DNA of 64,000 nt, taken from positions 372,001 through 436,000 of the forward strand of contig NZ_PIPN01000003.1 in the NCBI RefSeq assembly GCF_003986955.1, read 5' to 3'. The position numbers and the translations under genes were made by a program. This document shows positions 1 to 64,000 of this stretch, piece after piece. This DNA comes from Aliidiomarina sedimenti. Its GTDB lineage: Bacteria; Pseudomonadota; Gammaproteobacteria; Enterobacterales; Alteromonadaceae. Position 1 is the first letter of the stretch. Each line of letters begins with the position of its first letter. Under the pieces are notes generated by a model. It was not told the DNA's origin. It did not search any database and saw nothing but the letters and a program-made list of their open reading frames with translations.

Positions 1-182
1 TTCAGTCGCCACTCGTCTGGTGCCTCGAAAACGCCACTGAGCTGGATACCATGGGCTTCGCTGACTGGCTCGAACGAGGTGCTCTGTTCGGCGGCACTGG
101 TTGACGTTGAATGGGTACAGGCAGTAAGCACGGCAGCTAACACGCAGGCAAGGACTGGTTTAAGGAGCGACTGTTTTGACAT
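1..182 (-). CDS. Partial lipoprotein, N-terminal 60 residues only
   Basis: This reading frame begins at an ATG (complement of 180-182) and runs off the left edge of the window, so only about 60 residues are visible. The N-terminus has a basic start, a hydrophobic stretch and a lipobox ending VLTAC with Cys22. This predicts a type II signal peptide and a lipid-anchored envelope protein. After the Cys comes a Ser/Thr-rich linker. The visible part matches no family I recognise, so no function is assigned. It is transcribed in the same direction as the next lipoprotein gene (384-956), across a gap of about 200 nt with no obvious terminator. Confidence 0.6.
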   Translation of the reverse strand, partial: MSKQSLLKPVLACVLAAVLTACTHSTSTSAAEQSTSFEPVSEAHGIQLSGVFEAPDEWRL

Positions 183-383
183 GAATTAAATCCATCTAAT
201 TTGGCGTCAAATAGTAACCAATAACGCAGCGTAAAAGAATAGGTCATCTGCTATAGCGACTGGTGATTTCGCGGAGTAAGGGGGCTGATAGGATGGGGTG
301 CGCGGCAGGCACGATGCTTTTGTTCGTGCCTCGCTGTCTGCAAAGGACTGTTAGTTATGGACTGTCAGTTAAAAGCTGTGCGT

Positions 384-956
384 TTAATTGCGTGCTACGC
401 AGCGACCATTTTCAAGTGTCACCTGGGGTTGCGGGGTTACGTCGCACGTGCTCATCATCCCTTCTGCGGCATGCATCATGGCATCCAGCTCGCGGTAGCG
501 CTGGGCGCGCTTTTCCAGATTCGCGATGTCCTCGTCGCTGAGGTCTTTTTGTGAATACACCACATAGCTTTCCGGACCACCGCAGGGCTTGTCGCCAAGG
601 GCAAAGAAGGCGCACTGGTCCTGACTGTCAGCTTCGTTATTGCGGGTGTATGAGGTGAGGTAGGTGCGCAGTTCAGCGTGTTCTTCGGCTTGTTGCTGGG
701 TGAATTCTTGCATTTGGTTACGCCCCTGTATGTCGTTCTCGGGTCTGAGTTCTGAGTCAGCTGGGGCGGGTTGTGCGCTGCGCATGGTGGTTGCGTCGCG
801 CTCACCTGCGGTGCCGGTGTCCTGATCTTCGGCTTGCTGTCGTTGCTGGACCTGTTGGGTAGGGTTGGTTGGGTCGCCTTGCTGATCATCCGGGTCGCTG
901 CAGGCTGTTAAGCCGAGTGCGGTTAACAGGGCAATGGCTAATGCATAATTCTTCAT
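384..956 (-). CDS. Putative lipoprotein of unknown function
   Basis: The predicted protein has 190 residues. I chose the ATG at 956 (MKNYALA) over the ATG at 965 because an AAAGGA ribosome-binding site lies 8 nt before the former and overlaps the latter. A signal peptide ends in a lipobox, LTAC, with Cys19, so the protein is probably anchored in the outer or inner membrane. The mature protein starts with a disordered Asp/Gln/Glu/Thr-rich segment of about 70 residues, followed by a more ordered part with four cysteines that could form disulfides in the periplasm. I do not recognise a family. It is divergent from the TonB-dependent receptor gene, with a 255-nt gap in which I see no clear motif. 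Confidence 0.7.
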   Translation of the reverse strand: MKNYALAIALLTALGLTACSDPDDQQGDPTNPTQQVQQRQQAEDQDTGTAGERDATTMRSAQPAPADSELRPENDIQGRNQMQEFTQQQAEEHAELRTYLTSYTRNNEADSQDQCAFFALGDKPCGGPESYVVYSQKDLSDEDIANLEKRAQRYRELDAMMHAAEGMMSTCDVTPQPQVTLENGRCVARN

Positions 957-1211
957 AACGGGCATCCTTTAATGTTGCTGGAAATGGTACTGATCATGTT
1001 ACTGACTTCATAGAAAGCCATTTAGTGGCAGGCAGAGTTATGCCTTACGATGCTTCAAGGTATAGCTAACATTGCGGGTATATTCAAAGAACGGCTGCGT
1101 TTTAGGTGGCTTCTGGTAGCAAAGGCTTAGCAAAAATTATGTAAAACGGAGGGTGGAAACGGGGTGGTTGTTTACTATTTGTTAACTACTACCCGCTGCC
1201 GGAGGTGCCTT

Positions 1212-4064
1212 GTGCGCTTAAATGAACGTCGTTCTCTCAATTCTGTTAATAAGCCCAGTTATCTGCGTGTCTGTCTTTTTGTAGCCTTAAGCGGGGGCGC
1301 GCTGGTCAGCCCTGTGTACGCACAACAAAGTGATGTCGAAGAGGACGAGGCTGCTGAACCTGCGATTGAACGCATCCGGGTGGTTGGCTCAAATATTCGC
1401 GGAGCGCGCGCGGCGGGTAACCTGCCGGTAACGGTACTCAGCGAGGAGGATATTCGGGCGACCGGGGCGGCGACTGGCGATGAGCTGCTGCGCTCGATTC
1501 CGCAGATTGGTGATATCAGTTTTAATAACGAACGCACCATTGGTGGTGTCAACGACGCTCGCGGCGATGTAGCGTCGATTAACCTGCGCGGGATTGGCAC
1601 CGGCAATACGCTGACCCTTTTGAACGGGCGGCGGCTGGTGCTGCACCCCGGAACGCAAACGGAAAATTTTGTGCCGGTGACGACGGTGAACTCGAATACT
1701 TTGCCGGTACGAGGCCTGAGCCGGCTCGAAGTATTGCGCGACGGAGCGGCGGCGATTTACGGCTCGGACGCAGTCGCCGGGGTGGTTAACTATGTGCTGA
1801 AAGATGACGTGGACGGCACTCAGGTGGCAGCGAATTATGGTGCCTCTGATGGCACCTCGTTTGACCAGATGACGCTGACCGCGCTGCATGGCCGCACATT
1901 TAATGACAATCAGACGTACCTTAGTTTGTCCGCGGCGTATTACACCCGTACCGGGATAATGGCCAGTGAGCGGGATTATTCCGGCAATAGTGATTTGCGT
2001 TTTCACCCGGATATCCCGGCGGGATTTGAAGGCAATCCGTCACTGGATAACCGTCTGATTGCGAGCCCCTGGGGGCACTTTATCGGCGACTCGATTGGTA
2101 CTGTGCATATTCAGCCGGCGGGCAGTGAAAACTGTGAGTACGTGGTCGACGATGAGGTGTGTGCGGCGAGCGGCACCGCGGATCGTGACTGGTATTATGA
2201 TCCGGCACTTGAGGATCAGTCGATGACCTCGGATGTGGATCGCTTTAACGTGTTTGGCTATCTGACCCACCAGATTAACGACAACCTGGAGTTTTTTGCT
2301 GAAGGTTTGTGGTACACGGCTGAGTCGACCCGCTTGCGTGAACAGAACGCTAACCTGGCTGCGCAACGTTTTACCATTGCTGCGGATGCGGCGTACAACC
2401 CCTTTGGTGAAGATGTGCTGTTGCGCAATTACCGTGCGGTGGATGCGGGAGGACGGCGGATTGTGGTCGACGATGACAGCTACCGCACGCTGGCCGGGCT
2501 GCGTGGCATGTTTGGATATTGGGACTGGGAAAGTGCGGTGCTGTACTCGCGGGCGACCACGCTGGATATGGATTACAACCGCATTCGCGGCGATGCACTG
2601 CAAAATGCGATTAACCAGACCGACCCTGATTTGGCCTATAACCCGTTTTTAGGTGGTGACCCAACGAGTCCGAATTCGGGTACCTTGCGGCGTAACCCGC
2701 AGTCGGTGATTGATACCTTTACCGTGGATGTGTTTCGGGAAAGTACCAGCGAGCTGGCGCTATGGGACTTTAAACTGTCCAACCCGGCGGTGTTTGACTG
2801 GTATGCGGGCGCCATTGGGGCCGCGGTTGGCGTTGAATACCGCTATGAAGCCTACGAAGATGAACGGGACCCGCTGTTAAGTGGTGAATTGCCTTTTGTT
2901 GACCAGGTGACTGGCGAGCTTTTATCGGACAGCGCGGCATTAGGCAGTAGCTCGACGCCGTCGGCGGATGGTAACCGCGATGTGATGTCGGTTTATGCGG
3001 AGTTGGAAGTGCCTTTGCATGCGACGTTGGATATGCAGCTGGCGGCCCGTTATGAAGACTTTTCGGATGTGGGAAGTGTGCTTAAACCTAAGCTGGCTTT
3101 GGCCTGGGGACCTGCGGACTGGGTTCAGTTGCGGGCGGCTTACACCGAGGGCTTTCGCGCACCGAATCTGCCGCAAGTGGTGGAGCAAGGTGTGACACGT
3201 TCGAATACCCGGTATGACCCCTTGCTGGACATGCGTTATGGCGTGGCGGAAGTGCGCGGCGGCAACGTGGAGCTGGAGCCGGAAGAAAGTGAAAACCTGT
3301 CCTATGGGGTGGCGTTGTCGCCGCTTGAGAATTTACTGATTACGGTCGACTGGTGGAACATTGAGCAGGTCGGTACGGTGGGGATTCTGAATAGCCAGAC
3401 CCACTTGTTGTACGACGCGTTGCTGCGTGCAGAGGGGTCGGTGAACGAGGCGATTGTGCGCAATGACGCGGGCGAGGTGCTTTATATTGAGAACCAGTAT
3501 GGCAACCTTAACCCGCGCACCACCGAAGGGATGGACGTTAGTGTAAGTTATAGCCTGCCGACGGACATGGGTACTTTCCGCTTTAACCTTAATGCGGCTC
3601 AGCTGACCAAGTTTGAGCAAACGCCGGACCCTATTAGCGCGCTGGTGATTGCGGAGCAGGCGGCGGGGAATCCAGCATTGCCGCAGGACATTGCGGTTTT
3701 GGGGGCGGGTGATTTGCGCCGTTCGAACGGCAACCCTGAATGGCGTGGTTTTGCCTCGGTGGGCTGGGAGTACCGCCAATGGGGGACCCAGTTACGGGTT
3801 AATTATATTAGTGATTTTGACAATACCAGTGTGACCAACGACGACGGAGAGGCTATGCCTATTCCGAGTATGACGACCTACGATGTGTTTGCTGATTACC
3901 GCATTCGTGCCGCGAACTGGCTGGATGAGAGTCGTATCCGCCTTGGCGTGCGCAACCTGACTGATGAGGCGCCACCTGTTGCCAGCGCCAGTTTCGGCTA
4001 TATTTCAGATGTGCATTCGAATCGTGGGCGGTATGTTTATCTGGATTACAGCATTGCGTTTTGA
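1212..4064 (+). CDS. TonB-dependent outer membrane receptor
   Basis: This is an outer-membrane beta-barrel receptor of about 950 residues for active uptake of a large substrate, energised by TonB-ExbBD. I chose the GTG at 1212 because a GGAGG site lies just before it at about 1200-1204; a GTG at 1164 is possible and would add 16 residues. A signal peptide ends near VYAQQ. A plug domain follows, with the typical stretch RLEVLRDGAAAIYGSDAVAG, then a long barrel that ends in a C-terminal Phe (DYSIAF) as outer-membrane proteins do. The substrate cannot be read from the sequence. The overlapping downstream carboxypeptidase suggests peptides or peptide-linked compounds, but that is inference. Confidence 0.9.
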   Translation: MRLNERRSLNSVNKPSYLRVCLFVALSGGALVSPVYAQQSDVEEDEAAEPAIERIRVVGSNIRGARAAGNLPVTVLSEEDIRATGAATGDELLRSIPQIGDISFNNERTIGGVNDARGDVASINLRGIGTGNTLTLLNGRRLVLHPGTQTENFVPVTTVNSNTLPVRGLSRLEVLRDGAAAIYGSDAVAGVVNYVLKDDVDGTQVAANYGASDGTSFDQMTLTALHGRTFNDNQTYLSLSAAYYTRTGIMASERDYSGNSDLRFHPDIPAGFEGNPSLDNRLIASPWGHFIGDSIGTVHIQPAGSENCEYVVDDEVCAASGTADRDWYYDPALEDQSMTSDVDRFNVFGYLTHQINDNLEFFAEGLWYTAESTRLREQNANLAAQRFTIAADAAYNPFGEDVLLRNYRAVDAGGRRIVVDDDSYRTLAGLRGMFGYWDWESAVLYSRATTLDMDYNRIRGDALQNAINQTDPDLAYNPFLGGDPTSPNSGTLRRNPQSVIDTFTVDVFRESTSELALWDFKLSNPAVFDWYAGAIGAAVGVEYRYEAYEDERDPLLSGELPFVDQVTGELLSDSAALGSSSTPSADGNRDVMSVYAELEVPLHATLDMQLAARYEDFSDVGSVLKPKLALAWGPADWVQLRAAYTEGFRAPNLPQVVEQGVTRSNTRYDPLLDMRYGVAEVRGGNVELEPEESENLSYGVALSPLENLLITVDWWNIEQVGTVGILNSQTHLLYDALLRAEGSVNEAIVRNDAGEVLYIENQYGNLNPRTTEGMDVSVSYSLPTDMGTFRFNLNAAQLTKFEQTPDPISALVIAEQAAGNPALPQDIAVLGAGDLRRSNGNPEWRGFASVGWEYRQWGTQLRVNYISDFDNTSVTNDDGEAMPIPSMTTYDVFADYRIRAANWLDESRIRLGVRNLTDEAPPVASASFGYISDVHSNRGRYVYLDYSIAF

Positions 4065-5463
4065 CCCCTATTGCGTACCAGCGTTGGTGTGTTTGATGTT
4101 TGCTGGCGGAAGTGATGGGGTTCCGGTTGAAGTGGCGTTAGAGCGTTTGGCTGCGGAGGAGGCGGTTGTGCCTTCGGTGGGGGTTGGCGCTTCGGTTATG
4201 GGGGCGGCTTTGGCTGAAGCCGGGGCTGAATTGGCTGCGGTTGACGATGATGTAGCTGAAGCTGAAGCAGTGTCCTCGCAAGATGAGGGGGCGGACGCTG
4301 AAGCTGGTGGCCCTGAGGAAGGTGAGGGCTCTGAGCAAGATCAGGAAGCGAGTGATGAACCAACTACCTGGGTCAGCTGCGATTTCTCAGATGTCCGTTT
4401 TAGTGCTGAGTTTCCACAAGGTCGTTTTGGTCGTTGTGAACGTGGCGACGATGGACGTTTGATCCTCCATCTGGAGCCGGAAAGTACGCCGATAAACCCC
4501 AGCCCCTGGCATGCTTTTACGATTGAGTCTGATGAACCCCGCACGATTGAAATTGAAATTCGAAGTGAGCATGCACGTACGCGTTACCGGCCGAAAATCA
4601 GCCTTGATCGGACGACCTGGGATGTCATGGATTTCGAAAGCGAAGGCAGTTCGCAGTTTTTTACGGTTGAGGTGGGGCCTGAGAAAATATGGATTGCCGG
4701 GCAGGAATTGTTTGATAACAATGACTATCAGGTTTGGCTGGCGCAACTTGAAGAGCGGTATGAGCATTTGCAGCGGATACAGCTTGGCCGTAGCGAAGAG
4801 GATCGTGAGTTACCGGCGCTGGTTCACTACGGGGCGGGCAATGAATGGTTGCTGCTTTTGGGGCGACAACATCCTCCGGAGATTACCGGGGCGATGGCAA
4901 TGCGGACTTTTGTTGAGGCGCTGCTGGATACGCCGGTGTTTAGTGAGGCATTCCTTGATCGTTACAATGTATTGATTGCGCCGAACTTGAATCCGGACGG
5001 CGTGGCGGGGGGACACTGGCGGCACAATGCGAACGGGGTCGACCTTAACCGGGACTGGTTTAGCCTGGAACAGGCGGAAACGCAGGCGGTTGATGCCTTT
5101 ATCCGGGAGCTGCTTGATGAGGGGGGCGAGCTGGTTTACGGGGTTGATTTTCACTCGACCTTTCGCGACGTTTATTACACCACGCCGGGGGACTACCTCG
5201 ACAAAGAGCCGGATTTTAGTTTTGACTGGCTGAATATGCTGGCTGCTGCGGTGGCACCGAATCCGGTGCGCGAGATACCCGCGGCCAACCCGGCGCAGGG
5301 CAATTTTAAACAGTACATGGCGGATACCCATGGTACGCACGCGGTGACTTATGAAGTGGCCGATGACAGCGACCGGATGGTAATTGATCTGATAGCGACC
5401 CATGCGGCGCGCACTTTGATGGCTTATATGCTGGTGCGGCCGTTGCCGGATGAGGCTGATTGA
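4033..5463 (+). CDS. M14-type zinc carboxypeptidase-like protein
   Basis: The protein resembles M14 metallocarboxypeptidases. It has an HPPE zinc-binding motif (H-x-x-E), the block NLNPDG...HWRHNANGVDLNRDW, a later FHST histidine and a candidate catalytic Glu in TYEVADD near the C-terminus. The N-terminal third is odd: after a short hydrophobic segment that may be a signal peptide comes an Ala/Glu/Asp/Gly-rich low-complexity stretch (about 4130-4360), then a beta-rich domain. The start is uncertain. The ATG at 4033 overlaps the receptor gene by 32 nt, and a TTG at 4054 is an alternative; neither has a strong ribosome-binding site. The overlap implies co-transcription and translational coupling with the receptor. 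A joint role in peptide use is inferred. Confidence 0.8.
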   Translation: MFIWITALRFDPYCVPALVCLMFAGGSDGVPVEVALERLAAEEAVVPSVGVGASVMGAALAEAGAELAAVDDDVAEAEAVSSQDEGADAEAGGPEEGEGSEQDQEASDEPTTWVSCDFSDVRFSAEFPQGRFGRCERGDDGRLILHLEPESTPINPSPWHAFTIESDEPRTIEIEIRSEHARTRYRPKISLDRTTWDVMDFESEGSSQFFTVEVGPEKIWIAGQELFDNNDYQVWLAQLEERYEHLQRIQLGRSEEDRELPALVHYGAGNEWLLLLGRQHPPEITGAMAMRTFVEALLDTPVFSEAFLDRYNVLIAPNLNPDGVAGGHWRHNANGVDLNRDWFSLEQAETQAVDAFIRELLDEGGELVYGVDFHSTFRDVYYTTPGDYLDKEPDFSFDWLNMLAAAVAPNPVREIPAANPAQGNFKQYMADTHGTHAVTYEVADDSDRMVIDLIATHAARTLMAYMLVRPLPDEAD

Positions 5464-5494
5464 TGGCGTTTAATGGCTTGGGCCAGCGGCGCTT

Positions 5495-5965
5495 TTAGCG
5501 GCGCATGACGATGGCGGTTTCTTTTTTTCTTGCCGGGGGAACGGGAGGGTAGTAGCCGGGGCGTCGGCCGATGTCCTGAAAACCGTACTTTCTATATAGG
5601 GCGATGGCACTTCGGTTGCTTTCGCGCACTTCCAGAAATACTTTGTATTGCGGCTGGTTTTGCTTGTCGCTGGCGTAATTGAGCACGTCTTTTAGCAACA
5701 ATGCACCGTAGCCTTTGCCCTGATGCTCCGGGTGGACGGCGATATTCATTAGGGTGACTTCGTCGGCGACCAGACGGCAAATGGTGAAGCCTACGGGCTT
5801 TTGGTCGACGTACAGGGCCTGGGTGCGGTAGTACTTGCCGGTGCAGTCATTGAATGAGGTGCGCGACCAGGGCGCGCCATGGGCCGCGCATTCAATCAAA
5901 TAGAATTCGGGGGCGCTGATGTCGCAGGGGGCAATTAGTTTAGCCAGAGTTTCAGCTGGTTCCAT
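5495..5965 (-). CDS. rimI: Ribosomal protein S18-alanine N-acetyltransferase
   Basis: This is a GNAT-fold enzyme of 156 residues that transfers acetyl from acetyl-CoA to the N-terminal alanine of ribosomal protein S18. Visible motifs are the acetyl-CoA loop HPEHQGKGYG and the C-terminal block NRSAIALYRKYGF, both typical of RimI. I chose the ATG at 5965, which makes the gene overlap the 3' end of holD by 31 nt on the same strand. The holD-rimI order is the same as in Escherichia coli and supports both calls. The substrate gene rpsR is also in this window, at 61052. The gene converges on the carboxypeptidase gene with a gap of about 30 nt. Confidence 0.9.
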   Translation of the reverse strand: MEPAETLAKLIAPCDISAPEFYLIECAAHGAPWSRTSFNDCTGKYYRTQALYVDQKPVGFTICRLVADEVTLMNIAVHPEHQGKGYGALLLKDVLNYASDKQNQPQYKVFLEVRESNRSAIALYRKYGFQDIGRRPGYYPPVPPARKKETAIVMRR

Positions 5966-6453
5966 AGGTCGCGTTTTTCGTCCGGGCTTAATGTGGTCTT
6001 GCACCATGGGGTAATATCCAGGTGCGGTTGCTGTGGATCGGCTTTTATTTCTGTCAGCTGTTGCTGCAAATGACTGCTGAGATCTTTCAGCCACGGATAC
6101 AACTCCACCGGCAAACGCTCCGCCGTCCGCAACGTCCATCCCCCCAACCGATAGTGAAATTCAACATTCGAGCGCGGGGCTTGATCATTGAATTCCGACT
6201 CCGATTCAACATTCGAGCGCGGGGCTTGATCATTGAATTCCGACTCCGATTCAACATTCGAGCGCGGGGCTTGATCATTGAATTCCGACTCCGATTCAAC
6301 ATTCAGGCGCGGGGCTTGATCATTGAATGTTTGAGCGGTTGCTGATGGTTGGACGAATGAGTACAGCGGAATGCCGAGTGCCTGAAGGCTCTCGAGCTGA
6401 TGTCTGGTCCATTTGCTGGTTGCCGTTGCGGGCTTGTCGGGAGAATCGTTCAT
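5935..6453 (-). CDS. holD: DNA polymerase III psi subunit with in-frame repeat insertion
   Basis: Psi links the clamp loader to chi and single-strand binding protein in the replicative polymerase holoenzyme. The N-terminal segment (RHQLESLQALGIPLYSF) resembles the start of HolD, the C-terminal segment (ITPW...KRDLWNQL) fits the family, and the neighbour is rimI. Start: ATG at 6453, 24 nt after tRNA-Trp. Length is 172 residues. Residues 43-98 are a foreign-looking tandem array: four 11-residue units FNDQAPRxNVE joined by SESE linkers, encoded by the palindromic repeat at 6160-6327. Without it the protein would be about 116 residues, near or slightly below the usual size. The frame stays open, so the gene is probably functional; whether the insert affects activity is unknown. 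Confidence 0.8.
   Translation of the reverse strand: MNDSPDKPATATSKWTRHQLESLQALGIPLYSFVQPSATAQTFNDQAPRLNVESESEFNDQAPRSNVESESEFNDQAPRSNVESESEFNDQAPRSNVEFHYRLGGWTLRTAERLPVELYPWLKDLSSHLQQQLTEIKADPQQPHLDITPWCKTTLSPDEKRDLWNQLKLWLN
6160..6327 (-). repeat. Four tandem 33-nt palindromic repeats inside holD
   Basis: Units begin at 6160, 6205, 6250 and 6295, an exact 45-nt period made of a 33-nt element plus a 12-nt linker (TTCCGACTCCGA). Three units are identical; the one at 6295 differs by two bases. Each element begins TTCAA and ends TTGAA, with inner arms related to TCAAGC/GCTTGA around a CCCCGCG core, so it can fold as an imperfect hairpin. All four share one orientation. Both 33 and 45 are multiples of three, and the holD frame reads through without a stop, giving 56 inserted residues. 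Related copies lie at 6643-6720, 8847-8925 and 10310-10388. Confidence 0.95.
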
Positions 6454-6476
6454 GGTTCTGATGCTAGCATGAAAGT

Positions 6477-6553
6477 TGGCAGGGGTGGAGGGATTCGAAC
6501 CCCCAACCGTCGGTTTTGGAGACCGCTGTTCTACCAATTGGAACTACACCCCT
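6477..6553 (-). tRNA. tRNA-Trp (anticodon CCA)
   Basis: The complement reads AGGGGTGTAGTTCCAATTGG and onward, with the anticodon loop CTCCAAA flanked by a GCGGT/ACCGAC stem, a GGTTCGAATCC T-arm and an encoded GCCA 3' end. The seven-base acceptor stem AGGGGTG closes with CACCCCT. The sequence is close to Escherichia coli tRNA-Trp. The length of 77 nt includes the CCA tail. The holD start lies 24 nt downstream, so tRNA and holD-rimI may share a transcript. Confidence 0.96.
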
Positions 6554-6570
6554 GCCGATTGGTGCAGAGC

Positions 6571-6598
6571 ATTATACTGGCCCCCTTTGTTCAGGCAA
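6571..6598 (-). promoter_or_regulatory. Sigma70-type promoter for tRNA-Trp
   Basis: On the minus strand, TTGCCT (complement of 6593-6598) and a perfect TATAAT (complement of 6571-6576) are separated by 16 nt. The expected transcription start lies about 10 nt before the tRNA 5' end. A GC-rich segment between the -10 box and the start fits a stable-RNA promoter. Confidence 0.7.
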
Positions 6599-6642
6599 GG
6601 GAAAATTCGCTGCAGCGCAACCATTTGCGCAAATATCGAACA

Positions 6643-6720
6643 TTCAACGATCAAGCGCGGGGCTTGAACATTGAATTTCGATTTAGATTCAACATTCAAG
6701 CCCCGCGCTCGATCGTTGAA
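6643..6720. repeat. Inverted pair of 33-nt palindromic repeats
   Basis: Two 33-nt elements (6643-6675 and 6688-6720) lie in opposite orientation with a 12-nt spacer. Both keep the TTCAA...TTGAA ends; the first has the GCGCGGGGC core and the second the complementary GCCCCGCGC core, so the whole 78 nt can form one long hairpin as well as two short ones. The pair sits between the tRNA-Trp promoter and the divergent lipoprotein gene at 6790. Confidence 0.93.
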
Positions 6721-6789
6721 TGGTGGTGACGGGCGGTTGCTTTGTGGGTATGATTTAGCGCAATAATTCTTATAAACACGGAGTGTTCG

Positions 6790-8802
6790 ATGCGCTTACG
6801 AACGTTATTTAGTGCGGTCTGTTCGACGGTTTTTCTGGCGGGCTGCCTGTCATCAGGGGTTAAAGAGTCGCCGCAGGGACCATGCGAAGAGCGACTGCCT
6901 ACGGCTGAAGCCTTTGAAATTGAGGTGTCGCGTGGTTCGATCGCCTTTGTCGATGTATTTGAAGACGCAAATGCCAGTGCCAACGGCTGTGGCACTTTGC
7001 AGCTGGTGGCTGATAGTTGGCAGGATGGTGAAAAAGGCATTGTATATCGTTCGGAAGATCGTCCGAATGAGTTAGCCTACCTTGCTGACCGTGAAGCGAT
7101 TGGCGATGACGCTTTCAGTTATCGCATTACTAACGGATTCAACGAGCTTGAAGTGAATGTGTCGGTGCGTGTGTATCAACGGCTGACGCTTGAAGGAAGT
7201 TTTCCGCATGGCTGGATAACCGACCCTGAGGTTGACGTTCGTGGGGACGACGTGGGCGGTACAGGTGAGGTGACTGCAAACGGCGTGTTTGAAATAGAGC
7301 TGCGGCTGTTTAATCTTGAGAGCGATAAAAGCAGCCTGTTGACAGTCGCTGGTACTCGCAATGGCAGCCCGCTGACGCTGCACAGCATGTTGCCGGGAAC
7401 GCAAAGTGTTTATGCGGCGCGTTCTGGTGACAACCGCGTGACTGATACCGGCGTCGCTGGACTGCGAGTTAATGCGTTAACTACGGCGTACAGCATGTTG
7501 TTAAACGGCGCGTCTGCTCAGGCGTTGCAACTAAATGAAGACGAACTTGTCTGGTATGGTCGCGCTGTCGATAGTAATCGATTGGCTAACACAGCTGGCT
7601 GGATTTATCTTGTAGCGACAAATAGCAGCTATACGCTGCCTGAAGGCTATGAGACGACCTGGGAATTAGGCGCAGAGCTGGAGGCGCTTACTGCGTCTGT
7701 AGAGGAGGCTCAGCAGGCTGGTGATTTAGCGCCGGCGCTGGAGACTATGCTCGCTAATCGCGACTTGATGCCATCGTTGTCGAATGGCGATGTGGAAGGG
7801 CGTTTTACTGAGTTAGGAAGCCAGGTGCCGTGGTGGTCTCAAAGTGGCGAGCGAAGCTGGGTGGTGGAGACCGATGGCATATTTTGGCTGGATGGCGATA
7901 AGCAACTTCGCACATCGGACTACACGACGAATGGGGCTTTGATACGCGTAAACGATGCTCTGGCACCCTTTGAAGAACTGTATGTGCTGGCGAGTGACGA
8001 TTCTCAGTTAGTGCTATGGAGCGAGGGTGAAGCGTTTCGTCTTGAGCGCAAAGAGTATTCGCAGCGTTTGTCTTTGGCTTTTGATTTAACCCAGGACTGG
8101 GTGTTGCCTGCCCTGCCGGTTGCAGACGAAGGCTATACCCAAGCGGAGGTTGTCTATCGTTTTACCAATGGTAGCTTTAGTACGTCGCACGTCGATGAGT
8201 TGGGCGCGCAGATTGTTACCACTGGTAGCTACCAGTTAACGGAAGAAAATCAGGTGTTAGCGCTTACTGGCGATAACGGCGAACGGTATCGGATGCGACG
8301 CGTGAACAATGATGGGATCGGTTCAGTGCTGGTGGAGAATATTGAATCGGCCGCTTTGATGGTGGGATCTGGTTTTGTGCTGGAAGACGTTGAACCTCGA
8401 CCTCAGGCTACAGGTAGCGCGCTGGCGTCTTTGCGCGATTTTGTTGCGATCAACGCCTGGCATCGAACTGGCTTTACTGCAGAGGTTGACGCGTCTATTC
8501 GTTTGCAGAGCAATGGCACAGGCCTTCTGGTTGAGGGACCCGACAGTCTGGCGATTGAATGGGGCCTCGAACAGAGTGCAGGGCTGACTGATGTGGCTGC
8601 GCTGAATGCGGCGGCTGAGCCTTCGATTGACCTTGCCGGACGCCGTATTTTCTGGAAAGTTGTCGGTGAGAACAACGGCACTGAAGTGCGTGTTCTGGAA
8701 TGGTCCTTTATTGAAGATGAGGGCGCGTTGGTGCTTGACCAATTGCCCCAGGTTACCTTGCGTTGCCGTTCGATAGAGGCGTGCGCCACCAACTGGTGGT
8801 AA
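6790..8802 (+). CDS. Large lipoprotein of unknown function
   Basis: The protein has 670 residues with a type II signal peptide ending in FLAGC (Cys19), so it is probably lipid-anchored and exported. The start ATG at 6790 has a CGGAG ribosome-binding site. The part after the Cys looks like extracellular beta-sandwich material: short alternating hydrophobic strands, many Asn/Asp/Gly/Ser residues, and a segment near residues 90-125 (DDAFSYRITNGFNELEVNVS) reminiscent of cadherin- or Ig-like repeats. A middle helical stretch (about residues 290-330) contains many Glu and Ala. I do not recognise a named family. It has its own terminator and is flanked on both sides by repeat pairs, so it forms a stand-alone unit that may be lineage-specific. 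That last point is inference. Confidence 0.75.
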   Translation: MRLRTLFSAVCSTVFLAGCLSSGVKESPQGPCEERLPTAEAFEIEVSRGSIAFVDVFEDANASANGCGTLQLVADSWQDGEKGIVYRSEDRPNELAYLADREAIGDDAFSYRITNGFNELEVNVSVRVYQRLTLEGSFPHGWITDPEVDVRGDDVGGTGEVTANGVFEIELRLFNLESDKSSLLTVAGTRNGSPLTLHSMLPGTQSVYAARSGDNRVTDTGVAGLRVNALTTAYSMLLNGASAQALQLNEDELVWYGRAVDSNRLANTAGWIYLVATNSSYTLPEGYETTWELGAELEALTASVEEAQQAGDLAPALETMLANRDLMPSLSNGDVEGRFTELGSQVPWWSQSGERSWVVETDGIFWLDGDKQLRTSDYTTNGALIRVNDALAPFEELYVLASDDSQLVLWSEGEAFRLERKEYSQRLSLAFDLTQDWVLPALPVADEGYTQAEVVYRFTNGSFSTSHVDELGAQIVTTGSYQLTEENQVLALTGDNGERYRMRRVNNDGIGSVLVENIESAALMVGSGFVLEDVEPRPQATGSALASLRDFVAINAWHRTGFTAEVDASIRLQSNGTGLLVEGPDSLAIEWGLEQSAGLTDVAALNAAAEPSIDLAGRRIFWKVVGENNGTEVRVLEWSFIEDEGALVLDQLPQVTLRCRSIEACATNWW

Positions 8803-8818
8803 GGTTCTGGTGTTATTA

Positions 8819-8843
8819 AAAGGCTGCTGCGGTGGCCTTTTTT
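8819..8843 (+). terminator. Rho-independent terminator of the 6790-8802 lipoprotein gene
   Basis: The stem AAAGGC (8819-8824) pairs with GCCTTT (8835-8840) across a 10-nt loop and runs into a T-tract. It begins 17 nt after the stop codon. Confidence 0.75.
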
Positions 8844-8846
8844 ACA

Positions 8847-8925
8847 TTCAAGATTCAGGCGCGGGGCTTGAATCTTGAATTGGTTTTACCAATTCAATGA
8901 TCAAGCCCCGCGCTCGATTGTTGAA
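8847..8925. repeat. Inverted pair of 33-nt palindromic repeats before the phzF-like gene
   Basis: Elements at 8847-8879 and 8893-8925 face each other across a 13-nt spacer. The pair starts just after the terminator of the upstream gene and ends 10 nt before the ATG of the PhzF-family gene, so the ribosome-binding site of that gene lies directly against the repeat. Confidence 0.93.
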
Positions 8926-8935
8926 TGGGAGTGGT

Positions 8936-9742
8936 ATGCGGTTGTATCAGGTGGATGCGTTTAGTGATGAGGTGTTTGCTGGCAATCCGGCGGCGGTGGC
9001 GCTGTTGGATGAATGGCTGGATGACGGGGTGTTGCAGCAAATAGCTGAGGAGAACAATCTGTCAGAGACTGCTTTCCTGGTGGCTGCGAGCGATGCGAAA
9101 ACGGACTACGAGTTGCGCTGGTTTACTCCGGCGGCCGAAGTCGATTTGTGTGGCCATGCCACGCTGGCGAGCGCCCACGTGTTGTTCGAACATTGCGATG
9201 TGGACGCTTCTACATTGTCGTTTGCAACCCGCAGTGGAGTCCTGACGGTGGCTCAGCAAGAGGATGGTTTGCTGGTGATGGACTTCCCGTTAAGTGAGTT
9301 AAAGGAAGTGACGTTTCCGGCCAGTTTAATGCGCGGAATTGGTGCGGAGCCGATGCAGGTGCTGAAAGACTTTGACTATATTGCGGTGCTCAATAGCGAA
9401 GCCGAAGTACGGGCGCTTAAGCCGAACTTTAGCGCGTTGTGCGAACTGGACGGACGCGGTGTGTTGGTGACAGCAGCGGGCGAGGATTGTGATTTTGTTA
9501 GCCGCTGTTTCTTCCCTAAACTTCGGGTCGACGAAGATCCAGTGACCGGATCAGCACATTGTGAACTGGCGGCATACTGGTCTGAACGGCTCGGCAAATC
9601 AAAACTTAACGCGAAGCAGCTGTCTGCGCGTGGCGGGTCCATTGAGTGTGAGGTGCTTGCCGGTCAGCAGGCAGCACGGGTTTTACTGAAGGGGCGTGCG
9701 GTGACTTACCTTGAAGGGACCATTCGTTTGCGGGACCGTTGA
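8936..9742 (+). CDS. PhzF family isomerase-like protein
   Basis: The protein has 268 residues with the PhzF/YddE fold signature: an N-terminal YQVDAFSDEVFAGNPAAV, the catalytic glutamate context NNLSETAF, a CGHATLASAH block, and DPVTGSAHCELA in the second half. Family members are two-domain proteins related to diaminopimelate epimerase; PhzF itself isomerises a phenazine precursor, but most homologues, including YddE, have no firmly known substrate. No phenazine genes are nearby, so that pathway is not implied. I chose the ATG at 8936 because GGGAG lies just before it. Longer in-frame starts would lie inside the 33-nt repeat and would add repeat-coded residues. Confidence 0.88.
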   Translation: MRLYQVDAFSDEVFAGNPAAVALLDEWLDDGVLQQIAEENNLSETAFLVAASDAKTDYELRWFTPAAEVDLCGHATLASAHVLFEHCDVDASTLSFATRSGVLTVAQQEDGLLVMDFPLSELKEVTFPASLMRGIGAEPMQVLKDFDYIAVLNSEAEVRALKPNFSALCELDGRGVLVTAAGEDCDFVSRCFFPKLRVDEDPVTGSAHCELAAYWSERLGKSKLNAKQLSARGGSIECEVLAGQQAARVLLKGRAVTYLEGTIRLRDR

Positions 9743-9803
9743 GCTTGAAACTAAGGCTTTCCGGCAATGTTATGTTGAACCAGAACTTAAGCTGCAGCAA
9801 GAG

Positions 9804-10268
9804 CTAGCGCTGCAGCGCTAAGCGCATAAGAAGGCGGTCCTCACCCGGGCCGAGAAAGTCTTTACGCAGCTCGATGGCTTCAAAACCCAGGCTAAGATAG
9901 AGTTGCATCGCCGCCTGATTGTATTCGGCGACACTAAGCCATAGCCCTTGTTGGCCCTGATCTCTGCAATGGTTAATAGCAGCTTCGCATAGTTTTCGGC
10001 CGATACCCTTACCACGTCCCGCAGCGGCCACCAATAACGCCATTAGCCAGGGTTCTGCAGCGGAACCCTGTGCGCTTTGTGCTGGCGCTATAAGCGCATA
10101 GCCCATTAACTGATTTTCACTTTGAGCAACCCACAACGCGGCTGGCCATTGGCGCAACGCCTGATACAAAAAGCCCGCCGGATAGCCTTCCTGTTGATAA
10201 TAGTGCTGCTCAAGCTCGGCGATAGCTGGAATGTCCGTCGTTGTGGCGGTGGTGATGCTGATAGTCAC
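9804..10268 (-). CDS. GNAT family N-acetyltransferase
   Basis: The protein has 154 residues with a GNAT fold. The acetyl-CoA binding loop is seen in AGRGKGIGRKLCEAAI (R-x-x-G-x-G/A type), and the C-terminal strand-helix YNQAAMQLYLSLGFE is typical. The start is a GTG at 10268 preceded by AAGGA. The substrate cannot be deduced. The gene converges on the PhzF-like gene across 61 nt that contain the self-complementary GCTGCAGC...GCTGCAGC but no T-tract. Upstream it faces the repeat pair at 10310-10388. Confidence 0.85.
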   Translation of the reverse strand: MTISITTATTTDIPAIAELEQHYYQQEGYPAGFLYQALRQWPAALWVAQSENQLMGYALIAPAQSAQGSAAEPWLMALLVAAAGRGKGIGRKLCEAAINHCRDQGQQGLWLSVAEYNQAAMQLYLSLGFEAIELRKDFLGPGEDRLLMRLALQR

Positions 10269-10309
10269 TGGCTGATTCCTTAGGTATATGTTCTAGCTGA
10301 CCGAGCAAA

Positions 10310-10388
10310 TTCAATGATCAAGCCCCGCGCCCGAACGTTGAATCGAATTTACCGATTCAAGATTCAAGCCCCGCGCTTGAATGTTGAA
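10310..10388. repeat. Direct pair of 33-nt palindromic repeats abutting a stop codon
   Basis: Elements at 10310-10342 and 10356-10388 have the same orientation and a 13-nt spacer (starting TCGAATTTACC). The second element ends at 10388, and the stop codon of the next gene (complement of 10389-10391) begins at the following base. The pair therefore forms the immediate 3' flank of that gene and may act as an mRNA-end hairpin. Confidence 0.93.
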
Positions 10389-10904
10389 TCAGGTGGGTTG
10401 GAGGAGGTGGTGGTTGAGCTCCTGGTAGATGGAGAGTTCGTAGCTGTGGCGGCCCTGGTTAGGGTCTTCGATGGCGCTGACGGCTTTGATGTTGTCGACG
10501 TACTGCTGAACGATGCCGTGTTCGAGGGCGCCGGTGAGGACGTGGTATTTGTACCAGCTATAGGGCTGTAAGGTGTCGTCGATATCGGTGCCGACATAGG
10601 TAAAGGCGGGCAACGTGCGGCCTTCCTGAAGCACCACCTTGACGTCAGTAACGGCGTAGCCAAAGCCCTGGCCTTCGATGCGGTCGAGGGTGTAACGCTG
10701 GTCCTCGGGGATGCGATAAACGACTCCCAGGGTGCCGGCCCCGGGCTGAGACTCGATGGTGCACTTGGCGGAACCGTCATGACTATGTTTGCGGAAGGTC
10801 ATGACGTAGTCACTAAGGTGAGCGACGCCAACGGCCCGCGCACTAGGTACCCGGGCCAGTAGTCGGCGGCTTGACATGTTTGAGCCGTAGGCAAAGTAAA
10901 ACAT
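10389..10904 (-). CDS. Gamma-glutamylcyclotransferase family protein
   Basis: The protein has 171 residues and begins FYFAYGSNMSSRRL, which carries the YGSNM signature of the gamma-glutamylcyclotransferase (AIG2/BtrG-like) fold. The region VVYRIPEDQRYTLDRIEG also fits the family, with an acidic residue near the expected catalytic position. Such enzymes release 5-oxoproline from gamma-glutamyl amines or amino acids; the exact substrate is not visible. It begins 2 nt after the stop of the flavin oxidoreductase gene, so the two are co-transcribed and probably coupled. Its stop codon directly abuts a 33-nt repeat, so its C-terminal end may have been reset by the insertion (inference). Confidence 0.85.
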   Translation of the reverse strand: MFYFAYGSNMSSRRLLARVPSARAVGVAHLSDYVMTFRKHSHDGSAKCTIESQPGAGTLGVVYRIPEDQRYTLDRIEGQGFGYAVTDVKVVLQEGRTLPAFTYVGTDIDDTLQPYSWYKYHVLTGALEHGIVQQYVDNIKAVSAIEDPNQGRHSYELSIYQELNHHLLQPT

Positions 10905-10906
10905 GA

Positions 10907-11920
10907 TTAAACATCCTTTGCTGCTTCTGTAGAGGGTGTTCCAGCGGAGATGGCTTTTGCGGCGATTTCAAATGAGCGCTTGCGCGCCTGGAAGTCATAG
11001 GCGTGACTGGTCAGCATCACTTCATCGACGCCGGTTTCGGCGGCAAAATTACGGATCTGACGGCCGACCTGCTCGGCGGTGCCGAACGCGGTGTAGCTTA
11101 AGGCGTGATTGGCCGCGGCCAGAGCATAGGGGTCACAGACTGCCTGAATGTTGTCCACTGGCTTAGGCAGGAACCCGGTTCGCCCCTGACGTAATGCGAC
11201 AAACTGTAATTGCATCGAGCTCATCAATGTTCGCGCTTCCTGTTCACTGTCTGCGGCAAAAACGTTCATCGCGGCCATACTGTATGGCTTGTCCAGATAG
11301 CGCGATGGGGTGAACTCATTGTTATACACCTTCAGCGCCTGATGCAACATATCGGGCGCAAAGTGCGAGGCAAAAGCGTAAGGTAAACCTAACGCGGCAG
11401 CCAGCTGGGCACTAAACAGGCTGGAACCAAGCAGCCACACCGGAATATTCTGGCCAAAGCCCGGGACCGCTTTGATCGGGTCGCTGGGGTCTGCTTCGGC
11501 AAGGTAGCCTAATAATTCTTTGACGTCAGACGGGAAGTGTTCGGCGTCTTCCGGCTTACGGCGCAATGCACGCATGGTGCGGCCATCGGTCCCTGGTGCG
11601 CGGCCGAGGCCGATGTCGATGCGGCCGGGGTGCAGTGCATCGAGGGTGCCAAATTGCTCGGCGACCACATAAGGCGCGTGATTGGGCAGCATAACCCCGC
11701 CGGAACCGACGCGAATCGTCGAGGTTTTCTCTGCCACATGCCCCAGAGCCACGGCGGTCGCGGCACTGGCGATGCCAGTCATATTGTGGTGTTCTGCCAT
11801 CCAGAACCTGTGATAACCAAGTTGTTCGCAGTGGGCGGCTAAGTCAGCGGCATTGTGCAATGCGGTACTGACGGAGGTTTCTTCGGTTACCGGTGCAAGA
11901 TCCAGAACTGACAGTTTCAA
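10907..11920 (-). CDS. Luciferase-like (LLM class) flavin-dependent oxidoreductase
   Basis: The protein has 337 residues with a luciferase-like monooxygenase TIM barrel. Visible family blocks are [40 protein letters not shown] and [11 protein letters not shown]. It resembles the YhbW-type group, which uses reduced flavin; the substrate is unknown. The start appears to be a TTG at 11920, with a GGAG site that overlaps the TAG stop of the upstream DUF2254 gene (9-nt gap). Next to the gamma-glutamylcyclotransferase-like gene it forms part of a compact three-gene operon. Nothing in the sequence ties their activities together. Confidence 0.87.
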
Positions 11921-11929
11921 AACAGACTC

Positions 11930-13180
11930 CTAAGGTGTGTTCACCAATGTACGTAAATGCTCTCTGTCTTTCTGCAGATGGAGCCCGTTGAGGCCATATT
12001 CAAGGCATTTTGCCGAACATTTTTCCGTCGCCTGGTACAGTTCGGGGGAGTCCTGCTGGCTCAGAGCCTTTAATGCCTTGTGCAAACGGATGTGTACTTC
12101 AAGCATGTCTCCGGCATCACGAGCAATAGGCAAAAAGGCATTGTCGAGGATACTGTCGAGCTGCAAAGCAGGCACATGCAGGCGGGGGCAATGGCATTTA
12201 CTGAGGTCGTAACTGCTAAGGTCACGCCAGGGTGCGAGCAGACGCAAATGGCGGCTGATAATATCGATCGCGGTGCCCGGGTCATTTAACGAGGGCGACA
12301 GGGCGCGCTGGGCAATTTCGGTTAGTACGCAAAAGCCGAAGCGCGGATCCTGGGCGAACGAACGCTCATTGTCGACGGTAATGGCCTTGCGCAGTTCACG
12401 CTGTATTTGTTCCGTGATCGGCTTATTGCTGGTCAGCAAGGCCCGTGTCGGATGAACCAGGGTGCCGGGTTGTGTATCCAGATAAAGTTCGGCGTCCATG
12501 TCCTCGGCACAGCTTTGCAGTGCCGCCATATCAATGTGCTGAACATAGCCTACCTCTTCGGCAAGCAGCGGGTACTCGGCCTCGGGCGGTAAACTATCAT
12601 CGGTACGCAAGTGGCCGCCAAGACAGGGGTTGTCGCGGTAGAAGGCAAGGGCGTCCGCGGTGGCCTTTTCGACCTGATTCGAGGTTGACCCCACCCGGCC
12701 GAGTAAACTTAAATGTTCTATCCAGCGAAAGATAGCGAGGACGACCAGCACGATCATGAACATGGTGAAAATGAAGAGCACGAAACGGCCATTGGCACTG
12801 TAGACTTCGGTATTCACGGCGATTACGCCAACCAGACTGAAGATAAAGGAACCAATAAAGGTAGCCAGCACGTTTTGCGTGGTGACGTCCTGGCGAATCA
12901 ACCGGGTGGCACGCGGGGTCACGTTGCTGGTTGCTGCCATATAAGCAGAGACCATCACGCTGAGGGAAAAGGTGACGACCATCAGCATACTGTTGGCAAG
13001 AATTGCGAGGATCTGGTCAACGGCCTCCTGTGGCGCTTTAAAGGGCAGATCGAACTCGCTAAAGGTGTCGGCAAAACTGGCCAGTAACACCGCGGCCAGG
13101 CCGAAGGTACCGAACAGGCAAGCGCGGATCCAGAGGGTTGTTTTTATTTTTGACCAAAGCCACTGCCATTTTGAAAACAT
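11930..13180 (-). CDS. DUF2254 family membrane protein
   Basis: The protein has 416 residues. Four hydrophobic segments lie in the first 170 residues (around 17-35, 60-85, 105-125 and 133-155), followed by a soluble domain. The block SNVTPRATRLIRQDVTTQNV and the later FGFCVLTEIAQRALSPSLND match the DUF2254 family of predicted inner-membrane proteins, whose function is not established. It is the first gene of a three-gene operon with the flavin oxidoreductase and the cyclotransferase-like gene. It is divergent from the cytochrome c peroxidase gene, sharing an upstream region of about 175 nt that contains an FNR-type box. Confidence 0.85.
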   Translation of the reverse strand: MFSKWQWLWSKIKTTLWIRACLFGTFGLAAVLLASFADTFSEFDLPFKAPQEAVDQILAILANSMLMVVTFSLSVMVSAYMAATSNVTPRATRLIRQDVTTQNVLATFIGSFIFSLVGVIAVNTEVYSANGRFVLFIFTMFMIVLVVLAIFRWIEHLSLLGRVGSTSNQVEKATADALAFYRDNPCLGGHLRTDDSLPPEAEYPLLAEEVGYVQHIDMAALQSCAEDMDAELYLDTQPGTLVHPTRALLTSNKPITEQIQRELRKAITVDNERSFAQDPRFGFCVLTEIAQRALSPSLNDPGTAIDIISRHLRLLAPWRDLSSYDLSKCHCPRLHVPALQLDSILDNAFLPIARDAGDMLEVHIRLHKALKALSQQDSPELYQATEKCSAKCLEYGLNGLHLQKDREHLRTLVNTP

Positions 13181-13277
13181 AGGGTCTCACTATTGTTATT
13201 AAAATTAGCGGTATTAAAACCACTCTGCGCAGCGAGCCGCGCAAACTAAACTAACCCCCTGTTTATAGGCGCCTTGT

Positions 13278-13318
13278 TTGACTCAGGTCAAGTTTGTTTA
13301 CCCGCCAGCAGCTATGCT
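13278..13318 (+). promoter_or_regulatory. FNR/ANR-type class II promoter of the cytochrome c peroxidase gene
   Basis: A perfect 5+5 inverted repeat TTGAC-TCAG-GTCAA lies at 13278-13291, one base per arm from the FNR consensus TTGAT-N4-ATCAA. A -10 box TATGCT lies at 13313-13318. The predicted start at about 13325 puts the centre of the box near -41, the spacing of class II activation by FNR. No good -35 box is present, as expected for an activated promoter. Anaerobic or low-oxygen induction is inferred; this type of peroxidase is known to be FNR-controlled in other bacteria. Confidence 0.65.
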
Positions 13319-13355
13319 GAATACTTGGCCCGAATGGGAAAGGGGGAACGAGACC

Positions 13356-14405
13356 ATGTTTAAACGAATGTTAGTAGTGCTTGCTATGAGCGCAACAGCG
13401 ACCGGCTGGTTGCTGACGGCAGTTGCCGAAACGAGCAGTGAAGGCAGTACCGACCACGCCAGCGAACGGCTTGCTAATGAACCAGTGCAGCCTATTGCGC
13501 CCTACCAAAGTGAGCACCCGGAAAAAGTTGAACTGGGTAAAAAGCTCTTTTTCGAACCCCGACTGTCGCGTTCCGGGTTTATTTCCTGTAATTCGTGCCA
13601 TAACCTGAGCCGTGGTGGTACGGATAACCTGCCAACGTCGATTGGCCATAACTGGCAGGAAGGGCCGATTAATTCGCCGACAGTGTTGAATGCGGGCCTG
13701 CATATGGCGCAGTTCTGGGATGGCCGTGCGGCGACGTTACAGGAACAGGCGGCAGGCCCCATCGATAACCCAATGGAAATGGCCTATACCCACACCCTGG
13801 CGATTGAGGTGTTGCGTTCGATTCCCGCTTATGTGGATATGTTTGAAGCCGTTTATGCCACCCGCGATATCGGGATTGACCATGTCACCGACGCGATTGC
13901 GGAGTTTGAGGAAACTCTGGTCACGCCAAACTCGCGATTTGACCAATGGCTGCGAGGCGATGACAGCGCCATAACTGCAGATGAACTGGCAGGCTATGAG
14001 ACGTTTAAATCTATAGGCTGTGTCGCCTGCCATTATGGCGAAGCGCTGGGCGGGAAAGACTTTCATCGCATGGGGCTGGTTCATGAGTACCTCACCGAGA
14101 ATCCGTCGCAGGGGCGTTTTGAAGCCACTGGTGAAGAAAGAGACCGTTTTTCATTTAAGGTGCCTTCGTTGCGCAATGTCGAAAGAACCTACCCTTACTT
14201 TCATGATGGTGCAGTGTGGACTTTAGCAGAGGCGACGGAAATTATGGCCTATTTGCAGCTAGGGCGGGAACTGCCGCAAGCGGATATCGATAACATGGTC
14301 GCTTTTATGCGCACGCTGACCGGCGAACAGCCACAAATTACGCTGCCGCAACTGCCACCGTCGACTGAAAATACGCCACAGCCGGTGCCTTTTGAGCGCG
14401 AGTAA
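13356..14405 (+). CDS. ccpA: Di-haem cytochrome c peroxidase
   Basis: This is a periplasmic enzyme that reduces hydrogen peroxide to water with electrons from c-type cytochromes. It has 349 residues with a signal peptide (MFKRMLVVLAM to about AVAE) and two haem-binding motifs, CNSCH (Cys78, Cys81, His82) and CVACH (Cys222, Cys225, His226), as expected for the MauG/CcpA family. Conserved family blocks include SPTVLNAG and FWDGRAATLQEQA. I chose the ATG at 13356, preceded by AGGGGG, over an upstream frame extension that would lack a signal peptide. It is a single-gene unit with its own promoter and a strong terminator. The FNR-type box points to use under low oxygen. Confidence 0.9.
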   Translation: MFKRMLVVLAMSATATGWLLTAVAETSSEGSTDHASERLANEPVQPIAPYQSEHPEKVELGKKLFFEPRLSRSGFISCNSCHNLSRGGTDNLPTSIGHNWQEGPINSPTVLNAGLHMAQFWDGRAATLQEQAAGPIDNPMEMAYTHTLAIEVLRSIPAYVDMFEAVYATRDIGIDHVTDAIAEFEETLVTPNSRFDQWLRGDDSAITADELAGYETFKSIGCVACHYGEALGGKDFHRMGLVHEYLTENPSQGRFEATGEERDRFSFKVPSLRNVERTYPYFHDGAVWTLAEATEIMAYLQLGRELPQADIDNMVAFMRTLTGEQPQITLPQLPPSTENTPQPVPFERE

Positions 14406-14430
14406 TCACGATTGAGTCCGTGCTAGACTG

Positions 14431-14464
14431 AGCCCTGCAGTGAAAAACTGCGGGGCTTTTTTTA
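14431..14464 (+). terminator. Rho-independent terminator after the peroxidase gene
   Basis: An 11-bp stem, AGCCCTGCAGT with ACTGCGGGGCT (one T-G wobble), encloses the 5-nt loop GAAAA and is followed by a run of T. Confidence 0.9.
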
Positions 14465-14502
14465 TTCTTTTTGTTTTTCGGACACAAGGAAACTGGTTGT
14501 CG

Positions 14503-15726
14503 ATGCGAGTACTTCACACGTCTGACTGGCACCTGGGACGGGTGCTCTACGGGCAAAAACGGCATCATGAATTTGCCGCTTTTCTCGACTGGTTGTTGCA
14601 GACTATCAAGGAACAGCGGGTTGAAGCCTTGCTGGTGGCCGGCGATATTTTTGATACCAACACCCCCGGCAACTATGCCCAGCAGCTGTACTACCGGTTT
14701 TTGGCCCGGGTCGCTGCCACACAGTGCCGCCATGTGGTGGTGATTGGTGGCAACCATGATTCACCGTCGTTTCTGGATGCACCGCAGCAGTTGCTAAGTG
14801 CGTTGAATGTGCATGTGATTGGCGAGGCCTGTGAAGACCCAACAAACGAAGTGCTGTGTCTTCAGCACGACGGCGAATTAGAGTTGATTGTGTGTGCGGT
14901 TCCTTACCTGCGTGAGCGTGATTTGCGCAGCGCCGAGGACGGTGAAGGCATTGCTGACAAAGAACGTAAGGTGCAGCAGGGAGTGAAAGCTCACTATGCG
15001 CAAACCGCCGAGGCCGCGGTGGCTAAACGAGGCAAGCGCGAGGTGCCGATTATTGGCATGGGGCACCTGTTCACCGTGGGTGGCGAATTACGTGAGGGCG
15101 ATGGTGTACGTGACCTGTATGTGGGGTCGCTGGGGCAGGTGCCAGCGTCGGCGTTTCCGGATGCTTTTGATTATCTGGCCCTGGGTCATTTACATGTTCC
15201 GCAATTGGTAGCGAAAGACCCTACACGGCGCTATAGCGGCTCGCCGATTGCGATGGGTTTTGGTGAAGTGGGGCAACAGAAAGAAGTGGTATTGATTGAT
15301 TTTGAAGGCCGTGAGGCGCAGGTGTCGACGCTGCCGATACCGGTTTTTCAGCGCATGGAGCGGATAAAAGGGGATCTTGAGCAGTTGCAGCCGGCGTTGC
15401 AGCAATTGATTGAGGCAGAGGAAGCTATTTGGGTGGAAGTGGAATACAGCGGCACTGATTACATTCGTGACCTGCGCCAACGACTGACAGAATGGGTGGC
15501 GGATACCCAGGTACAGGTGTTACGGGTGCGCAACCCGGCGCTACGGGAGAAAACCCTGAAGCGCACAATGAGTGAAGAAAGCCTGCAGCAGCTGACCACA
15601 GACGATGTCTTTAAACGCCGCCTTGAAGCCAGTGAGATAGAAGGTGATGAAGGGCAGCGACTGACTGAACTGCATGCCCAGTTGTTGCAGGAACTGGCGG
15701 AGGAGGACCCGAATGCGGATCACTAA
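14503..15726 (+). CDS. sbcD: Exonuclease SbcCD, nuclease subunit D
   Basis: SbcD is the Mre11-like nuclease of the SbcCD complex, which cuts hairpins and protein-blocked DNA ends in the cytoplasm. The protein has about 407 residues and starts MRVLHTSDWHLGR, the first metallophosphoesterase motif (D-x-H). Further metal-binding motifs are GDIFD, GGNHDS and a later GHLH. I chose the ATG at 14503 because it gives the usual N-terminus; a TTG at 14497, with AAGGA at better spacing, is an alternative that adds two residues. The 3' end overlaps sbcC by 14 nt, so the two are translationally coupled. Confidence 0.94.
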   Translation: MRVLHTSDWHLGRVLYGQKRHHEFAAFLDWLLQTIKEQRVEALLVAGDIFDTNTPGNYAQQLYYRFLARVAATQCRHVVVIGGNHDSPSFLDAPQQLLSALNVHVIGEACEDPTNEVLCLQHDGELELIVCAVPYLRERDLRSAEDGEGIADKERKVQQGVKAHYAQTAEAAVAKRGKREVPIIGMGHLFTVGGELREGDGVRDLYVGSLGQVPASAFPDAFDYLALGHLHVPQLVAKDPTRRYSGSPIAMGFGEVGQQKEVVLIDFEGREAQVSTLPIPVFQRMERIKGDLEQLQPALQQLIEAEEAIWVEVEYSGTDYIRDLRQRLTEWVADTQVQVLRVRNPALREKTLKRTMSEESLQQLTTDDVFKRRLEASEIEGDEGQRLTELHAQLLQELAEEDPNADH

Positions 15727-18700
15727 GCTTCGACTGCAGAATTTAAACTCGTTGCATGGCAGCTGGGAAATCGATTTCGCCCACCCGGATTACGTGAATG
15801 AAGGTTTGTTTGCGATAACCGGCCCCACCGGCGCGGGTAAAACCACTATTCTGGATGCAATTTGCCTGGCTCTGTATGGACAAACACCGCGGCTGGGCAA
15901 AATAACCAAGTCAGACAACGACGTGATGTCACGCCATCAGGGTGAGTGCATGGCAGAGGTTAGTTTCGCCACTGAGCAGGGCGAGTACCGCGCATTCTGG
16001 TATCAGCACCGGGCACGGCGGCAAGCGGGCGGTGCGCTGCAGCACCCGCGACATGAACTGATTGATGCCGCGACCGGCAAGTTGCTGGAAGAGAAGGTGA
16101 GTCAGGTACCGGCGGTGGTAGAGCAGTTAAGCGGACTCGATTTTAACCGTTTCACCCGTTCGATGATGCTGGCGCAGGGCCAGTTTGCTGCGTTTTTAAA
16201 TGCCGATGAAGGCGAGCGTAGTGCGCTGCTGGAACAGATTACCGGCAGTGAAATTTATGCGCGAATTTCGCAAGCGGCCCACAGTAAATACAAGATGCAA
16301 CGGGAGCTATTGCAGCGTTTGCAGGACGAGCTCGGGACTATTCAGCCGTTGGCTGAAGAGGAACGGGACGCGATTAAGGCAGAGCTGAACCAGGTTAAGG
16401 CGCAGGTTGAACAAACGGACACGCAGTATCAGGCTTGTGAGCGTTCGGCGCAGTGGGTTGAAACCCTGGCCAAACTGGAGCATGAGTGGTCCCAGCTGAC
16501 CGGGCGTCAGGCCGCCCATAGTAGCGAGGTTGCCGAATTTTCAGAGCAACGCAGGCAGCTGGAAAAGGATGCTCAGGCGCGACCTTTTGCCAGTGCACTA
16601 AGCCATTTGCGTTACCTGCAACAACAACTGACCAGAAGTCAGCAACAGTTTACTAGCGAGCAGGCAGCTTTGCCAACGCTTAAAGATAATGCTGAAAAAG
16701 CCGGGGCGCAGGCGCAGCGTGCCCGCGACGAATTTGCTACAAGCAAAGAGCAATGGACGACGCTACAACCGGAGATCGAAAAAGCCCGGACGCTGGAGCA
16801 AAGTTTGCAGCTGATTAAACAGCGTTACCAGAGTGAGTGCGCGCAGCAGGAAAAGGCGCAGCACGAGCTGAGCGCGCTGGTTGACAGCGCCAGTGAACTG
16901 GAGCAGACGCTTAGCCAGCAACAGGATGAATTGCAGTCGCTGACAGACTGGCTGGAAGCGCACTCGAGCGACGGTGAATTGGCAAACCAGCTACCGCTAC
17001 TGAGCGAACAGCGGGCTCAGCTTGAGCAACGCCAGGCCGAATGTGTTGCTGCAGAGCAGTCGCTGAAGCGGCAACGAGAGGCATTGCAGGCGCTGCAGGC
17101 CAAACCAAGCAGTGCGCAGCTGGCGCAGCAACAGGACAGGCTAACTAAACAGCTAGGTGTCGATAAGCAACGTTACCAGGCCTTGCAGGAGGCGATTAGT
17201 CAGACCCAGCTGGAGCAAAAGCTGGCGGATTTTCGCAACGAACTGGTAGCAGGCGAAGCCTGCCCTTTATGCGGTTCGGTGGAACATCCTGCGCCATTGC
17301 AAAGTGATGCCTGTGTGGAGTCGACACTGCAGGCCAAACGTAACGAATTGGCTCAGCTCGAGCGCTCGCTGGTGGCAACCCAGCAACAGTTGCAGCAGCT
17401 TGAAATTGAGCAGGCGGTGGGGGCGAGTGAACGCGTGCAACAGGAACAGGCGCAACAGACTGCGCTGGAACGTGAGCAGCAGCACGTGCGACGGGCGCAA
17501 CAGGGCTATAATGAGTTGCTGCAAAGCTGGCAGGCGCGGGTGTCACGGTGGCTGGGAGATGAGGCTGAGGGCAGTGATATGTCAGCCGCAAAGCAGACCG
17601 GCATGCTGCATCAGTTGCAAACTATGCGTGATCGCTACGAAGCGACACGGGAAAAGCAGCAAGCGTTGCGCGGCGAACTGGCCAGTCTCAGTGCCCGTTT
17701 AGAAGGAGTTCAGGAACAGCGTAACGAGAAGCAACGACTGAGCGCTGATTTAAAGACCCGTGTTGAGCGAACTGGTGCGGACCGTGAGCAATTGCAACAG
17801 CAACGCCAACAGTTACTGGCTGGTGAGTCGGTTGCAGTAGTGGTTGAACGCTGGGAGCAACGCCTGGGTCAGGCGGAGCAAAGCCGGGAGCAGTTGGGCC
17901 AGCAAGCGCTGCAGTCGCAACAGGCGTTTGAACGCGCCCGGTTGAGCAGCGAGCAGTTGCAGCAGCGGGTCGGGGAACTGGAACAGGAACAAAGCAGCGC
18001 AGGTAAGCAACTCGAAGCGGGTCTAAACGAGGCTGGTTTCGACGACCTTGAGTCGCTGCAACAGGCATTACTTGATGATGCAACTCAAGCCCGCCTGAGT
18101 AAACAGGCACGGGAACTGGATGCCAGCAGCCAATGGCTGAAAACAGAAGCAGAACGGCTGCAACGGGAATTGAGCGAAGCGAAAGCTCACCAACCGGCAG
18201 ACGCCGCAGCGAATCAGCTGGAGTTGAAGCGGCTGAAGGCGATGGTGGCCGACCTGCATCAACGCCAGGGCGCATTGCAAACCCGGCTGGAAGCAGACGA
18301 GACATTGCGTCGTCAGCAACGCGATAAGCTGGATGCAGTTAAGCGACAACAGGCAAAGACCGATGAGTGGGCTACACTGGATAGCCTGATAGGCTCAGCG
18401 GATGGTAAAAAATATCGAAAGTTTGCCCAGGGGCTGACCTTCGAGATTATGATTGATTATGCGAATCAAAAGCTTAGGAAAATGACTGAGCGTTATCTGC
18501 TGGTTCGTGATGAGGCTGAGCCACTGAAACTGAACGTGATGGATGATTATCAGGCAGGCGAGATCCGTTCGACCCGCAACCTGTCGGGGGGCGAGAGTTT
18601 TCTGGTCAGTCTGGCACTGGCACTTGGGCTGGCGCAAATGGCGAGCAGCAAGGTGCGGGTTGATTCGCTGTTTCTCGACGAAGGGTTCGGCACCCTGGAC

Positions 18701-18901
18701 GAGGAAGCGCTGGACCAGGCGCTGGATACGTTAGCCAGTTTGCGTCAGGACGGAAAAATGATCGGCCTGATATCCCATGTCGGCTCGCTGAAGGAGCGCA
18801 TTGCGACGCAATTGCAGGTTCAGGCTGGAGCCGCTGGACGCTCGGTGTTGGCAGGGCCGGGAGTACGCCAGTTAGATACTGAACAGACAGGTAATAAGTA
18901 A
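15713..18901 (+). CDS. sbcC: Exonuclease SbcCD, ATPase subunit C
   Basis: SbcC is the Rad50-like ATPase partner of SbcD. The protein has 1062 residues. Walker A is GPTGAGKTT (around residues 37-45). Long Gln/Glu/Arg-rich coiled coils flank the zinc hook CPLC near the centre, and the C-terminus has the signature LSGGESFLVSLALALGL and Walker B SLFLDEGFGTLD. The ATG at 15713 has a strong GGAGGAGG site inside the end of sbcD. The coiled coils are encoded by a very Gln-rich repetitive stretch. The last 40 or so residues after the ATPase domain look poorly conserved. Confidence 0.95.
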   Translation: MRITKLRLQNLNSLHGSWEIDFAHPDYVNEGLFAITGPTGAGKTTILDAICLALYGQTPRLGKITKSDNDVMSRHQGECMAEVSFATEQGEYRAFWYQHRARRQAGGALQHPRHELIDAATGKLLEEKVSQVPAVVEQLSGLDFNRFTRSMMLAQGQFAAFLNADEGERSALLEQITGSEIYARISQAAHSKYKMQRELLQRLQDELGTIQPLAEEERDAIKAELNQVKAQVEQTDTQYQACERSAQWVETLAKLEHEWSQLTGRQAAHSSEVAEFSEQRRQLEKDAQARPFASALSHLRYLQQQLTRSQQQFTSEQAALPTLKDNAEKAGAQAQRARDEFATSKEQWTTLQPEIEKARTLEQSLQLIKQRYQSECAQQEKAQHELSALVDSASELEQTLSQQQDELQSLTDWLEAHSSDGELANQLPLLSEQRAQLEQRQAECVAAEQSLKRQREALQALQAKPSSAQLAQQQDRLTKQLGVDKQRYQALQEAISQTQLEQKLADFRNELVAGEACPLCGSVEHPAPLQSDACVESTLQAKRNELAQLERSLVATQQQLQQLEIEQAVGASERVQQEQAQQTALEREQQHVRRAQQGYNELLQSWQARVSRWLGDEAEGSDMSAAKQTGMLHQLQTMRDRYEATREKQQALRGELASLSARLEGVQEQRNEKQRLSADLKTRVERTGADREQLQQQRQQLLAGESVAVVVERWEQRLGQAEQSREQLGQQALQSQQAFERARLSSEQLQQRVGELEQEQSSAGKQLEAGLNEAGFDDLESLQQALLDDATQARLSKQARELDASSQWLKTEAERLQRELSEAKAHQPADAAANQLELKRLKAMVADLHQRQGALQTRLEADETLRRQQRDKLDAVKRQQAKTDEWATLDSLIGSADGKKYRKFAQGLTFEIMIDYANQKLRKMTERYLLVRDEAEPLKLNVMDDYQAGEIRSTRNLSGGESFLVSLALALGLAQMASSKVRVDSLFLDEGFGTLDEEALDQALDTLASLRQDGKMIGLISHVGSLKERIATQLQVQAGAAGRSVLAGPGVRQLDTEQTGNK

Positions 18902-18938
18902 AGCGGACAAAGCTGAAATTCAAAAGGAGAGGTACAGA

Positions 18939-19913
18939 ATGACAAACGCTACGTTACGACCGCGGTTGAAGGCCACTGTGATGGCGATGGCTGGCGCGCT
19001 GAGTGGGGTGCTGTTGACGGCCTGTTCAGGTGCAGAGGAGGCGACCACCGCAGTTTATCATTGTGGTGCACAACCGGTGCAGATAGAAACGCATGATGAA
19101 CAGGTCACGCTGACCCTGGGCGACGATCAGTATCAGTTGAACCAGGTAGAAGCGGCTTCCGGTGCGCGCTATAGCAATCAGGATGCCGACCACACCGTGG
19201 TTTTCTGGAGTAAAGGGGAGCGCGCACAACTCGAGGTTGGCAGCCGTGCGTACAGTGAGTGCACCCGACCAGGGGCTATAATCGAGCCGCATATTGCGCG
19301 GGGCAACGAACCTTTCTGGTTGATTGAAATCAACCAGGGTGAGGCAGTGTTGCGTAATATGGGCGAAGACGAGCAGAACTTCAGTGTGGTTAGTCAGGAG
19401 TGGCGTGAGGATGGCAGCACAGAGGTTGTGGCAGAGCTTAAAGACAGTGATGAACAGCTGACCTATCAGGTACATGAAACGCTGTGTGAGGACAGTATGA
19501 GCGGTATGTCTTACCCACAGACGGCTGAACTGCAAGTGGACGGGCAGCGGCTACAAGGTTGTGCCGGTATTCCACAGCGTTTGCTGGAGGGCGTTGACTG
19601 GCAGGTTGCCGCAATTGATGATGAGTCGATGGACGATTATGAGATTTTTGTTCGTTTCGCCGCCGATGGCAGCGTCGCTGGACGGGCGGCCTGCAACCGC
19701 TATTTTGGTCAGTATGAACTAACCGGTGAAGGGTTGCAGTTTGGCGAACTGGCAGGCACCAAGATGGCTTGCGAAGACGATAAAATGCGCGCTGAGTACC
19801 GTTTTCTGGGCGTGCTCAGCGAGGTGCAGCGGTTTAGCATTGAACGTGAAGACGGCGCCACCGATGTCCTTTGGTTAGACACAGGGGACGAGCGGATTCG
19901 TCTGTCTCACTAA
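18939..19913 (+). CDS. Lipoprotein with META (HslJ-like) domain
   Basis: The protein has 324 residues with a lipobox LLTAC (Cys29). Three parts can be seen. An MliC-like segment (YHCGAQPVQIETHDEQ..., residues about 38-90) resembles membrane-bound lysozyme inhibitors. A middle segment (RGNEPFWLIEI...) resembles a domain often found in HslJ-related lipoproteins. A C-terminal META domain contains GRAACNRYFGQYEL and GTKMACEDDKMRAEYRFL. The protein is likely exposed to the periplasm and may have a role in envelope stress or lysozyme resistance; this is inferred from the domains. The ATG at 18939 has an AGGAGAGG site, and the gene follows sbcC by 37 nt, so it may be co-transcribed with it. Confidence 0.85.
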   Translation: MTNATLRPRLKATVMAMAGALSGVLLTACSGAEEATTAVYHCGAQPVQIETHDEQVTLTLGDDQYQLNQVEAASGARYSNQDADHTVVFWSKGERAQLEVGSRAYSECTRPGAIIEPHIARGNEPFWLIEINQGEAVLRNMGEDEQNFSVVSQEWREDGSTEVVAELKDSDEQLTYQVHETLCEDSMSGMSYPQTAELQVDGQRLQGCAGIPQRLLEGVDWQVAAIDDESMDDYEIFVRFAADGSVAGRAACNRYFGQYELTGEGLQFGELAGTKMACEDDKMRAEYRFLGVLSEVQRFSIEREDGATDVLWLDTGDERIRLSH

Positions 19914-19939
19914 GCTCTCTGTTAAAATAGGTACTGCGC

Positions 19940-20569
19940 TTAGCGGGTGCCGAAGATCTTATCACCGGCATCGCCAAGGCCGGGCAGGATGTAGCCGTGC
20001 TCATTGAGCCGGTCGTCCTGCGAGGCGGTATAAATGTCGACATCCGGGTGTGCGTCGAGCACTTTTTCGACGCCCTCGGGTGCGGCCACCAGCACTAATA
20101 CCCGGATCCGGGTGCAGCCTTCTTTCTTCAGCAAGTCGAGGGTGGCTATCATTGAGCCACCAGTGGCTAGCATGGGGTCTAACACCAGAGCCAGGCGCTC
20201 ATCCATACTACCGGCAAACTTTTCGAAATAGGAGACCGGCTCAAGCGTTTCCTCGTCACGGTACAAACCCACCACACTGACTTTGGCGCTTGGAATAAGA
20301 TTAAGCACGCCATCGAGCATACCGATACCGGCCCGCAGAATGGGTACCACGGTGACTTTTTTACCTTTAATACGTTCGACCTGAATGCTGTCGCCGTTCC
20401 AGCTGGTCATCCGCGTAGGTTCGAGTTCGAAGTCCTTGGTCGCTTCGTAAGTCAGCAGGTTGCCAAGTTCGTTGGCCAGCTCACGAAAGCTCTTAGTACT
20501 GATCGCCTGGTCGCGCATGAGGCCAAGCTTATGCTGGACCAGCGGGTGTCGGATAACATGTAACGCCAT
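19940..20569 (-). CDS. upp: Uracil phosphoribosyltransferase
   Basis: The enzyme makes UMP from uracil and PRPP in pyrimidine salvage. The protein has 209 residues, the usual length. It begins [16 protein letters not shown], has [17 protein letters not shown] in the middle, and contains the PRPP-binding loop region [12 protein letters not shown]. The C-terminus [11 protein letters not shown] is typical. I chose the ATG at 20569, which matches the family N-terminus. It converges on the META lipoprotein gene with a gap of 26 nt. It lies downstream of putA on the same strand but is separated from it by the putA terminator. Confidence 0.96.
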
Positions 20570-20625
20570 GAGTGTCTCTCGTCGAATTGTGGTCTGATTT
20601 GCTAAGTTTAAATCGGTCGCAGCCA

Positions 20626-20656
20626 ATAAAAAAGGGCAGGATAAACCTGCCCTTTA
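20626..20656 (-). terminator. Rho-independent terminator of putA
   Basis: On the minus strand, AAAGGGCAGG and CCTGCCCTTT form a 10-bp stem with a 5-nt loop, followed by a TTTTTTATT tail. It lies between the putA stop and the upp start, so upp probably has its own promoter. Confidence 0.9.
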
Positions 20657-20710
20657 GCATATCACAGGCTGAGCAATGCGCTGCGAAGCGCCTCAGCCTT
20701 TGCTTACGCG

Positions 20711-23700
20711 TTAGTCACCCAGCGACAGCAAGGTCGCGTTACCGCCAACGGCGGTGATGTTATCGGTGAAGGTTTTCTCGGTCATAAAGGCATACAGGTA
20801 GTGTGGTCCACCTGCTTTTGGCCCTGTACCGGAGAGACCCTGACCACCGAACGGCTGCACACCGACCACAGCACCAATCTGGTTGCGGTTGATGTAAACG
20901 TTGCCGACATTGATGCGACGGGCGACGTCATAGGCAAAGGTCTCGTTGCGGCTGTGAATGCCGAAGGTGAGTCCAAAGCCGGTGTTATTGATGTCGTCGA
21001 TCACTTTATCGATGTCTTTATGCTTGAAGCGGATTACATGCAGGATAGGACCGAAGTTCTCGCGTACCAGCTGACTGATGCTGTCGATTTCAATCGCAGT
21101 CGGCGCGACGAAGGTGCCGCCCTGAGTGTATTCCGGCATCGGCGCTTCACCAATTAGCTTACCGGCCTGCTGGATATCAATGATGTGTTGTTCCAGGTTG
21201 GTTTTAGCAACGCCGTCAATCACCGGGCCAACATCGGTTTTGTGGTCAATCGGGTCGCCGACGATAAGCTCTTTCATTGCCCCTTTCAGTAGCTCGATAA
21301 CGCGGTCAGCAATGTCGTCCTGCACGTAAATTACGCGCAACGCAGAACACCGCTGGCCAGCGCTGGTAAAGGCACTATGCACCACGTCGGTGACAACCTG
21401 TTCAGGCAGCGCGGTGGAGTCCACCATCATCGCGTTCTGACCACCGGTTTCGGCGATTAACGGAACGATAGCGCCGGTACGTGCTGCCAGTGCGCGGTTG
21501 ATCGACTGAGCGGTGTTGGTTGAGCCGGTAAAGCAAACCCCGCCGATATTTTCCTGACCTACCAGGTAGGCACCAATCTCTCCACCGTTACCAGGTACGA
21601 AGTGAAGTACATCACCCGGAATGCCAGCTTCAAGCGCTAACTGAACGGCGCGGTACGCTACCAGACCGGTTTGCTCGGCTGGTTTGGCAATAACGCAGTT
21701 ACCAGTAGCTAGGGCGGCACTGACCTGACCGAGGAAAATCGCCAACGGGAAGTTCCACGGGCTGATGCAGACAAAGGTGCCACGGCCCTGTACAAAGAGT
21801 TCGTTTTTCTCACCGGTTGGGCCTGGCAGTGCTTCGCCTTCGCCCATCAGTTCACGTGCTTTAATGGCGTAGTAACGACAGAAATCGACGGCTTCGCGCA
21901 CTTCATCAATACCGTCCTGCAGGCCTTTACCTGCTTCCAGGGTACAGAGCGCGATCAGCTCGTGCATGTTTTCTTCCAGCAGATCTGCCAGTTTTTCCAG
22001 CTTCACCGCACGCTCGTCGGCTTTGGTGCGAGTCCAGGCCGGGAAAGCTTTATTGGCACTGGTCAGTGCTTTTTCCGCCAGCTTAGCGTCGCCCCAGCCG
22101 ATGGTTCCCATCTGATGGCTGGTTTGCTGAGGGCTGGTAACTGCGACACGGTGGTCGGCTTCAATCAGTTCGCCGTTTACGATCGGGCCACCTTGCCAGT
22201 GATTGTTCTGGAAGCTACGAATTTTGTCGAAGAATTCATCGCCTTGAGAGTGAATATTCATATTAAGTCCTGACGAATTTTTACGTGGAGCCAAAATATC
22301 GATTGGCAGTGGGATCTTGTCGTTGTGCAAGGTCGGCTTTTTACTCAGGTTGGTGAGCGGATGCTCGACCAGTTCGTCTACGTCTACACTTGGGTCCAGT
22401 AGTTTATGCACAAACGAGCTGTTGGCACCGTTTTCCAGCAGACGGCGTACCAGGTATGGCAGCAGGTCCTTGTGGGCGCCGACCGGCGCGTAAATACGAA
22501 CCGTACGCTCTGGATCTTCTTTCAATACGGTATTGTAGAGATCTTTCCCCATACCGTGCAGGCGCTGGAACTCATAACGCCGTCCATTTGCCATTTCCTG
22601 AATGGTGACAATGGTTTGCGCATTGTGCGTAGCAAACTGAGGGTACAGCTGACCTTCGGTATCTTCACTTAACAGATAGCGAGCACAGGCGATGAACGAG
22701 ACATCGGTGCTGGCTTTACGGGTAAACACCGGGTAGCTGGCAAGGCCAAGCTGCTGAGACAATTTGACTTCAGTATCCCAGTAGGCGCCTTTCACCAGGC
22801 GGATTGGGATCTCGTCACCAACTTCTCTGGAAAGGGCATTGAGCCAACACAAGACCGGTAGTGCGCGCTTCGAGTAGGCTTGTACTACCAGGCCAAAGCG
22901 TGGCCAGTCTTTACACACGCCGGTGCGATAGACCCGTTCGAACAGCTCAAGTGACAGCTCTAAACGGTCCATTTCTTCGGCGTCGATGGTGACACCGACA
23001 TTGGCCTGTTGGGCTAATTTGATCAGCTCTAACAGGTCCGTGGCCAGTTCGTCCATGATCCGTTCATGGTTGGCTGCTTCATAACGAGGGTGCAAGGCTG
23101 ACAATTTGATTGAAATCGTTGGCCGTGGCACTTCCTCTTCGTTATTGAAGTTCTCTTTGGCGATCTTGGTGATCGAGTCGACATACGCGGTGTGATAGCG
23201 CTTGGCATCTTTCATGGTAAGTGCCGCTTCACCGAGCATGTCATAGGCATGGGTATAGCCAATGTCGCGGTTCTTACGGCTGTTTTTGAGTGCTTCTTCA
23301 ATGCTACGGCCGAGTACGAATTGCTTACCCATCAGCTCCATGGCGTGATAGGTGGCCTGGCGGACGACAGGTTCGCCGACCCGTTTTACCAGACGGCGAA
23401 AACGCGACACTGGGGTGTCGTCGTCACGCCCTTTCGGGTTGATCACTTCGTTGGTCAGATTGAGTGCCCAGGTGCCGGAATTAACCAACAGGGACTCACT
23501 CTTTTTCATGTAATTTTTCCAGGCACCACTAGACAATTTGTCGCGAATGAGAGCATCCGCAGTGGGGCCATCGGGAATGCGCAGCAAGGCTTCAGCCAGG
23601 CACATCAATACAATACCTTCCTGGGTGTCCAGGCTGTACTGCTGCAAAAACGCATCCACACCATCACCACGACCTGCATCTTTGCGCACCTGTTTTACCA

Positions 23701-23878
23701 GTGTGCGAGACTTTTCAGTCTGGCGGTCGATGGTGTCCTGGTCGTTAGGAACCAGTTCGATCAGCTCTTTGAGATAGCTCTCTTCATCCACAATATAATT
23801 GTCTGAAATGGCTTTCCACAGTTCGTCGAGCTGACTCGCCTGATAACGTGTCTCTAACACCTTACTCGCTTTGAACAT
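20711..23878 (-). CDS. putA: Bifunctional proline dehydrogenase / P5C dehydrogenase
   Basis: PutA oxidises proline to glutamate in two steps, using FAD and NAD+, at the inner face of the membrane. The protein has 1055 residues. The N-terminal proline dehydrogenase half contains RPTISIKLSALHPRYE and IRLVKGAYWD; the C-terminal aldehyde dehydrogenase half contains the glutamate in PLIAETGGQNAM and the catalytic cysteine in SAGQRCSALR. I chose the ATG at 23878 with its GGAG site. Unlike Escherichia coli PutA (about 1320 residues), it has no N-terminal ribbon-helix-helix DNA-binding domain, so it is unlikely to repress its own gene. It is a single-gene unit with a terminator. Confidence 0.95.
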   Translation of the reverse strand: MFKASKVLETRYQASQLDELWKAISDNYIVDEESYLKELIELVPNDQDTIDRQTEKSRTLVKQVRKDAGRGDGVDAFLQQYSLDTQEGIVLMCLAEALLRIPDGPTADALIRDKLSSGAWKNYMKKSESLLVNSGTWALNLTNEVINPKGRDDDTPVSRFRRLVKRVGEPVVRQATYHAMELMGKQFVLGRSIEEALKNSRKNRDIGYTHAYDMLGEAALTMKDAKRYHTAYVDSITKIAKENFNNEEEVPRPTISIKLSALHPRYEAANHERIMDELATDLLELIKLAQQANVGVTIDAEEMDRLELSLELFERVYRTGVCKDWPRFGLVVQAYSKRALPVLCWLNALSREVGDEIPIRLVKGAYWDTEVKLSQQLGLASYPVFTRKASTDVSFIACARYLLSEDTEGQLYPQFATHNAQTIVTIQEMANGRRYEFQRLHGMGKDLYNTVLKEDPERTVRIYAPVGAHKDLLPYLVRRLLENGANSSFVHKLLDPSVDVDELVEHPLTNLSKKPTLHNDKIPLPIDILAPRKNSSGLNMNIHSQGDEFFDKIRSFQNNHWQGGPIVNGELIEADHRVAVTSPQQTSHQMGTIGWGDAKLAEKALTSANKAFPAWTRTKADERAVKLEKLADLLEENMHELIALCTLEAGKGLQDGIDEVREAVDFCRYYAIKARELMGEGEALPGPTGEKNELFVQGRGTFVCISPWNFPLAIFLGQVSAALATGNCVIAKPAEQTGLVAYRAVQLALEAGIPGDVLHFVPGNGGEIGAYLVGQENIGGVCFTGSTNTAQSINRALAARTGAIVPLIAETGGQNAMMVDSTALPEQVVTDVVHSAFTSAGQRCSALRVIYVQDDIADRVIELLKGAMKELIVGDPIDHKTDVGPVIDGVAKTNLEQHIIDIQQAGKLIGEAPMPEYTQGGTFVAPTAIEIDSISQLVRENFGPILHVIRFKHKDIDKVIDDINNTGFGLTFGIHSRNETFAYDVARRINVGNVYINRNQIGAVVGVQPFGGQGLSGTGPKAGGPHYLYAFMTEKTFTDNITAVGGNATLLSLGD

Positions 23879-24019
23879 TACGTCTCCTGTATAACACGGC
23901 CGCTCCAACTGAATGAAGCTGCGGGCTGTCCCGGCGCCAGTATATGTTTATTTTCTGCCTGGTAAAGCCCTCTGGGGGACTTATTTTGGCAAAAATATGC
24001 CGCTTAATCTTTCTTCACA

Positions 24020-24046
24020 GAAGTCTTGCGTGAAGTCTTGAGTGAA
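24020..24046. repeat. 12-bp tandem repeat in the putA-ygiF intergenic region
   Basis: The units GAAGTCTTGCGT and GAAGTCTTGAGT are adjacent and followed by a third partial GAA. The segment also holds a CTTCAC...GTGAAG inverted repeat. It lies between divergent putA and ygiF, in an intergenic region of about 225 nt, so it might bind a regulator; I recognise no known operator. Confidence 0.5.
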
Positions 24047-24104
24047 GGGCCGTCAGCGCATATGCTTGGCAGCATCACATCATTGATGACTAAACGGGTT
24101 TTTT

Positions 24105-24752
24105 ATGACGCAAGACAGTTCGGCTACCGAAAGTGAACTTAAGTTCACTCTGTCTGACGATTCGGCTGTGGCGCTTATGCAGTATCTTACGCAGCACATG
24201 CAACCACAGACCACTTTACAACTCAGTAATGAGTATTTTGATACCAGCGATGGCCAGTTAAACCACCATCGTATTGGCTGCCGTATTCGACGCTGGTTTA
24301 CCGAAGGCGAACAACACGCCGAGCAAACGGTCAAACTTGCCGGGCAAATTGCTGATGGCCTGCACCAGCGTCCTGAATACAACCTACCCCAAGGAAAGCA
24401 GCTAAAGCCCAATTTAACAAGTTTTCCGTCCACAATGTGGCCCGACAAGCTGAATGTTAGTGCCGTAAACGACGCTCTTGAAATGCAGTTTAAAGTCGAA
24501 TTTGAGCGCCGTCGCTGGCATGGCGGCTGGCCCTTGGATGCCCCAGTGTGCGAACTGGAAATTGTTTTGGATCAAGGGGTTATTCAAGCGGGCGAGAAGC
24601 AGGAACCGGTCTTTGAAGTGGAAATGGAGCTGTTAAGCGGTGATCTGCAAGGGCTAGTGGATTGTGGAGAAACATTGGCTTCACGCTTTAATTTACAACA
24701 TTTCAACAAAAGTAAAGCCGAACGCGGCTTCCGTCTGGCGCGCGGCGAGTAA
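24105..24752 (+). CDS. ygiF: CYTH domain protein, probable inorganic triphosphatase
   Basis: The protein has 215 residues and is a CYTH-domain (triphosphate tunnel) protein. The N-terminal ESELKF matches the E-x-E-x-K metal-binding motif. Basic residues in RIGCRIRRW and acidic ones in CELEIVLDQG and EVEMELLSG fit the tunnel walls. Escherichia coli YgiF hydrolyses inorganic triphosphate and has an additional C-terminal CHAD domain; that domain is absent here, so the protein is a short single-domain version. It lies 39 nt before glnE, the same neighbour as in Escherichia coli, which supports the assignment. It is divergent from putA. Confidence 0.85.
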   Translation: MTQDSSATESELKFTLSDDSAVALMQYLTQHMQPQTTLQLSNEYFDTSDGQLNHHRIGCRIRRWFTEGEQHAEQTVKLAGQIADGLHQRPEYNLPQGKQLKPNLTSFPSTMWPDKLNVSAVNDALEMQFKVEFERRRWHGGWPLDAPVCELEIVLDQGVIQAGEKQEPVFEVEMELLSGDLQGLVDCGETLASRFNLQHFNKSKAERGFRLARGE

Positions 24753-24791
24753 GCGCAGAGCTATTAGCGGAGATTTACTAATGGAGACGCT

Positions 24792-27668
24792 ATGCAGCAC
24801 CTGACTCCCCGGTCACATGACTGGCAGACCTTGCCCCAGCCATTACGCGACCAGGCTGAACAGCACTGGGCCGCGTACCTTGAAGCGCAGCAACCCGATG
24901 CGGAGCGAGAGCGGACGCTGGGGCGTTGGCTGCCCTGGGTATTTGCGCTGAGTGACTTTGTCGCGCGGGTGGCGATTCGCTATGGCGAAGAGGCGGTGGC
25001 TGAGGTGTATCGCCGCCAACCAGGAAACCATCAGACGTCGCTGGCTGACTTGTTAAGTGATGTCAGTGACGATACCCAGGCAATGGCGATTATTCGTCGC
25101 TACCGGCATATCGAGCTGAGCCGGCTGGCGTGTCAGGACTTACTCGGTGAACTGAGTGTACCGGACTTTCTGGAAGCCAACAGCGCTCTGGCGGATGCGC
25201 TGATAGAGCAGGCCTGTCAGTGGCTGCAACGGCATTATCAACCACGTTGGGGGCTCGCCTACGATGACAATGACGAGGTCATGCCGCTGGTGGTGATAGC
25301 CATGGGCAAGCTCGGTGGCTGCGAGCTGAATTTCTCCTCTGACATTGACCTTATTTTCTGTTTTGAAGCAGAAGGCGAAACCCGTGGTGGACGGCAATCG
25401 CTTGAACACAGTCTGTATTTTACCCGCATGGGGCAAAACCTGATTAAGCTGCTGGGCCAGCAAACGGTGGATGGTCAGGCGTTTCGGGTCGACATGCGCC
25501 TGCGCCCTTTTGGTCAGTCAGGCCCGATGGCGGTGAGCTTTTCCGCACTGGAGGATTACTATCAGGAGCAGGGGCGTAACTGGGAACGCTATGCGATGGT
25601 CAAGGCGCGTTACCTGAACGCCACTGAGCGCGTGCAAGAGGTGCTTTTTCAGTTGTTACGGCCGTTTGTGTTCCGCCGTTACATTGATTACAGCGCCATC
25701 GAAGCGTTGCGCAAGATGAAGCTGCTGATTAACCAGGAAGCGCGGCGCCGCGGCGTCAGTGCCAATATTAAGCTGGGCCCGGGCGGTATACGTGAGGTTG
25801 AATTTATTGCACAAACCTTTCAGCTGATTCGGGGCGGCCGCGACATTGATTTGCAGACCCGCTCGCTGCTCAAGGCGCTGCATGTATGTGAAAAACTGAA
25901 TTTGCTGAATGAGGACAGCGTCGCCGAGCTGCATTATGCCTATTTGCTGCTGCGTAAGGTGGAGCACGTGCTGCAACAACTGCGTGACGAACAGACCCAG
26001 ACTTTGCCGTCGGATGACACGGATCGAATGCGCGTCGCCGTGGCCTGTGGCTTTGACAGCTTTGAGCCATTGCTGGAGGTGATTAAACAACAAATGCAGT
26101 GCGTTCATGGTCATTTCCTCAATGTGGTGGGGGGCGAAGAGGATCTGGAGGATGAAGATGACAGTGAACTTGCCATTCTGTGGCAGGATCTACTCGACGA
26201 CGAGACGGCTCAGGATGTACTGGCAGACGCTGGGGTCAGTGATGTGGAAGGCTGGTGGAAGGAAATCAGTGATTGTCGGCGCGATGTGCGCAAAAAAAGC
26301 CCGGGTGTGCGCGGCCGCGAGTTGCTGGCTACCGTAGTGCCCCGGCTCATTGAACGTGTGCTTGAATGCGAGGGCAACAGTGAGCTGTTGAAACGGGTTT
26401 TTACCATTTTGCAGACGATTGCCTCGCGCACCGCCTATCTCGATTTACTGGCCAGTAACAAGGGGGCGCTTAAACAGCTGGTGATTCTGTGTAAAGCGAG
26501 CCCCTGGATAGCGCATCAGATCCAGCGCTATCCGCACTTGCTGGATGAATTGATCGACCCGCAGCAACTGTATGACCTGCCTGTACTGACCAGTTATCGG
26601 GCCCAGGTGCAGGAATTTTTGACCCGCATTCCGCAGGATGACATGGAAGCGCAAATGGAGGCCCTGCGCCAGGTTAAACAGAGCTTTCAGCTCAAAGTGG
26701 CGGCGGCGGATGTGAACGATGCTGTGCCTTTAATGAAGGTAAGCGACCATCTGACTTACCTCGCTGAGGCGGTAATTGAACAGGTAGTCTGGATGGCCTG
26801 GCAGCAGCTGACCGACCGCCATGGTGCACCACCGGGGCGGGACACCCACAATACCGGTTTTGCGGTGATCGCATACGGTAAGTTGGGCGGTATCGAACTT
26901 GGCTATGGCTCGGATCTGGATTTGGTGTTTGTCTGTGATGAGATCCCCGAGGTACAGACCCAGGGGCCTAAACCGATTGACGCCCAACAGTTTTATTTGA
27001 GGCTGGCGCAGCGTGTGTTGCACCTGTTTACGACACGAACCCTGAGCGGCGTGCTGTATGAGGTGGATATGCGCTTGCGGCCGTCCGGTAGCTCCGGCTT
27101 GATGGTGGTGCAGCTGAGTACCTACGCCAGTTATCTGCAGGACGATGCATGGACCTGGGAGTTACAGGCACTGGTGCGGGCGCGAATGGTGTTTGGTCAC
27201 GATGGCCTGGCCAGACGGTTTGCCTCGATCCGCGCGGAGCGACTGCAGCAACCGCGGAAACTGGACGTGTTACGCAGCGATATTTGTGCGATGCGGGAAA
27301 AAATGCGCGGCCACCTGTGGCAGTCACGCCAGGGGTATAGCGACATTAAACAGATGCCAGGGGGCATGACCGATATCGAGTTTATTACCCAGTTTCTGGT
27401 GCTGGGCTATGCGCAGCAATACCCTCGGTTATGTGAATTTACCGATAACGTACGGATTCTTGAGGTAGCGGCGGAGCATGACTTAATCAGCGACGACGAT
27501 GCTGCGGCGTTAATCAGCAGCTATAAAGTGTTTCGGGCCAAAGTTCACCGGCTGGCGCTGGCAGAGCAGGGCGGCTTGACTGAACACGACTTTAGCCAGC
27601 ACACGGCCATGGTAAGTGCTATCTGGCAGCGCTTGCTGGAAGCGGATTCAGTCAACCCAGACGGTTAG
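24792..27668 (+). CDS. glnE: Glutamine synthetase adenylyltransferase/deadenylase
   Basis: GlnE adds AMP to and removes it from glutamine synthetase in response to PII and glutamine, tuning nitrogen assimilation. The protein has 958 residues, the normal size. Two nucleotidyltransferase domains are visible: the N-terminal one (FSSDIDLIFCFE, near residue 185) for deadenylylation and the C-terminal one (GYGSDLDLVFVCDE, near residue 710) for adenylylation, each with the paired aspartates. The family block RLRPFGQSGPMAVSF is also present. The start is the ATG at 24792. Its stop overlaps the stop of the convergent acyltransferase gene by 4 nt, leaving no room for a terminator. Confidence 0.95.
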   Translation: MQHLTPRSHDWQTLPQPLRDQAEQHWAAYLEAQQPDAERERTLGRWLPWVFALSDFVARVAIRYGEEAVAEVYRRQPGNHQTSLADLLSDVSDDTQAMAIIRRYRHIELSRLACQDLLGELSVPDFLEANSALADALIEQACQWLQRHYQPRWGLAYDDNDEVMPLVVIAMGKLGGCELNFSSDIDLIFCFEAEGETRGGRQSLEHSLYFTRMGQNLIKLLGQQTVDGQAFRVDMRLRPFGQSGPMAVSFSALEDYYQEQGRNWERYAMVKARYLNATERVQEVLFQLLRPFVFRRYIDYSAIEALRKMKLLINQEARRRGVSANIKLGPGGIREVEFIAQTFQLIRGGRDIDLQTRSLLKALHVCEKLNLLNEDSVAELHYAYLLLRKVEHVLQQLRDEQTQTLPSDDTDRMRVAVACGFDSFEPLLEVIKQQMQCVHGHFLNVVGGEEDLEDEDDSELAILWQDLLDDETAQDVLADAGVSDVEGWWKEISDCRRDVRKKSPGVRGRELLATVVPRLIERVLECEGNSELLKRVFTILQTIASRTAYLDLLASNKGALKQLVILCKASPWIAHQIQRYPHLLDELIDPQQLYDLPVLTSYRAQVQEFLTRIPQDDMEAQMEALRQVKQSFQLKVAAADVNDAVPLMKVSDHLTYLAEAVIEQVVWMAWQQLTDRHGAPPGRDTHNTGFAVIAYGKLGGIELGYGSDLDLVFVCDEIPEVQTQGPKPIDAQQFYLRLAQRVLHLFTTRTLSGVLYEVDMRLRPSGSSGLMVVQLSTYASYLQDDAWTWELQALVRARMVFGHDGLARRFASIRAERLQQPRKLDVLRSDICAMREKMRGHLWQSRQGYSDIKQMPGGMTDIEFITQFLVLGYAQQYPRLCEFTDNVRILEVAAEHDLISDDDAAALISSYKVFRAKVHRLALAEQGGLTEHDFSQHTAMVSAIWQRLLEADSVNPDG

Positions 27669-28624
27669 CTTAAGTTGTGGTAGTAACTGGGTAAATCCGG
27701 AGCTGGCCGGGTTTTATAGCGCCGGTGCATCCACATATAGAGTTCAGGCTGGATGGCAACTGCCCGTTCTACTTCCTTATTCACGTTGCAGGCGTCCTGG
27801 AATTCGTCGCCGCTGGGAATGGTGTGAGTTGGCGGGTAGAACAACAGACGGTAGCCGCGTCCTTTAGGTAAACGTTCGAGTACGGTGACCAGCGTGGTCG
27901 CATTTTTCACATTGGCAAAAATACTGGTGCCGGTCGTTGTACAGGCGTCTTCGACATCGAACAGAGGTGCGAATACACTGCGTCGCGGGCCGTAATCCTG
28001 ATCCGGTAAATAACCAGCAATTTCGCCATCCTTCAACGCCCCAATCATGCCACGGACGTCCTTGCGGTCGACCATGTATTTGTTGCTGCGGCTACGCCCT
28101 TTGGTTTGCAAATATTCCATCAGCGGGTTGTTATGCGGGCGGTAAAGCCCGACCGAGGGTTCGAACAGTCCGACGGCGCGGGCGTGTACTTCAAGATTCA
28201 GAAAGTGGAACAGGAGGACAAAGGTGCCGCGACCCTGATCAAGGTTTTTCTGTACATGCTCCCAGCCTTCGACCTTAATCTTACGTTTCAGTCGCCAGTC
28301 CGGCCACCACCAGGCAATACCCGTTTCAAACAAGGCGATGCCGGCGTTTTTAAAATTTTCTTTGAGGAGTTTTTCGCGTTCGTCCCCGGGCATATCCGGA
28401 AACGACAGCGCGAGGGTGCGACGAGCTACTTTGACCCGCTTGGGGGCAACTTTCATCAGTAGCCGACCGACGGCTTTACCCATTGCCAGCTGCAGGCGAT
28501 AAGGCAACCATGACAGCGCGTACAGAAAGCTGACCATCAACCAGGTGGGCCAATAGACTGGCAGTAAAAAGCGAAGTTTAAAACGGGGCAGACGGACTGC
28601 GCGCTTGTCTTCAGTGGTGCTCAT
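27665..28624 (-). CDS. lpxL: LpxL/HtrB-type lipid A acyltransferase
   Basis: The protein has 319 residues and belongs to the LpxL/LpxM lauroyl/myristoyl-ACP acyltransferase family, which adds secondary acyl chains to lipid A at the inner membrane. A hydrophobic N-terminal segment (about residues 20-40) is followed by the catalytic motif region FHFLNLE (H-x4-E) and the conserved YRPHNNPLMEY and GYLPDQDYGP blocks. The C-terminal PELYMWMHRRYKTRP is also typical. Whether it is the first (LpxL-like) or second (LpxM-like) late acyltransferase, and its acyl chain preference, cannot be told from sequence alone. It is in line with uppP upstream, with a 28-nt gap. Confidence 0.87.
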   Translation of the reverse strand: MSTTEDKRAVRLPRFKLRFLLPVYWPTWLMVSFLYALSWLPYRLQLAMGKAVGRLLMKVAPKRVKVARRTLALSFPDMPGDEREKLLKENFKNAGIALFETGIAWWWPDWRLKRKIKVEGWEHVQKNLDQGRGTFVLLFHFLNLEVHARAVGLFEPSVGLYRPHNNPLMEYLQTKGRSRSNKYMVDRKDVRGMIGALKDGEIAGYLPDQDYGPRRSVFAPLFDVEDACTTTGTSIFANVKNATTLVTVLERLPKGRGYRLLFYPPTHTIPSGDEFQDACNVNKEVERAVAIQPELYMWMHRRYKTRPAPDLPSYYHNLS

Positions 28625-28652
28625 TCAGATACCTTATGTTTTCCGGCAGAAC

Positions 28653-29450
28653 TTACCAGAAGAACCAAATTAATAGCAAACCAAGCAGGATACGGTAGAC
28701 CACAAATGGTTGCATGCCGATTTTACGGATAAAAGCGAGGAAATAATGAATGCACAGGTAGGCGCTCAGGCCAGAGACCACTGCACCCACTACCAACGCC
28801 AGCCAGTCTACGTCGGTGTCCGCCTGCACCAGCCCTAACGTCTCGTAACCGCCAGCGAGGGCAATGACCGGGATAGAGAGCAAAAACGAAAAACGGGCGG
28901 CGGCTTCGCGGGACAGACCAAGGAAAAGCGCGGCGGTGATGGTAATGCCTGATCGCGAGGTGCCGGGGATCAAAGCCAGCGCCTGAGCGAGGGCGATGCA
29001 GAGCACGTTCCAGCGTGACATCTGGTATTCACTGCGGTTGCCGCGATGGCGCCAGTCTGCGATACCAAGGACGATACCGAAGCCAATCAGCCCGGCGGCG
29101 ACGACCAGAGGTGAACGCAGTGTCGACGAGATGACGTCGTTGAACAGTAAACCTGCTACTGCCACTGGAATGGTGGCCAGAAGAACCGCCCATGCCAGCT
29201 TGCCGTCTTCGTCAACCTGGCGGGTGCGAAGCGACTGAACCCAGGCCCACCACATGCGCGCAATTTCGTGGCGAAAGTAAATAACGACCGCACTCAGGCT
29301 ACCAATATGCAGGGCGACATCGAAGGCGAGGCCTTGGTCCTGCCAGCTGGTAACAACCGGAACCAGTAATAAATGCGCTGAACTCGAAACCGGTAGGAAT
29401 TCGGTAAGACCTTGAATAATAGCGAGAATTATAACGTGCAATAAATCCAT
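28653..29450 (-). CDS. uppP: Undecaprenyl-diphosphatase
   Basis: UppP (BacA) removes a phosphate from undecaprenyl diphosphate to recycle the lipid carrier for peptidoglycan and other envelope polymers; it is also linked to bacitracin resistance. The protein has 265 residues, is mostly hydrophobic, and has about eight membrane segments. Active-site motifs are QGLTEFLPVSSSAH near the N-terminus and GTSRSGITITAALFLG in the middle. I chose the ATG at 29450 (MDLLHV), the usual family N-terminus, over a GTG three codons upstream. It is followed at a short distance by the acyltransferase gene, so the two may form an envelope operon. Confidence 0.93.
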   Translation of the reverse strand: MDLLHVIILAIIQGLTEFLPVSSSAHLLLVPVVTSWQDQGLAFDVALHIGSLSAVVIYFRHEIARMWWAWVQSLRTRQVDEDGKLAWAVLLATIPVAVAGLLFNDVISSTLRSPLVVAAGLIGFGIVLGIADWRHRGNRSEYQMSRWNVLCIALAQALALIPGTSRSGITITAALFLGLSREAAARFSFLLSIPVIALAGGYETLGLVQADTDVDWLALVVGAVVSGLSAYLCIHYFLAFIRKIGMQPFVVYRILLGLLLIWFFW

Positions 29451-29477
29451 ATGTGGCACTCAATGACGAACAAATAA

Positions 29478-29502
29478 TAAAAAGCCGGCGCGAAGCCGGC
29501 TT
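29478..29502 (-). terminator. Rho-independent terminator of tolC
   Basis: On the minus strand, AAGCCGGC and GCCGGCTT form an 8-bp stem around TTCGC, followed by TTTTATTATT. It lies just after the tolC stop and isolates tolC from uppP. Confidence 0.88.
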
Positions 29503-29520
29503 ATGGTAACCGATTTTTGG

Positions 29521-30897
29521 CTAGTCGTCTTGCGGGGCAGGACGCAGTGCGTCGTTGATAGCAAAAAGTTCGTCTTCACTGATAGTGCCGGCGGCCTGTT
29601 GCAGCTGCAAAATACCCTGAATGTAGCCGTAGCGGGCTTCAGACAGATTGCGACGGGCGTTAAACAGGTTGCGGGTGCTGTCGAGCACATCGACGATGGT
29701 GCGGGTTCCCACTTCAAAGCCAGCCTGGGTGGCATTAAGTGCACTGTCGGCAGAGACCACGGCCTGTTCGAGAGCGTTTATGGTCGAAATATTGGCGACG
29801 ACGTCAAGGTACGCGCTGCGTACTTCGCGTTCAACGGCACGGCGGTTTTCTTCCAGGGTCTGACTGACTGCAACATAGTCACTGCGGGCTTCTTCGGTGC
29901 TGGCGACCGTACGGCCACCACTAAACAGTGGCACGTTCAGTTGTAAACCGATGGAGCTTGAGTCCAGCCCGTCATAGCTGCGGCCACCGCCATAGTTTAC
30001 ATCGCGGTTGCCATAGCTGGCGGTCAGGCTAACCGTTGGGTAGTGGCCTGAGCGGGCCAGTTCGATGCGCTGGTCGGCAATTTCAAGGCCACTGCGGCTG
30101 ATCAGCAGCTGCAGGTTACGTTCGTGAGCTAAATCGACCCACTGTCGCGGTGATTCAGGTTGTGGCGTGACGGGTTCGAATAATTCAGTATTCAGTACAT
30201 GCACATTCTGATGCTGGCGTCCGGTAATTTCACGCAATGCTTCATAGGCGATTTCAACCGAGTTCTGAGCCTGAATTTCACGGGCCAGAGCCTGGTCATA
30301 CTGCGCCTGAGCTTCATGCACGTCAGTTACCGCAGTCAGACCGACTGAAAAGCGGTGACGGGTTTGATCGAGCTGGCGCTCAATGGCACGTTTTTCAGAT
30401 TGGGCAAATTCAAGATTATCGCGCGCAGCGAGGATCGAGAAATAGGCGTCGGTGACACGTAGCATGAGTTGCTGACGGGTCAGTAAGTAGTTGACCTCGG
30501 CCTGATAGGCTTGTTTTTCAACGATGCCAGTGGCACGCCAGGTGCCCAGGTTAAAAACTTCCTGACTAAGGGTTAATTCACGGTTGAAGGTACGCGAACT
30601 GCTACCGTTGATCGCAGTGACGGGTTCTCCGTCGGGATCATCAGGGTTGACCACATTAGCGGTACTGTCTGAGTCGTTATAGTTATAGCCAAGGCGAAAG
30701 CCGATTTGCGGATACCAGTCGGCTCGTGACACATCAACAGCAGAACGGGCGGCGTCACGCTCGGCAGATGCACGCAATAACTGAGGATCGTTTTCCAGCG
30801 CCATACGATAGATATCGGTCAAGTCTGTGGCGTTGGCTGTCAAACCGGAAAGGCCAAGCCCTAAGCTTAGCGCGAGTGACAGGATTTTGATTTTCAT
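29521..30897 (-). CDS. tolC: TolC family outer membrane efflux channel
   Basis: TolC forms the trimeric outer-membrane duct shared by efflux pumps and type I secretion systems. The protein has 458 residues with a signal peptide cleaved near TANATDL. Two related halves are visible, each with long helical stretches (QAQYDQALAREIQAQNSVEIAYEAL; SEARYGYIQGILQLQQAAG) and beta-barrel strands. The start ATG at 30897 has a good AAGGAAA site. The gene is divergent from nudF, the same arrangement as in Escherichia coli. No partner pump gene lies nearby, as is normal for tolC. Confidence 0.93.
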   Translation of the reverse strand: MKIKILSLALSLGLGLSGLTANATDLTDIYRMALENDPQLLRASAERDAARSAVDVSRADWYPQIGFRLGYNYNDSDSTANVVNPDDPDGEPVTAINGSSSRTFNRELTLSQEVFNLGTWRATGIVEKQAYQAEVNYLLTRQQLMLRVTDAYFSILAARDNLEFAQSEKRAIERQLDQTRHRFSVGLTAVTDVHEAQAQYDQALAREIQAQNSVEIAYEALREITGRQHQNVHVLNTELFEPVTPQPESPRQWVDLAHERNLQLLISRSGLEIADQRIELARSGHYPTVSLTASYGNRDVNYGGGRSYDGLDSSSIGLQLNVPLFSGGRTVASTEEARSDYVAVSQTLEENRRAVEREVRSAYLDVVANISTINALEQAVVSADSALNATQAGFEVGTRTIVDVLDSTRNLFNARRNLSEARYGYIQGILQLQQAAGTISEDELFAINDALRPAPQDD

Positions 30898-31130
30898 CGA
30901 TCGTTTCCTTCAAAGTAGTATTGAAAAACACCGCGTTGCGCTGGTTTTCGCTTTGTATGTTTTTTCTTTTGCTTTGTTGTTTGCTTTTTTGAAACTGCCG
31001 CCATGTTAGCGCGTTTTTATAGAAAAGCGTATGCTAAACGCACTTTCTGAGCCCGGCCAAGTGTAACAGAATGTTTGGATGAAACATGGCCGAATCGTTA
31101 ACAGGTATAGAATCTACGGTGACTTAATTG

Positions 31131-31748
31131 ATGAGAGTAAAGTTTTCGGGCAGTGATGTGAAGGTATTAGAAAAAAAGCCGTTGCACCAGGGGTTTTTTA
31201 AGACCACCTTGTACCGTTTGCAGCATAAGCTGTTTCGCGGCGGCTGGAGTGAAACCATTGAGCGTGAGGTGATGGATCGCGGCCACGCGGTGGTAGTGTT
31301 ACCTTATGATATGGAACGCGACGAGATAGTGATGCTGGAGCAGTTTCGGGTTGGGGCTATCGCCACCAGCGAAACGCCCTGGTTGCTGGAACTGGTCGCC
31401 GGTATGACTGAGCCGGGGGAAACAGTCGAGGCTGTAGCCCTGCGTGAGCTTGATGAAGAAGCGGGTTTAACCAGTGACAGGCTGCGTTTTGCGCTAAGTT
31501 ACCTGTCCAGCCCGGGCGGGCTGACGGAACGGATTTATATTTACATGGCGCGGGTTGATGCCCGGCGAGCCAGCGAGTACGGTGGCCTGGCGAGTGAGCA
31601 TGAGGATATCCGGGTGCAGGCAGTCACGCGGGCCGATGCGATGCAATTACTGGATGAAGGTAAAATAGATAATGCAGCGACGGTCATTGCGTTACAATGG
31701 CTGGCCTTGCATAAAGAAACGCTGTGCAACGAGTGGGCACAGGAGTAG
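31131..31748 (+). CDS. nudF: ADP-ribose diphosphatase (Nudix)
   Basis: The enzyme hydrolyses ADP-ribose to AMP and ribose 5-phosphate. The protein has 205 residues. The Nudix box runs GMTEPGETVEAVALRELDEE AGL (G-x5-E-x7-REUxEExGU), and the downstream SPGGLTERIYIYMARVD fits the ADP-ribose pyrophosphatase group. I chose the ATG at 31131; a TTG directly before it is in frame, and no strong ribosome-binding site is seen for either. It is divergent from tolC and followed by yqiB after 25 nt. In Escherichia coli the order is nudF-yqiB-cpdA-yqiA-parE; here cpdA and yqiA are missing and parE follows directly. Confidence 0.92.
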   Translation: MRVKFSGSDVKVLEKKPLHQGFFKTTLYRLQHKLFRGGWSETIEREVMDRGHAVVVLPYDMERDEIVMLEQFRVGAIATSETPWLLELVAGMTEPGETVEAVALRELDEEAGLTSDRLRFALSYLSSPGGLTERIYIYMARVDARRASEYGGLASEHEDIRVQAVTRADAMQLLDEGKIDNAATVIALQWLALHKETLCNEWAQE

Positions 31749-31773
31749 ACCGGGTAATCAACCCAGGAGTAGT

Positions 31774-32241
31774 ATGAATAAGAAGCGCTACGTCCCTGAT
31801 TTACGTGAGCTGCAAAGTTTGGCTGAACGCAATTATGCGGCGGCCTGTGGTTTGCTGGCGGACGAGTATCAGCAGGGCGACGTGCGGCAGCTGACGTTGG
31901 GCGAAGGGCTTAACTTCAGCGTTACCATATTAACCGCAGCGCCTTACACAACCGACATTAAAGTTGAACAGCAAAGTGCAGCGGCGGACTACCTTAAGTC
32001 CAGTTTTGTGGTGCGGCTGTATCATGACATGCAACTGGCGGAGATGATTTCCAGCCAGGGCCTGGAGCGTTTTGCAGCGACTTATGAACAGCCAAATCCG
32101 CAGATGCACCAGCGCGACGAGAAACGGCAGATTAATCATTTTCTGGCAGACTGGTTACGGCTTTGTTTTCACCGCGGACACTGGCATGATGTAGCTATCT
32201 CTACGAGCGGCACAACTTTCGAGTTTCAGGTAAAAAGATAA
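31774..32241 (+). CDS. yqiB: DUF1249 family protein
   Basis: The protein has 155 residues and is soluble. It begins MNKKRYVPDLRELQSLAERN and matches the DUF1249/YqiB family by sequence character and position between nudF and parE. Its function is not established. I chose the ATG at 31774, preceded by AGGAG, because the longer open frame would overlap nudF in another frame. It is probably co-transcribed with nudF, parE and parC, all on the same strand with gaps of 3 to 25 nt. Confidence 0.83.
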   Translation: MNKKRYVPDLRELQSLAERNYAAACGLLADEYQQGDVRQLTLGEGLNFSVTILTAAPYTTDIKVEQQSAAADYLKSSFVVRLYHDMQLAEMISSQGLERFAATYEQPNPQMHQRDEKRQINHFLADWLRLCFHRGHWHDVAISTSGTTFEFQVKR

Positions 32242-32259
32242 CTCAGGTAAACAATACTA

Positions 32260-34146
32260 ATGACAGATTATAAAGCAGATGCCATTGAGGTCCTCAACGG
32301 CCTTGAGCCTGTGCGACGTCGCCCGGGCATGTATACCGACACCTCGCGCCCTAACCATCTGGCGCAGGAAGTAATAGACAACAGTGTGGATGAGGCACTT
32401 GCCGGCCATGCGCGATCAATTAAAGTCATTCTGCATACCGACCAGTCGCTGGAAGTCATCGACGACGGACGCGGCATGCCGGTCGATGTTCACCCGGAAG
32501 AAGGATTGCCCGGGGTCGAATTGATCATGACCAAGCTGCATGCTGGTGGTAAGTTTTCCAATAAAAACTATCAGTTTTCCGGTGGTCTGCACGGTGTCGG
32601 GATCTCAGTGGTGAATGCGTTGTCGTTGCGGGTTGAAGTGACCGTTAAGCGCGATGGCCAGGTTTATCAGATGGCGTTCGAGAACGGCGACAAGGTCAGT
32701 GAGCTGGAAGTGACCGGCACTGTGGGCAAACGCAATAGTGGAACCACGCTGCGCTTCTGGCCCGACGTAAAATATTTTGATTCGCCTAAATTTTCGGTGC
32801 GCACCCTGATGTATCAGCTGCGCGCCAAGGCGGTGTTGTGCCCGGGGCTGGCAATTACCTTTATTGACCATAACCAGAGCCTGGAAGAGAACTGGCTGTA
32901 TGAAGGCGGTTTGCAGGATTATTTATGCGAAGCGGTGGACGGCTTTGAACGTTTACCACAGGAGCCTTTTATTGGCACTTTTAGTGCCCGCGAAGAGGCG
33001 GCTGAATGGGCGGTGACCTGGCTGCCTGAGGGCGGCGAAGGTCTGCATGAGAGCTACGTCAACCTGATCCCGACCGCACAAGGCGGTACCCACGTAAACG
33101 GGCTGCGCCAGGGGATGCTCGAAGCGCTGCGTGAATTCTGCGAGTTTCGCAACCTGTTACCGCGAGGGGTCAAGCTAACGCCGGAGGACATCTGGGAGCG
33201 CTGCAGCTTCATTCTGTCGATAAAAATGGCTGACCCGCAGTTCTCGGGACAAACCAAAGAGCGTCTGTCATCACGTCAGACCGCCGCGTTTGTTAGCGGT
33301 GTGGTAAAAGATGCCTTTAGCCTGTGGCTCAACGAGCACACTGATTTAGCGGAACAGATAGCCGAGCTTTGTATTAACAATGCTCAGCGACGCATGCGCG
33401 CGAGCAAAAAAGTAGTGCGCAAACGGGTGACCTCGGGGCCTGCATTACCTGGTAAATTAACCGACTGTTCGACCTCGGACACCATGCGTGGCGAACTCTT
33501 TCTGGTCGAGGGTGACTCGGCTGGTGGTTCAACCAAGCAGGCACGGGACCGCGATTTTCAGGCGGTGATGCCGCTGCGCGGAAAGATCCTCAATGCCTGG
33601 GAGGTAGACCCGGATCAGGTGCTGGCGTCGCAGGAAATTCATGATATTTCGGTGGCGTTAGGGGTCGACCCGGGCGCCGCTGATTTGACCAAACTGCGCT
33701 ACGGTAAAATTTGTATCCTCGCCGATGCGGACTCTGATGGGTTGCACATTGCGACCTTGCTCTGTGCGCTCTTTGTGCGCCATTTCAGACCGCTGGTTGA
33801 GGCGGGTCATGTCTATGTGGCGATGCCACCGCTGTACCGTGTGGATGTCGGCAAAGAGGTGTTCTACGCGCTGGATGAAAGCGAAAAACAAGGCATTCTG
33901 GATCGAATTGAAGCGGAGAAAAAGCGCGGTAAAGTCAACGTGCAACGCTTCAAAGGCCTTGGTGAGATGAACCCGCTGCAGTTGCGTGAAACCACCATGG
34001 ACCCCAATACCCGGCGCCTGGTGCAGTTGACGGTGACAGATAACGAACAGACCGATGCGCTGATGGACATGTTGTTGGCGAAGAAACGTTCAGGTGATCG
34101 CAAAACCTGGCTGGAGTCAAAAGGAAACCTGGTGGAGCTTGCCTAA
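32260..34146 (+). CDS. parE: DNA topoisomerase IV subunit B
   Basis: ParE is the ATPase subunit of topoisomerase IV, which separates linked daughter chromosomes. The protein has 628 residues, the normal length. The GHKL ATPase motifs are seen as EVIDNSVDEAL, DDGRGMP and GGLHGVGISVVNALS; the TOPRIM domain has LVEGDSAGGS and ILADADSDGLH. It begins with a short N-terminus (MTDYKADAIEVLNGLEPVRRRPGMY) typical of ParE. It is 3 nt upstream of parC. The 18-nt gap after yqiB suggests one operon. Confidence 0.96.
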   Translation: MTDYKADAIEVLNGLEPVRRRPGMYTDTSRPNHLAQEVIDNSVDEALAGHARSIKVILHTDQSLEVIDDGRGMPVDVHPEEGLPGVELIMTKLHAGGKFSNKNYQFSGGLHGVGISVVNALSLRVEVTVKRDGQVYQMAFENGDKVSELEVTGTVGKRNSGTTLRFWPDVKYFDSPKFSVRTLMYQLRAKAVLCPGLAITFIDHNQSLEENWLYEGGLQDYLCEAVDGFERLPQEPFIGTFSAREEAAEWAVTWLPEGGEGLHESYVNLIPTAQGGTHVNGLRQGMLEALREFCEFRNLLPRGVKLTPEDIWERCSFILSIKMADPQFSGQTKERLSSRQTAAFVSGVVKDAFSLWLNEHTDLAEQIAELCINNAQRRMRASKKVVRKRVTSGPALPGKLTDCSTSDTMRGELFLVEGDSAGGSTKQARDRDFQAVMPLRGKILNAWEVDPDQVLASQEIHDISVALGVDPGAADLTKLRYGKICILADADSDGLHIATLLCALFVRHFRPLVEAGHVYVAMPPLYRVDVGKEVFYALDESEKQGILDRIEAEKKRGKVNVQRFKGLGEMNPLQLRETTMDPNTRRLVQLTVTDNEQTDALMDMLLAKKRSGDRKTWLESKGNLVELA

Positions 34147-34149
34147 ACA

Positions 34150-36447
34150 ATGAGTACTATGGTTGAAAGCACAGAACAAATGGAACTGCATCGCTTTACT
34201 GAAGATGCCTACCTGAATTATTCGATGTACGTCATTATGGACCGTGCGTTGCCACATATTGGCGACGGTCTGAAGCCGGTCCAGCGGCGTATTATTTACG
34301 CCATGTCTGAGCTTGGCCTGTCGGCCCTGGCCAAGTATAAAAAATCGGCGCGTACCGTCGGTGACGTATTGGGTAAGTTTCATCCCCACGGTGATTCCGC
34401 CTGTTATGAAGCCATGGTGTTGATGGCGCAGCCGTTTTCCTATCGCTACCCGCTGGTCGATGGCCAGGGTAACTGGGGCTCACCGGATGACCCTAAGTCG
34501 TTCGCGGCGATGCGTTATACCGAATCCCGTTTGTCACGCTTCAGTGAAGTTTTATTGTCTGAGCTGGGGCAGGGCACGTCGGACTGGGTACCAAACTTTG
34601 ACGGTACCATGAATGAACCTAAGGTGCTGCCAGCCCGTTTGCCACATATTCTGTTGAATGGGATAACCGGCATCGCGGTCGGCATGGCGACGGATATTCC
34701 GCCGCATAATGCCCGCGAACTGGCCAGTGCCTGCTCACTGTTACTGGATAAGCCAACCGCTGATCTGGATGAAGTGATGGAGCACGTGCACGGGCCTGAC
34801 TACCCCACCGACGCGGAAGTTATTACCCCGCGCAAGGACCTGGCACAGATTTACCGCACTGGTAAAGGGTCGATCCGGATGCGCGCGCGCTACAAAATGG
34901 AAGACGGCGAAATTGTTATTGATGCGCTGCCGCATCAGGCATCAGGCGCACGCATTCTGGAGCAGATTGCGGGGCAGATGCAGGCGAAAAAACTGCCATT
35001 GGTAGCAGACTTACGGGACGAGTCAGACCATGAAAACCCAACCCGACTGGTGGTGGTGCCGCGTTCGAACCGGGTCGACACTGACCAGCTGATGGCGCAT
35101 TTGTTTGCGACCACGGATCTGGAAAAAAGTTATCGGGTCAATCTTAATATGCTCGGCCTTGACGGCCGGCCGCAGGTTAAGCCCCTCGTTACTATCTTAG
35201 GTGAGTGGCTGCAATACCGTATTCAGACGGTGACCCGGCGCCTGCAATATCGTCTGGATAAAGTCGAAGCGCGGCTGCATATTCTGGAAGGTTTGCTGAT
35301 AGCGTTTCTGAATATTGACGAAGTGATTGAGATTATCCGCAGCGAAGACAAGCCTAAACCTGTGTTGATGGAGCGCTTTAAGCTAACGGATACTCAGGCC
35401 GAAGCGATTCTGGAACTGAAATTACGCCACCTGGCGAAGCTCGAAGAGCATAAGCTACGTGGTGAGCAGGACGAACTGGCAAAAGAGCGCGAGCATCTGG
35501 CTAAGTTGTTAGGGTCAGAGCGTCGTTTAAAAACGCTGGTGAAAAAAGAACTGCAGGCCGATGCCGAGAAGTATGGCGATGCACGCCGTTCACCGCTGGT
35601 TGAACGTGGTGAAGCCAAGGCATTCAGTGAGCGCGAACTGGCGCCTTCAGAGCCAGTAACGGTGGTTCTGTCGAAGAAAGGCTGGGTGCGGGCAGCGAAA
35701 GGCCATGACGTTGATGGTGCTGCCCTGGCGTATAAGTCAGGCGATGAGTTTCTTGCCAGTGCGAAAGGGCGCAGTAACCAGCCTGTGGTCTTTATTGATT
35801 CCTCAGGGCGCAGTTTTAGTTGTGAAGCACACACCTTGCCATCAGCACGGACCCATGGCGAACCGGTGACCGGACGTTTCTCGCTGGTCAGTGGTGAGTC
35901 GATTGAGCGGGTTCTGATGGGGGCTAACGAGCAGTGTTATCTGGTCGGTTCGGATGCCGGCTACGGCTTTGTGACTAAGTTCAGCGATATGCAGAGCCGG
36001 GTCAAAAACGGCAAGGCGCTGCTTAGCCTGCCGAGTGCTGCCAAGGTTCTGGCGCCAGTGCCGGTGCATACCATTGAGCACGACCGGGTGGCCATTGTGT
36101 CCAATGAAGGCCGTCTGCTGGTATTCCCGCTCAGTGAGATGCCGCAGCTGAGTAAAGGCAAGGGCAATAAAATGATCAGTATTCCCTCTACCCGGGCAAA
36201 AATGCGTGAAGAGTATGTGTGTGCCATGACCATACTGCCGCAGGGCGCCGGACTGACGGTGATGGCTGGCAAGCGCAAGTTATTGCTCAAAGCCAGCGAC
36301 CTGGAACACTACGAAGGCGAACGGGGACGCCGGGGCAACAAACTGCCTCGCGGTCTGCAACGGGTGGATGCCTTATTCGCTGAAGTACCAGCGGGTGACA
36401 AGTCGATCCAGGCGGACAATGAGCCGGACGAGGGTGTAGTGGAATAA
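34150..36447 (+). CDS. parC: DNA topoisomerase IV subunit A
   Basis: ParC is the DNA cleavage subunit of topoisomerase IV. The protein has 765 residues. The catalytic tyrosine is Tyr123 in MRYTESRLS. The quinolone-resistance region [13 protein letters not shown] carries Ser83 and Glu87, equivalent to Ser80 and Glu84 of Escherichia coli, so no common resistance change is seen. The C-terminal half holds the beta-pinwheel repeats. The start ATG at 34150 lies 3 nt after the parE stop, giving close coupling. The C-terminal tail is acidic. Confidence 0.96.
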
Positions 36448-36454
36448 AAAGATC

Positions 36455-36496
36455 ACACCTGTACGCTGAAGGCAGTTTTTTTCAGCGTACAGGTGT
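36455..36496. terminator. Long perfect inverted repeat after parC
   Basis: The arms ACACCTGTACGCTGAA and TTCAGCGTACAGGTGT (16 bp, no mismatch) enclose a 10-nt loop, GGCAGTTTTT. The stem is much longer than other terminators in the window, and the T-run lies in the loop, not after the stem. It could be a terminator of parEC, an RNA end-protecting hairpin or a protein-binding palindrome. A TATACT sequence overlaps its right end and could be a -10 box for plsC. Confidence 0.6.
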
Positions 36497-36530
36497 ATAC
36501 TGTGCCCTTTTCGCGACTTGAGAAGGTTTC

Positions 36531-37274
36531 ATGTTAGCCGTAGTTCGACTTTTAATTCTGGCCGTATTTTTTGTAGTAGTGGGTGTATTGGGTTGTTTGT
36601 TCTGCATTTTGCGACCTTTTCACCGCAATAATACTGCATTTGTTTCGCATGTTTTTGGCCGCATGCACCGTTTATTTGGCTTGCGACTTATTATTCGCGT
36701 CCCAGAAGGTCTGCAAGAGCAGGGGCCTTTTGTCTACATTGCCAACCATCAGAACAGCTATGATATTTTTACCATGAGCCGTTCGCTGTTACCGGGCACG
36801 GTAACGATTGGCAAGAAAAGCCTGAAATGGATCCCATTCTTTGGCCAGCTTTACTGGCTGTCCGGAAATATCCTGATTGACCGCAAGAATAAAGGGCGCG
36901 CCCACGGCACGATAGGTACCGCTGCAGCAGCTATTCGCCAGCGCAAGCTGTCGGTGTGGATGTTTCCTGAAGGCACCCGTAATTATGGTCGTGGTTTGTT
37001 GCCGTTTAAAACCGGTGCATTTCACACTGCGCTGCAGGCGAAGGTGCCAGTAGTGCCTGTATGTATGTCGACAACCCATAATCAGGTAAGCCTTAATCGC
37101 TGGCACAATGGCACTGTGATTATCGAGTTTTTACCGCCGATAGAAACCGCCAACCTGAAAAAAGAAGGTGCGCGTGCGTTAATGCAGACCGCGCATGAGC
37201 AAATGAGTGCTAAAATAGCCGAACTGGACGCTGAAGTGGCGTCGCTGGATAACAACCTTCCGCGAAAAAAATAG
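36531..37274 (+). CDS. plsC: 1-acyl-sn-glycerol-3-phosphate acyltransferase
   Basis: PlsC makes phosphatidic acid from lysophosphatidic acid at the inner membrane. The protein has 247 residues. An N-terminal membrane segment (about residues 5-28) is followed by the catalytic H-x4-D motif in ANHQNSYDIF, then FPEGTRNYGRGLLPFKTGAF and VPVVPVCMS, the usual acyltransferase blocks. The start ATG at 36531 has GAGAAGG before it. It lies after the inverted repeat that ends parC and 9 nt before rraB, so plsC and rraB are likely co-transcribed. Confidence 0.93.
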   Translation: MLAVVRLLILAVFFVVVGVLGCLFCILRPFHRNNTAFVSHVFGRMHRLFGLRLIIRVPEGLQEQGPFVYIANHQNSYDIFTMSRSLLPGTVTIGKKSLKWIPFFGQLYWLSGNILIDRKNKGRAHGTIGTAAAAIRQRKLSVWMFPEGTRNYGRGLLPFKTGAFHTALQAKVPVVPVCMSTTHNQVSLNRWHNGTVIIEFLPPIETANLKKEGARALMQTAHEQMSAKIAELDAEVASLDNNLPRKK

Positions 37275-37283
37275 GAGTGCCCC

Positions 37284-37697
37284 ATGGCCGACCCCGACTA
37301 TGACGTACTGGACAGTGAACAGTCCTGTCGTGCGTTTACCCGTGAAACCCTGGCTGAACTGAAAGAAGTGGGCGCTGACATGGATGAGCCACATTTGATT
37401 GAGCATCATTTATTCGGCGTGGATTTCGACAAGCTGGAAAAGGCCGTGGTTGAGCTGGCTAAGAAGGGCTTTGAAGTCGAAGATGCCGACGAAGTGGAGA
37501 TGGAAGATGGCAGCACCGGCTATTGTTGTGATGTGATGACAGAAAGTGTGCTGCAACAGGACGAAATTAATGAGCAAACTGATTTAATTTTCAGCCTGGT
37601 GGTAAAATTTGACCTTGAGTATGATGGCTGGGGCACCTATTTACCTGAGCTGGATGGTGATGAATACGAAGACGATGACGAGCCGGTGATGCACTAG
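37284..37697 (+). CDS. rraB: RraB family regulator of ribonuclease E
   Basis: The protein has 137 residues and is very acidic. It matches the RraB/YjgD family, whose Escherichia coli member binds RNase E and lowers its activity. Features are the block HLIEHHLFGVDFDKLEKAVVELAKKGFEV and a C-terminal Asp/Glu-rich tail (DGDEYEDDDE). The start ATG at 37284 has AGGAG before it. It closes the plsC-rraB pair and is followed by a strong bidirectional terminator. Confidence 0.88.
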   Translation: MADPDYDVLDSEQSCRAFTRETLAELKEVGADMDEPHLIEHHLFGVDFDKLEKAVVELAKKGFEVEDADEVEMEDGSTGYCCDVMTESVLQQDEINEQTDLIFSLVVKFDLEYDGWGTYLPELDGDEYEDDDEPVMH

Positions 37698-37730
37698 CGG
37701 TGAGGTTCAGCGTTCGAGTTTAAGTCCAAT

Positions 37731-37767
37731 AAAAAAGCCTGAAGCTTTGATTGCTTCAGGCTTTTTT
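37731..37767. terminator. Bidirectional terminator between rraB and valS
   Basis: The arms AAAAAAGCCTGAAGC and GCTTCAGGCTTTTTT are perfectly complementary around a 7-nt loop, giving a T-tract on both strands. It serves rraB on the plus strand and valS on the minus strand. Confidence 0.92.
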
Positions 37768-37808
37768 GTATCCGCCGCCGTGGTAGCTACGGACAGGGTT
37801 AGCGCCGC

Positions 37809-40670
37809 TTACATGGCGGCTATTTTCGCCCGCTGCTGCTCCAGCGTGGTTAGCGTTTCCTGTTGCTCAACCAGTTTGGCCCGCTCTTTATCAATTACCG
37901 CAGGCGGTGCTTTGCTGACAAAGTTGTCGTTGTTGAGCTTGCCTTCAACCCGCTTGATCTCGCCCTGCGCTTTATCAATGGCTTTATCAAGGCGCGCCAG
38001 TTCAGCGTCCTTGTCAATCAGGCCGGCCATAGGAATATGAAGTTCCAGTTTGCCGACCAGCGCGGTTGCTGAGGCAGGGCCTTCGTCGTTGGCTCCAAGG
38101 AACTCAATGCTTTCCAGTTTTGCCAGCGCTTTTAAGAAGCTGGCGTTGTCATTCAAACGACGGCTGGCGGTGTCATCGGCATGCTTAATCAGCAACGGCA
38201 GTGCTTTGTTTGGTGAAATGTCCATTTCCCCGCGCACGTTACGAATGCCTTCGATGACCAGCTTAAGCCATTCCAGATCAGCCATTGCCTGGGGGAAGCG
38301 TTCTGCTTCAACCATCGGGAAGGGTTCTACCATGATGCTTTGGCGCGCGCTGGTGTCGATGCCCGCGACCACAGCGACACGTTGCCAGATGGCTTCGGTA
38401 ATGTAGGGGGTGATTGGGTGCAGCATGCGCAGCAGCTTCTCTAAGGTTTGCACCAGGGTACGGCGGGTCCCGCGTTGCTGTGCTTCAGTGCCGTTAAAGA
38501 GCACTGGCTTGGTCAGCTCCAGGTACCAGTCACAGAACTGGTTCCAGGTGAACTCGTAAGCAATACTGGCGGCCTGATCAAAACGATAGGTGTCCAGTGC
38601 TTTGCGGAAGTCCGCGACCACTTTGTTAGTGCGCTCGATAATCCACTGGTCGGCCAGCGACAGCTCGATATCGTCATCAGCGGCATGTACACCGCAGTCA
38701 TGCTCTTCGGTGTTCATCAGCACATAGCGGCTGGCGTTCCATAGTTTGTTGCAGAAATTACGGTAGCCTTCGAGACGCTTCATGTCCCAGTTAATATCAC
38801 GCCCGGTTGATGCCAGTGCGGTGAGGGTAAAGCGCAGCGCATCGGTGCCGTGGGCGGTAATGCCTTCAGGGAATTCTTTGCGTGTGCGTTTGGCTATTTT
38901 ATCTGCCAGTTTGCCCTGCATCATGTTGGCGGTGCGTTTCTCTACCAGTTCATCGGCGCTGATGCCGTCGATCATATCCAGCGGATCAAGCACGTTACCT
39001 TTCGACTTGGACATCTTGTTGCCTTCGTCGTCACGTATCAGCCCGGTCACATAGACTTTTTTGAACGGCACCTGTGGCTGGCCCTGCTCGTCTTTGAGGA
39101 AGTGCATGGTCATCATGATCATGCGTGCGACCCAGAAGAAAATGATGTCAAAACCAGTGACCAGAACATCCGTCGGGTGAAAGGTCTTCAGATCCTCAGT
39201 GTTTTCAGGCCAACCCAGGGTAGAGAACGTCCACAAGGCGGATGAGAACCAGGTATCCAGTACGTCGTCGTCCTGTTTCAGCACCACGCTGTCACTCAGG
39301 CTGTGCTTCTGGCGTACTTCAGCTTCGTCGCGGCCGACATAGACGTTACCGTCTTCGTCATACCAGGCCGGGATACGGTGGCCCCACCATAGCTGGCGCG
39401 AGATACACCAGTCCTGAATGTCACGCATCCAGGCAAAGTACATATTTTCGTATTGCTTTGGCACGAACTCGATACGACCGTCTTCAACCGCTGAGGTGGC
39501 TTCTTTAGCCAGCGGCGCGACACGGACGTACCACTGATCGGTCAGGTAAGGTTCGATAACGACACCGGAACGGTCACCCATAGGGACCTTATTGGTGTGT
39601 TTTTCGATTTTCTCGAGTAAGCCTTTTGCTTCGAATGCCTCAACAATAGCCTTACGCGCCACGAAGCGGTCAAGGCCGGCATACTCAGCTGGCAGACTGG
39701 TGTCAGCATCAGCCAGTGGTTCGCCGTTGCTGCTGTAGATTTCCGCAGCGGTGAGCAATTGCGCGTCGTCATTGAGCACATTGATCAATGGCATGCCGTG
39801 CTTTTTACCTACTTCATAGTCGTTGAAGTCATGGGCCGGGGTGATTTTCACGCAACCGGTACCAAATTCAGGGTCGACATACTCATCGGCGATAATCGGA
39901 ATGCGGCGGCCGACCAACGGCAGAGAAATGTATTTGCCGTGCAGGTGCTGATAACGCTCGTCGTCCGGATGAACCGCAACACAGACATCACCGAGCATGG
40001 TTTCAGGTCGGGTGGTAGCAACGATCAGGTAATTAGCACCTTCAGCTGTGGTCGCGCCGTCGGCTAACGGGTAGCGTAAATGCCACAGGCTGCCGTCGGT
40101 GTCGATGTTCTCAACTTCAAGATCTGAAATAGCGGTTTTCAGCTTGGGATCCCAGTTCACCAGGCGTTTGCCACGGTAAATCAGATCATCTTCAAACAAG
40201 CGAACAAAGACTTCCTGGACCGCTGTGGAGAGGCCTTCGTCCATGGTAAAACGTTCGCGTTCCCAGTCGACTGAGTCGCCTAAACGACGCATTTGCTGGG
40301 TGATAGTGCCACCGGACTCTTCTTTCCATTCCCAGATCTTATCAATAAAGGCGTCGCGGCCTAATTGGTGCCGGGTCGGTCCGCCTTCTGCCGCCAGTTT
40401 GCGCTCGACCACCATCTGCGTAGCGATGCCCGCGTGGTCACTGCCCACCTGCCACAAGGTGTTGTTGCCATCCATCCGCTTATAACGGGTCAGAGTGTCC
40501 ATGATGGTGTGCTGAAACGCATGCCCCATGTGCAGGGACCCGGTTACGTTCGGCGGTGGGATCATAATGCTGTAGGACTGGCCTTGCCCACTGGGCTTAA
40601 AGTAACCCGCCTGTTCCCAGGTGTCATACATGGACTGCTCAATGGCGTGCGGAGAGTACGTCTTATCCAT
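37809..40670 (-). CDS. valS: Valyl-tRNA synthetase
   Basis: The enzyme charges tRNA-Val and edits mischarged threonine. The protein has 953 residues, normal for the family. The HIGH-type motif is GSLHMGHAF in [15 protein letters not shown], and the KMSKS loop is [12 protein letters not shown]-terminal coiled-coil arm ([21 protein letters not shown]...) is visible. I chose the ATG at 40670, which has AAGGA at good spacing; a TTG four codons upstream is less likely. It follows holC by 12 nt in the conserved order pepA-holC-valS. Confidence 0.96.
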
Positions 40671-40682
40671 AATATCCTTCAA

Positions 40683-41129
40683 TTAATCGTTGGCGGTCAG
40701 GGTGGCCTGCTCGGTATGCAGAGCGATGCCAAACTGACGATATTGCTTATAGCGTTCGCGGGCGAGGGCACGCGCCGTATCGTCCTGAGGAACAAAATCT
40801 ATGACCTGCTGGGCGCGTTGCGCGACAGAGGGTACTTGCTGGCTGAGGTTAATCAGCAATGGCCAGGGTTTGCCCTGACTCGCAGCCGGCCAGCTGACCT
40901 CGACCGGACAGCCTGAGGGCGGGCCTTCACCGGTTAAACTATGCGGAACAAAGGCCTGCGCCGGTAGTTGCCAGAGCAACTCGTCGATAGCCTCGGCCTG
41001 GTTTTTGTCGCTTGCCATGACCAGCACCCGACGGCCCTGCCGGAACGCGTCGCTAACCTGCTGACAGACGAAGGGTAACAGGTTGTCGTCCCCGATGCTG
41101 TCGAGCAGGTAAAAGCGCGCATGAGCCAT
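40683..41129 (-). CDS. holC: DNA polymerase III chi subunit
   Basis: Chi joins psi (HolD) and single-strand binding protein and helps the clamp loader at lagging-strand ends. The protein has 148 residues and starts MAHARFYLLDS, a typical HolC beginning. A central block VLVMASDKNQAEAIDELLW and the later FVPHSLTGEG also fit. I chose the ATG at 41129, which lies one base after the pepA stop. Its partner psi is also encoded in this window, at 5935-6453, where it carries a repeat insertion. Confidence 0.93.
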   Translation of the reverse strand: MAHARFYLLDSIGDDNLLPFVCQQVSDAFRQGRRVLVMASDKNQAEAIDELLWQLPAQAFVPHSLTGEGPPSGCPVEVSWPAASQGKPWPLLINLSQQVPSVAQRAQQVIDFVPQDDTARALARERYKQYRQFGIALHTEQATLTAND

Positions 41130-41130
41130 G

Positions 41131-42636
41131 TTATTCGCCAGCCTCGGCACCAGCACGGCTGAGCAGGAACTGGGTTAACAGAGGAACCGGGCGACCGGTG
41201 GACCCTTTGTTTTTACCACCTTGCCAGGCAGTACCGGCAATATCCATATGCGCCCACTGGTATTTTTTGGTAAAGCGCGAGAGGAAACAGGCGGCGGTAA
41301 TGGTTCCCGCCGGACGGCCACCTAAATTGGTCATGTCGGCAAACGGACTGTCGAGCATGTCCTGATACTCATCCCATAAGGGTAAGCGCCAGGCGCGGTC
41401 GCTGCTTTGCTCACCGGCGTTGATCAGTTCATGAGCGAGCGGATTATGGCTACTGAGGACCGCACTGGCGTGGGCACCGAGGGCTATCACACAGGCCCCG
41501 GTCAAAGTTGCCAGGTCGACGACGGATTCCGGATTAAAGCGCTCAACATAGGTCAGTGCATCGCACAGTACCAGGCGGCCTTCGGCGTCGGTGTTGAGAA
41601 CTTCGACGGTCTGCCCTGACATGGTGGTGAGCACATCGCCTGGGCGGTAGGCCTTGCCGTCTGGCATGTTTTCACAGCCAGCCAGAACACCGATGACATT
41701 AATAGGCAGCTGCAGTTCAGCCAGTGCCTGCATGGTGCCAAGCACACCGGCGGCACCGCCCATGTCGTATTTCATTTCGTCCATCGCTTCAGACGGCTTG
41801 ATTGAGATACCGCCGGAATCAAAGGTCAGCCCTTTGCCGACCAGCACAATAGGGGCTTTGTCATCGCTAGCGCCCTGGTAATGCATCAGTGTCATCACGG
41901 GTGGGTTGGCAGAGCCTTGCGACACGGCGAGATAGGCGTTCATGCCAAGTTCAGCCATTTGTTCGCGTTCAACCCGCTCAACACGCAGGTTGGTGTAATT
42001 TTCCGCTACATTCTCAGCTTGCTCAGCAAGCCACTCTGGATTGCAGATATTCGGTGGCATATTGCCGGCGTCGCGACACAGGTGAACCCCTTTGGAGACG
42101 GCCAGGCCATGATTGATAGCCCGCTCACCAAGGTTGAGTTCGCGACGGGTTGGGACGTTGAAGACCAGCTTGCGCAAGGGTCGACGCGGTTCTTCTTTTT
42201 TGGTCTTAAGCTGGTTAAAGGTGTACAGGCTGCTGTGGGCTGCTTCAACCGCCTGACGTACTTTCCAGTAGGTATCGCGGCCTTTGACATGCAGTTCACT
42301 CAAGAAGCAGATGGCTTCCATTGAACCTGTCTCATTGAGGTTGGCAATGGTTTTGCTGATGATTTGCTTATACTGGCGTTCATCCAGCTCGCGTTCTTTG
42401 CCACAACCAACCAGAAGTACGCGCTCACTAAGGATATTAGGCACATTGTGCAGCAACAGCATTTGTCCGGCTTTGCCTTCGAGATCGCCGCGGCGCAACA
42501 GATTGCTGATATAGCCGTCGCTCACGGTGTCCAGTTGCTCGGCAGCGGGAGATAAACGGCGCGGCTCAAAAACGCCGACTACAATACAGGCTGAACGCTG
42601 TTTTTCGGGACTGCCGCTTTTTACATTAAATTCCAT
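41131..42636 (-). CDS. pepA: Leucyl aminopeptidase
   Basis: PepA is a hexameric two-metal M17 aminopeptidase; in some bacteria it also binds DNA at recombination sites. The protein has 501 residues. Metal and active-site motifs are [17 protein letters not shown] and the signature [11 protein letters not shown] chose the ATG at 42636 (MEFNVKSG), which has GGGAG before it, over a longer frame. It is divergent from lptF, as in Escherichia coli, across about 180 nt, and starts the pepA-holC-valS operon. Confidence 0.95.
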
Positions 42637-42817
42637 GGTGACTCCCATTTCTGGTGAATTCCAAACAAGCATGGCATTATACGTCGAATCCATGGGTCGA
42701 ACTCATGACGCGAGCCTATGCTGAATATTGGCTTGCAGGGCTATTCTTATGAAAACGACAAGTTTACCTAAATACTCGCTTATTTCCAGTGAAAAGCAAG
42801 GTTAAGAGAACTATTAC

Positions 42818-43924
42818 GTGCGCATTTTTCGTTACTTAACTCGCGAAACATTCAAAGCTCAGCTCGCTGTTTTTACCGTGCTGATGGTTATTTTTCTAAG
42901 CCAGCAGTTTGTTTCTGTGCTGGCCGATGCTTCAGAAGGCAGTATACCAGCCGGGCTCATCATACAGGTGCTTGGGTTGCAATTGCCTGCGTTAGCGGCA
43001 CTGATCCTCCCAATCAGCCTGTTTTTAGGCATTTTGATGGCTCATGGGCGTATCTATGCGGACAATGAAATGGCGGTGTTACATGCCTGCGGCGTTAGCG
43101 AATGGTACGTCACCCGGGTCACTCTGGTCCTCTCATCTGCTCTGGCATGTATGACCGCGGTGCTCACCTTATGGCTCGGCCCCTGGGCGCTGAGTCAGGA
43201 ATATGAGATTGCAGAACGGGCGCGGATGGAAGCCGGACTGAGCGCGGTGCAGACCGGACGTTTTCAACAGGCGGCCAGTCAGAACGCGGTTATTTTTGTC
43301 GAACGGCAGGAGTCGGATGGCACTCTGAGCGGGGTTTTCGTCGCCCAGTTGCCGGAACGTGCTGAGCTCCGCGGGGAGCGGGCGAGTGTGGTCATGGCTG
43401 AAACGGGCACGGTCAATTCGGACGGTGCTGGTGCTCAGACTCTGGTACTGGAAAACGGACGGCGTTATTCGCAACATGTGATCGATCTCGACCATCAGGT
43501 GATGCAGTTTGACCGTTATCAAATGCAAATACGCGAGCAGGAAGTGGATCAGGAACGACGACGTTTAGAAGCGATTCCGACCCTTGAGCTGGCCAGTCGC
43601 GGCGATTACCAGGCCCAGGCCGAGTTGCAGTGGCGTATTGCGATCCCACTGGCGATGCCCCTGCTTACTCTGATTGCAGTGCCATTATCACGGGTTAATC
43701 CGCGGCAGGGGAAATTCGCCCGAATGGGGCCTGCGTTGTTAATTTACCTGGGGTATTTCCTGGTACTGATGGCTGCTAAACGGGCACTGGGTGATGGTGC
43801 ATTTTCACCCGTGATTGGCTTGTGGTGGATCCATGTGGCGCTGGCCGTGTTTGGGTTCTTACTGGTGTTTAAAGGGCGTTCCGCAGGGCAGAAAGTGGTG
43901 GCCAGAATCAGGGGGCGTAGCTGA
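42818..43924 (+). CDS. lptF: LPS export ABC transporter permease LptF
   Basis: LptF and LptG form the membrane core of the LptB2FG transporter, which extracts lipopolysaccharide from the inner membrane. The protein has 368 residues. Three membrane segments lie near each end with a periplasmic beta-jellyroll domain between them (about residues 130-270). The start is a GTG at 42818. It begins VRIFRYLTRETFKAQ, typical of LptF. It overlaps lptG by one base (TGATG), so the two are coupled. It is divergent from pepA. Confidence 0.93.
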   Translation: MRIFRYLTRETFKAQLAVFTVLMVIFLSQQFVSVLADASEGSIPAGLIIQVLGLQLPALAALILPISLFLGILMAHGRIYADNEMAVLHACGVSEWYVTRVTLVLSSALACMTAVLTLWLGPWALSQEYEIAERARMEAGLSAVQTGRFQQAASQNAVIFVERQESDGTLSGVFVAQLPERAELRGERASVVMAETGTVNSDGAGAQTLVLENGRRYSQHVIDLDHQVMQFDRYQMQIREQEVDQERRRLEAIPTLELASRGDYQAQAELQWRIAIPLAMPLLTLIAVPLSRVNPRQGKFARMGPALLIYLGYFLVLMAAKRALGDGAFSPVIGLWWIHVALAVFGFLLVFKGRSAGQKVVARIRGRS

Positions 43925-44994
43925 TGTTCAGTATTCTAGATCGCTACATTGGTAAAACAGTGTTAACCACCACCGCCCTAAGTCTTGCGGTACTGGCTGG
44001 GCTAAGCGGCTTGATTCGTTTTGTTGAGCAGGTGCGCAGTATTGGCCGCGGCAGTTACGACATGATGGACGTACTGGCGTTTGTATTTCTTAGCGTGCCG
44101 CGTGATGTGGAGCAGTTTTTCCCCATGGCGACGCTGCTGGGGGGCCTAATTGGGATGGGGATGCTGGCCAGTAACAGTGAGCTGGTGGTTATGATGGCGG
44201 CTGGCCGGTCGCGGCTTGATATTGTCGGCTCAGTGATGAAGTCGGCGATTATTATGATGCTGGCGATTACCGCGATTGGCGAGTGGGTGGCGCCGCAGAT
44301 GGAAAGTAAGGCGCGCCAGTTGCGTGCCCAGGCGATATCGGGCGGTAGCCTGATCAGCGGCCCGCAGGGGCAGTGGGCACGGGACGGCAGCCAGTTTATC
44401 AATATTGGTGAAGTGCAGGACACCGGTTTGCTGCTGGACGTGACGATTTACCAGTTTTCAGAACAACGCAAACTGGAACGGGTCATTCGTGGTGAAAGTG
44501 CTCAGTATGCAGATGACGGCTGGCGGGTACGCAATGTGCGCTATACCGAAATGCAGGAAGATGCGATCGATAATTACCGACTGGCCAGTTGGGTCTGGCG
44601 CTCGGGATTGACCCCGGATAAGCTCGGGGTGTTAACGGTCAACCCTGAGGCTTTGCCAATTCGGGGATTGCGTGGATACGTCAATTATCTGAACAGCAAC
44701 AATCAGGATGCAAGCCGCTATGAGTTGGCATTGTGGCGCAAAACCCTGGCCCCCCTGACAGTCGCGGTGATGTTATTAGTGGCCTTGTCATTTATTTTCG
44801 GACCGTTGCGCTCGGTGACGATGGGCGCAAGGATTCTGTTAGGGGTCATTACTGGCTTCGTCTTTCATATGTCGAACGAAGTATTCGGACCGGTTTCCCA
44901 GGTCTATAGTCTGCCGCCAGCGTTAGGAGCGGTGTTACCCAGCCTTTTATTTGCCACTGCGGCAATCTATATATTGCACCGACAACGGGTTTAG
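43924..44994 (+). CDS. lptG: LPS export ABC transporter permease LptG
   Basis: This is the second permease of the LptB2FG lipopolysaccharide transporter. The protein has 356 residues and begins MFSILDRYIGKTVL, a standard LptG start. It has three membrane segments at each end and a central periplasmic domain. The block VPRDVEQFFPMATLLGGLIGMGMLA (third membrane segment region) is typical of the family. It is coupled to lptF by a one-base overlap and ends the operon at a strong terminator. Confidence 0.93.
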   Translation: MFSILDRYIGKTVLTTTALSLAVLAGLSGLIRFVEQVRSIGRGSYDMMDVLAFVFLSVPRDVEQFFPMATLLGGLIGMGMLASNSELVVMMAAGRSRLDIVGSVMKSAIIMMLAITAIGEWVAPQMESKARQLRAQAISGGSLISGPQGQWARDGSQFINIGEVQDTGLLLDVTIYQFSEQRKLERVIRGESAQYADDGWRVRNVRYTEMQEDAIDNYRLASWVWRSGLTPDKLGVLTVNPEALPIRGLRGYVNYLNSNNQDASRYELALWRKTLAPLTVAVMLLVALSFIFGPLRSVTMGARILLGVITGFVFHMSNEVFGPVSQVYSLPPALGAVLPSLLFATAAIYILHRQRV

Positions 44995-44997
44995 GTG

Positions 44998-45029
44998 AAA
45001 AAAAACGCCTGACTAGCAGGCGTTTTTTT
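44998..45029 (+). terminator. Rho-independent terminator of lptFG
   Basis: The core stem CGCCTG (45006-45011) with CAGGCG (45017-45022), loop ACTAG, is flanked by an A-run on the left and a T-run on the right. It can work in both directions and also faces the convergent RDD gene. Confidence 0.9.
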
Positions 45030-45063
45030 GTATGTTAGTTATATATGTTATGTACGTGGTTGG

Positions 45064-45567
45064 TTACTTAAGGCGTCGCCAGTTACGTAATTTATTGGCT
45101 TCGGCGCTTAATTCGATGACCTCACAGCCTGCCACCCGATCATGCCAGCCCAGCTTTTCCCGCGAGAACAGCACGCCGATATTACTTAACCCGAATGCTG
45201 CCAGAAGCAGCCGAATGGTTGCCTGCTTCCAGCTAATGCCGGAACCATCGGTATTCTGTACCTTCATTCGCCACGCGCGCATGCCAATGGTTTGACCGCC
45301 ACGAACCCAGAACCCGGCAAAAAACCAAAACACCACAGCTAGCAGATACGCCTGAAACAGCAGATTGCCTTCCAGAACATTTGCATGGTCGGTGCCAGCC
45401 GGTAGTGTTAACAGGTTGCTGGCAACCAATATAGCAACGAAGGCCAGCGCGAGCCCGGAAGCAAGCATCAGAATAGCGGTAATCGCCAGAAGATCGTATA
45501 CCCATGCGCCAACGCGACGGAAAAATCCGGCACGGGGAAAGACGGTGTGGTCGGGGTTTGCGGACAT
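45064..45567 (-). CDS. RDD family membrane protein
   Basis: The protein has 167 residues with three or four hydrophobic segments. It matches the RDD family: RAGFFRRVGAWVYDLLAI near the N-terminus, GQTIGMRAWRMKV in the middle, and KLGWHDRVAGCEV near the C-terminus, with the family's conserved Arg and Asp residues. Function is not known for most members; some have been linked to ion or Na+/H+ exchange. It converges on lptG across the terminator. In related genomes RDD genes often sit near lptFG (from memory, not checked). Confidence 0.83.
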   Translation of the reverse strand: MSANPDHTVFPRAGFFRRVGAWVYDLLAITAILMLASGLALAFVAILVASNLLTLPAGTDHANVLEGNLLFQAYLLAVVFWFFAGFWVRGGQTIGMRAWRMKVQNTDGSGISWKQATIRLLLAAFGLSNIGVLFSREKLGWHDRVAGCEVIELSAEANKLRNWRRLK

Positions 45568-45634
45568 AACCGAGTCTCATGTTTAAAACTTGAACGGGGG
45601 CGCATGATAACATGAAATTTCTGTGAAATTCCCC

Positions 45635-45662
45635 TTGATTCAACTCAGTGCGCGGGTATAAT
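45635..45662 (+). promoter_or_regulatory. Sigma70-type promoter for tRNA-Leu
   Basis: TTGATT (45635-45640) and a perfect TATAAT (45657-45662) are separated by 16 nt and followed by a GC-rich discriminator. The tRNA starts about 48 nt after the -10 box, leaving a 5' leader of about 40 nt. Confidence 0.72.
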
Positions 45663-45710
45663 GCCTCTCGCTTTGACGGCACTTTTAGCGCAGTCGGGCA
45701 GCCCTCCTAA

Positions 45711-45797
45711 GCCTGGGTGGCGAAATTGGTAGACGCAGCGGATTCAAAATCCGCCGGGGTTAAACCCGTGTCGGTTCGAGTCCGACCCTAGGCACCA
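45711..45797 (+). tRNA. tRNA-Leu (anticodon CAA)
   Basis: The sequence starts GCCTGGGTGGCGAAATTGGT and has an anticodon stem GCGGA/TCCGC with loop TTCAAAA, giving anticodon CAA for UUG. A long variable arm (class II), the T-arm GGTTCGAGTCC and an encoded CCA end are present. Acceptor stem GCCTGGG pairs with CCCTAGGC with one G-U pair. Length is 87 nt. Confidence 0.97.
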
Positions 45798-45815
45798 TAT
45801 TTTTTGATTCCCCTG

Positions 45816-46043
45816 TTATATATAACGTGTTTTATAGTGAGGCTTTCGGCCTGGCGGAATTGCGCTTATTCCCTTACAAGCCGCGGTTACGTGCGCCTGG
45901 ACTCGATTTGTCAGTTCCAGTACTGAGTTAATGCGTTGTTCATTAATTGCTTGATGAAAATTAAGAACATTGATACGGTCTACCCAGGAATGTAAAAAGA
46001 ACGTAAAGGGATGTACCATGTCAATTCGCCGCACTATTTCCAT
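45816..46043 (-). CDS. Small hypothetical protein, doubtful
   Basis: A 75-codon frame with a G-rich possible ribosome-binding site (GGGGGG about 9 nt before the ATG). The product contains several His, Phe and Ile residues early and a basic tail (PPGRKPHYKTRYI), with no domain that I recognise. It lies in the region of about 360 nt between tRNA-Leu and the next lipoprotein gene, on the opposite strand. It could be a remnant of a longer gene or chance. Besides this frame I see nothing in that stretch. Confidence 0.3.
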   Translation of the reverse strand: MEIVRRIDMVHPFTFFLHSWVDRINVLNFHQAINEQRINSVLELTNRVQAHVTAACKGISAIPPGRKPHYKTRYI

Positions 46044-46158
46044 TGACTGTCACCCCCCTCTATTATCGTCGTTCAAATACCCTGCAGGAAAGCAAATGTC
46101 ATTGTATGCGCGGTCCTGATTTCGCATAGAATGAATCAATAACTAATGGAGATAGAGA

Positions 46159-46686
46159 ATGAAGAAATTGCTCTTCGGCGCACCTCTTGTTTTGGCTTTA
46201 ACTGGTTGCGTGAGTGATACAGATTTTGTGAAAAACGGAACCATGGATTTCAATGGGACTATTACCGTTGGCGAAGCTCTGGATAGCTGGAAAAGCTGCG
46301 AAAAAAGAGAGTGGGAAGAATTTGAGACCGATAATGGTGTGCAAGTTGTTCAGTTTTCCTGTCAACATAAAATCGAGCAGTTTATTTCCCGCACAAAGAG
46401 CTTGTTGCCAGAAAATGAGTTAGAAGATGCTGACCACCTGGATATTGATTCAAACTTACAAACTTTTCAGTTTACGATAAATCGAGATCAGACGTTTCAA
46501 ATTGATAATGTTCAAATAAGAACCACGTGGGCGGATGGTACCTCGTTCGAAGACTCGCAGGAACCGGTTGAGCAATTACAAACCGCCTATGCTAATCAAC
46601 TTAACTTTGATCCGAATGAGCTGGACAGCACAGTGGCGGCACAGATGGCGTATGTGTTTATGGTTATTAAATCGAGAGCAAATTAA
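46159..46686 (+). CDS. Small lipoprotein of unknown function
   Basis: The protein has 175 residues with a clear type II signal peptide ending LALTGC (Cys17). The mature part is acidic, has two further cysteines (in KSCEKREWEE and VQFSCQHK) that could form a disulfide, and shows alternating beta-strand pattern. I recognise no certain family. The coding sequence is visibly richer in A and T than the neighbours. It is followed after 36 nt by a DUF805 gene, probably in one transcript. Confidence 0.7.
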   Translation: MKKLLFGAPLVLALTGCVSDTDFVKNGTMDFNGTITVGEALDSWKSCEKREWEEFETDNGVQVVQFSCQHKIEQFISRTKSLLPENELEDADHLDIDSNLQTFQFTINRDQTFQIDNVQIRTTWADGTSFEDSQEPVEQLQTAYANQLNFDPNELDSTVAAQMAYVFMVIKSRAN

Positions 46687-46722
46687 ATTTCTATCAGGTA
46701 AATCACACAATAAGGAAACTAT

Positions 46723-47094
46723 ATGAACTGGTATTTAAAAGTGTTAAAGCAGTATGCAGTATTTCAGGGGCGTGCACGCCGCAAAGAATATTGGATGTTT
46801 ATACTTTTTAACTTAATTGTAAGCTTTGTTCTTGGCTTTATTGATGGTGTCATAGGTACGTTCGATGCTGAAATTGGACTAGGGTTACTTAGCGGTGTTT
46901 ATGCACTCGCAATATTTATTCCAAGTCTTGCTGTTCTGGTGCGCAGACTGCACGACACAGGGCGGTCAGGTTGGTGGATTTTCATCTCATTAATTCCGTT
47001 AATCGGTTTGATCGTGTTACTTGTATTTTTAGTTCAGGACAGCAACCCTGAAGATAATATATATGGTAGCAATCCAAAAGCAGTTGCTGCCTAA
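46723..47094 (+). CDS. DUF805 family membrane protein
   Basis: The protein has 123 residues and matches the DUF805 (YhaH-like) family: an N-terminal MNWYLKVLKQYAVFQGRARRKEYWMF and the conserved RRLHDTGRSGWW. Three or four membrane segments are predicted. Function is not established. The ATG at 46723 has an AAGGAAA site. The gene is AT-richer than its surroundings and paired with the upstream lipoprotein gene. A strong terminator follows. Confidence 0.87.
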   Translation: MNWYLKVLKQYAVFQGRARRKEYWMFILFNLIVSFVLGFIDGVIGTFDAEIGLGLLSGVYALAIFIPSLAVLVRRLHDTGRSGWWIFISLIPLIGLIVLLVFLVQDSNPEDNIYGSNPKAVAA

Positions 47095-47123
47095 GGTTAG
47101 TCTCAAAAGATAATCATGTGATC

Positions 47124-47158
47124 AAAAAGCGCGACTTTTCACAAGTCGCGCTTTTTTC
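47124..47158 (+). terminator. Rho-independent terminator after the DUF805 gene
   Basis: AAAGCGCGACTT (47126-47137) pairs with AAGTCGCGCTTT (47143-47154) around a 5-nt loop, followed by a T-run. The next 270 nt before fpr hold no gene that I can support. Confidence 0.9.
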
Positions 47159-47437
47159 CTTTAGTGCTTACCTCCAACGTTTTCGTCACTCGTCATTTCT
47201 CAATACCCAATCCTTACTCGTCACGCACCGACTCCCAAGGCGATGATCTAGGGTTGCTGGTGTCACTCATGTTAACCTCGTTTAATCTCACTTTGAGCTT
47301 CCAAGTTAAGTCCCGCGTAATCCGGCCTGGCTGCCAGTGCTTGTAGCTTCCGTACGCCCGTCTGAAAGCGCATAGTGAGCAGCGAGTGTTGATGCATCAT
47401 CTACATAGGTTGGTTCTTTGGCAGAAGGGAAGTGCTT

Positions 47438-48220
47438 ATGCGCAATTTAATTTCAGAGCGGGTGACTCAGGTTCATCACTGGAGCGACACACTATTTAGT
47501 TTTAAGACGACCCGACGACCAACCTTTACCTTTGAGAACGGGCAGTTTGTGTTGATTGGTTTACGCGTTGAAGGTAAGCCGCTGCTGCGGGCATACAGCA
47601 TCGCAAGTGCAAATTATGAAAGTGAACTGGAATTTCTTAGTGTCAAAGTACCGGGTGGAGCGCTGACGTCGAGACTGCAACACTTGCAGGTTGATGACGA
47701 GGTCCTTCTGTCGACCCGCCCCACGGGTAGTCTGGTTCCCGGCCACTTGGTTCCTGGCAAACACTTGTATTTGCTTGCAACGGGGACTGGGTTAGCGCCT
47801 TTCATGAGTATTATTAAAGATCCCGATATCTATGAGCGGTTTGACAAGGTTATTCTTGTTCACGGCGCACGTTTTATAACCGAGTTAGCCTACCAGCAAA
47901 CAATCTGCGACGAACTGCCTGGCAATGAGTTCTTTGGTGACTGGGTCCGCGACAAGCTGGTCTATTACCCAACGGTTACGCGTGAGCCATTTCGTACAGA
48001 GGCGCACCAACGCCGTATCACTCACTTAATTGAAACCAATACCCTGACAGAGCAACTCAATATGCCGGCATTAAACCCTGAGCATGACCGACTGATGCTA
48101 TGTGGCAATGACCATATGCTGGAAGACTGCATTGGCTTGTTGACCGAGCGGGGATTTCAAAAGGCCACGTCGCGGCGGCAGGGAGATTTTGTGGTAGAGC
48201 AGGCTTTTCTGGAAAAATAA
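47438..48220 (+). CDS. fpr: Ferredoxin/flavodoxin-NADP+ reductase
   Basis: The enzyme passes electrons between NADPH and ferredoxin or flavodoxin and carries FAD; in Escherichia coli it is induced by superoxide stress. The protein has 260 residues. The FAD-binding motif RAYSIASAN and the NADP-binding block LLATGTGLAPFMSI are present, and the C-terminus is VEQAFLEK, near the bacterial Fpr form. I chose the ATG at 47438 because AAGGGA is 7 nt before it; a GTG two codons earlier is too close to that site. No regulatory box is recognised upstream. Confidence 0.93.
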   Translation: MRNLISERVTQVHHWSDTLFSFKTTRRPTFTFENGQFVLIGLRVEGKPLLRAYSIASANYESELEFLSVKVPGGALTSRLQHLQVDDEVLLSTRPTGSLVPGHLVPGKHLYLLATGTGLAPFMSIIKDPDIYERFDKVILVHGARFITELAYQQTICDELPGNEFFGDWVRDKLVYYPTVTREPFRTEAHQRRITHLIETNTLTEQLNMPALNPEHDRLMLCGNDHMLEDCIGLLTERGFQKATSRRQGDFVVEQAFLEK

Positions 48221-48491
48221 GTAACAGTGCGGCCTGTTTTCGTTAGCAAATAGTACACGTTTTGCTGGCGAGCTCTACGCGTATTCACTGTGCTGACGTT
48301 AGCCTTGAAATGCTTGCAAAACGCGTCAGGAATTACACATCTTGCATACACATTTAGCGAGTTTGGAGTGAGTTTTATTGTAGTGTACCTACAGTATCCT
48401 TTGCTTGTTTAGCTATCTCACCTGAGATATTGAGAACGAATGATGCTCTTTTATACTTTCCGCTTTGATTTTGACCAATGGATATGGGTAT

Positions 48492-49787
48492 ATGTTTGGT
48501 AGCAAAAGGCGCTCTCAACTGGCAGGTTTAAGTCAACGAGTCGAAGAGCTTGAACAGCAAATGGCGGCGGTTGACGAGAATGTGACGCGTATTGATTTCA
48601 CCCCTGAAGGGTATGTTATTACTGCGAACGAGGTATTTCTTCGGGTTATGCAATACCAGTTGAGTGACGTGCAGGCCAAGCATCATCGTATGTTTTGTAG
48701 CAAAGAAGAACGCGAGTCACCGAATTATCGCCGATTCTGGTCTCAGCTTGCTGCTGGTGAGGTTCAGCATGGACGTTTCCTGCGCATAAAGGGCGATGGC
48801 TCAGTCTGTTGGTTGGATGCGACCTATTTTCCTGTTCGCGACGCAAATGGTCGAGTGACATCCATAATGAAGATTGCCAACGAGGTTACGAAAGACGTAC
48901 ACGCGCTGGAGCAGGAGCGGGCAATTAGTGATGCCATCAATCGTTCCATGGCGGTTATTGAATTTAGTCCGGATGGCGACATACGCTCGGCGAACGATAA
49001 TTTCCTGAATGCGGTGGGATACAGCAAGTCAGAGGTTGTCGGCAAGCATCATCGAATTTTCTGTGATGACGAATTCTACACCAGTCATCCGAAATTTTGG
49101 CAAGCGCTGGCGCAAGGTGAGTACAAAACGGGTCAGTTTAAACGCTTTCGCCGGGATGGCGAGGTTATCTGGCTGGAAGCAAGCTACAACCCGATTCTGG
49201 ATGCCCGGGGTAAAGTGACCAAAGTTATCAAATTCGCCACGGACATTACCGAACGAGTCATAGCCGCCGAACGGACCCGGGAAGTGGCTGAAATGGCTCT
49301 GGTCAGTTCAAGGCAAACCGCTGCGCTTATTGTTAAAGTGAAAAGCGCTATTGAGTCGTCCGTGGCTACCGGCACCTTGGTTAATCAGTCGAGTGATCAA
49401 ATCGGTACGGTCGTTGAGCGGTTGCAGGGGCAGACTAAGAACATCGAAGAGACTGTGCGAACGATTAACGGTCTTGCTGAGCAAACCAATTTACTGGCGT
49501 TAAATGCGGCTATTGAAGCGGCGCGAGCGGGCGAGCAGGGACGTGGTTTTGCAGTCGTGGCGGATGAGGTGCGAAACCTTGCACGACGCACGACTCTGGC
49601 GACCGATGATATTGGCAGGGTGATGCAATTAAGTCGTGATATCGCAAATGAAATAGCGTCGGGCACCGAGTCCATTGCGGGGCTGGCGCAGGAGAGTCAT
49701 AGCAGTATTTCATTAGTTGAGAGTGTGATGACGGAAATAGAGGCGGGCGCAGAACATATCACTCAGGCAATCCAGCAGTTGAATTAG
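48492..49787 (+). CDS. Soluble PAS-PAS chemotaxis receptor
   Basis: The protein has 431 residues. Two PAS domains are seen in tandem (each with a YxPxxD-like stretch such as [20 protein letters not shown] at about residues 30-140 and 150-255), followed by a shortened methyl-accepting signalling domain whose tip has [20 protein letters not shown]. There is no membrane segment, so it is cytoplasmic and may sense redox or internal energy state, as Aer-type receptors do; the PAS cofactor is not visible. The ATG at 48492 was chosen over a TTG nine codons earlier. No sigma28 promoter is recognised in the 270 nt upstream. Confidence 0.87.
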
Positions 49788-49830
49788 ACGCTGGAATGCT
49801 GCGCGTAGATTCTGCCCCCGGGTCACTTAT

Positions 49831-51375
49831 TTATTCTTTAAACCCGATCCGAAAGCCACCCCAGTGTTTACCATGAACATAAATCGGCACCGAGAGGTCG
49901 TGCAGGATCTCGCCGGTGTCTCTTTTATAGGTTTGCAGTAACAATGGGTGCTGATGGTCGCCACAGCGACTACCAGTGCGGTCATCGAAAATGCGTTTAC
50001 TGCGGTTGTTGAGGAGGTCGGTCTGGTAGTTACCGGTCAGCGGCTTACTGAATTTTTTGTTATGGGTCGGAAAATAGCCCTTACGGTCCACAGCACCTGC
50101 ATAAAGCACGTTGCCCAGGGTTTCTAAAATAGGCTCCTGAATGGCTGGCAGATGACGGTCGGTGTAGCTGTCGTACGGGGTCTGATATTTTTGTGGATTG
50201 GTATTGGCAATCGGCTTGTAGTCGTAACTAAACATATCAGACTCGTTCAGTTCACCATTGGCAATGGCCTTTTCAAAGCAAACTCCGACCGCGGCAGCCG
50301 CTTCTTTGGCAGCGACAAAAATGGGTGAATAAAAACTCTCGTGACTTGAATCACTCAGGTTGCTGTAAATGCTTTCAGTCTGTTCTGAAAGGGCCACCGC
50401 CTGCTGAGCAATCTGTGAACTCTTCTGTTCAACGTCGCGCAATGCGCCGGTTAACTCGTCGACCGACTGATTGACCCGTTCGCTGGTGTTCTGCAGAGTA
50501 TCGCTGAGGGTTTCGAGGTGACCGACCGACTCGGTGGCCGTGTTAACCTGCCCGGTGATGTCGTTGAAGTCGGCAGCGGTGGTGTTGAGGTCCTGCTGCA
50601 CTGCCGTACTCTGCTGTTGCAGTCGCTGCATGGCTGCAGCACTGTCCGCGCTTTGCTGGCGAATAGTGGAGAGCATGTCGGTGATTTCATGTGTGGCGGT
50701 GGCGGTCTTGGCGGCAAGAGTGCGCACTTCATCAGCGACAACGGCAAACCCGCGGCCTTGCTCGCCGGCCCGGGCTGCTTCGATGGCGGCGTTCAGAGCC
50801 AACAGATTGGTTTGTTCAGCAACTTGTTCAATGACCTGGGTAATGCGCTGAATGTTATCGGCGCTATGGTGCAGCTGCTGGAGCTGATTACTGGTGTCGG
50901 TGACTGAGCTTGCCAACAGGTTAAGGTTATCGACCACCCCTTTAATCCGCTGATCGGCGGCGGCTGTCGCAGTTGAAGTCTGCTGCAGATTTCCGGCAAT
51001 TTGCTGCAGGTTGTCATTCAGGTGTCGGCTGGTATCAGACAGGTTTTGACTGGCTGAACCGAGCTCACGACTGGCATCGCTGCTGTGGTGAATTTGCTGG
51101 CTGAGGCCGTCAATGAAAAAAGAAACTTCGGCAGATCCAATTGCAAGCCGCGAGGTGGCGTCAGTAATGGCAGCGAGATCCAGTTCATCGCCGGCATCGA
51201 CCCGTGTCTCGTCGCTCAGAGCGCGCTGCTGTCGGCGTACTATAATGATCAGGCCGCCAGCTGCAACGATCATCAGCGAAAGGCTTAACCAGGGTGGTAT
51301 GTTAACGCTGAGTGATAGTGTATGCAGAACCACAATGCCGAGCAGGACAATAGCAGAAATCCATATATGAGCCAT
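49831..51375 (-). CDS. Chemotaxis receptor with C-terminal sensor-like domain
   Basis: The protein has 514 residues. Two hydrophobic segments close to the N-terminus (about residues 4-20 and 28-46) leave almost no periplasmic loop. The signalling domain tip [20 protein letters not shown] lies at about residues 187-207. A further domain of about 170 residues follows the signalling helices (about 345-514), ending [18 protein letters not shown], which looks like a Cache/PAS-type sensor. The order membrane-signal-sensor is the reverse of classical receptors, so sensing is probably cytoplasmic. I chose the ATG at 51375 with an AGGTG site. It converges on the PAS receptor gene. Confidence 0.85.
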
Positions 51376-51472
51376 TGAGAACACCTATTAGTTATAATTA
51401 TTAAGTGCTTATACTGTTAACATAATTTGCGCTCAAAGTAGTGCTTTTACGACCAAGGTCGAGTGATTTCAG

Positions 51473-52423
51473 CTAGTTTTTAAAGAGGATCGCCTGATCA
51501 CGGCCTGCATTTTTAGCCTGATACAGTGAGTTGTCAGCGTGTTTTAACCACTCCTGATGCGACGTCTGGTTGCTGTTGAAGTCGGCTACGCCAATACTGA
51601 TGGTGACCTGAAAGTTACCCTCGGTATGTTGCATCGGATATTCGCGTACTTTGCGCCGCAACCGCTCAGCTAATTGCAGAGCAGGTTCAGCCTGTGTATT
51701 GGGCAACAGGACAGCGAACTCTTCACCACCAAAACGGCCTGCAATGTCGGTCTCACGCAGATTGGCCCGGATCAGATTGGCCATTTGACGGAGCACTTCG
51801 TCGCCGACGTCGTGGCCGTAGTTGTCGTTGACTGCTTTAAAATGGTCAATATCAAACAGCAATAACGAGGCGTCCCCGGAATAGCGTTTGAGGCGCTGGA
51901 ATTCCTGAATTAAGCACTCTTCCCAGTGACCGCGGTTAAATAACCCGGTTAGTTTATCGGTCTGACTTAAGTGTTCCAGGGCCTGATTGGCACTGCGCAG
52001 CGCGAGTTTACTCATCGCGGTGTCGGTAACGTCGTAGATCAGCATGCACACCTGAGCGACCTCGCCGTCGGGTCCGAGTAACGGGTTGATAGTCAGATTC
52101 TGATACATCAGCGTGGTATTGCCGGTGAGCGGACGCACACTGCTGAAATCAAACAGGTGAGGGCGCTGTTCCCAGGTCGAATAGGCGCGGCTTTTAAGGC
52201 CGAAGACGAAATCAATTTTACGCCGCAACCAGCGCTCGGGGAGCTCGGGAAATAGTTCGAACAGGTTGCTGCCGCGAGCCTTGGAGACACGGACACCGCT
52301 ATGGTTCTCCATGAAACTATTCCACACCTGGACCTGGTTGTTACGGTCTAATACCACTAAGCCTGCTTCGATGGTTTGCAGCATCTGTAACAGGCTGTGC
52401 ATGTTTTGTGTTTGTTCGTTCAT
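51473..52423 (-). CDS. PAS-GGDEF diguanylate cyclase
   Basis: The protein has 316 residues. An N-terminal PAS domain (about 10-135) is followed by a GGDEF domain with the active-site motif GGEEF and the RxxD inhibitory site (RETD) five residues before it, so it is probably an active cyclic-di-GMP synthase with product feedback. The block LTGLFNRGHWEE is also typical. The ATG at 52423 overlaps the stop of the preceding CheY-CheC-like gene in the ATGA arrangement, so the two are translationally coupled. No phosphodiesterase gene is seen in the window. Confidence 0.92.
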   Translation of the reverse strand: MNEQTQNMHSLLQMLQTIEAGLVVLDRNNQVQVWNSFMENHSGVRVSKARGSNLFELFPELPERWLRRKIDFVFGLKSRAYSTWEQRPHLFDFSSVRPLTGNTTLMYQNLTINPLLGPDGEVAQVCMLIYDVTDTAMSKLALRSANQALEHLSQTDKLTGLFNRGHWEECLIQEFQRLKRYSGDASLLLFDIDHFKAVNDNYGHDVGDEVLRQMANLIRANLRETDIAGRFGGEEFAVLLPNTQAEPALQLAERLRRKVREYPMQHTEGNFQVTISIGVADFNSNQTSHQEWLKHADNSLYQAKNAGRDQAILFKN

Positions 52424-53424
52424 TGGTGGCACCCGGCTCTGTCTTCCAGTTCGGCAATTGATTGCTCGGTAAACACAATCAGCAGATCGCAGTCAATTGA
52501 CTGATCGGGAATCGCATAATTTACTTCGATGGCAAGGACCTGTTGTGCTTTGTTGGCATTGTTGAGTAATTCGCTGGCATTTTGCTGACGGCCGAGCATG
52601 ACGGGCGCGCTATAGCTTAATTGTAAATCCAGCTGCGTGCCTATGCTTTGCAGACAGGCACCGGTAATTACTGAGGATAAGTCGACCAGTACTTCAAGGT
52701 CACTGACTTTGCGCAGCCGCTGGTCGTAGTCAAAGAGTTTGAATAAACGACCAAAGCTTTGCTCGTCAATCAGCAAAATGGCTTCGCCAGTGATGTTGTT
52801 ACCGATAAAACCTTCGGTGACCCCACTCAGGGTGGTGTAGTTGGCTGCCGCAATGTAGCGATGAAGTTCGTCATAGCGGCAGGACATTACTTTGGGTACG
52901 GGTAATTTAACAAAGGTATTGAGCAATTTACTCAGGCTGGCACCTGCTTCGCCCATGGCGATGTTGACGACTTCCTGCATCAGGTCCTGTAAGGCGACTG
53001 CCAGGGTCGGGGTGTCGGCGACACTGTCGACGATACGCTCTGACGGTGGTTGAGGTTTCTCAACGATGCCGTAACGCTGCAGGATATCGGCAATCTTTTT
53101 ACCGTTGGCTGGCTTTTTAATGAAATCAAGGGCACCTAATGCCATGACCTGGTCATAAGCGGCTTGCTGGACATCGCCAGAGACTACAATCGCCATCGTC
53201 GGCAAATCACGCTGACGAATGGTCTGCAGGACTTCGTAGCCGTCCATCACCGGCATATTAAGATCGAGAAACAGTAAATCAGCGCGACCCGCTTCGATCG
53301 CGCTGATGGCTTCGCGTCCATCACAGGCAAAGCTGACGTCGATATCCCAGTCACCTGGTAACGATCGAGCCATCACTTTACGAGCCATGGCGGAGTCGTC
53401 GCAGATTAGAACAGGTAACGGCAT
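52420..53424 (-). CDS. Response regulator fused to a CheC-like domain
   Basis: The protein has 334 residues. A receiver domain has Asp9-Asp10, phospho-acceptor Asp54 in LFLDLNMPVMDG, and Lys103 or Lys104 in FIKKP. The second half (about 150-334) resembles the CheC/CheX phosphatase family, with EVVNIAMGEAGASLSKLL fitting one E-x2-N active motif; a second copy (DLSSVITGACLQSIG) has Asp and Ser in place of Glu and Asn, so it may be inactive. It could dephosphorylate CheY-P or regulate the adjacent cyclase. I chose the ATG at 53424; an ATG eight codons earlier is possible. Confidence 0.82.
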   Translation of the reverse strand: MPLPVLICDDSAMARKVMARSLPGDWDIDVSFACDGREAISAIEAGRADLLFLDLNMPVMDGYEVLQTIRQRDLPTMAIVVSGDVQQAAYDQVMALGALDFIKKPANGKKIADILQRYGIVEKPQPPSERIVDSVADTPTLAVALQDLMQEVVNIAMGEAGASLSKLLNTFVKLPVPKVMSCRYDELHRYIAAANYTTLSGVTEGFIGNNITGEAILLIDEQSFGRLFKLFDYDQRLRKVSDLEVLVDLSSVITGACLQSIGTQLDLQLSYSAPVMLGRQQNASELLNNANKAQQVLAIEVNYAIPDQSIDCDLLIVFTEQSIAELEDRAGCHQ

Positions 53425-53525
53425 AGGTCCACTCGCTTTTGTATACATCAGGAATCGGGCTTATGGGTCTATTTTGCCCGACTCAGGGTGATGTCGCAAT
53501 GGCACCTATGCCTGAGCGTCGCTGA

Positions 53526-54326
53526 CTAACTTGACCAGTCGGGAGCGAAATCCGGATCGATCAGTCGCATGCCTTTATCCAGACTGTCGATCTGGTGCAT
53601 TTGCTGCGGTGACAGGTGAAGGTGCTGAGCATCGAAATTGCTGCGCAGATGCTCGAGCTTAGTGGATGAAGGAATGGCTGTGCGTTTGTGCTGCAGCAAC
53701 CAGGCAATACTAATCGCTGCCGGGTTGGTGTCGTGGTCTTCTGCAATTTGTTGCAGTGTCGGGTCATTCATCACCTCGCCTTTGGCCAGGGGCATGTAAG
53801 CGGTTACCCGGATGTCATGCTGGTCACACAGGTTGGCAATTGGCAGATTGGCTAGGAACGGGTGCATTTCTATCTGGTTGGTCAGAATATTGTCTGCGCC
53901 GACGTGAGAAATTGCTTCTTTTAACAGCTGACGGTTAAAGTTTGAGACCCCAAAATGTTTGATCAGCCCTTCCTGCTTTGCTTTTTGTAGTGCATCCAGT
54001 GATTCCTTCAACGGGACTTCCCCGGAGGTATCCGGCCAGTGGATCAGGGCCAGATCAAGAAAGTCGCGTTTCAGGTCATCGCAGCTTTTACGCAGGCTGT
54101 CGAGCAGAGCGTAATGTTCGAGGTTTTCATGCCAGACCTTGCTGGTTACCCAGACCTGCTCTTGCCGCAGTGAACTTTGTTGCAGGCTTTTGCCTATGTC
54201 TTTTTCATTTCCATACATGCGTGCGGTGTCAATGTGCCGATAGCCAATCTCAAGCGCATCAGTGACCACCTGGGTCATTTGTTTGCCTTGAATACGAAAG
54301 GTACCGAGTCCGATAGGTTCAAACAT
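53526..54326 (-). CDS. dkgB: Aldo/keto reductase
   Basis: The protein has 266 residues and is an NADPH-dependent aldo/keto reductase of the 2,5-diketo-D-gluconate reductase (DkgB) type. The catalytic set is visible: Asp and Tyr in HIDTARMYGNE, Lys in VWVTSKVW and His in LALIHWPD. The blocks FGVSNFNRQLL and NQIEMHPFL and the NADPH-binding tail IPSSTKLEHL also fit. It may reduce methylglyoxal or other aldehydes; the natural substrate is not known. The gene symbol is by family only. It is a single-gene unit on the minus strand. Confidence 0.87.
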   Translation of the reverse strand: MFEPIGLGTFRIQGKQMTQVVTDALEIGYRHIDTARMYGNEKDIGKSLQQSSLRQEQVWVTSKVWHENLEHYALLDSLRKSCDDLKRDFLDLALIHWPDTSGEVPLKESLDALQKAKQEGLIKHFGVSNFNRQLLKEAISHVGADNILTNQIEMHPFLANLPIANLCDQHDIRVTAYMPLAKGEVMNDPTLQQIAEDHDTNPAAISIAWLLQHKRTAIPSSTKLEHLRSNFDAQHLHLSPQQMHQIDSLDKGMRLIDPDFAPDWSS

Positions 54327-54407
54327 ACTGCCTCCATCTTTGTTACGGATACCCCTAACTATAGAAAGGCTGACGCGCCTTGCCAGCCACAGTGGTGTAA
54401 AACAGGG

Positions 54408-54437
54408 ATAAAAAAAGCCCTGCCAGTGGCAGGGCTT
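54408..54437 (-). terminator. Rho-independent terminator of the DUF885 gene
   Basis: On the minus strand, AAGCCCTGCC and GGCAGGGCTT form a 10-bp stem with a 3-nt loop, followed by a T-run. Confidence 0.88.
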
Positions 54438-54462
54438 CTACGAGTGACGCGGGCGCGGCGGT

Positions 54463-56367
54463 TTAGCTTTGCTGCTCGCGGACCCAGTTTTGCACCTGAC
54501 GTTCCAATAACGGCAATGGCAGTGCACCACCGCCTAATACGGTGTCGTGGAAGCCGCGGATATCGAAATCGTCGCCCAGTTCCTGCTCTGCCCAGGCACG
54601 TAGCTCCTGAATTTTCATCATGCCGATTTTATAGGAGGTTGCCTGACCTGGCATAACCAGGTAGCGCTGAACTTCAGAGCGCACAGCGGCTTCTGGAACC
54701 GGTGTATGCGACGAGAAGTACTCGACTGCATCCTCTTCGGTCCAGCCTTTGGCATGCATGCCAGTGTCGACGACCAGGCGCACTGCGCGCCAGATTTCGG
54801 TGACCAGGCGGCCAAAGTCAGAGTACGGGTCTTCGTAGCCGCCCATTTCTTTGGCTAACGGCTCTGAATACAAAGCCCAGCCTTCGCTGTAAACAGTAAA
54901 GCGTGCCTGAGTGCGGAACTGAGGAACATCCTCAAGCTCCTGCGCAATAGAGATTTGCATGTGGTGACCAGGGTTACCTTCATGGTAGGCAATGGCTTCC
55001 ATTTCGTTTTTAGGCATCGCATTCATGTCACTCAAATGCGCGTAGTAGACCCCTGAACGCGAGCCATCTGGTGATCCCGGGTAGTAATGCTGCGGTGCGC
55101 CGTCCTGTTCACGATAAGGCTCAACACGACGGACAACGAGGTCTGCTTTGGGTAGACGACCAAAGAATTCAGGCAGTTTATCGGCAATGTTGTCAAGAAA
55201 GTCACGGGACTGCTGTAAATAGGCTTCGCGACCTTCGTCGGTGTCGGGGAAGAAAAAGCGTTCGTCAGTGCGAATAAACTCAAAGAATTCCTGTAAGTCA
55301 CCGTCGAACCCGACCTGCTCGCGAATGCCATTCATTTCCCCGGTGATGCGGTCGACTTCGTCAAGCCCGATTTGATGGATTTCATCGGCAGTCAGTTCGG
55401 TGGTGGTAGAAACGCGCAACATGTAGTTGTAGTAGTCTTCACCATCGGCGTGACGGCTAACACCAACGGTGTTGACCTCGGTGTTTTCACGATCACTTTC
55501 AAGCCAGTCAATCAATGACTGATAGGCCGGAGCAAATTCTTCGGTCAACGCTGTGCGGGTTTCGTTTAGCAACTGGTCAGCCTGCTCGGCGCTAATTTCT
55601 TCCTGCTCACGCAGTTCGTCAACTTTGCGTTTAGCGTCGGCGTAAATAGGTGCTTCGTTGTCGCTGTCGCTGAACGGAGCCCCGTCAATGAGGGCTTTGC
55701 TTTGACGAATGACGTGGTCGTAAGCAAAGCGTGGTGGCCGACGGTCGTCTTCAGCGGCTGCCTGGGCCTGGCTTAGCAGTTCTTCAATTGCGCCGCCGAT
55801 GCCCCGGATACGGCTGTTGTATGCTTCCATGTCACCCTGGTTATCTACCCCGTGGTAGGCCAGTAGCACTTGCGGTAAGAAGGAGTGGGCGCCGCGCATT
55901 TGATCAAAGGCATAGCCGTGTTCAAGAAAGGGCATGCCATCGCGGGCTAACTCGTACTGAAACATCCACAGGTCGTAGGAAATTTTGGCATCGTCGTCGA
56001 GCAGGTCATAATCAAAATTGGCTTGTAGCTCTTCGGCACTACTTTCTAACCAGGCAAATTGCTCGCGCTCAGCCTCTCGGCTGACATCGTCAATTTCGTC
56101 ATAGCGGTCCTTACGCCCAAGCATGGTTAACCGCAACGGACTTTGTTGCAGTTGCTCTTCGAATTTTTCATCGAACCAGCTATTGAGGCGTGCTGTTTCT
56201 GCTTCACTGGCGCTCTGGTCGCTTTGTGCTTCACTTCTTGTTTCACTTCCTGCTGCGGCATGGTCCTGAGCGTTTTGTTGACCGGCTGGGGCTGAATTGG
56301 TATCGGGCGCGTCCTGACAACCGGCGAGTAACGCCAGTAAGGTCGCGGCAAGGATGGACTTATGCAT
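54463..56367 (-). CDS. DUF885 family lipoprotein, putative metallopeptidase
   Basis: The protein has 634 residues with a lipobox LLAGC (Cys17) and an acidic Ser/Gln-rich linker of about 50 residues after it. The large helical domain matches DUF885, with the zinc-type motif HEGNPGHH (H-E-x2-H-like) near residue 480 and SEGWALYSEPLAKEMG after it. A peptidase activity is assumed for the family but the substrate is not established. I chose the ATG at 56367 because it has AGGAG before it and gives the signal peptide; the longer frame has none. It is divergent from rnr. Confidence 0.86.
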   Translation of the reverse strand: MHKSILAATLLALLAGCQDAPDTNSAPAGQQNAQDHAAAGSETRSEAQSDQSASEAETARLNSWFDEKFEEQLQQSPLRLTMLGRKDRYDEIDDVSREAEREQFAWLESSAEELQANFDYDLLDDDAKISYDLWMFQYELARDGMPFLEHGYAFDQMRGAHSFLPQVLLAYHGVDNQGDMEAYNSRIRGIGGAIEELLSQAQAAAEDDRRPPRFAYDHVIRQSKALIDGAPFSDSDNEAPIYADAKRKVDELREQEEISAEQADQLLNETRTALTEEFAPAYQSLIDWLESDRENTEVNTVGVSRHADGEDYYNYMLRVSTTTELTADEIHQIGLDEVDRITGEMNGIREQVGFDGDLQEFFEFIRTDERFFFPDTDEGREAYLQQSRDFLDNIADKLPEFFGRLPKADLVVRRVEPYREQDGAPQHYYPGSPDGSRSGVYYAHLSDMNAMPKNEMEAIAYHEGNPGHHMQISIAQELEDVPQFRTQARFTVYSEGWALYSEPLAKEMGGYEDPYSDFGRLVTEIWRAVRLVVDTGMHAKGWTEEDAVEYFSSHTPVPEAAVRSEVQRYLVMPGQATSYKIGMMKIQELRAWAEQELGDDFDIRGFHDTVLGGGALPLPLLERQVQNWVREQQS

Positions 56368-56582
56368 ATGGACTCCTGTTATTGTTTTCTTTATTTGCTG
56401 CTCCAGCCCTTGGCATGGGGCAAAAAAGTCGTGCAAGCAACAACATAGCATGATACTGGTGCGACTGTTATACTCAGTTTAAAAGTAGTAATGAAAGGTT
56501 CAGGCCGCCAGGCGCTGGCCGGGACAGGGTGACACCCAAATTTGAAATTAAACCATTTATTAAGCAGGAAACAATCATCGCA

Positions 56583-58973
56583 ATGACAGATGAGCAGGGC
56601 GCAAATCAGCCCGAATACGAAGTGACAATACCCACTCGTGACGAATTACTTGCCGCCGTTGAGGCTCAGGCAAAACCACTCGCCTACGACGACATTCTCC
56701 GCCAGTTTAAGCTTGACGATGAACGCCAGCATATAGGCGTTAAAAGACGTTTACGCGCGATGGAGCGGGACGGTCAGCTGGTATACACCAAAGCAAATGC
56801 CTACGGCTTGCCTGAGCGCATGGACCTGAAAAAAGGTCGCGTGATCGGCCACCGTGACGGCTTTGGCTTTGTCCAGTTGCTGGAAGGCGGGGCGGACTTA
56901 TTCTTACCGTATCATCAGATGCAGCTGGTTCTGCATGGCGATATTGTACTGGTTAAAGAAAGCGGTACTGACCAACGCGGCCGCACGGAAGCTCGTGTGG
57001 TGCGGGTCGTAGAAGCCGGCGCCCAGGAAATTGTCGGACGCTTCTTTGTCGAGAAAGGCGTTTCGGTGGTAGTGCCGGACGATAGCCGCATTAGCCAGGA
57101 CCTGATTGTCCCGGCGGAAAATGTAAATGGCGCCCGTCACGGCCAGATGGTGGTAGCGAAAGTGGTGTCACGGCCGAGCCGACGCAGTAGCCCCGTGGCT
57201 ACCGTGACTGAAATCCTTGGCGAGCACATGGCGCCGGGCATGGAAATTCAGGTAGCGATTCGTGAGCACGGCATTCCCTATGAGTGGAATAGCGAAGTGC
57301 TGGCGCAGGTGGAGAGCATCGCCGAAGAAGTCAGTGACGCCGACAAAGCGGGGCGGGTCGACTTAACGGACATGCCGCTGGTGACCATCGATGGTGAGGA
57401 CGCGCGCGACTTTGACGATGCCGTCTATTGTGAGCCTGACGGAAAAGGGTTTCGTTTGTGGGTGGCGATAGCCGATGTCAGCCATTATGTGACGCCTAAA
57501 TCCGCCTTAGATGATGAAGCACATACCCGCGGTACCTCGGTCTACTTTCCTGATAATGTGGTGCCGATGTTGCCGGAGAAGTTGTCCAACGGTCTGTGCT
57601 CGCTGAACCCGAATCTGGACCGCCTGTGTATGGTCGCGGAAATGAGTATTGATGGCCGTGGTCGTCTGCAGAAATACGATTTCTACCCGGCGGTGATGAA
57701 CTCGAAGGCCCGGCTGACCTATACCAAAGTATTTAAGATCCTTGAAGGTGACCCTAAGTTACAGCAGCAATATGAACCACAGGTGCCGCACTTAAAGAAT
57801 TTAAAGTCGCTTTATGACATTTTGAAAGCGGCACGGGCACAGCGTGGCGCAATTGAATTTGAAACCCTGGAAACGCGTTTTATCTTCAATGCTCAGCGCA
57901 AAATAGACGAGATTGTGCCGGTGCACCGCAATGTGGCGCATAAGATCATTGAAGAATGCATGATCATGGCCAATGTGGCCGCTGCACGCTTTGTTGAAAA
58001 ACATCAGGGTTTAACCTTGTATCGGGTGCATGAAACGCCCGATGACGACCGTCTTGAAGGTTTCCGCTCGTTCCTGGGTGAGTTGGGTCTGCAACTGGGG
58101 GGCGGTGATGAACCGCAACCAAAAGACTTTACCAATCTGCTGCAGCAAGTTGCGGAGCGGCCTGACCATGAACTGATCCAGACCTTGTTGCTGCGCTCAC
58201 TGAAGCAGGCTGTGTATACGCCTGACAATGAAGGGCATTTCGGCCTGGCGCTGGATGAGTACGCGCATTTCACCTCACCTATCCGACGTTATCCGGATCT
58301 GCTGTTGCACCGCGAGATTAAGTACATTTTGCGCTCATTGAAGCGTGACCTGACCGGTCTTGACGGTGGCTTTCATTACGGTGAAAAGCACATGGCTGAA
58401 CTTGGCGCACATTGTTCAAGCACCGAGCGCCGTGCCGATGATGCGACCCGTCAAGTTGATGACTGGCTGAAATGTGAATACATGCAAGATCACGTCGGCG
58501 CTGAATTCGATGGCGTGGTATCCACAGTGACCAATTTCGGTTTCTTTGTCCGCCTTAGCGACCTGATGATCGATGGTCTGGTGCATATTTCTAACCTCTC
58601 CAGCGAGTATTACCACTTTGATGCCGAGCGCCATTTCCTGATTGGCGAGCATTCGCGACGGGTCTTCCGGATTGGCGATAACCTGCGGGTGAAAGTTAAA
58701 GGGGTTAATCTGGATGAGCGTAAGATCGACTTTGAACTGGCTGATATTGAAAGTGCCGGACGGGTCGAGTCGCGTCGAGATGCCGATAAGATGACCGCAC
58801 GCATGGCTGCCAGCAAAGGCGCGAAGAAAGGTGACCGAGGCAAAGCCGCTCGGCCAGGCAAAAAGCCAGAGAAGAAGTCGGGCACTAAGCCAGGCAAAAA
58901 AACAGACAAGAAGAAACCCAGCAAAGGGAATCGAGCGCGCAAAGCGAAACAAGCTAAACGTGCCCAGAAATAG
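56583..58973 (+). CDS. rnr: Ribonuclease R
   Basis: RNase R is a 3'-to-5' exoribonuclease that degrades structured RNA and helps in rRNA quality control and tmRNA-linked decay. The protein has about 796 residues. Two cold-shock domains lie in the first third, the catalytic RNB domain has VTIDGEDARDFDDAVYC, and an S1 domain follows (VGAEFDGVVSTVTNFGFFVRLSD). The C-terminus is a Lys/Gly-rich tail of about 60 residues, as in many RNase R proteins. I chose the ATG at 56583 by family N-terminus; a GTG at 56529 would add 18 residues. It is followed by rlmB after 7 nt. Confidence 0.93.
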   Translation: MTDEQGANQPEYEVTIPTRDELLAAVEAQAKPLAYDDILRQFKLDDERQHIGVKRRLRAMERDGQLVYTKANAYGLPERMDLKKGRVIGHRDGFGFVQLLEGGADLFLPYHQMQLVLHGDIVLVKESGTDQRGRTEARVVRVVEAGAQEIVGRFFVEKGVSVVVPDDSRISQDLIVPAENVNGARHGQMVVAKVVSRPSRRSSPVATVTEILGEHMAPGMEIQVAIREHGIPYEWNSEVLAQVESIAEEVSDADKAGRVDLTDMPLVTIDGEDARDFDDAVYCEPDGKGFRLWVAIADVSHYVTPKSALDDEAHTRGTSVYFPDNVVPMLPEKLSNGLCSLNPNLDRLCMVAEMSIDGRGRLQKYDFYPAVMNSKARLTYTKVFKILEGDPKLQQQYEPQVPHLKNLKSLYDILKAARAQRGAIEFETLETRFIFNAQRKIDEIVPVHRNVAHKIIEECMIMANVAAARFVEKHQGLTLYRVHETPDDDRLEGFRSFLGELGLQLGGGDEPQPKDFTNLLQQVAERPDHELIQTLLLRSLKQAVYTPDNEGHFGLALDEYAHFTSPIRRYPDLLLHREIKYILRSLKRDLTGLDGGFHYGEKHMAELGAHCSSTERRADDATRQVDDWLKCEYMQDHVGAEFDGVVSTVTNFGFFVRLSDLMIDGLVHISNLSSEYYHFDAERHFLIGEHSRRVFRIGDNLRVKVKGVNLDERKIDFELADIESAGRVESRRDADKMTARMAASKGAKKGDRGKAARPGKKPEKKSGTKPGKKTDKKKPSKGNRARKAKQAKRAQK

Positions 58974-58980
58974 GTAAAGC

Positions 58981-59727
58981 ATGAGTAAAAAAGATTTAGT
59001 ACACGGCATTCATGCGGTGACATCTATTGTGAAGAACAACCCGGAACGACTGGTTGAGCTATTTGTATTGCAGGGACGCCGTGACAAAGCGCTGGATACC
59101 ATTCTGCAGCAGGCGCGTAAAGCCGGTGTAAGGGCGCAGGAGTGTCAGCGTAAAACGCTGGACCAGAAAGTTCAGGGTGAGAATCACCAGGGCGTGATTG
59201 CGGTGGTTACTGCACCTAAGCATTATCAGGAAAATGATCTGCCGGGGTTGTACGAAAAAGCCGGAACAAAAGCCTGTTTTCTGGTGCTGGATAATGTCAC
59301 TGACCCGCATAATCTGGGGGCCTGTTTACGCACGGCCGATGCTGCAGGAGTGACCGCGGTCATCGTGCCGAAAGACAAGTCAGCCAAAATTTCCAGTACG
59401 GTGAGTAAAGTGGCATCCGGAGCGGCAGAAACCATGCCGTTGGTTGTGGTGACGAACCTGGCCCGGACCTTACGCGAACTGCAGCAGTTGGGCGTGTGGA
59501 TTGTAGGTACTGCGGGTGAAGCAACGGATTCATTGTATCAGGCGGACTTCAAAGGGCCGGTGGCCCTGGTAATGGGCGCCGAGGGCAGTGGCATGCGCAG
59601 GTTAACCCGCGAGCATTGCGACCAGTTGATTGCGATTCCTTTAGTTGGGTCGGTCAGTAGTCTCAATGTGTCGGTTGCTGCAGGGGTGTGTTTATTTGAA
59701 GTCGTGCGTCAGCGACAAAGCGCATGA
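58981..59727 (+). CDS. rlmB: 23S rRNA (guanosine-2'-O)-methyltransferase
   Basis: RlmB methylates the 2'-O of G2251 in 23S rRNA with S-adenosylmethionine. The protein has 248 residues. It has an N-terminal substrate-binding domain and a C-terminal SpoU knotted domain with the motifs [33 protein letters not shown] and [14 protein letters not shown]. The rnr-rlmB pair is conserved in Gammaproteobacteria. Its stop overlaps the next gene in the ATGA arrangement. Confidence 0.95.
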
Positions 59728-60149
59728 AATCATCTGACCAACCTCGCGCAAACTCATTAAAGATCCCGATTTTGGTCGTGGCCGGGGCACTGGTGTTGCT
59801 GGTTCTGGCCTGGCTACCGGGGCAACAACAGCCGATGCAGCAACGCCCTTATCTGGATGTGCAAATCAGTTACGACAGCGGCAACCGACGCCTGGCTCAG
59901 GTGGCGGATGACCTTCGTTACCGGATGAATACCCACCATGGCTATCGTCTGCTAACTGAGAATATGGTGATTCCTGAAGAGTACCTGTTGCACGATGTGG
60001 TTATTGAACTGAACGAGGAAGCAGGCACTTTATACTTACGCGCACTGGTGGATAACCAGCCGATCGAAGTGAATGGCCCTGCCGGAGCAGCATCGAGCCT
60101 GTCCGCAAAACTCTTTAGTTTAATAAATAGCACCCTCGAGCAAGCCTAG
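59724..60149 (+). CDS. Small single-pass membrane protein of unknown function
   Basis: The protein has 141 residues. A short polar N-terminus is followed by one hydrophobic segment (about residues 13-33), then a periplasmic-facing domain of about 105 residues with a mix of helix and strand. The protein has no cysteines. I recognise no named family. It overlaps the end of rlmB by 4 nt (ATGA), so it is translated from the same mRNA as rnr-rlmB, which suggests but does not prove a link to RNA or translation. It is followed by the promoter of the S6 operon. Confidence 0.75.
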
Positions 60150-60152
60150 TGC

Positions 60153-60181
60153 TTGCCCCCAGTGTGTAAATCCCGTACAAT
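60153..60181 (+). promoter_or_regulatory. Sigma70-type promoter of the rpsF operon
   Basis: TTGCCC (60153-60158) and TACAAT (60176-60181) are separated by exactly 17 nt. This puts the start near 60188 and gives a 5' leader of about 90 nt. Confidence 0.6.
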
Positions 60182-60213
60182 TCGCCAGCTTAAATCAGCC
60201 TTTAAACTACTTT

Positions 60214-60260
60214 AAGTTCCTTGCCTCCATGTCAGTGTGGCTGATCTGATCGAGGCTTAA
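60214..60260 (+). promoter_or_regulatory. Structured leader before rpsF, candidate S6:S18 autoregulatory element
   Basis: The leader can fold with AAG/CTT and GCCTC (60223-60227) with GAGGC (60252-60256), and inside it TCAG/CTGA around TGTGG. A leader element bound by the S6:S18 complex is known upstream of rpsF in many bacteria. The fold is seen here; the match to that element is inferred from position and not from a checked alignment. Confidence 0.4.
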
Positions 60261-60278
60261 CATCCATAAGGAGCAGCA

Positions 60279-60686
60279 ATGCGTCATTATGAAATCGTAT
60301 TTATGGTTCACCCTGACCAGAGTGAACAAGTTCCAGGCATGATCGAGCGCTATAGCGAAACGATCAAGCAAGGCGGTGGTGCTATTCACCGTTTAGAAGA
60401 CTGGGGCCGTCGTCAACTGGCTTACCCAATCAACAAGCTGCACAAAGCACACTATGTTCTGCTGAACATTGAAGCGACTGCAGAAGTTGTGGAAGAGCTG
60501 GAAACCACTTTCCGTTACAACGATGCCGTTCTGCGTAATCTGATTATGCGTAAAGAGGAAGGTGTAACTGAGCCTTCTCCTTTCGCTAAGCCGAAAGAAG
60601 AGCGTCGCGACAGCAAGTCTGACGCACGCACTGAAGCAACTGAAGATGCTGAAACAGAAACTGAGACAGAGTCTGAGTCTGAGTAG
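60279..60686 (+). CDS. rpsF: 30S ribosomal protein S6
   Basis: S6 binds 16S rRNA with S18 in the small subunit platform. The protein has 135 residues. The core ([21 protein letters not shown]..., [23 protein letters not shown]) is typical. The C-terminus is extended by an acidic tail of alternating Glu and Thr or Ser ([11 protein letters not shown]). Escherichia coli S6 receives extra glutamates from RimK after translation; here a Glu-rich tail is encoded. The ATG at 60279 has AAGGAG before it. It heads rpsF-priB-rpsR-rplI. Confidence 0.96.
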
Positions 60687-60706
60687 CGTTAGCAGTTGCC
60701 GTCTCT

Positions 60707-61039
60707 GTGCTTAACCGACTTGTTCTGCAAGGTGAGGTGGTTAAACCTCCACGCGTAAGCAAGAGCCCTGCTGGTATTGCGCACCTGCATTTGGTCATTG
60801 ACCACAGGTCGCAGCAACAGGAAGCGGGAATGGCGCGACAGTGCTTTTTACGTATTCAGGTTGTAGCTAGCGGTGCCGCTGCCGGTGATGTTTTCACCGA
60901 CAGCAAAGGGGCACAGGACTTGGCAAACCAATTAACTGTCGGGAGTGTGGTAGAAGTGGCTGGTTTTTTAAATCGCCATGAGACCAGTAGCGGTGTCGCT
61001 AAACTGGTATTACACGCCCAGCAACTAAAGAAGATTTAA
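60707..61039 (+). CDS. priB: Primosomal replication protein N
   Basis: PriB is a small single-stranded-DNA binding OB-fold protein that helps PriA restart stalled forks. The protein has 110 residues, normal for the family, and begins LNRLVLQGEVVKPPRVSKSPAGIAHL, as PriB proteins do. The start is a GTG at 60707. It lies between rpsF and rpsR, the usual position. Together with holC, holD, dnaB and parCE it makes this window rich in replication genes. Confidence 0.93.
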   Translation: MLNRLVLQGEVVKPPRVSKSPAGIAHLHLVIDHRSQQQEAGMARQCFLRIQVVASGAAAGDVFTDSKGAQDLANQLTVGSVVEVAGFLNRHETSSGVAKLVLHAQQLKKI

Positions 61040-61051
61040 CAGGAGACTACC

Positions 61052-61279
61052 ATGGCTCGTTTTTTCCGTCGTCGCAAATTCTGCCGTTTTAAAGCAGATG
61101 GCGTTAAAGAAATCGATTACAAAGATATCGCTACGTTGAAAAACTACGTAACTGAAAGCGGCAAGATTGTACCAAGCCGTATCACTGGCACTTCAGCGAA
61201 GTATCAGCGTCAGCTGGCTCGTGCTATTAAGCGCGCACGCTACCTGAGTTTGTTGCCTTACACTGACTTGCATAAGTAA
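61052..61279 (+). CDS. rpsR: 30S ribosomal protein S18
   Basis: S18 is a small-subunit protein that pairs with S6. The protein has 75 residues and starts [20 protein letters not shown] after the initiator methionine, so the exposed residue is alanine, the target of RimI, which is also encoded in this window. The [24 protein letters not shown] core is highly conserved. The ATG at 61052 has AGGAG before it. Confidence 0.98.
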
Positions 61280-61321
61280 GTGTCGGTTCGTTTTAACTAA
61301 TTCGAAAGGGGTAACATACTC

Positions 61322-61774
61322 ATGAATATTATCTTATTAGATAAAGTAGCTAACCTGGGTGGCTTAGGCGACCAGGTTGCTGTGAAGCCAGGCTACGCAC
61401 GTAACTTCTTATTCCCGCACGGTAAAGCAGTACCTGCGACCAAAGCAAACGTTGAAGCGTTTGAAACACGTCGCGCCGAGCTGGAAGCTAAAATTGCTGC
61501 CGATCTTAAAGCTGCTGAAGAGCGCGCTGAGAAAGTTAACGCACTGGAGCCAGTGGTTATCGAATCTAAAGCGGGCGACGAAGGCAAACTGTTCGGTTCT
61601 ATCGGTACTCGTGACATCGCTGATGCTATTACTGCAGCCGGTGTTAAAGTTCAGAAGAGCGAAATCCTGATGCCTCACGGCACCATTCGCGAAACTGGCG
61701 AGTTCGATATTGAGCTGCAATTGCATGCTGAAGTAACTGCACAAGTGAAGCTGGTTGTTGAAGCTGCTAAGTAA
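61322..61774 (+). CDS. rplI: 50S ribosomal protein L9
   Basis: L9 is a two-domain large-subunit protein with a long connecting helix. The protein has 150 residues. The N-terminal domain is [29 protein letters not shown]; the linking helix (about 41-75) is Ala/Glu/Lys-rich; the C-terminal domain contains [16 protein letters not shown]. It ends the rpsF operon and is followed by a strong terminator. Confidence 0.98.
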
Positions 61775-61798
61775 TTAGCACTTCTGACCCGCTTAAAG

Positions 61799-61825
61799 AA
61801 GACGCCTTATGGCGTCTTTTTTTTT
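61799..61825 (+). terminator. Rho-independent terminator of the rpsF-rplI operon
   Basis: AAGACGCC (61799-61806) pairs with GGCGTCTT (61811-61818) around TTAT and runs into a T-run. Confidence 0.92.
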
Positions 61826-61968
61826 GCCTGAGGCTTAGCCGTTTAAGTGTTTCCAGGATGTTGTAAAGGAACGTTATTATTTAGGGTAATATAAGCGACA
61901 TTGGAGAGTGCTTAAGGTATTATTTTTAGCCTGTTCGAGCATCGTTACCGCTTATAAGAGGAGCATCC

Positions 61969-63366
61969 GTGGCACAGCTAAACACCAAGCCCAAAGACGC
62001 CAAAGTCGACGCTATTAAGTCAGCACCGCATTCTATTGAAGCTGAGCAATCTGTATTAGGTGGCTTGATGCTGGACAATGAGGCCTGGGATAACGTGGCT
62101 GAACGGGTTATCGCAGACGACTTCTACCTGCGCTCGCACCGGATTATTTTTAGCTCGATGCAGGGACTGATTTCCCGCGAGAAACCAATTGATCTGGTGA
62201 CCCTGTCCGAGCTGCTGGAGCAGACTGGTGAGCTGCAACAGGTGGGCGGTTTTCCGTACCTGCTCGAGATTCAGAAGAATACCCCCAGTTCAGCCAATAT
62301 TCTTGCCTACGCGGACATTGTCCGTGAACGTGCGGTCGTGCGCGAAATGATCGGTGTGGCCAATGAAATTGCGGAATCAGGTTTTGACACTCAGGGCCGT
62401 AGCAGTAACGAACTGCTTGATATGGCAGAGTCGAAAGTCTTTAAAATTGCAGAGAAGCGCACCAACGCCAACGATGGCCCTAAAGGGATCGGCGATATTC
62501 TTAACCGGACGCTGGATCGCATCGAATTCTTAAGCACGCAAACCAATCACAATGGCGTCACCGGCGTCTCTACCGGTTACCACGACCTCGACCGTATGAC
62601 CACGGGTCTGCAGCCCTCCGACCTGATTATTGTGGCGGCCAGGCCCTCAATGGGAAAAACGACTTTCGCTATGAACTTGGCGGAGCATGCGGCGCTGAAC
62701 GAAGACAAACCGGTGGTAATATTCAGTCTGGAGATGCCAGCAGAGCAGATTATGATGCGGATGCTGGCGTCACTGAGTCGGGTTAACCAGACCAAGGTTC
62801 GGACCGGTAACCTGGATGATGATGACTGGGCGCGGATCAGCTCGACCATGGGCATGCTGAACGAAAAGAACAATATGTACATTGATGACGGCTCGGGTCT
62901 GACACCGACCGAGGTACGTTCCAGATCGCGGCGGATTGCCCGTGAGCACGGCGGGGTCAGTATGATCATGGTGGATTACCTGCAGTTGATGACAGTACCG
63001 GGAATGAGTGAAAACCGGACGCTGGAAATTGCGGAGATTTCACGCTCATTAAAAGCGCTGGCGAAAGAGCTGAAATGCCCGGTGGTAGCGCTTTCTCAGT
63101 TGAACCGGTCACTCGAGCAACGCTCGGATAAGCGTCCGGTTAACTCGGATTTGCGCGAATCAGGTTCGATCGAGCAGGATGCCGATGTGATCATGTTTAT
63201 CTACCGCGACGAGGTATACCATCCGGACGGGGATAAGCAGGGACTGGCTGAGATTATTTTAGGTAAGCAGCGGAACGGACCGATCGGTTCAGTGGAGCTG
63301 AAGTTCCATGGTGCGTTGTCTCGTTTTGATAACTACGCCCGCGCGGATACAGAGGACGACTATTAA
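61969..63366 (+). CDS. dnaB: Replicative DNA helicase
   Basis: DnaB is the hexameric helicase that unwinds DNA ahead of the replication fork. The protein has 465 residues. The N-terminal domain begins APHSIEAEQSVLGGLMLDN; the RecA-like ATPase has Walker A ARPSMGKTTFAMN and Walker B MIMVDYLQLM, then LSQLNRSLEQRSDKRP and DLRESGSIEQDADVI. The start is a GTG at 61969, preceded by GAGGAG. Its stop overlaps the alr start by one base, so the two are coupled. No intein is present. Confidence 0.97.
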   Translation: MAQLNTKPKDAKVDAIKSAPHSIEAEQSVLGGLMLDNEAWDNVAERVIADDFYLRSHRIIFSSMQGLISREKPIDLVTLSELLEQTGELQQVGGFPYLLEIQKNTPSSANILAYADIVRERAVVREMIGVANEIAESGFDTQGRSSNELLDMAESKVFKIAEKRTNANDGPKGIGDILNRTLDRIEFLSTQTNHNGVTGVSTGYHDLDRMTTGLQPSDLIIVAARPSMGKTTFAMNLAEHAALNEDKPVVIFSLEMPAEQIMMRMLASLSRVNQTKVRTGNLDDDDWARISSTMGMLNEKNNMYIDDGSGLTPTEVRSRSRRIAREHGGVSMIMVDYLQLMTVPGMSENRTLEIAEISRSLKALAKELKCPVVALSQLNRSLEQRSDKRPVNSDLRESGSIEQDADVIMFIYRDEVYHPDGDKQGLAEIILGKQRNGPIGSVELKFHGALSRFDNYARADTEDDY

Positions 63367-64000
63367 TGCGCCCGGCCTGGGCCGCGATTGATTTAGCGGC
63401 ATTACAGCATAATTTGGATGCGTTGCAGCAGCACGCTAAGGGCGCGCGCATACTGGCGATTCTCAAAGCCAATGCCTATGGGCATGGGTTAACCCGCATA
63501 GCCCAGCAACTTGATGGGGTTGATGCGATCGGGGTGGCGCGCCTGGATGAAGCTCTGGCTTTGCGCAATGCCGGTGTAGTGAAGCCGATTGTCCTGTTGG
63601 AAGGTTTTTTTGCTGCGGAGCAGTTGCCGATTCTGGCGGCCAGTGGTTTGCAGCCGGTGATCCACAGCGAGTATCAGTTGCTGCAACTGGAGCAGGCCGA
63701 AGGCCTGGTTAACCCACTTAAAGTCTGGCTGAAAGTGGACACAGGTATGCACCGGTTAGGCGTTGAACCGGAACAGGCGGTGGATTTTTACCGCCGACTG
63801 CAGGCCTGCCCGAATGTTCAGTCAGAACCGGTGCTGATGTCTCACTTCGCCAGTGCGGATCGCCCGCAAACGGTACAGAACGAAGAACAACGTCAGGCGT
63901 TTGCCTCGATTCAAGCGCAGTTGCAGGCGCCTGTATCGTTCTCTAATTCGGCAGCTTTGCTGGCCGCTGTAGCTGAGCATGATGATTGGGTACGCCCGGG
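63366..64000 (+). CDS. alr: Alanine racemase, partial at right edge
   Basis: Alanine racemase makes D-alanine for peptidoglycan with pyridoxal phosphate. The first 211 residues are visible; the rest lies beyond the window. The cofactor lysine is in LAILKANAYGHG, and KVDTGMHRLGV and the later SNSAALL fit the family. The start ATG at 63366 overlaps the TAA of dnaB by one base (TAATG). The dnaB-alr order is conserved in Gammaproteobacteria. Confidence 0.96.
   Translation, partial: MRPAWAAIDLAALQHNLDALQQHAKGARILAILKANAYGHGLTRIAQQLDGVDAIGVARLDEALALRNAGVVKPIVLLEGFFAAEQLPILAASGLQPVIHSEYQLLQLEQAEGLVNPLKVWLKVDTGMHRLGVEPEQAVDFYRRLQACPNVQSEPVLMSHFASADRPQTVQNEEQRQAFASIQAQLQAPVSFSNSAALLAAVAEHDDWVRP

Follow-up and report, generated by a model that had tools for sequence, protein, structure and literature searches.

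In-frame palindromic repeats in the probable psi subunit gene of Aliidiomarina sedimenti and their probable mobilisation by a RAYT-type transposase

The window, a 64,000-nucleotide stretch of the Aliidiomarina sedimenti genome, carries an open reading frame (ORF) in the position of holD, the gene for the psi subunit of DNA polymerase III. Within this ORF lies an array of four small palindromic repeats, and further copies of the same family follow on its upstream side. Throughout, G000 denotes the A. sedimenti genome studied (an assembly of 10 contigs), G010 its sister Aliidiomarina soli and the other G numbers further genomes of the genus, while C numbers denote the contigs of a genome and L numbers extracted stretches with coordinates of their own. 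The features of the locus are listed by window position.

5495 to 5965, minus strand: rimI, ribosomal protein S18-alanine N-acetyltransferase (TIGR01575, 5.5e-31, above cut-off), overlapping the 3' end of the ORF in the holD position
5935 to 6453, minus strand: ORF in the holD position, probable DNA polymerase III psi subunit, 172 amino acids, holding the array (ORF scan; orthologues in 17 of 17 genus genomes; rimI overlap as in E. coli)
6159 to 6193, minus strand: unit 4 in coding order (FNDQAPRSNVE), the last before the C-terminal domain
6204 to 6238, minus strand: unit 3 in coding order, identical to units 2 and 4
6249 to 6283, minus strand: unit 2 in coding order, identical to units 3 and 4
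6294 to 6328, minus strand: unit 1 in coding order (FNDQAPRLNVE), with two base differences, identical to unit 1 of A. soli
6477 to 6553, minus strand: tRNA-Trp, upstream of the ORF in the holD position
6642 to 6721, no strand: inverted pair of the same repeat family (6642 to 6676 and 6687 to 6721), outside credible genes
8846 to 8926, no strand: inverted pair of the same repeat family
10309 to 10389, minus strand: direct pair of the same repeat family

The array spans positions 6159 to 6328 and consists of four 35-nt palindromes (ATTCAA...TTGAAT) spaced at 45, 45 and 45 nt; Tandem Repeats Finder delimits the same interval with a period of 45, 3.8 copies and 98 % matches. The 35-nt pattern matches the window 10 times, 100 shuffles yield no match, and this result, together with a reversed control that gives no match, excludes chance as the origin of the pattern. 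The original prediction described a four-unit array inserted in frame without a stop, and ORF reading, pattern search and Tandem Repeats Finder all bear this out. The minus-strand ORF starts with ATG and traverses the array stop-free, and on conceptual translation the 56 added residues (43 to 98) form four FNDQAPRxNVE blocks linked by SESE, a peptide that includes FNDQAPRSNVESESE. Thus, as far as predicted translation can tell, a palindromic repeat lies in frame within a conserved gene. Three of the four units are identical, as had been stated, and the two bases that set unit 1 apart are the sole exception. The element had been given as 33 nt, which is the whole-codon part of a palindrome that measures 35 nt. 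Its period of 45 nt stands but is not special to the gene: non-coding neighbours in the same orientation in G000 are spaced at 35, 42, 43, 43, 45, 46, 51 and 53 nt, which rules out a period divisible by three as a coding adaptation. Within a coding frame, only periods divisible by three survive. Folded as RNA, the array is mildly more stable than its shuffles (z -1.99, with 8 of 200 shuffles equally good).

Gene order makes it likely that the ORF is holD, since it overlaps rimI by 31 bp compared with 32 bp for holD and rimI in E. coli K-12. Homology to psi was not detected by sequence. The Pfam psi family (PF03603), which recognizes E. coli HolD as a positive control at E 1.2e-46, does not match the protein; across G000 it yields just two sub-threshold matches, both elsewhere and at chance level (E 0.20 and 0.29), and among the 17 orthologues none above threshold and a single sub-threshold one of 13 residues (E 0.016). 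The 17-sequence alignment compared with E. coli HolD by hhalign gave a probability of 2.4 %, and a profile search of the PDB with the orthologues returned no match at E <= 10. An AlphaFold model built from two sequences has a mean pLDDT of 44, too low for a fold search, and a MAFFT alignment with E. coli HolD misplaced the N-terminus and was discarded. The earlier naming of the gene therefore agrees with gene order and the rimI overlap but not with PF03603 and hhalign, neither of which brings out psi homology.

Relatives of the protein are present in all 17 genus genomes and in none of the 21 genomes from outside the genus (38 in all). Alignment of the 17 orthologues reveals a short conserved N-terminal segment (WT..Q...L.ALGIP.Y) and a C-terminal domain, separated by a linker of very variable length. 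E. coli psi contacts the clamp loader through an N-terminal peptide and chi through the remainder of the protein. The array falls between the two conserved parts, in keeping with the expected position just after the N-terminal part, and the wide variation in linker length fits the idea that a longer linker could be tolerated.

The open frame might instead be fortuitous in an ORF that has decayed or is not translated. Such decay would fit the missing Pfam psi match and a dN/dS that is not low: outside the array, 5 synonymous and 9 non-synonymous changes separate the sister holD genes, a dN/dS of about 0.5 that, on so few differences, is weak evidence of constraint. Against decay, the frame is kept in both sisters despite different unit numbers, the N- and C-terminal segments are conserved in 17 of 17 genomes, and the adjoining, overlapped rimI is intact. 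Moreover, no other site in G000 encodes a relative of the protein apart from repeat copies, so that a second intact holD, which would have counted against the original prediction, was not found. Collectively, these points make a decayed ORF very unlikely.

In A. soli the insertion occupies the same place with two units rather than four. Its first unit has the same DNA sequence as unit 1 of A. sedimenti, and its second is the last A. sedimenti unit with two changes. Length variation, which had been suspected among strains, is thereby demonstrated between sister species. Since the insertion is common to both, it is older than the sister split, and the simplest history that the sequences suggest is a two-unit ancestor followed by expansion in A. 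sedimenti; units may instead have been lost in A. soli. An assembly error in the array or its unit number would be in line with the three identical 45-nt units, with an assembly of 10 contigs and with a unit number taken from the assembly. It is nevertheless highly improbable, given that the A. soli assembly bears the same insertion with two divergent units and that, at 170 nt, the array is nearly or fully spanned by most short reads. Even if such an error is considered, the exact number of four alone would be in doubt and not the array itself.

The repeat is by no means confined to this gene. At up to 3 mismatches, the 35-nt pattern has 66 matches in G000, some sites being counted on both strands, against none for its reversed control, while the 13-nt core occurs at 78 sites against one. 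A consensus over 69 of the 78 copies has the core GCGCGGGGCTTGA. When neighbours within 200 bp are merged, the core sites form 39 loci, mostly inverted pairs. Among ORFs of at least 100 amino acids, the holD array is the only one of the 39 loci inside a credible gene, so G000 has a single repeat-bearing protein gene where G002 and G004 have several. Two further loci have at least 20 codons on each side, in ORFs of 140 and 107 amino acids that were rejected as spurious since they overlap longer ORFs on the opposite strand; the remaining loci fall in the gaps between ORFs, at the ends of ORFs or within short frames. A. soli is similar: over the first 240 kb of the corresponding contig there are 27 loci, and only the one in holD falls inside an ORF that extends at least 20 codons beyond it in both directions. 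In the 15 other genus genomes the 35-nt pattern is absent at up to 3 mismatches (reversed control 0), and the 13-mer by itself turns up in four further genomes among the 38, at one to three sites each.

Of 65 copies examined outside holD, all are stop-free in the frame that holD uses and 61 in one frame of the opposite orientation; nine copies of four rRNA-linked loci are left out of these counts. Landing in the holD frame would therefore need no repair. Those four loci, among the ten that lie outside C4, each include a repeat pair spaced at 70 nt close to a contig end and to a 5S rRNA gene on the stretch (L095, L097, L078 and L079), and they look like one repeat pair copied with rRNA operons.

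Most loci gather around a transposase gene. The Y1_Tnp domain (PF01797) has a single match in G000, which is above cut-off and lies at C4:307117-307446, in an ORF of 290 amino acids whose sequence shows an HxH motif (NHYHVL) and, just ahead of NPV, a tyrosine. NCBIfam's REP-associated tyrosine transposase model (NF047646) matches at 2.6e-18 with 66.3 bits, below its cut-off of 80. Repeat pairs in inverted orientation flank the gene; measured from the domain centre, one lies 342 bp ahead and another 664 bp behind. On C4, 29 of the 39 loci lie between 178 and 382 kb, all within 130 kb of the transposase and 7 within 5 kb, and all other contigs together hold ten. Within 100 kb there are 26 loci where 2.7 would be expected (binomial p 3e-21, with loci treated as independent). 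Expressed as loci per 10 kb, density is 8.0 at 0-2.5 kb, 6.0 at 2.5-5 kb, 1.0 at 5-10 kb, 1.67 at 10-25 kb, 0.8 at 25-50 kb, 1.35 at 50-76 kb and 0.46 at 76-130 kb, and it is 0 beyond 130 kb on C4 and 0.04 on other contigs. The holD array is 71 kb from the transposase. Positions 6159 to 10389 of the window form the right edge of this concentration, and a search for the 35-nt pattern with up to 3 mismatches finds nothing in the window to the right of the 10309 to 10389 pair.

With good confidence, the array can be read as an in-frame-open cluster of a small palindromic repeat that was probably mobilised by the single RAYT-type Y1 (HUH) transposase of G000. The family surrounds and flanks the transposase and thins with distance; mobilisation, a preference for nearby sites, tolerance by the linker and later duplication are inferred. 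Against a RAYT origin, the repeat lacks a GT(A/G)G head (base counts by position in 69 of the 78 copies reveal no conserved tetranucleotide of this kind beside the palindrome), the NCBIfam score is sub-cut-off, and G007 has repeat clusters without a Y1_Tnp match. Gene conversion that preserves an ancient local cluster could also account for the clustering. Recent tandem expansion, the origin first proposed, is favoured by the difference of four against two units and by the three identical 45-nt units, but that proposal missed the dispersed family. As this family clusters round the RAYT, the origin most likely lies in insertion of a mobile repeat and then tandem expansion. Local tandem duplication within holD, without any mobile element, might be argued from the tandem peptides of other sequence in the linkers of G012 and G015. 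For the unit itself it is contradicted by the same core at 38 other G000 loci and by the restriction of the 35-nt pattern described above, which leave it hardly any probability; as the cause of the change from two to four units, duplication is likely.

Repeats have entered the same linker elsewhere in the genus. In 16 genomes, the holD frame was compared with 11-mers occurring at least four times near the genome's own RAYT. Linker matches were obtained in G000, G010, G004 and G002, a single doubtful 12-nt linker match in G008, and matches solely upstream of the likely start in G015 and G016; nine other genomes had no 11-mer match in the holD frame. In G007, which has no Y1_Tnp match, the linker holds two one-mismatch copies of the G004-type 13-mer in another codon phase. 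Of the 25 matches to this 13-mer in G007, 20 lie on the holD contig, with 6 matches to the reversed-pattern control in the same genome; its transposase may be lost or missed. In total, 5 of 17 genus genomes have repeats in the holD linker, three of them outside the clade of G000 and A. soli and with other repeats. The repeats of G002 and G004 share sequence mutually and not with those of G000, and the holD copies of G002 run in the orientation opposite to those of G004. On a RimI tree, G000 and G010 group with G005, G008 and G011 (100/99, with only 17 % of the G005 row filled), G004 pairs with G007 (98/95), and G002 has no firm placement. The presence of repeats in the linker requires at least two changes on this tree and therefore at least two independent captures; there were probably more than two. 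The linkers of G015 and G012 (L041 and L042) are long and hold other tandem peptides (PSPADAAKQPET and AEAPKT), which do not match repeats near the local RAYT.

In-frame repeats are also found in other protein genes. Both G004 and G002 have them in genes for a DNA photolyase and a beta-CASP nuclease and in gltB, and G002 has them additionally in genes for an aminotransferase and a periplasmic binding protein. The shared cases are as follows.

L155:7651-9087, G004: photolyase gene with repeats
L158:15027-16670, G004: beta-CASP nuclease gene with repeats
L159:13761-18329, G004: gltB with repeats
L164:3152-4540, G002: photolyase gene with repeats
L167:14994-16526, G002: beta-CASP nuclease gene with repeats
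L168:12887-17806, G002: gltB with repeats

Loci in Pfam-supported ORFs plus holD amount to 5 of 13 in G004 and 6 of 19 in G002, counts that leave out one G004 and two G002 loci whose ORFs lack a Pfam match (142 and 357 amino acids) or were unscanned (119 amino acids). These genes bear on the idea that selection keeps the linker repeats, with a lengthened or altered tether between the clamp-loader peptide and the chi-binding domain and a copy number that tunes replication. Recurrence in five genomes from at least two origins speaks for selection, as do the long linkers of other tandem peptides in G012 and G015. However, the other 12 genomes, G008 with its doubtful match among them, have linkers of very different length without such repeats, and holD is not unique among genes in bearing them. 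In G002 and G004 the holD-position gene is about 1 kb from the RAYT, so insertions there are likely by proximity alone. Selection is on the whole an unlikely explanation. More speculative, and a long shot, is a model in which RAYT repeats colonise the psi linker time and again since an altered lagging-strand subunit would feed back on the single-strand-dependent copying of the transposase, while coding copies would be overwritten to each species' current repeat, a form of concerted evolution into proteins. Overwriting would fit the photolyase repeats of G002 and G004, which by eye appear to share an insertion place, each resembling its own genome's family.

Clustering round a RAYT extends across the genus. 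Loci within 100 kb number 24 of 37 in G010, 11 of 15 in G004, 17 of 18 in G002 and 20 of 26 in G001, with a bias toward such copies since repeat families were picked from RAYT neighbourhoods, a bias that whole-genome counts answer partly. Among the matches listed for G012 (100 of 107), 92 surround the RAYT (at 1050.6 kb) on C4:983-1191 kb and the other 8 are on C6; in G015, 44 repeat matches are spread over several contigs. Of 17 regions round Y1_Tnp genes in 14 other genus genomes, only that of G003 lacks a 13-mer repeated at least four times, the nature of these 13-mers having been inspected closely for G002 and G004. Repeated words near the RAYTs of G002, G008 and G009 contain GGGGWSAS. Arrays with a 45-nt period also occur outside holD in another repeat family of G012 (C4:1048125-1048320 and 1111004-1111154), and in G001 a different repeat forms tandem arrays near the RAYT gene with a period of 24 nt (L142, C28:116001-136000).

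Returning to mobilisation by the RAYT, the transposase would have copied its repeats, most likely via single-stranded intermediates and with a preference for sites close to its own gene. One or two of the copies may then have landed in the psi linker, a length-tolerant and probably disordered segment, in a stop-free frame. The later change from two to four units could be ordinary tandem duplication by slippage or unequal recombination, and the added peptide most likely amounts to a tolerated spacer that brings no new function. Taken together, the genus offers a clean natural series for a known yet little-tested process, comprising a transposase, repeats that thin with distance and coding insertions of different age. 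The replication-gene setting is probable, the sisters differ in units, and at least two lineages appear to have been struck in the same linker by unrelated repeats. Two questions can be addressed with such a series: do RAYTs act locally, and do flexible-linker proteins absorb mobile DNA?

The capture is a recurrent event of an already known kind, and no basic idea is changed because local accumulation and intragenic REPs are already in print. In the main texts of open-licence papers, searches for the psi subunit with repetitive extragenic palindromic sequences and for Aliidiomarina transposases with palindromic repeats found none, and the gene, the change of unit number between sisters and the recurrence in one linker are apparently without precedent there. 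REPs have been described as accumulating near their rayt gene (Nunvar et al. 2010, PMC2817692), in contrast to the random distribution of REP doublets in the extragenic space of P. fluorescens (Bertels and Rainey 2011, PMC3116915). Rickettsia palindromic elements are likewise small palindromes in frame in conserved protein genes, reviewed as 105-146 bp long and in 19 reading frames (PMC2229807); the G000 unit differs in its 35 bp and in occupying one gene among 39 loci. TIRYTs are tyrosine transposases of species without GTAG REPs, flanked by partly self-complementary TIR repeats of which many form dimers or clusters (PMC3733652), and the GGGGWSAS motif shared by some TIRs only is absent from the core in the consensus of 69 of the 78 G000 copies. 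The sections of Di Nocera et al. (2013, PMC3733652) on intragenic REPs describe REPs wholly inside ORFs, some clusters encoding 43-82 amino acids, many of them in DNA synthesis and repair genes; in recB, two Xanthomonas species have different REPs at roughly one and the same position. The array resembles these in lying within an ORF of probable replication function, and differs in that the families there are tagged GTAG or CGTC and that holD is not named in those sections. From RAYT-associated REPs and BIMEs the G000 repeat departs in having another sequence without the GT(A/G)G head and one cluster in a coding gene, while it shares with them an imperfect palindrome with a GC-rich part, many copies, doublets and inverted pairs flanking the Y1_Tnp gene.
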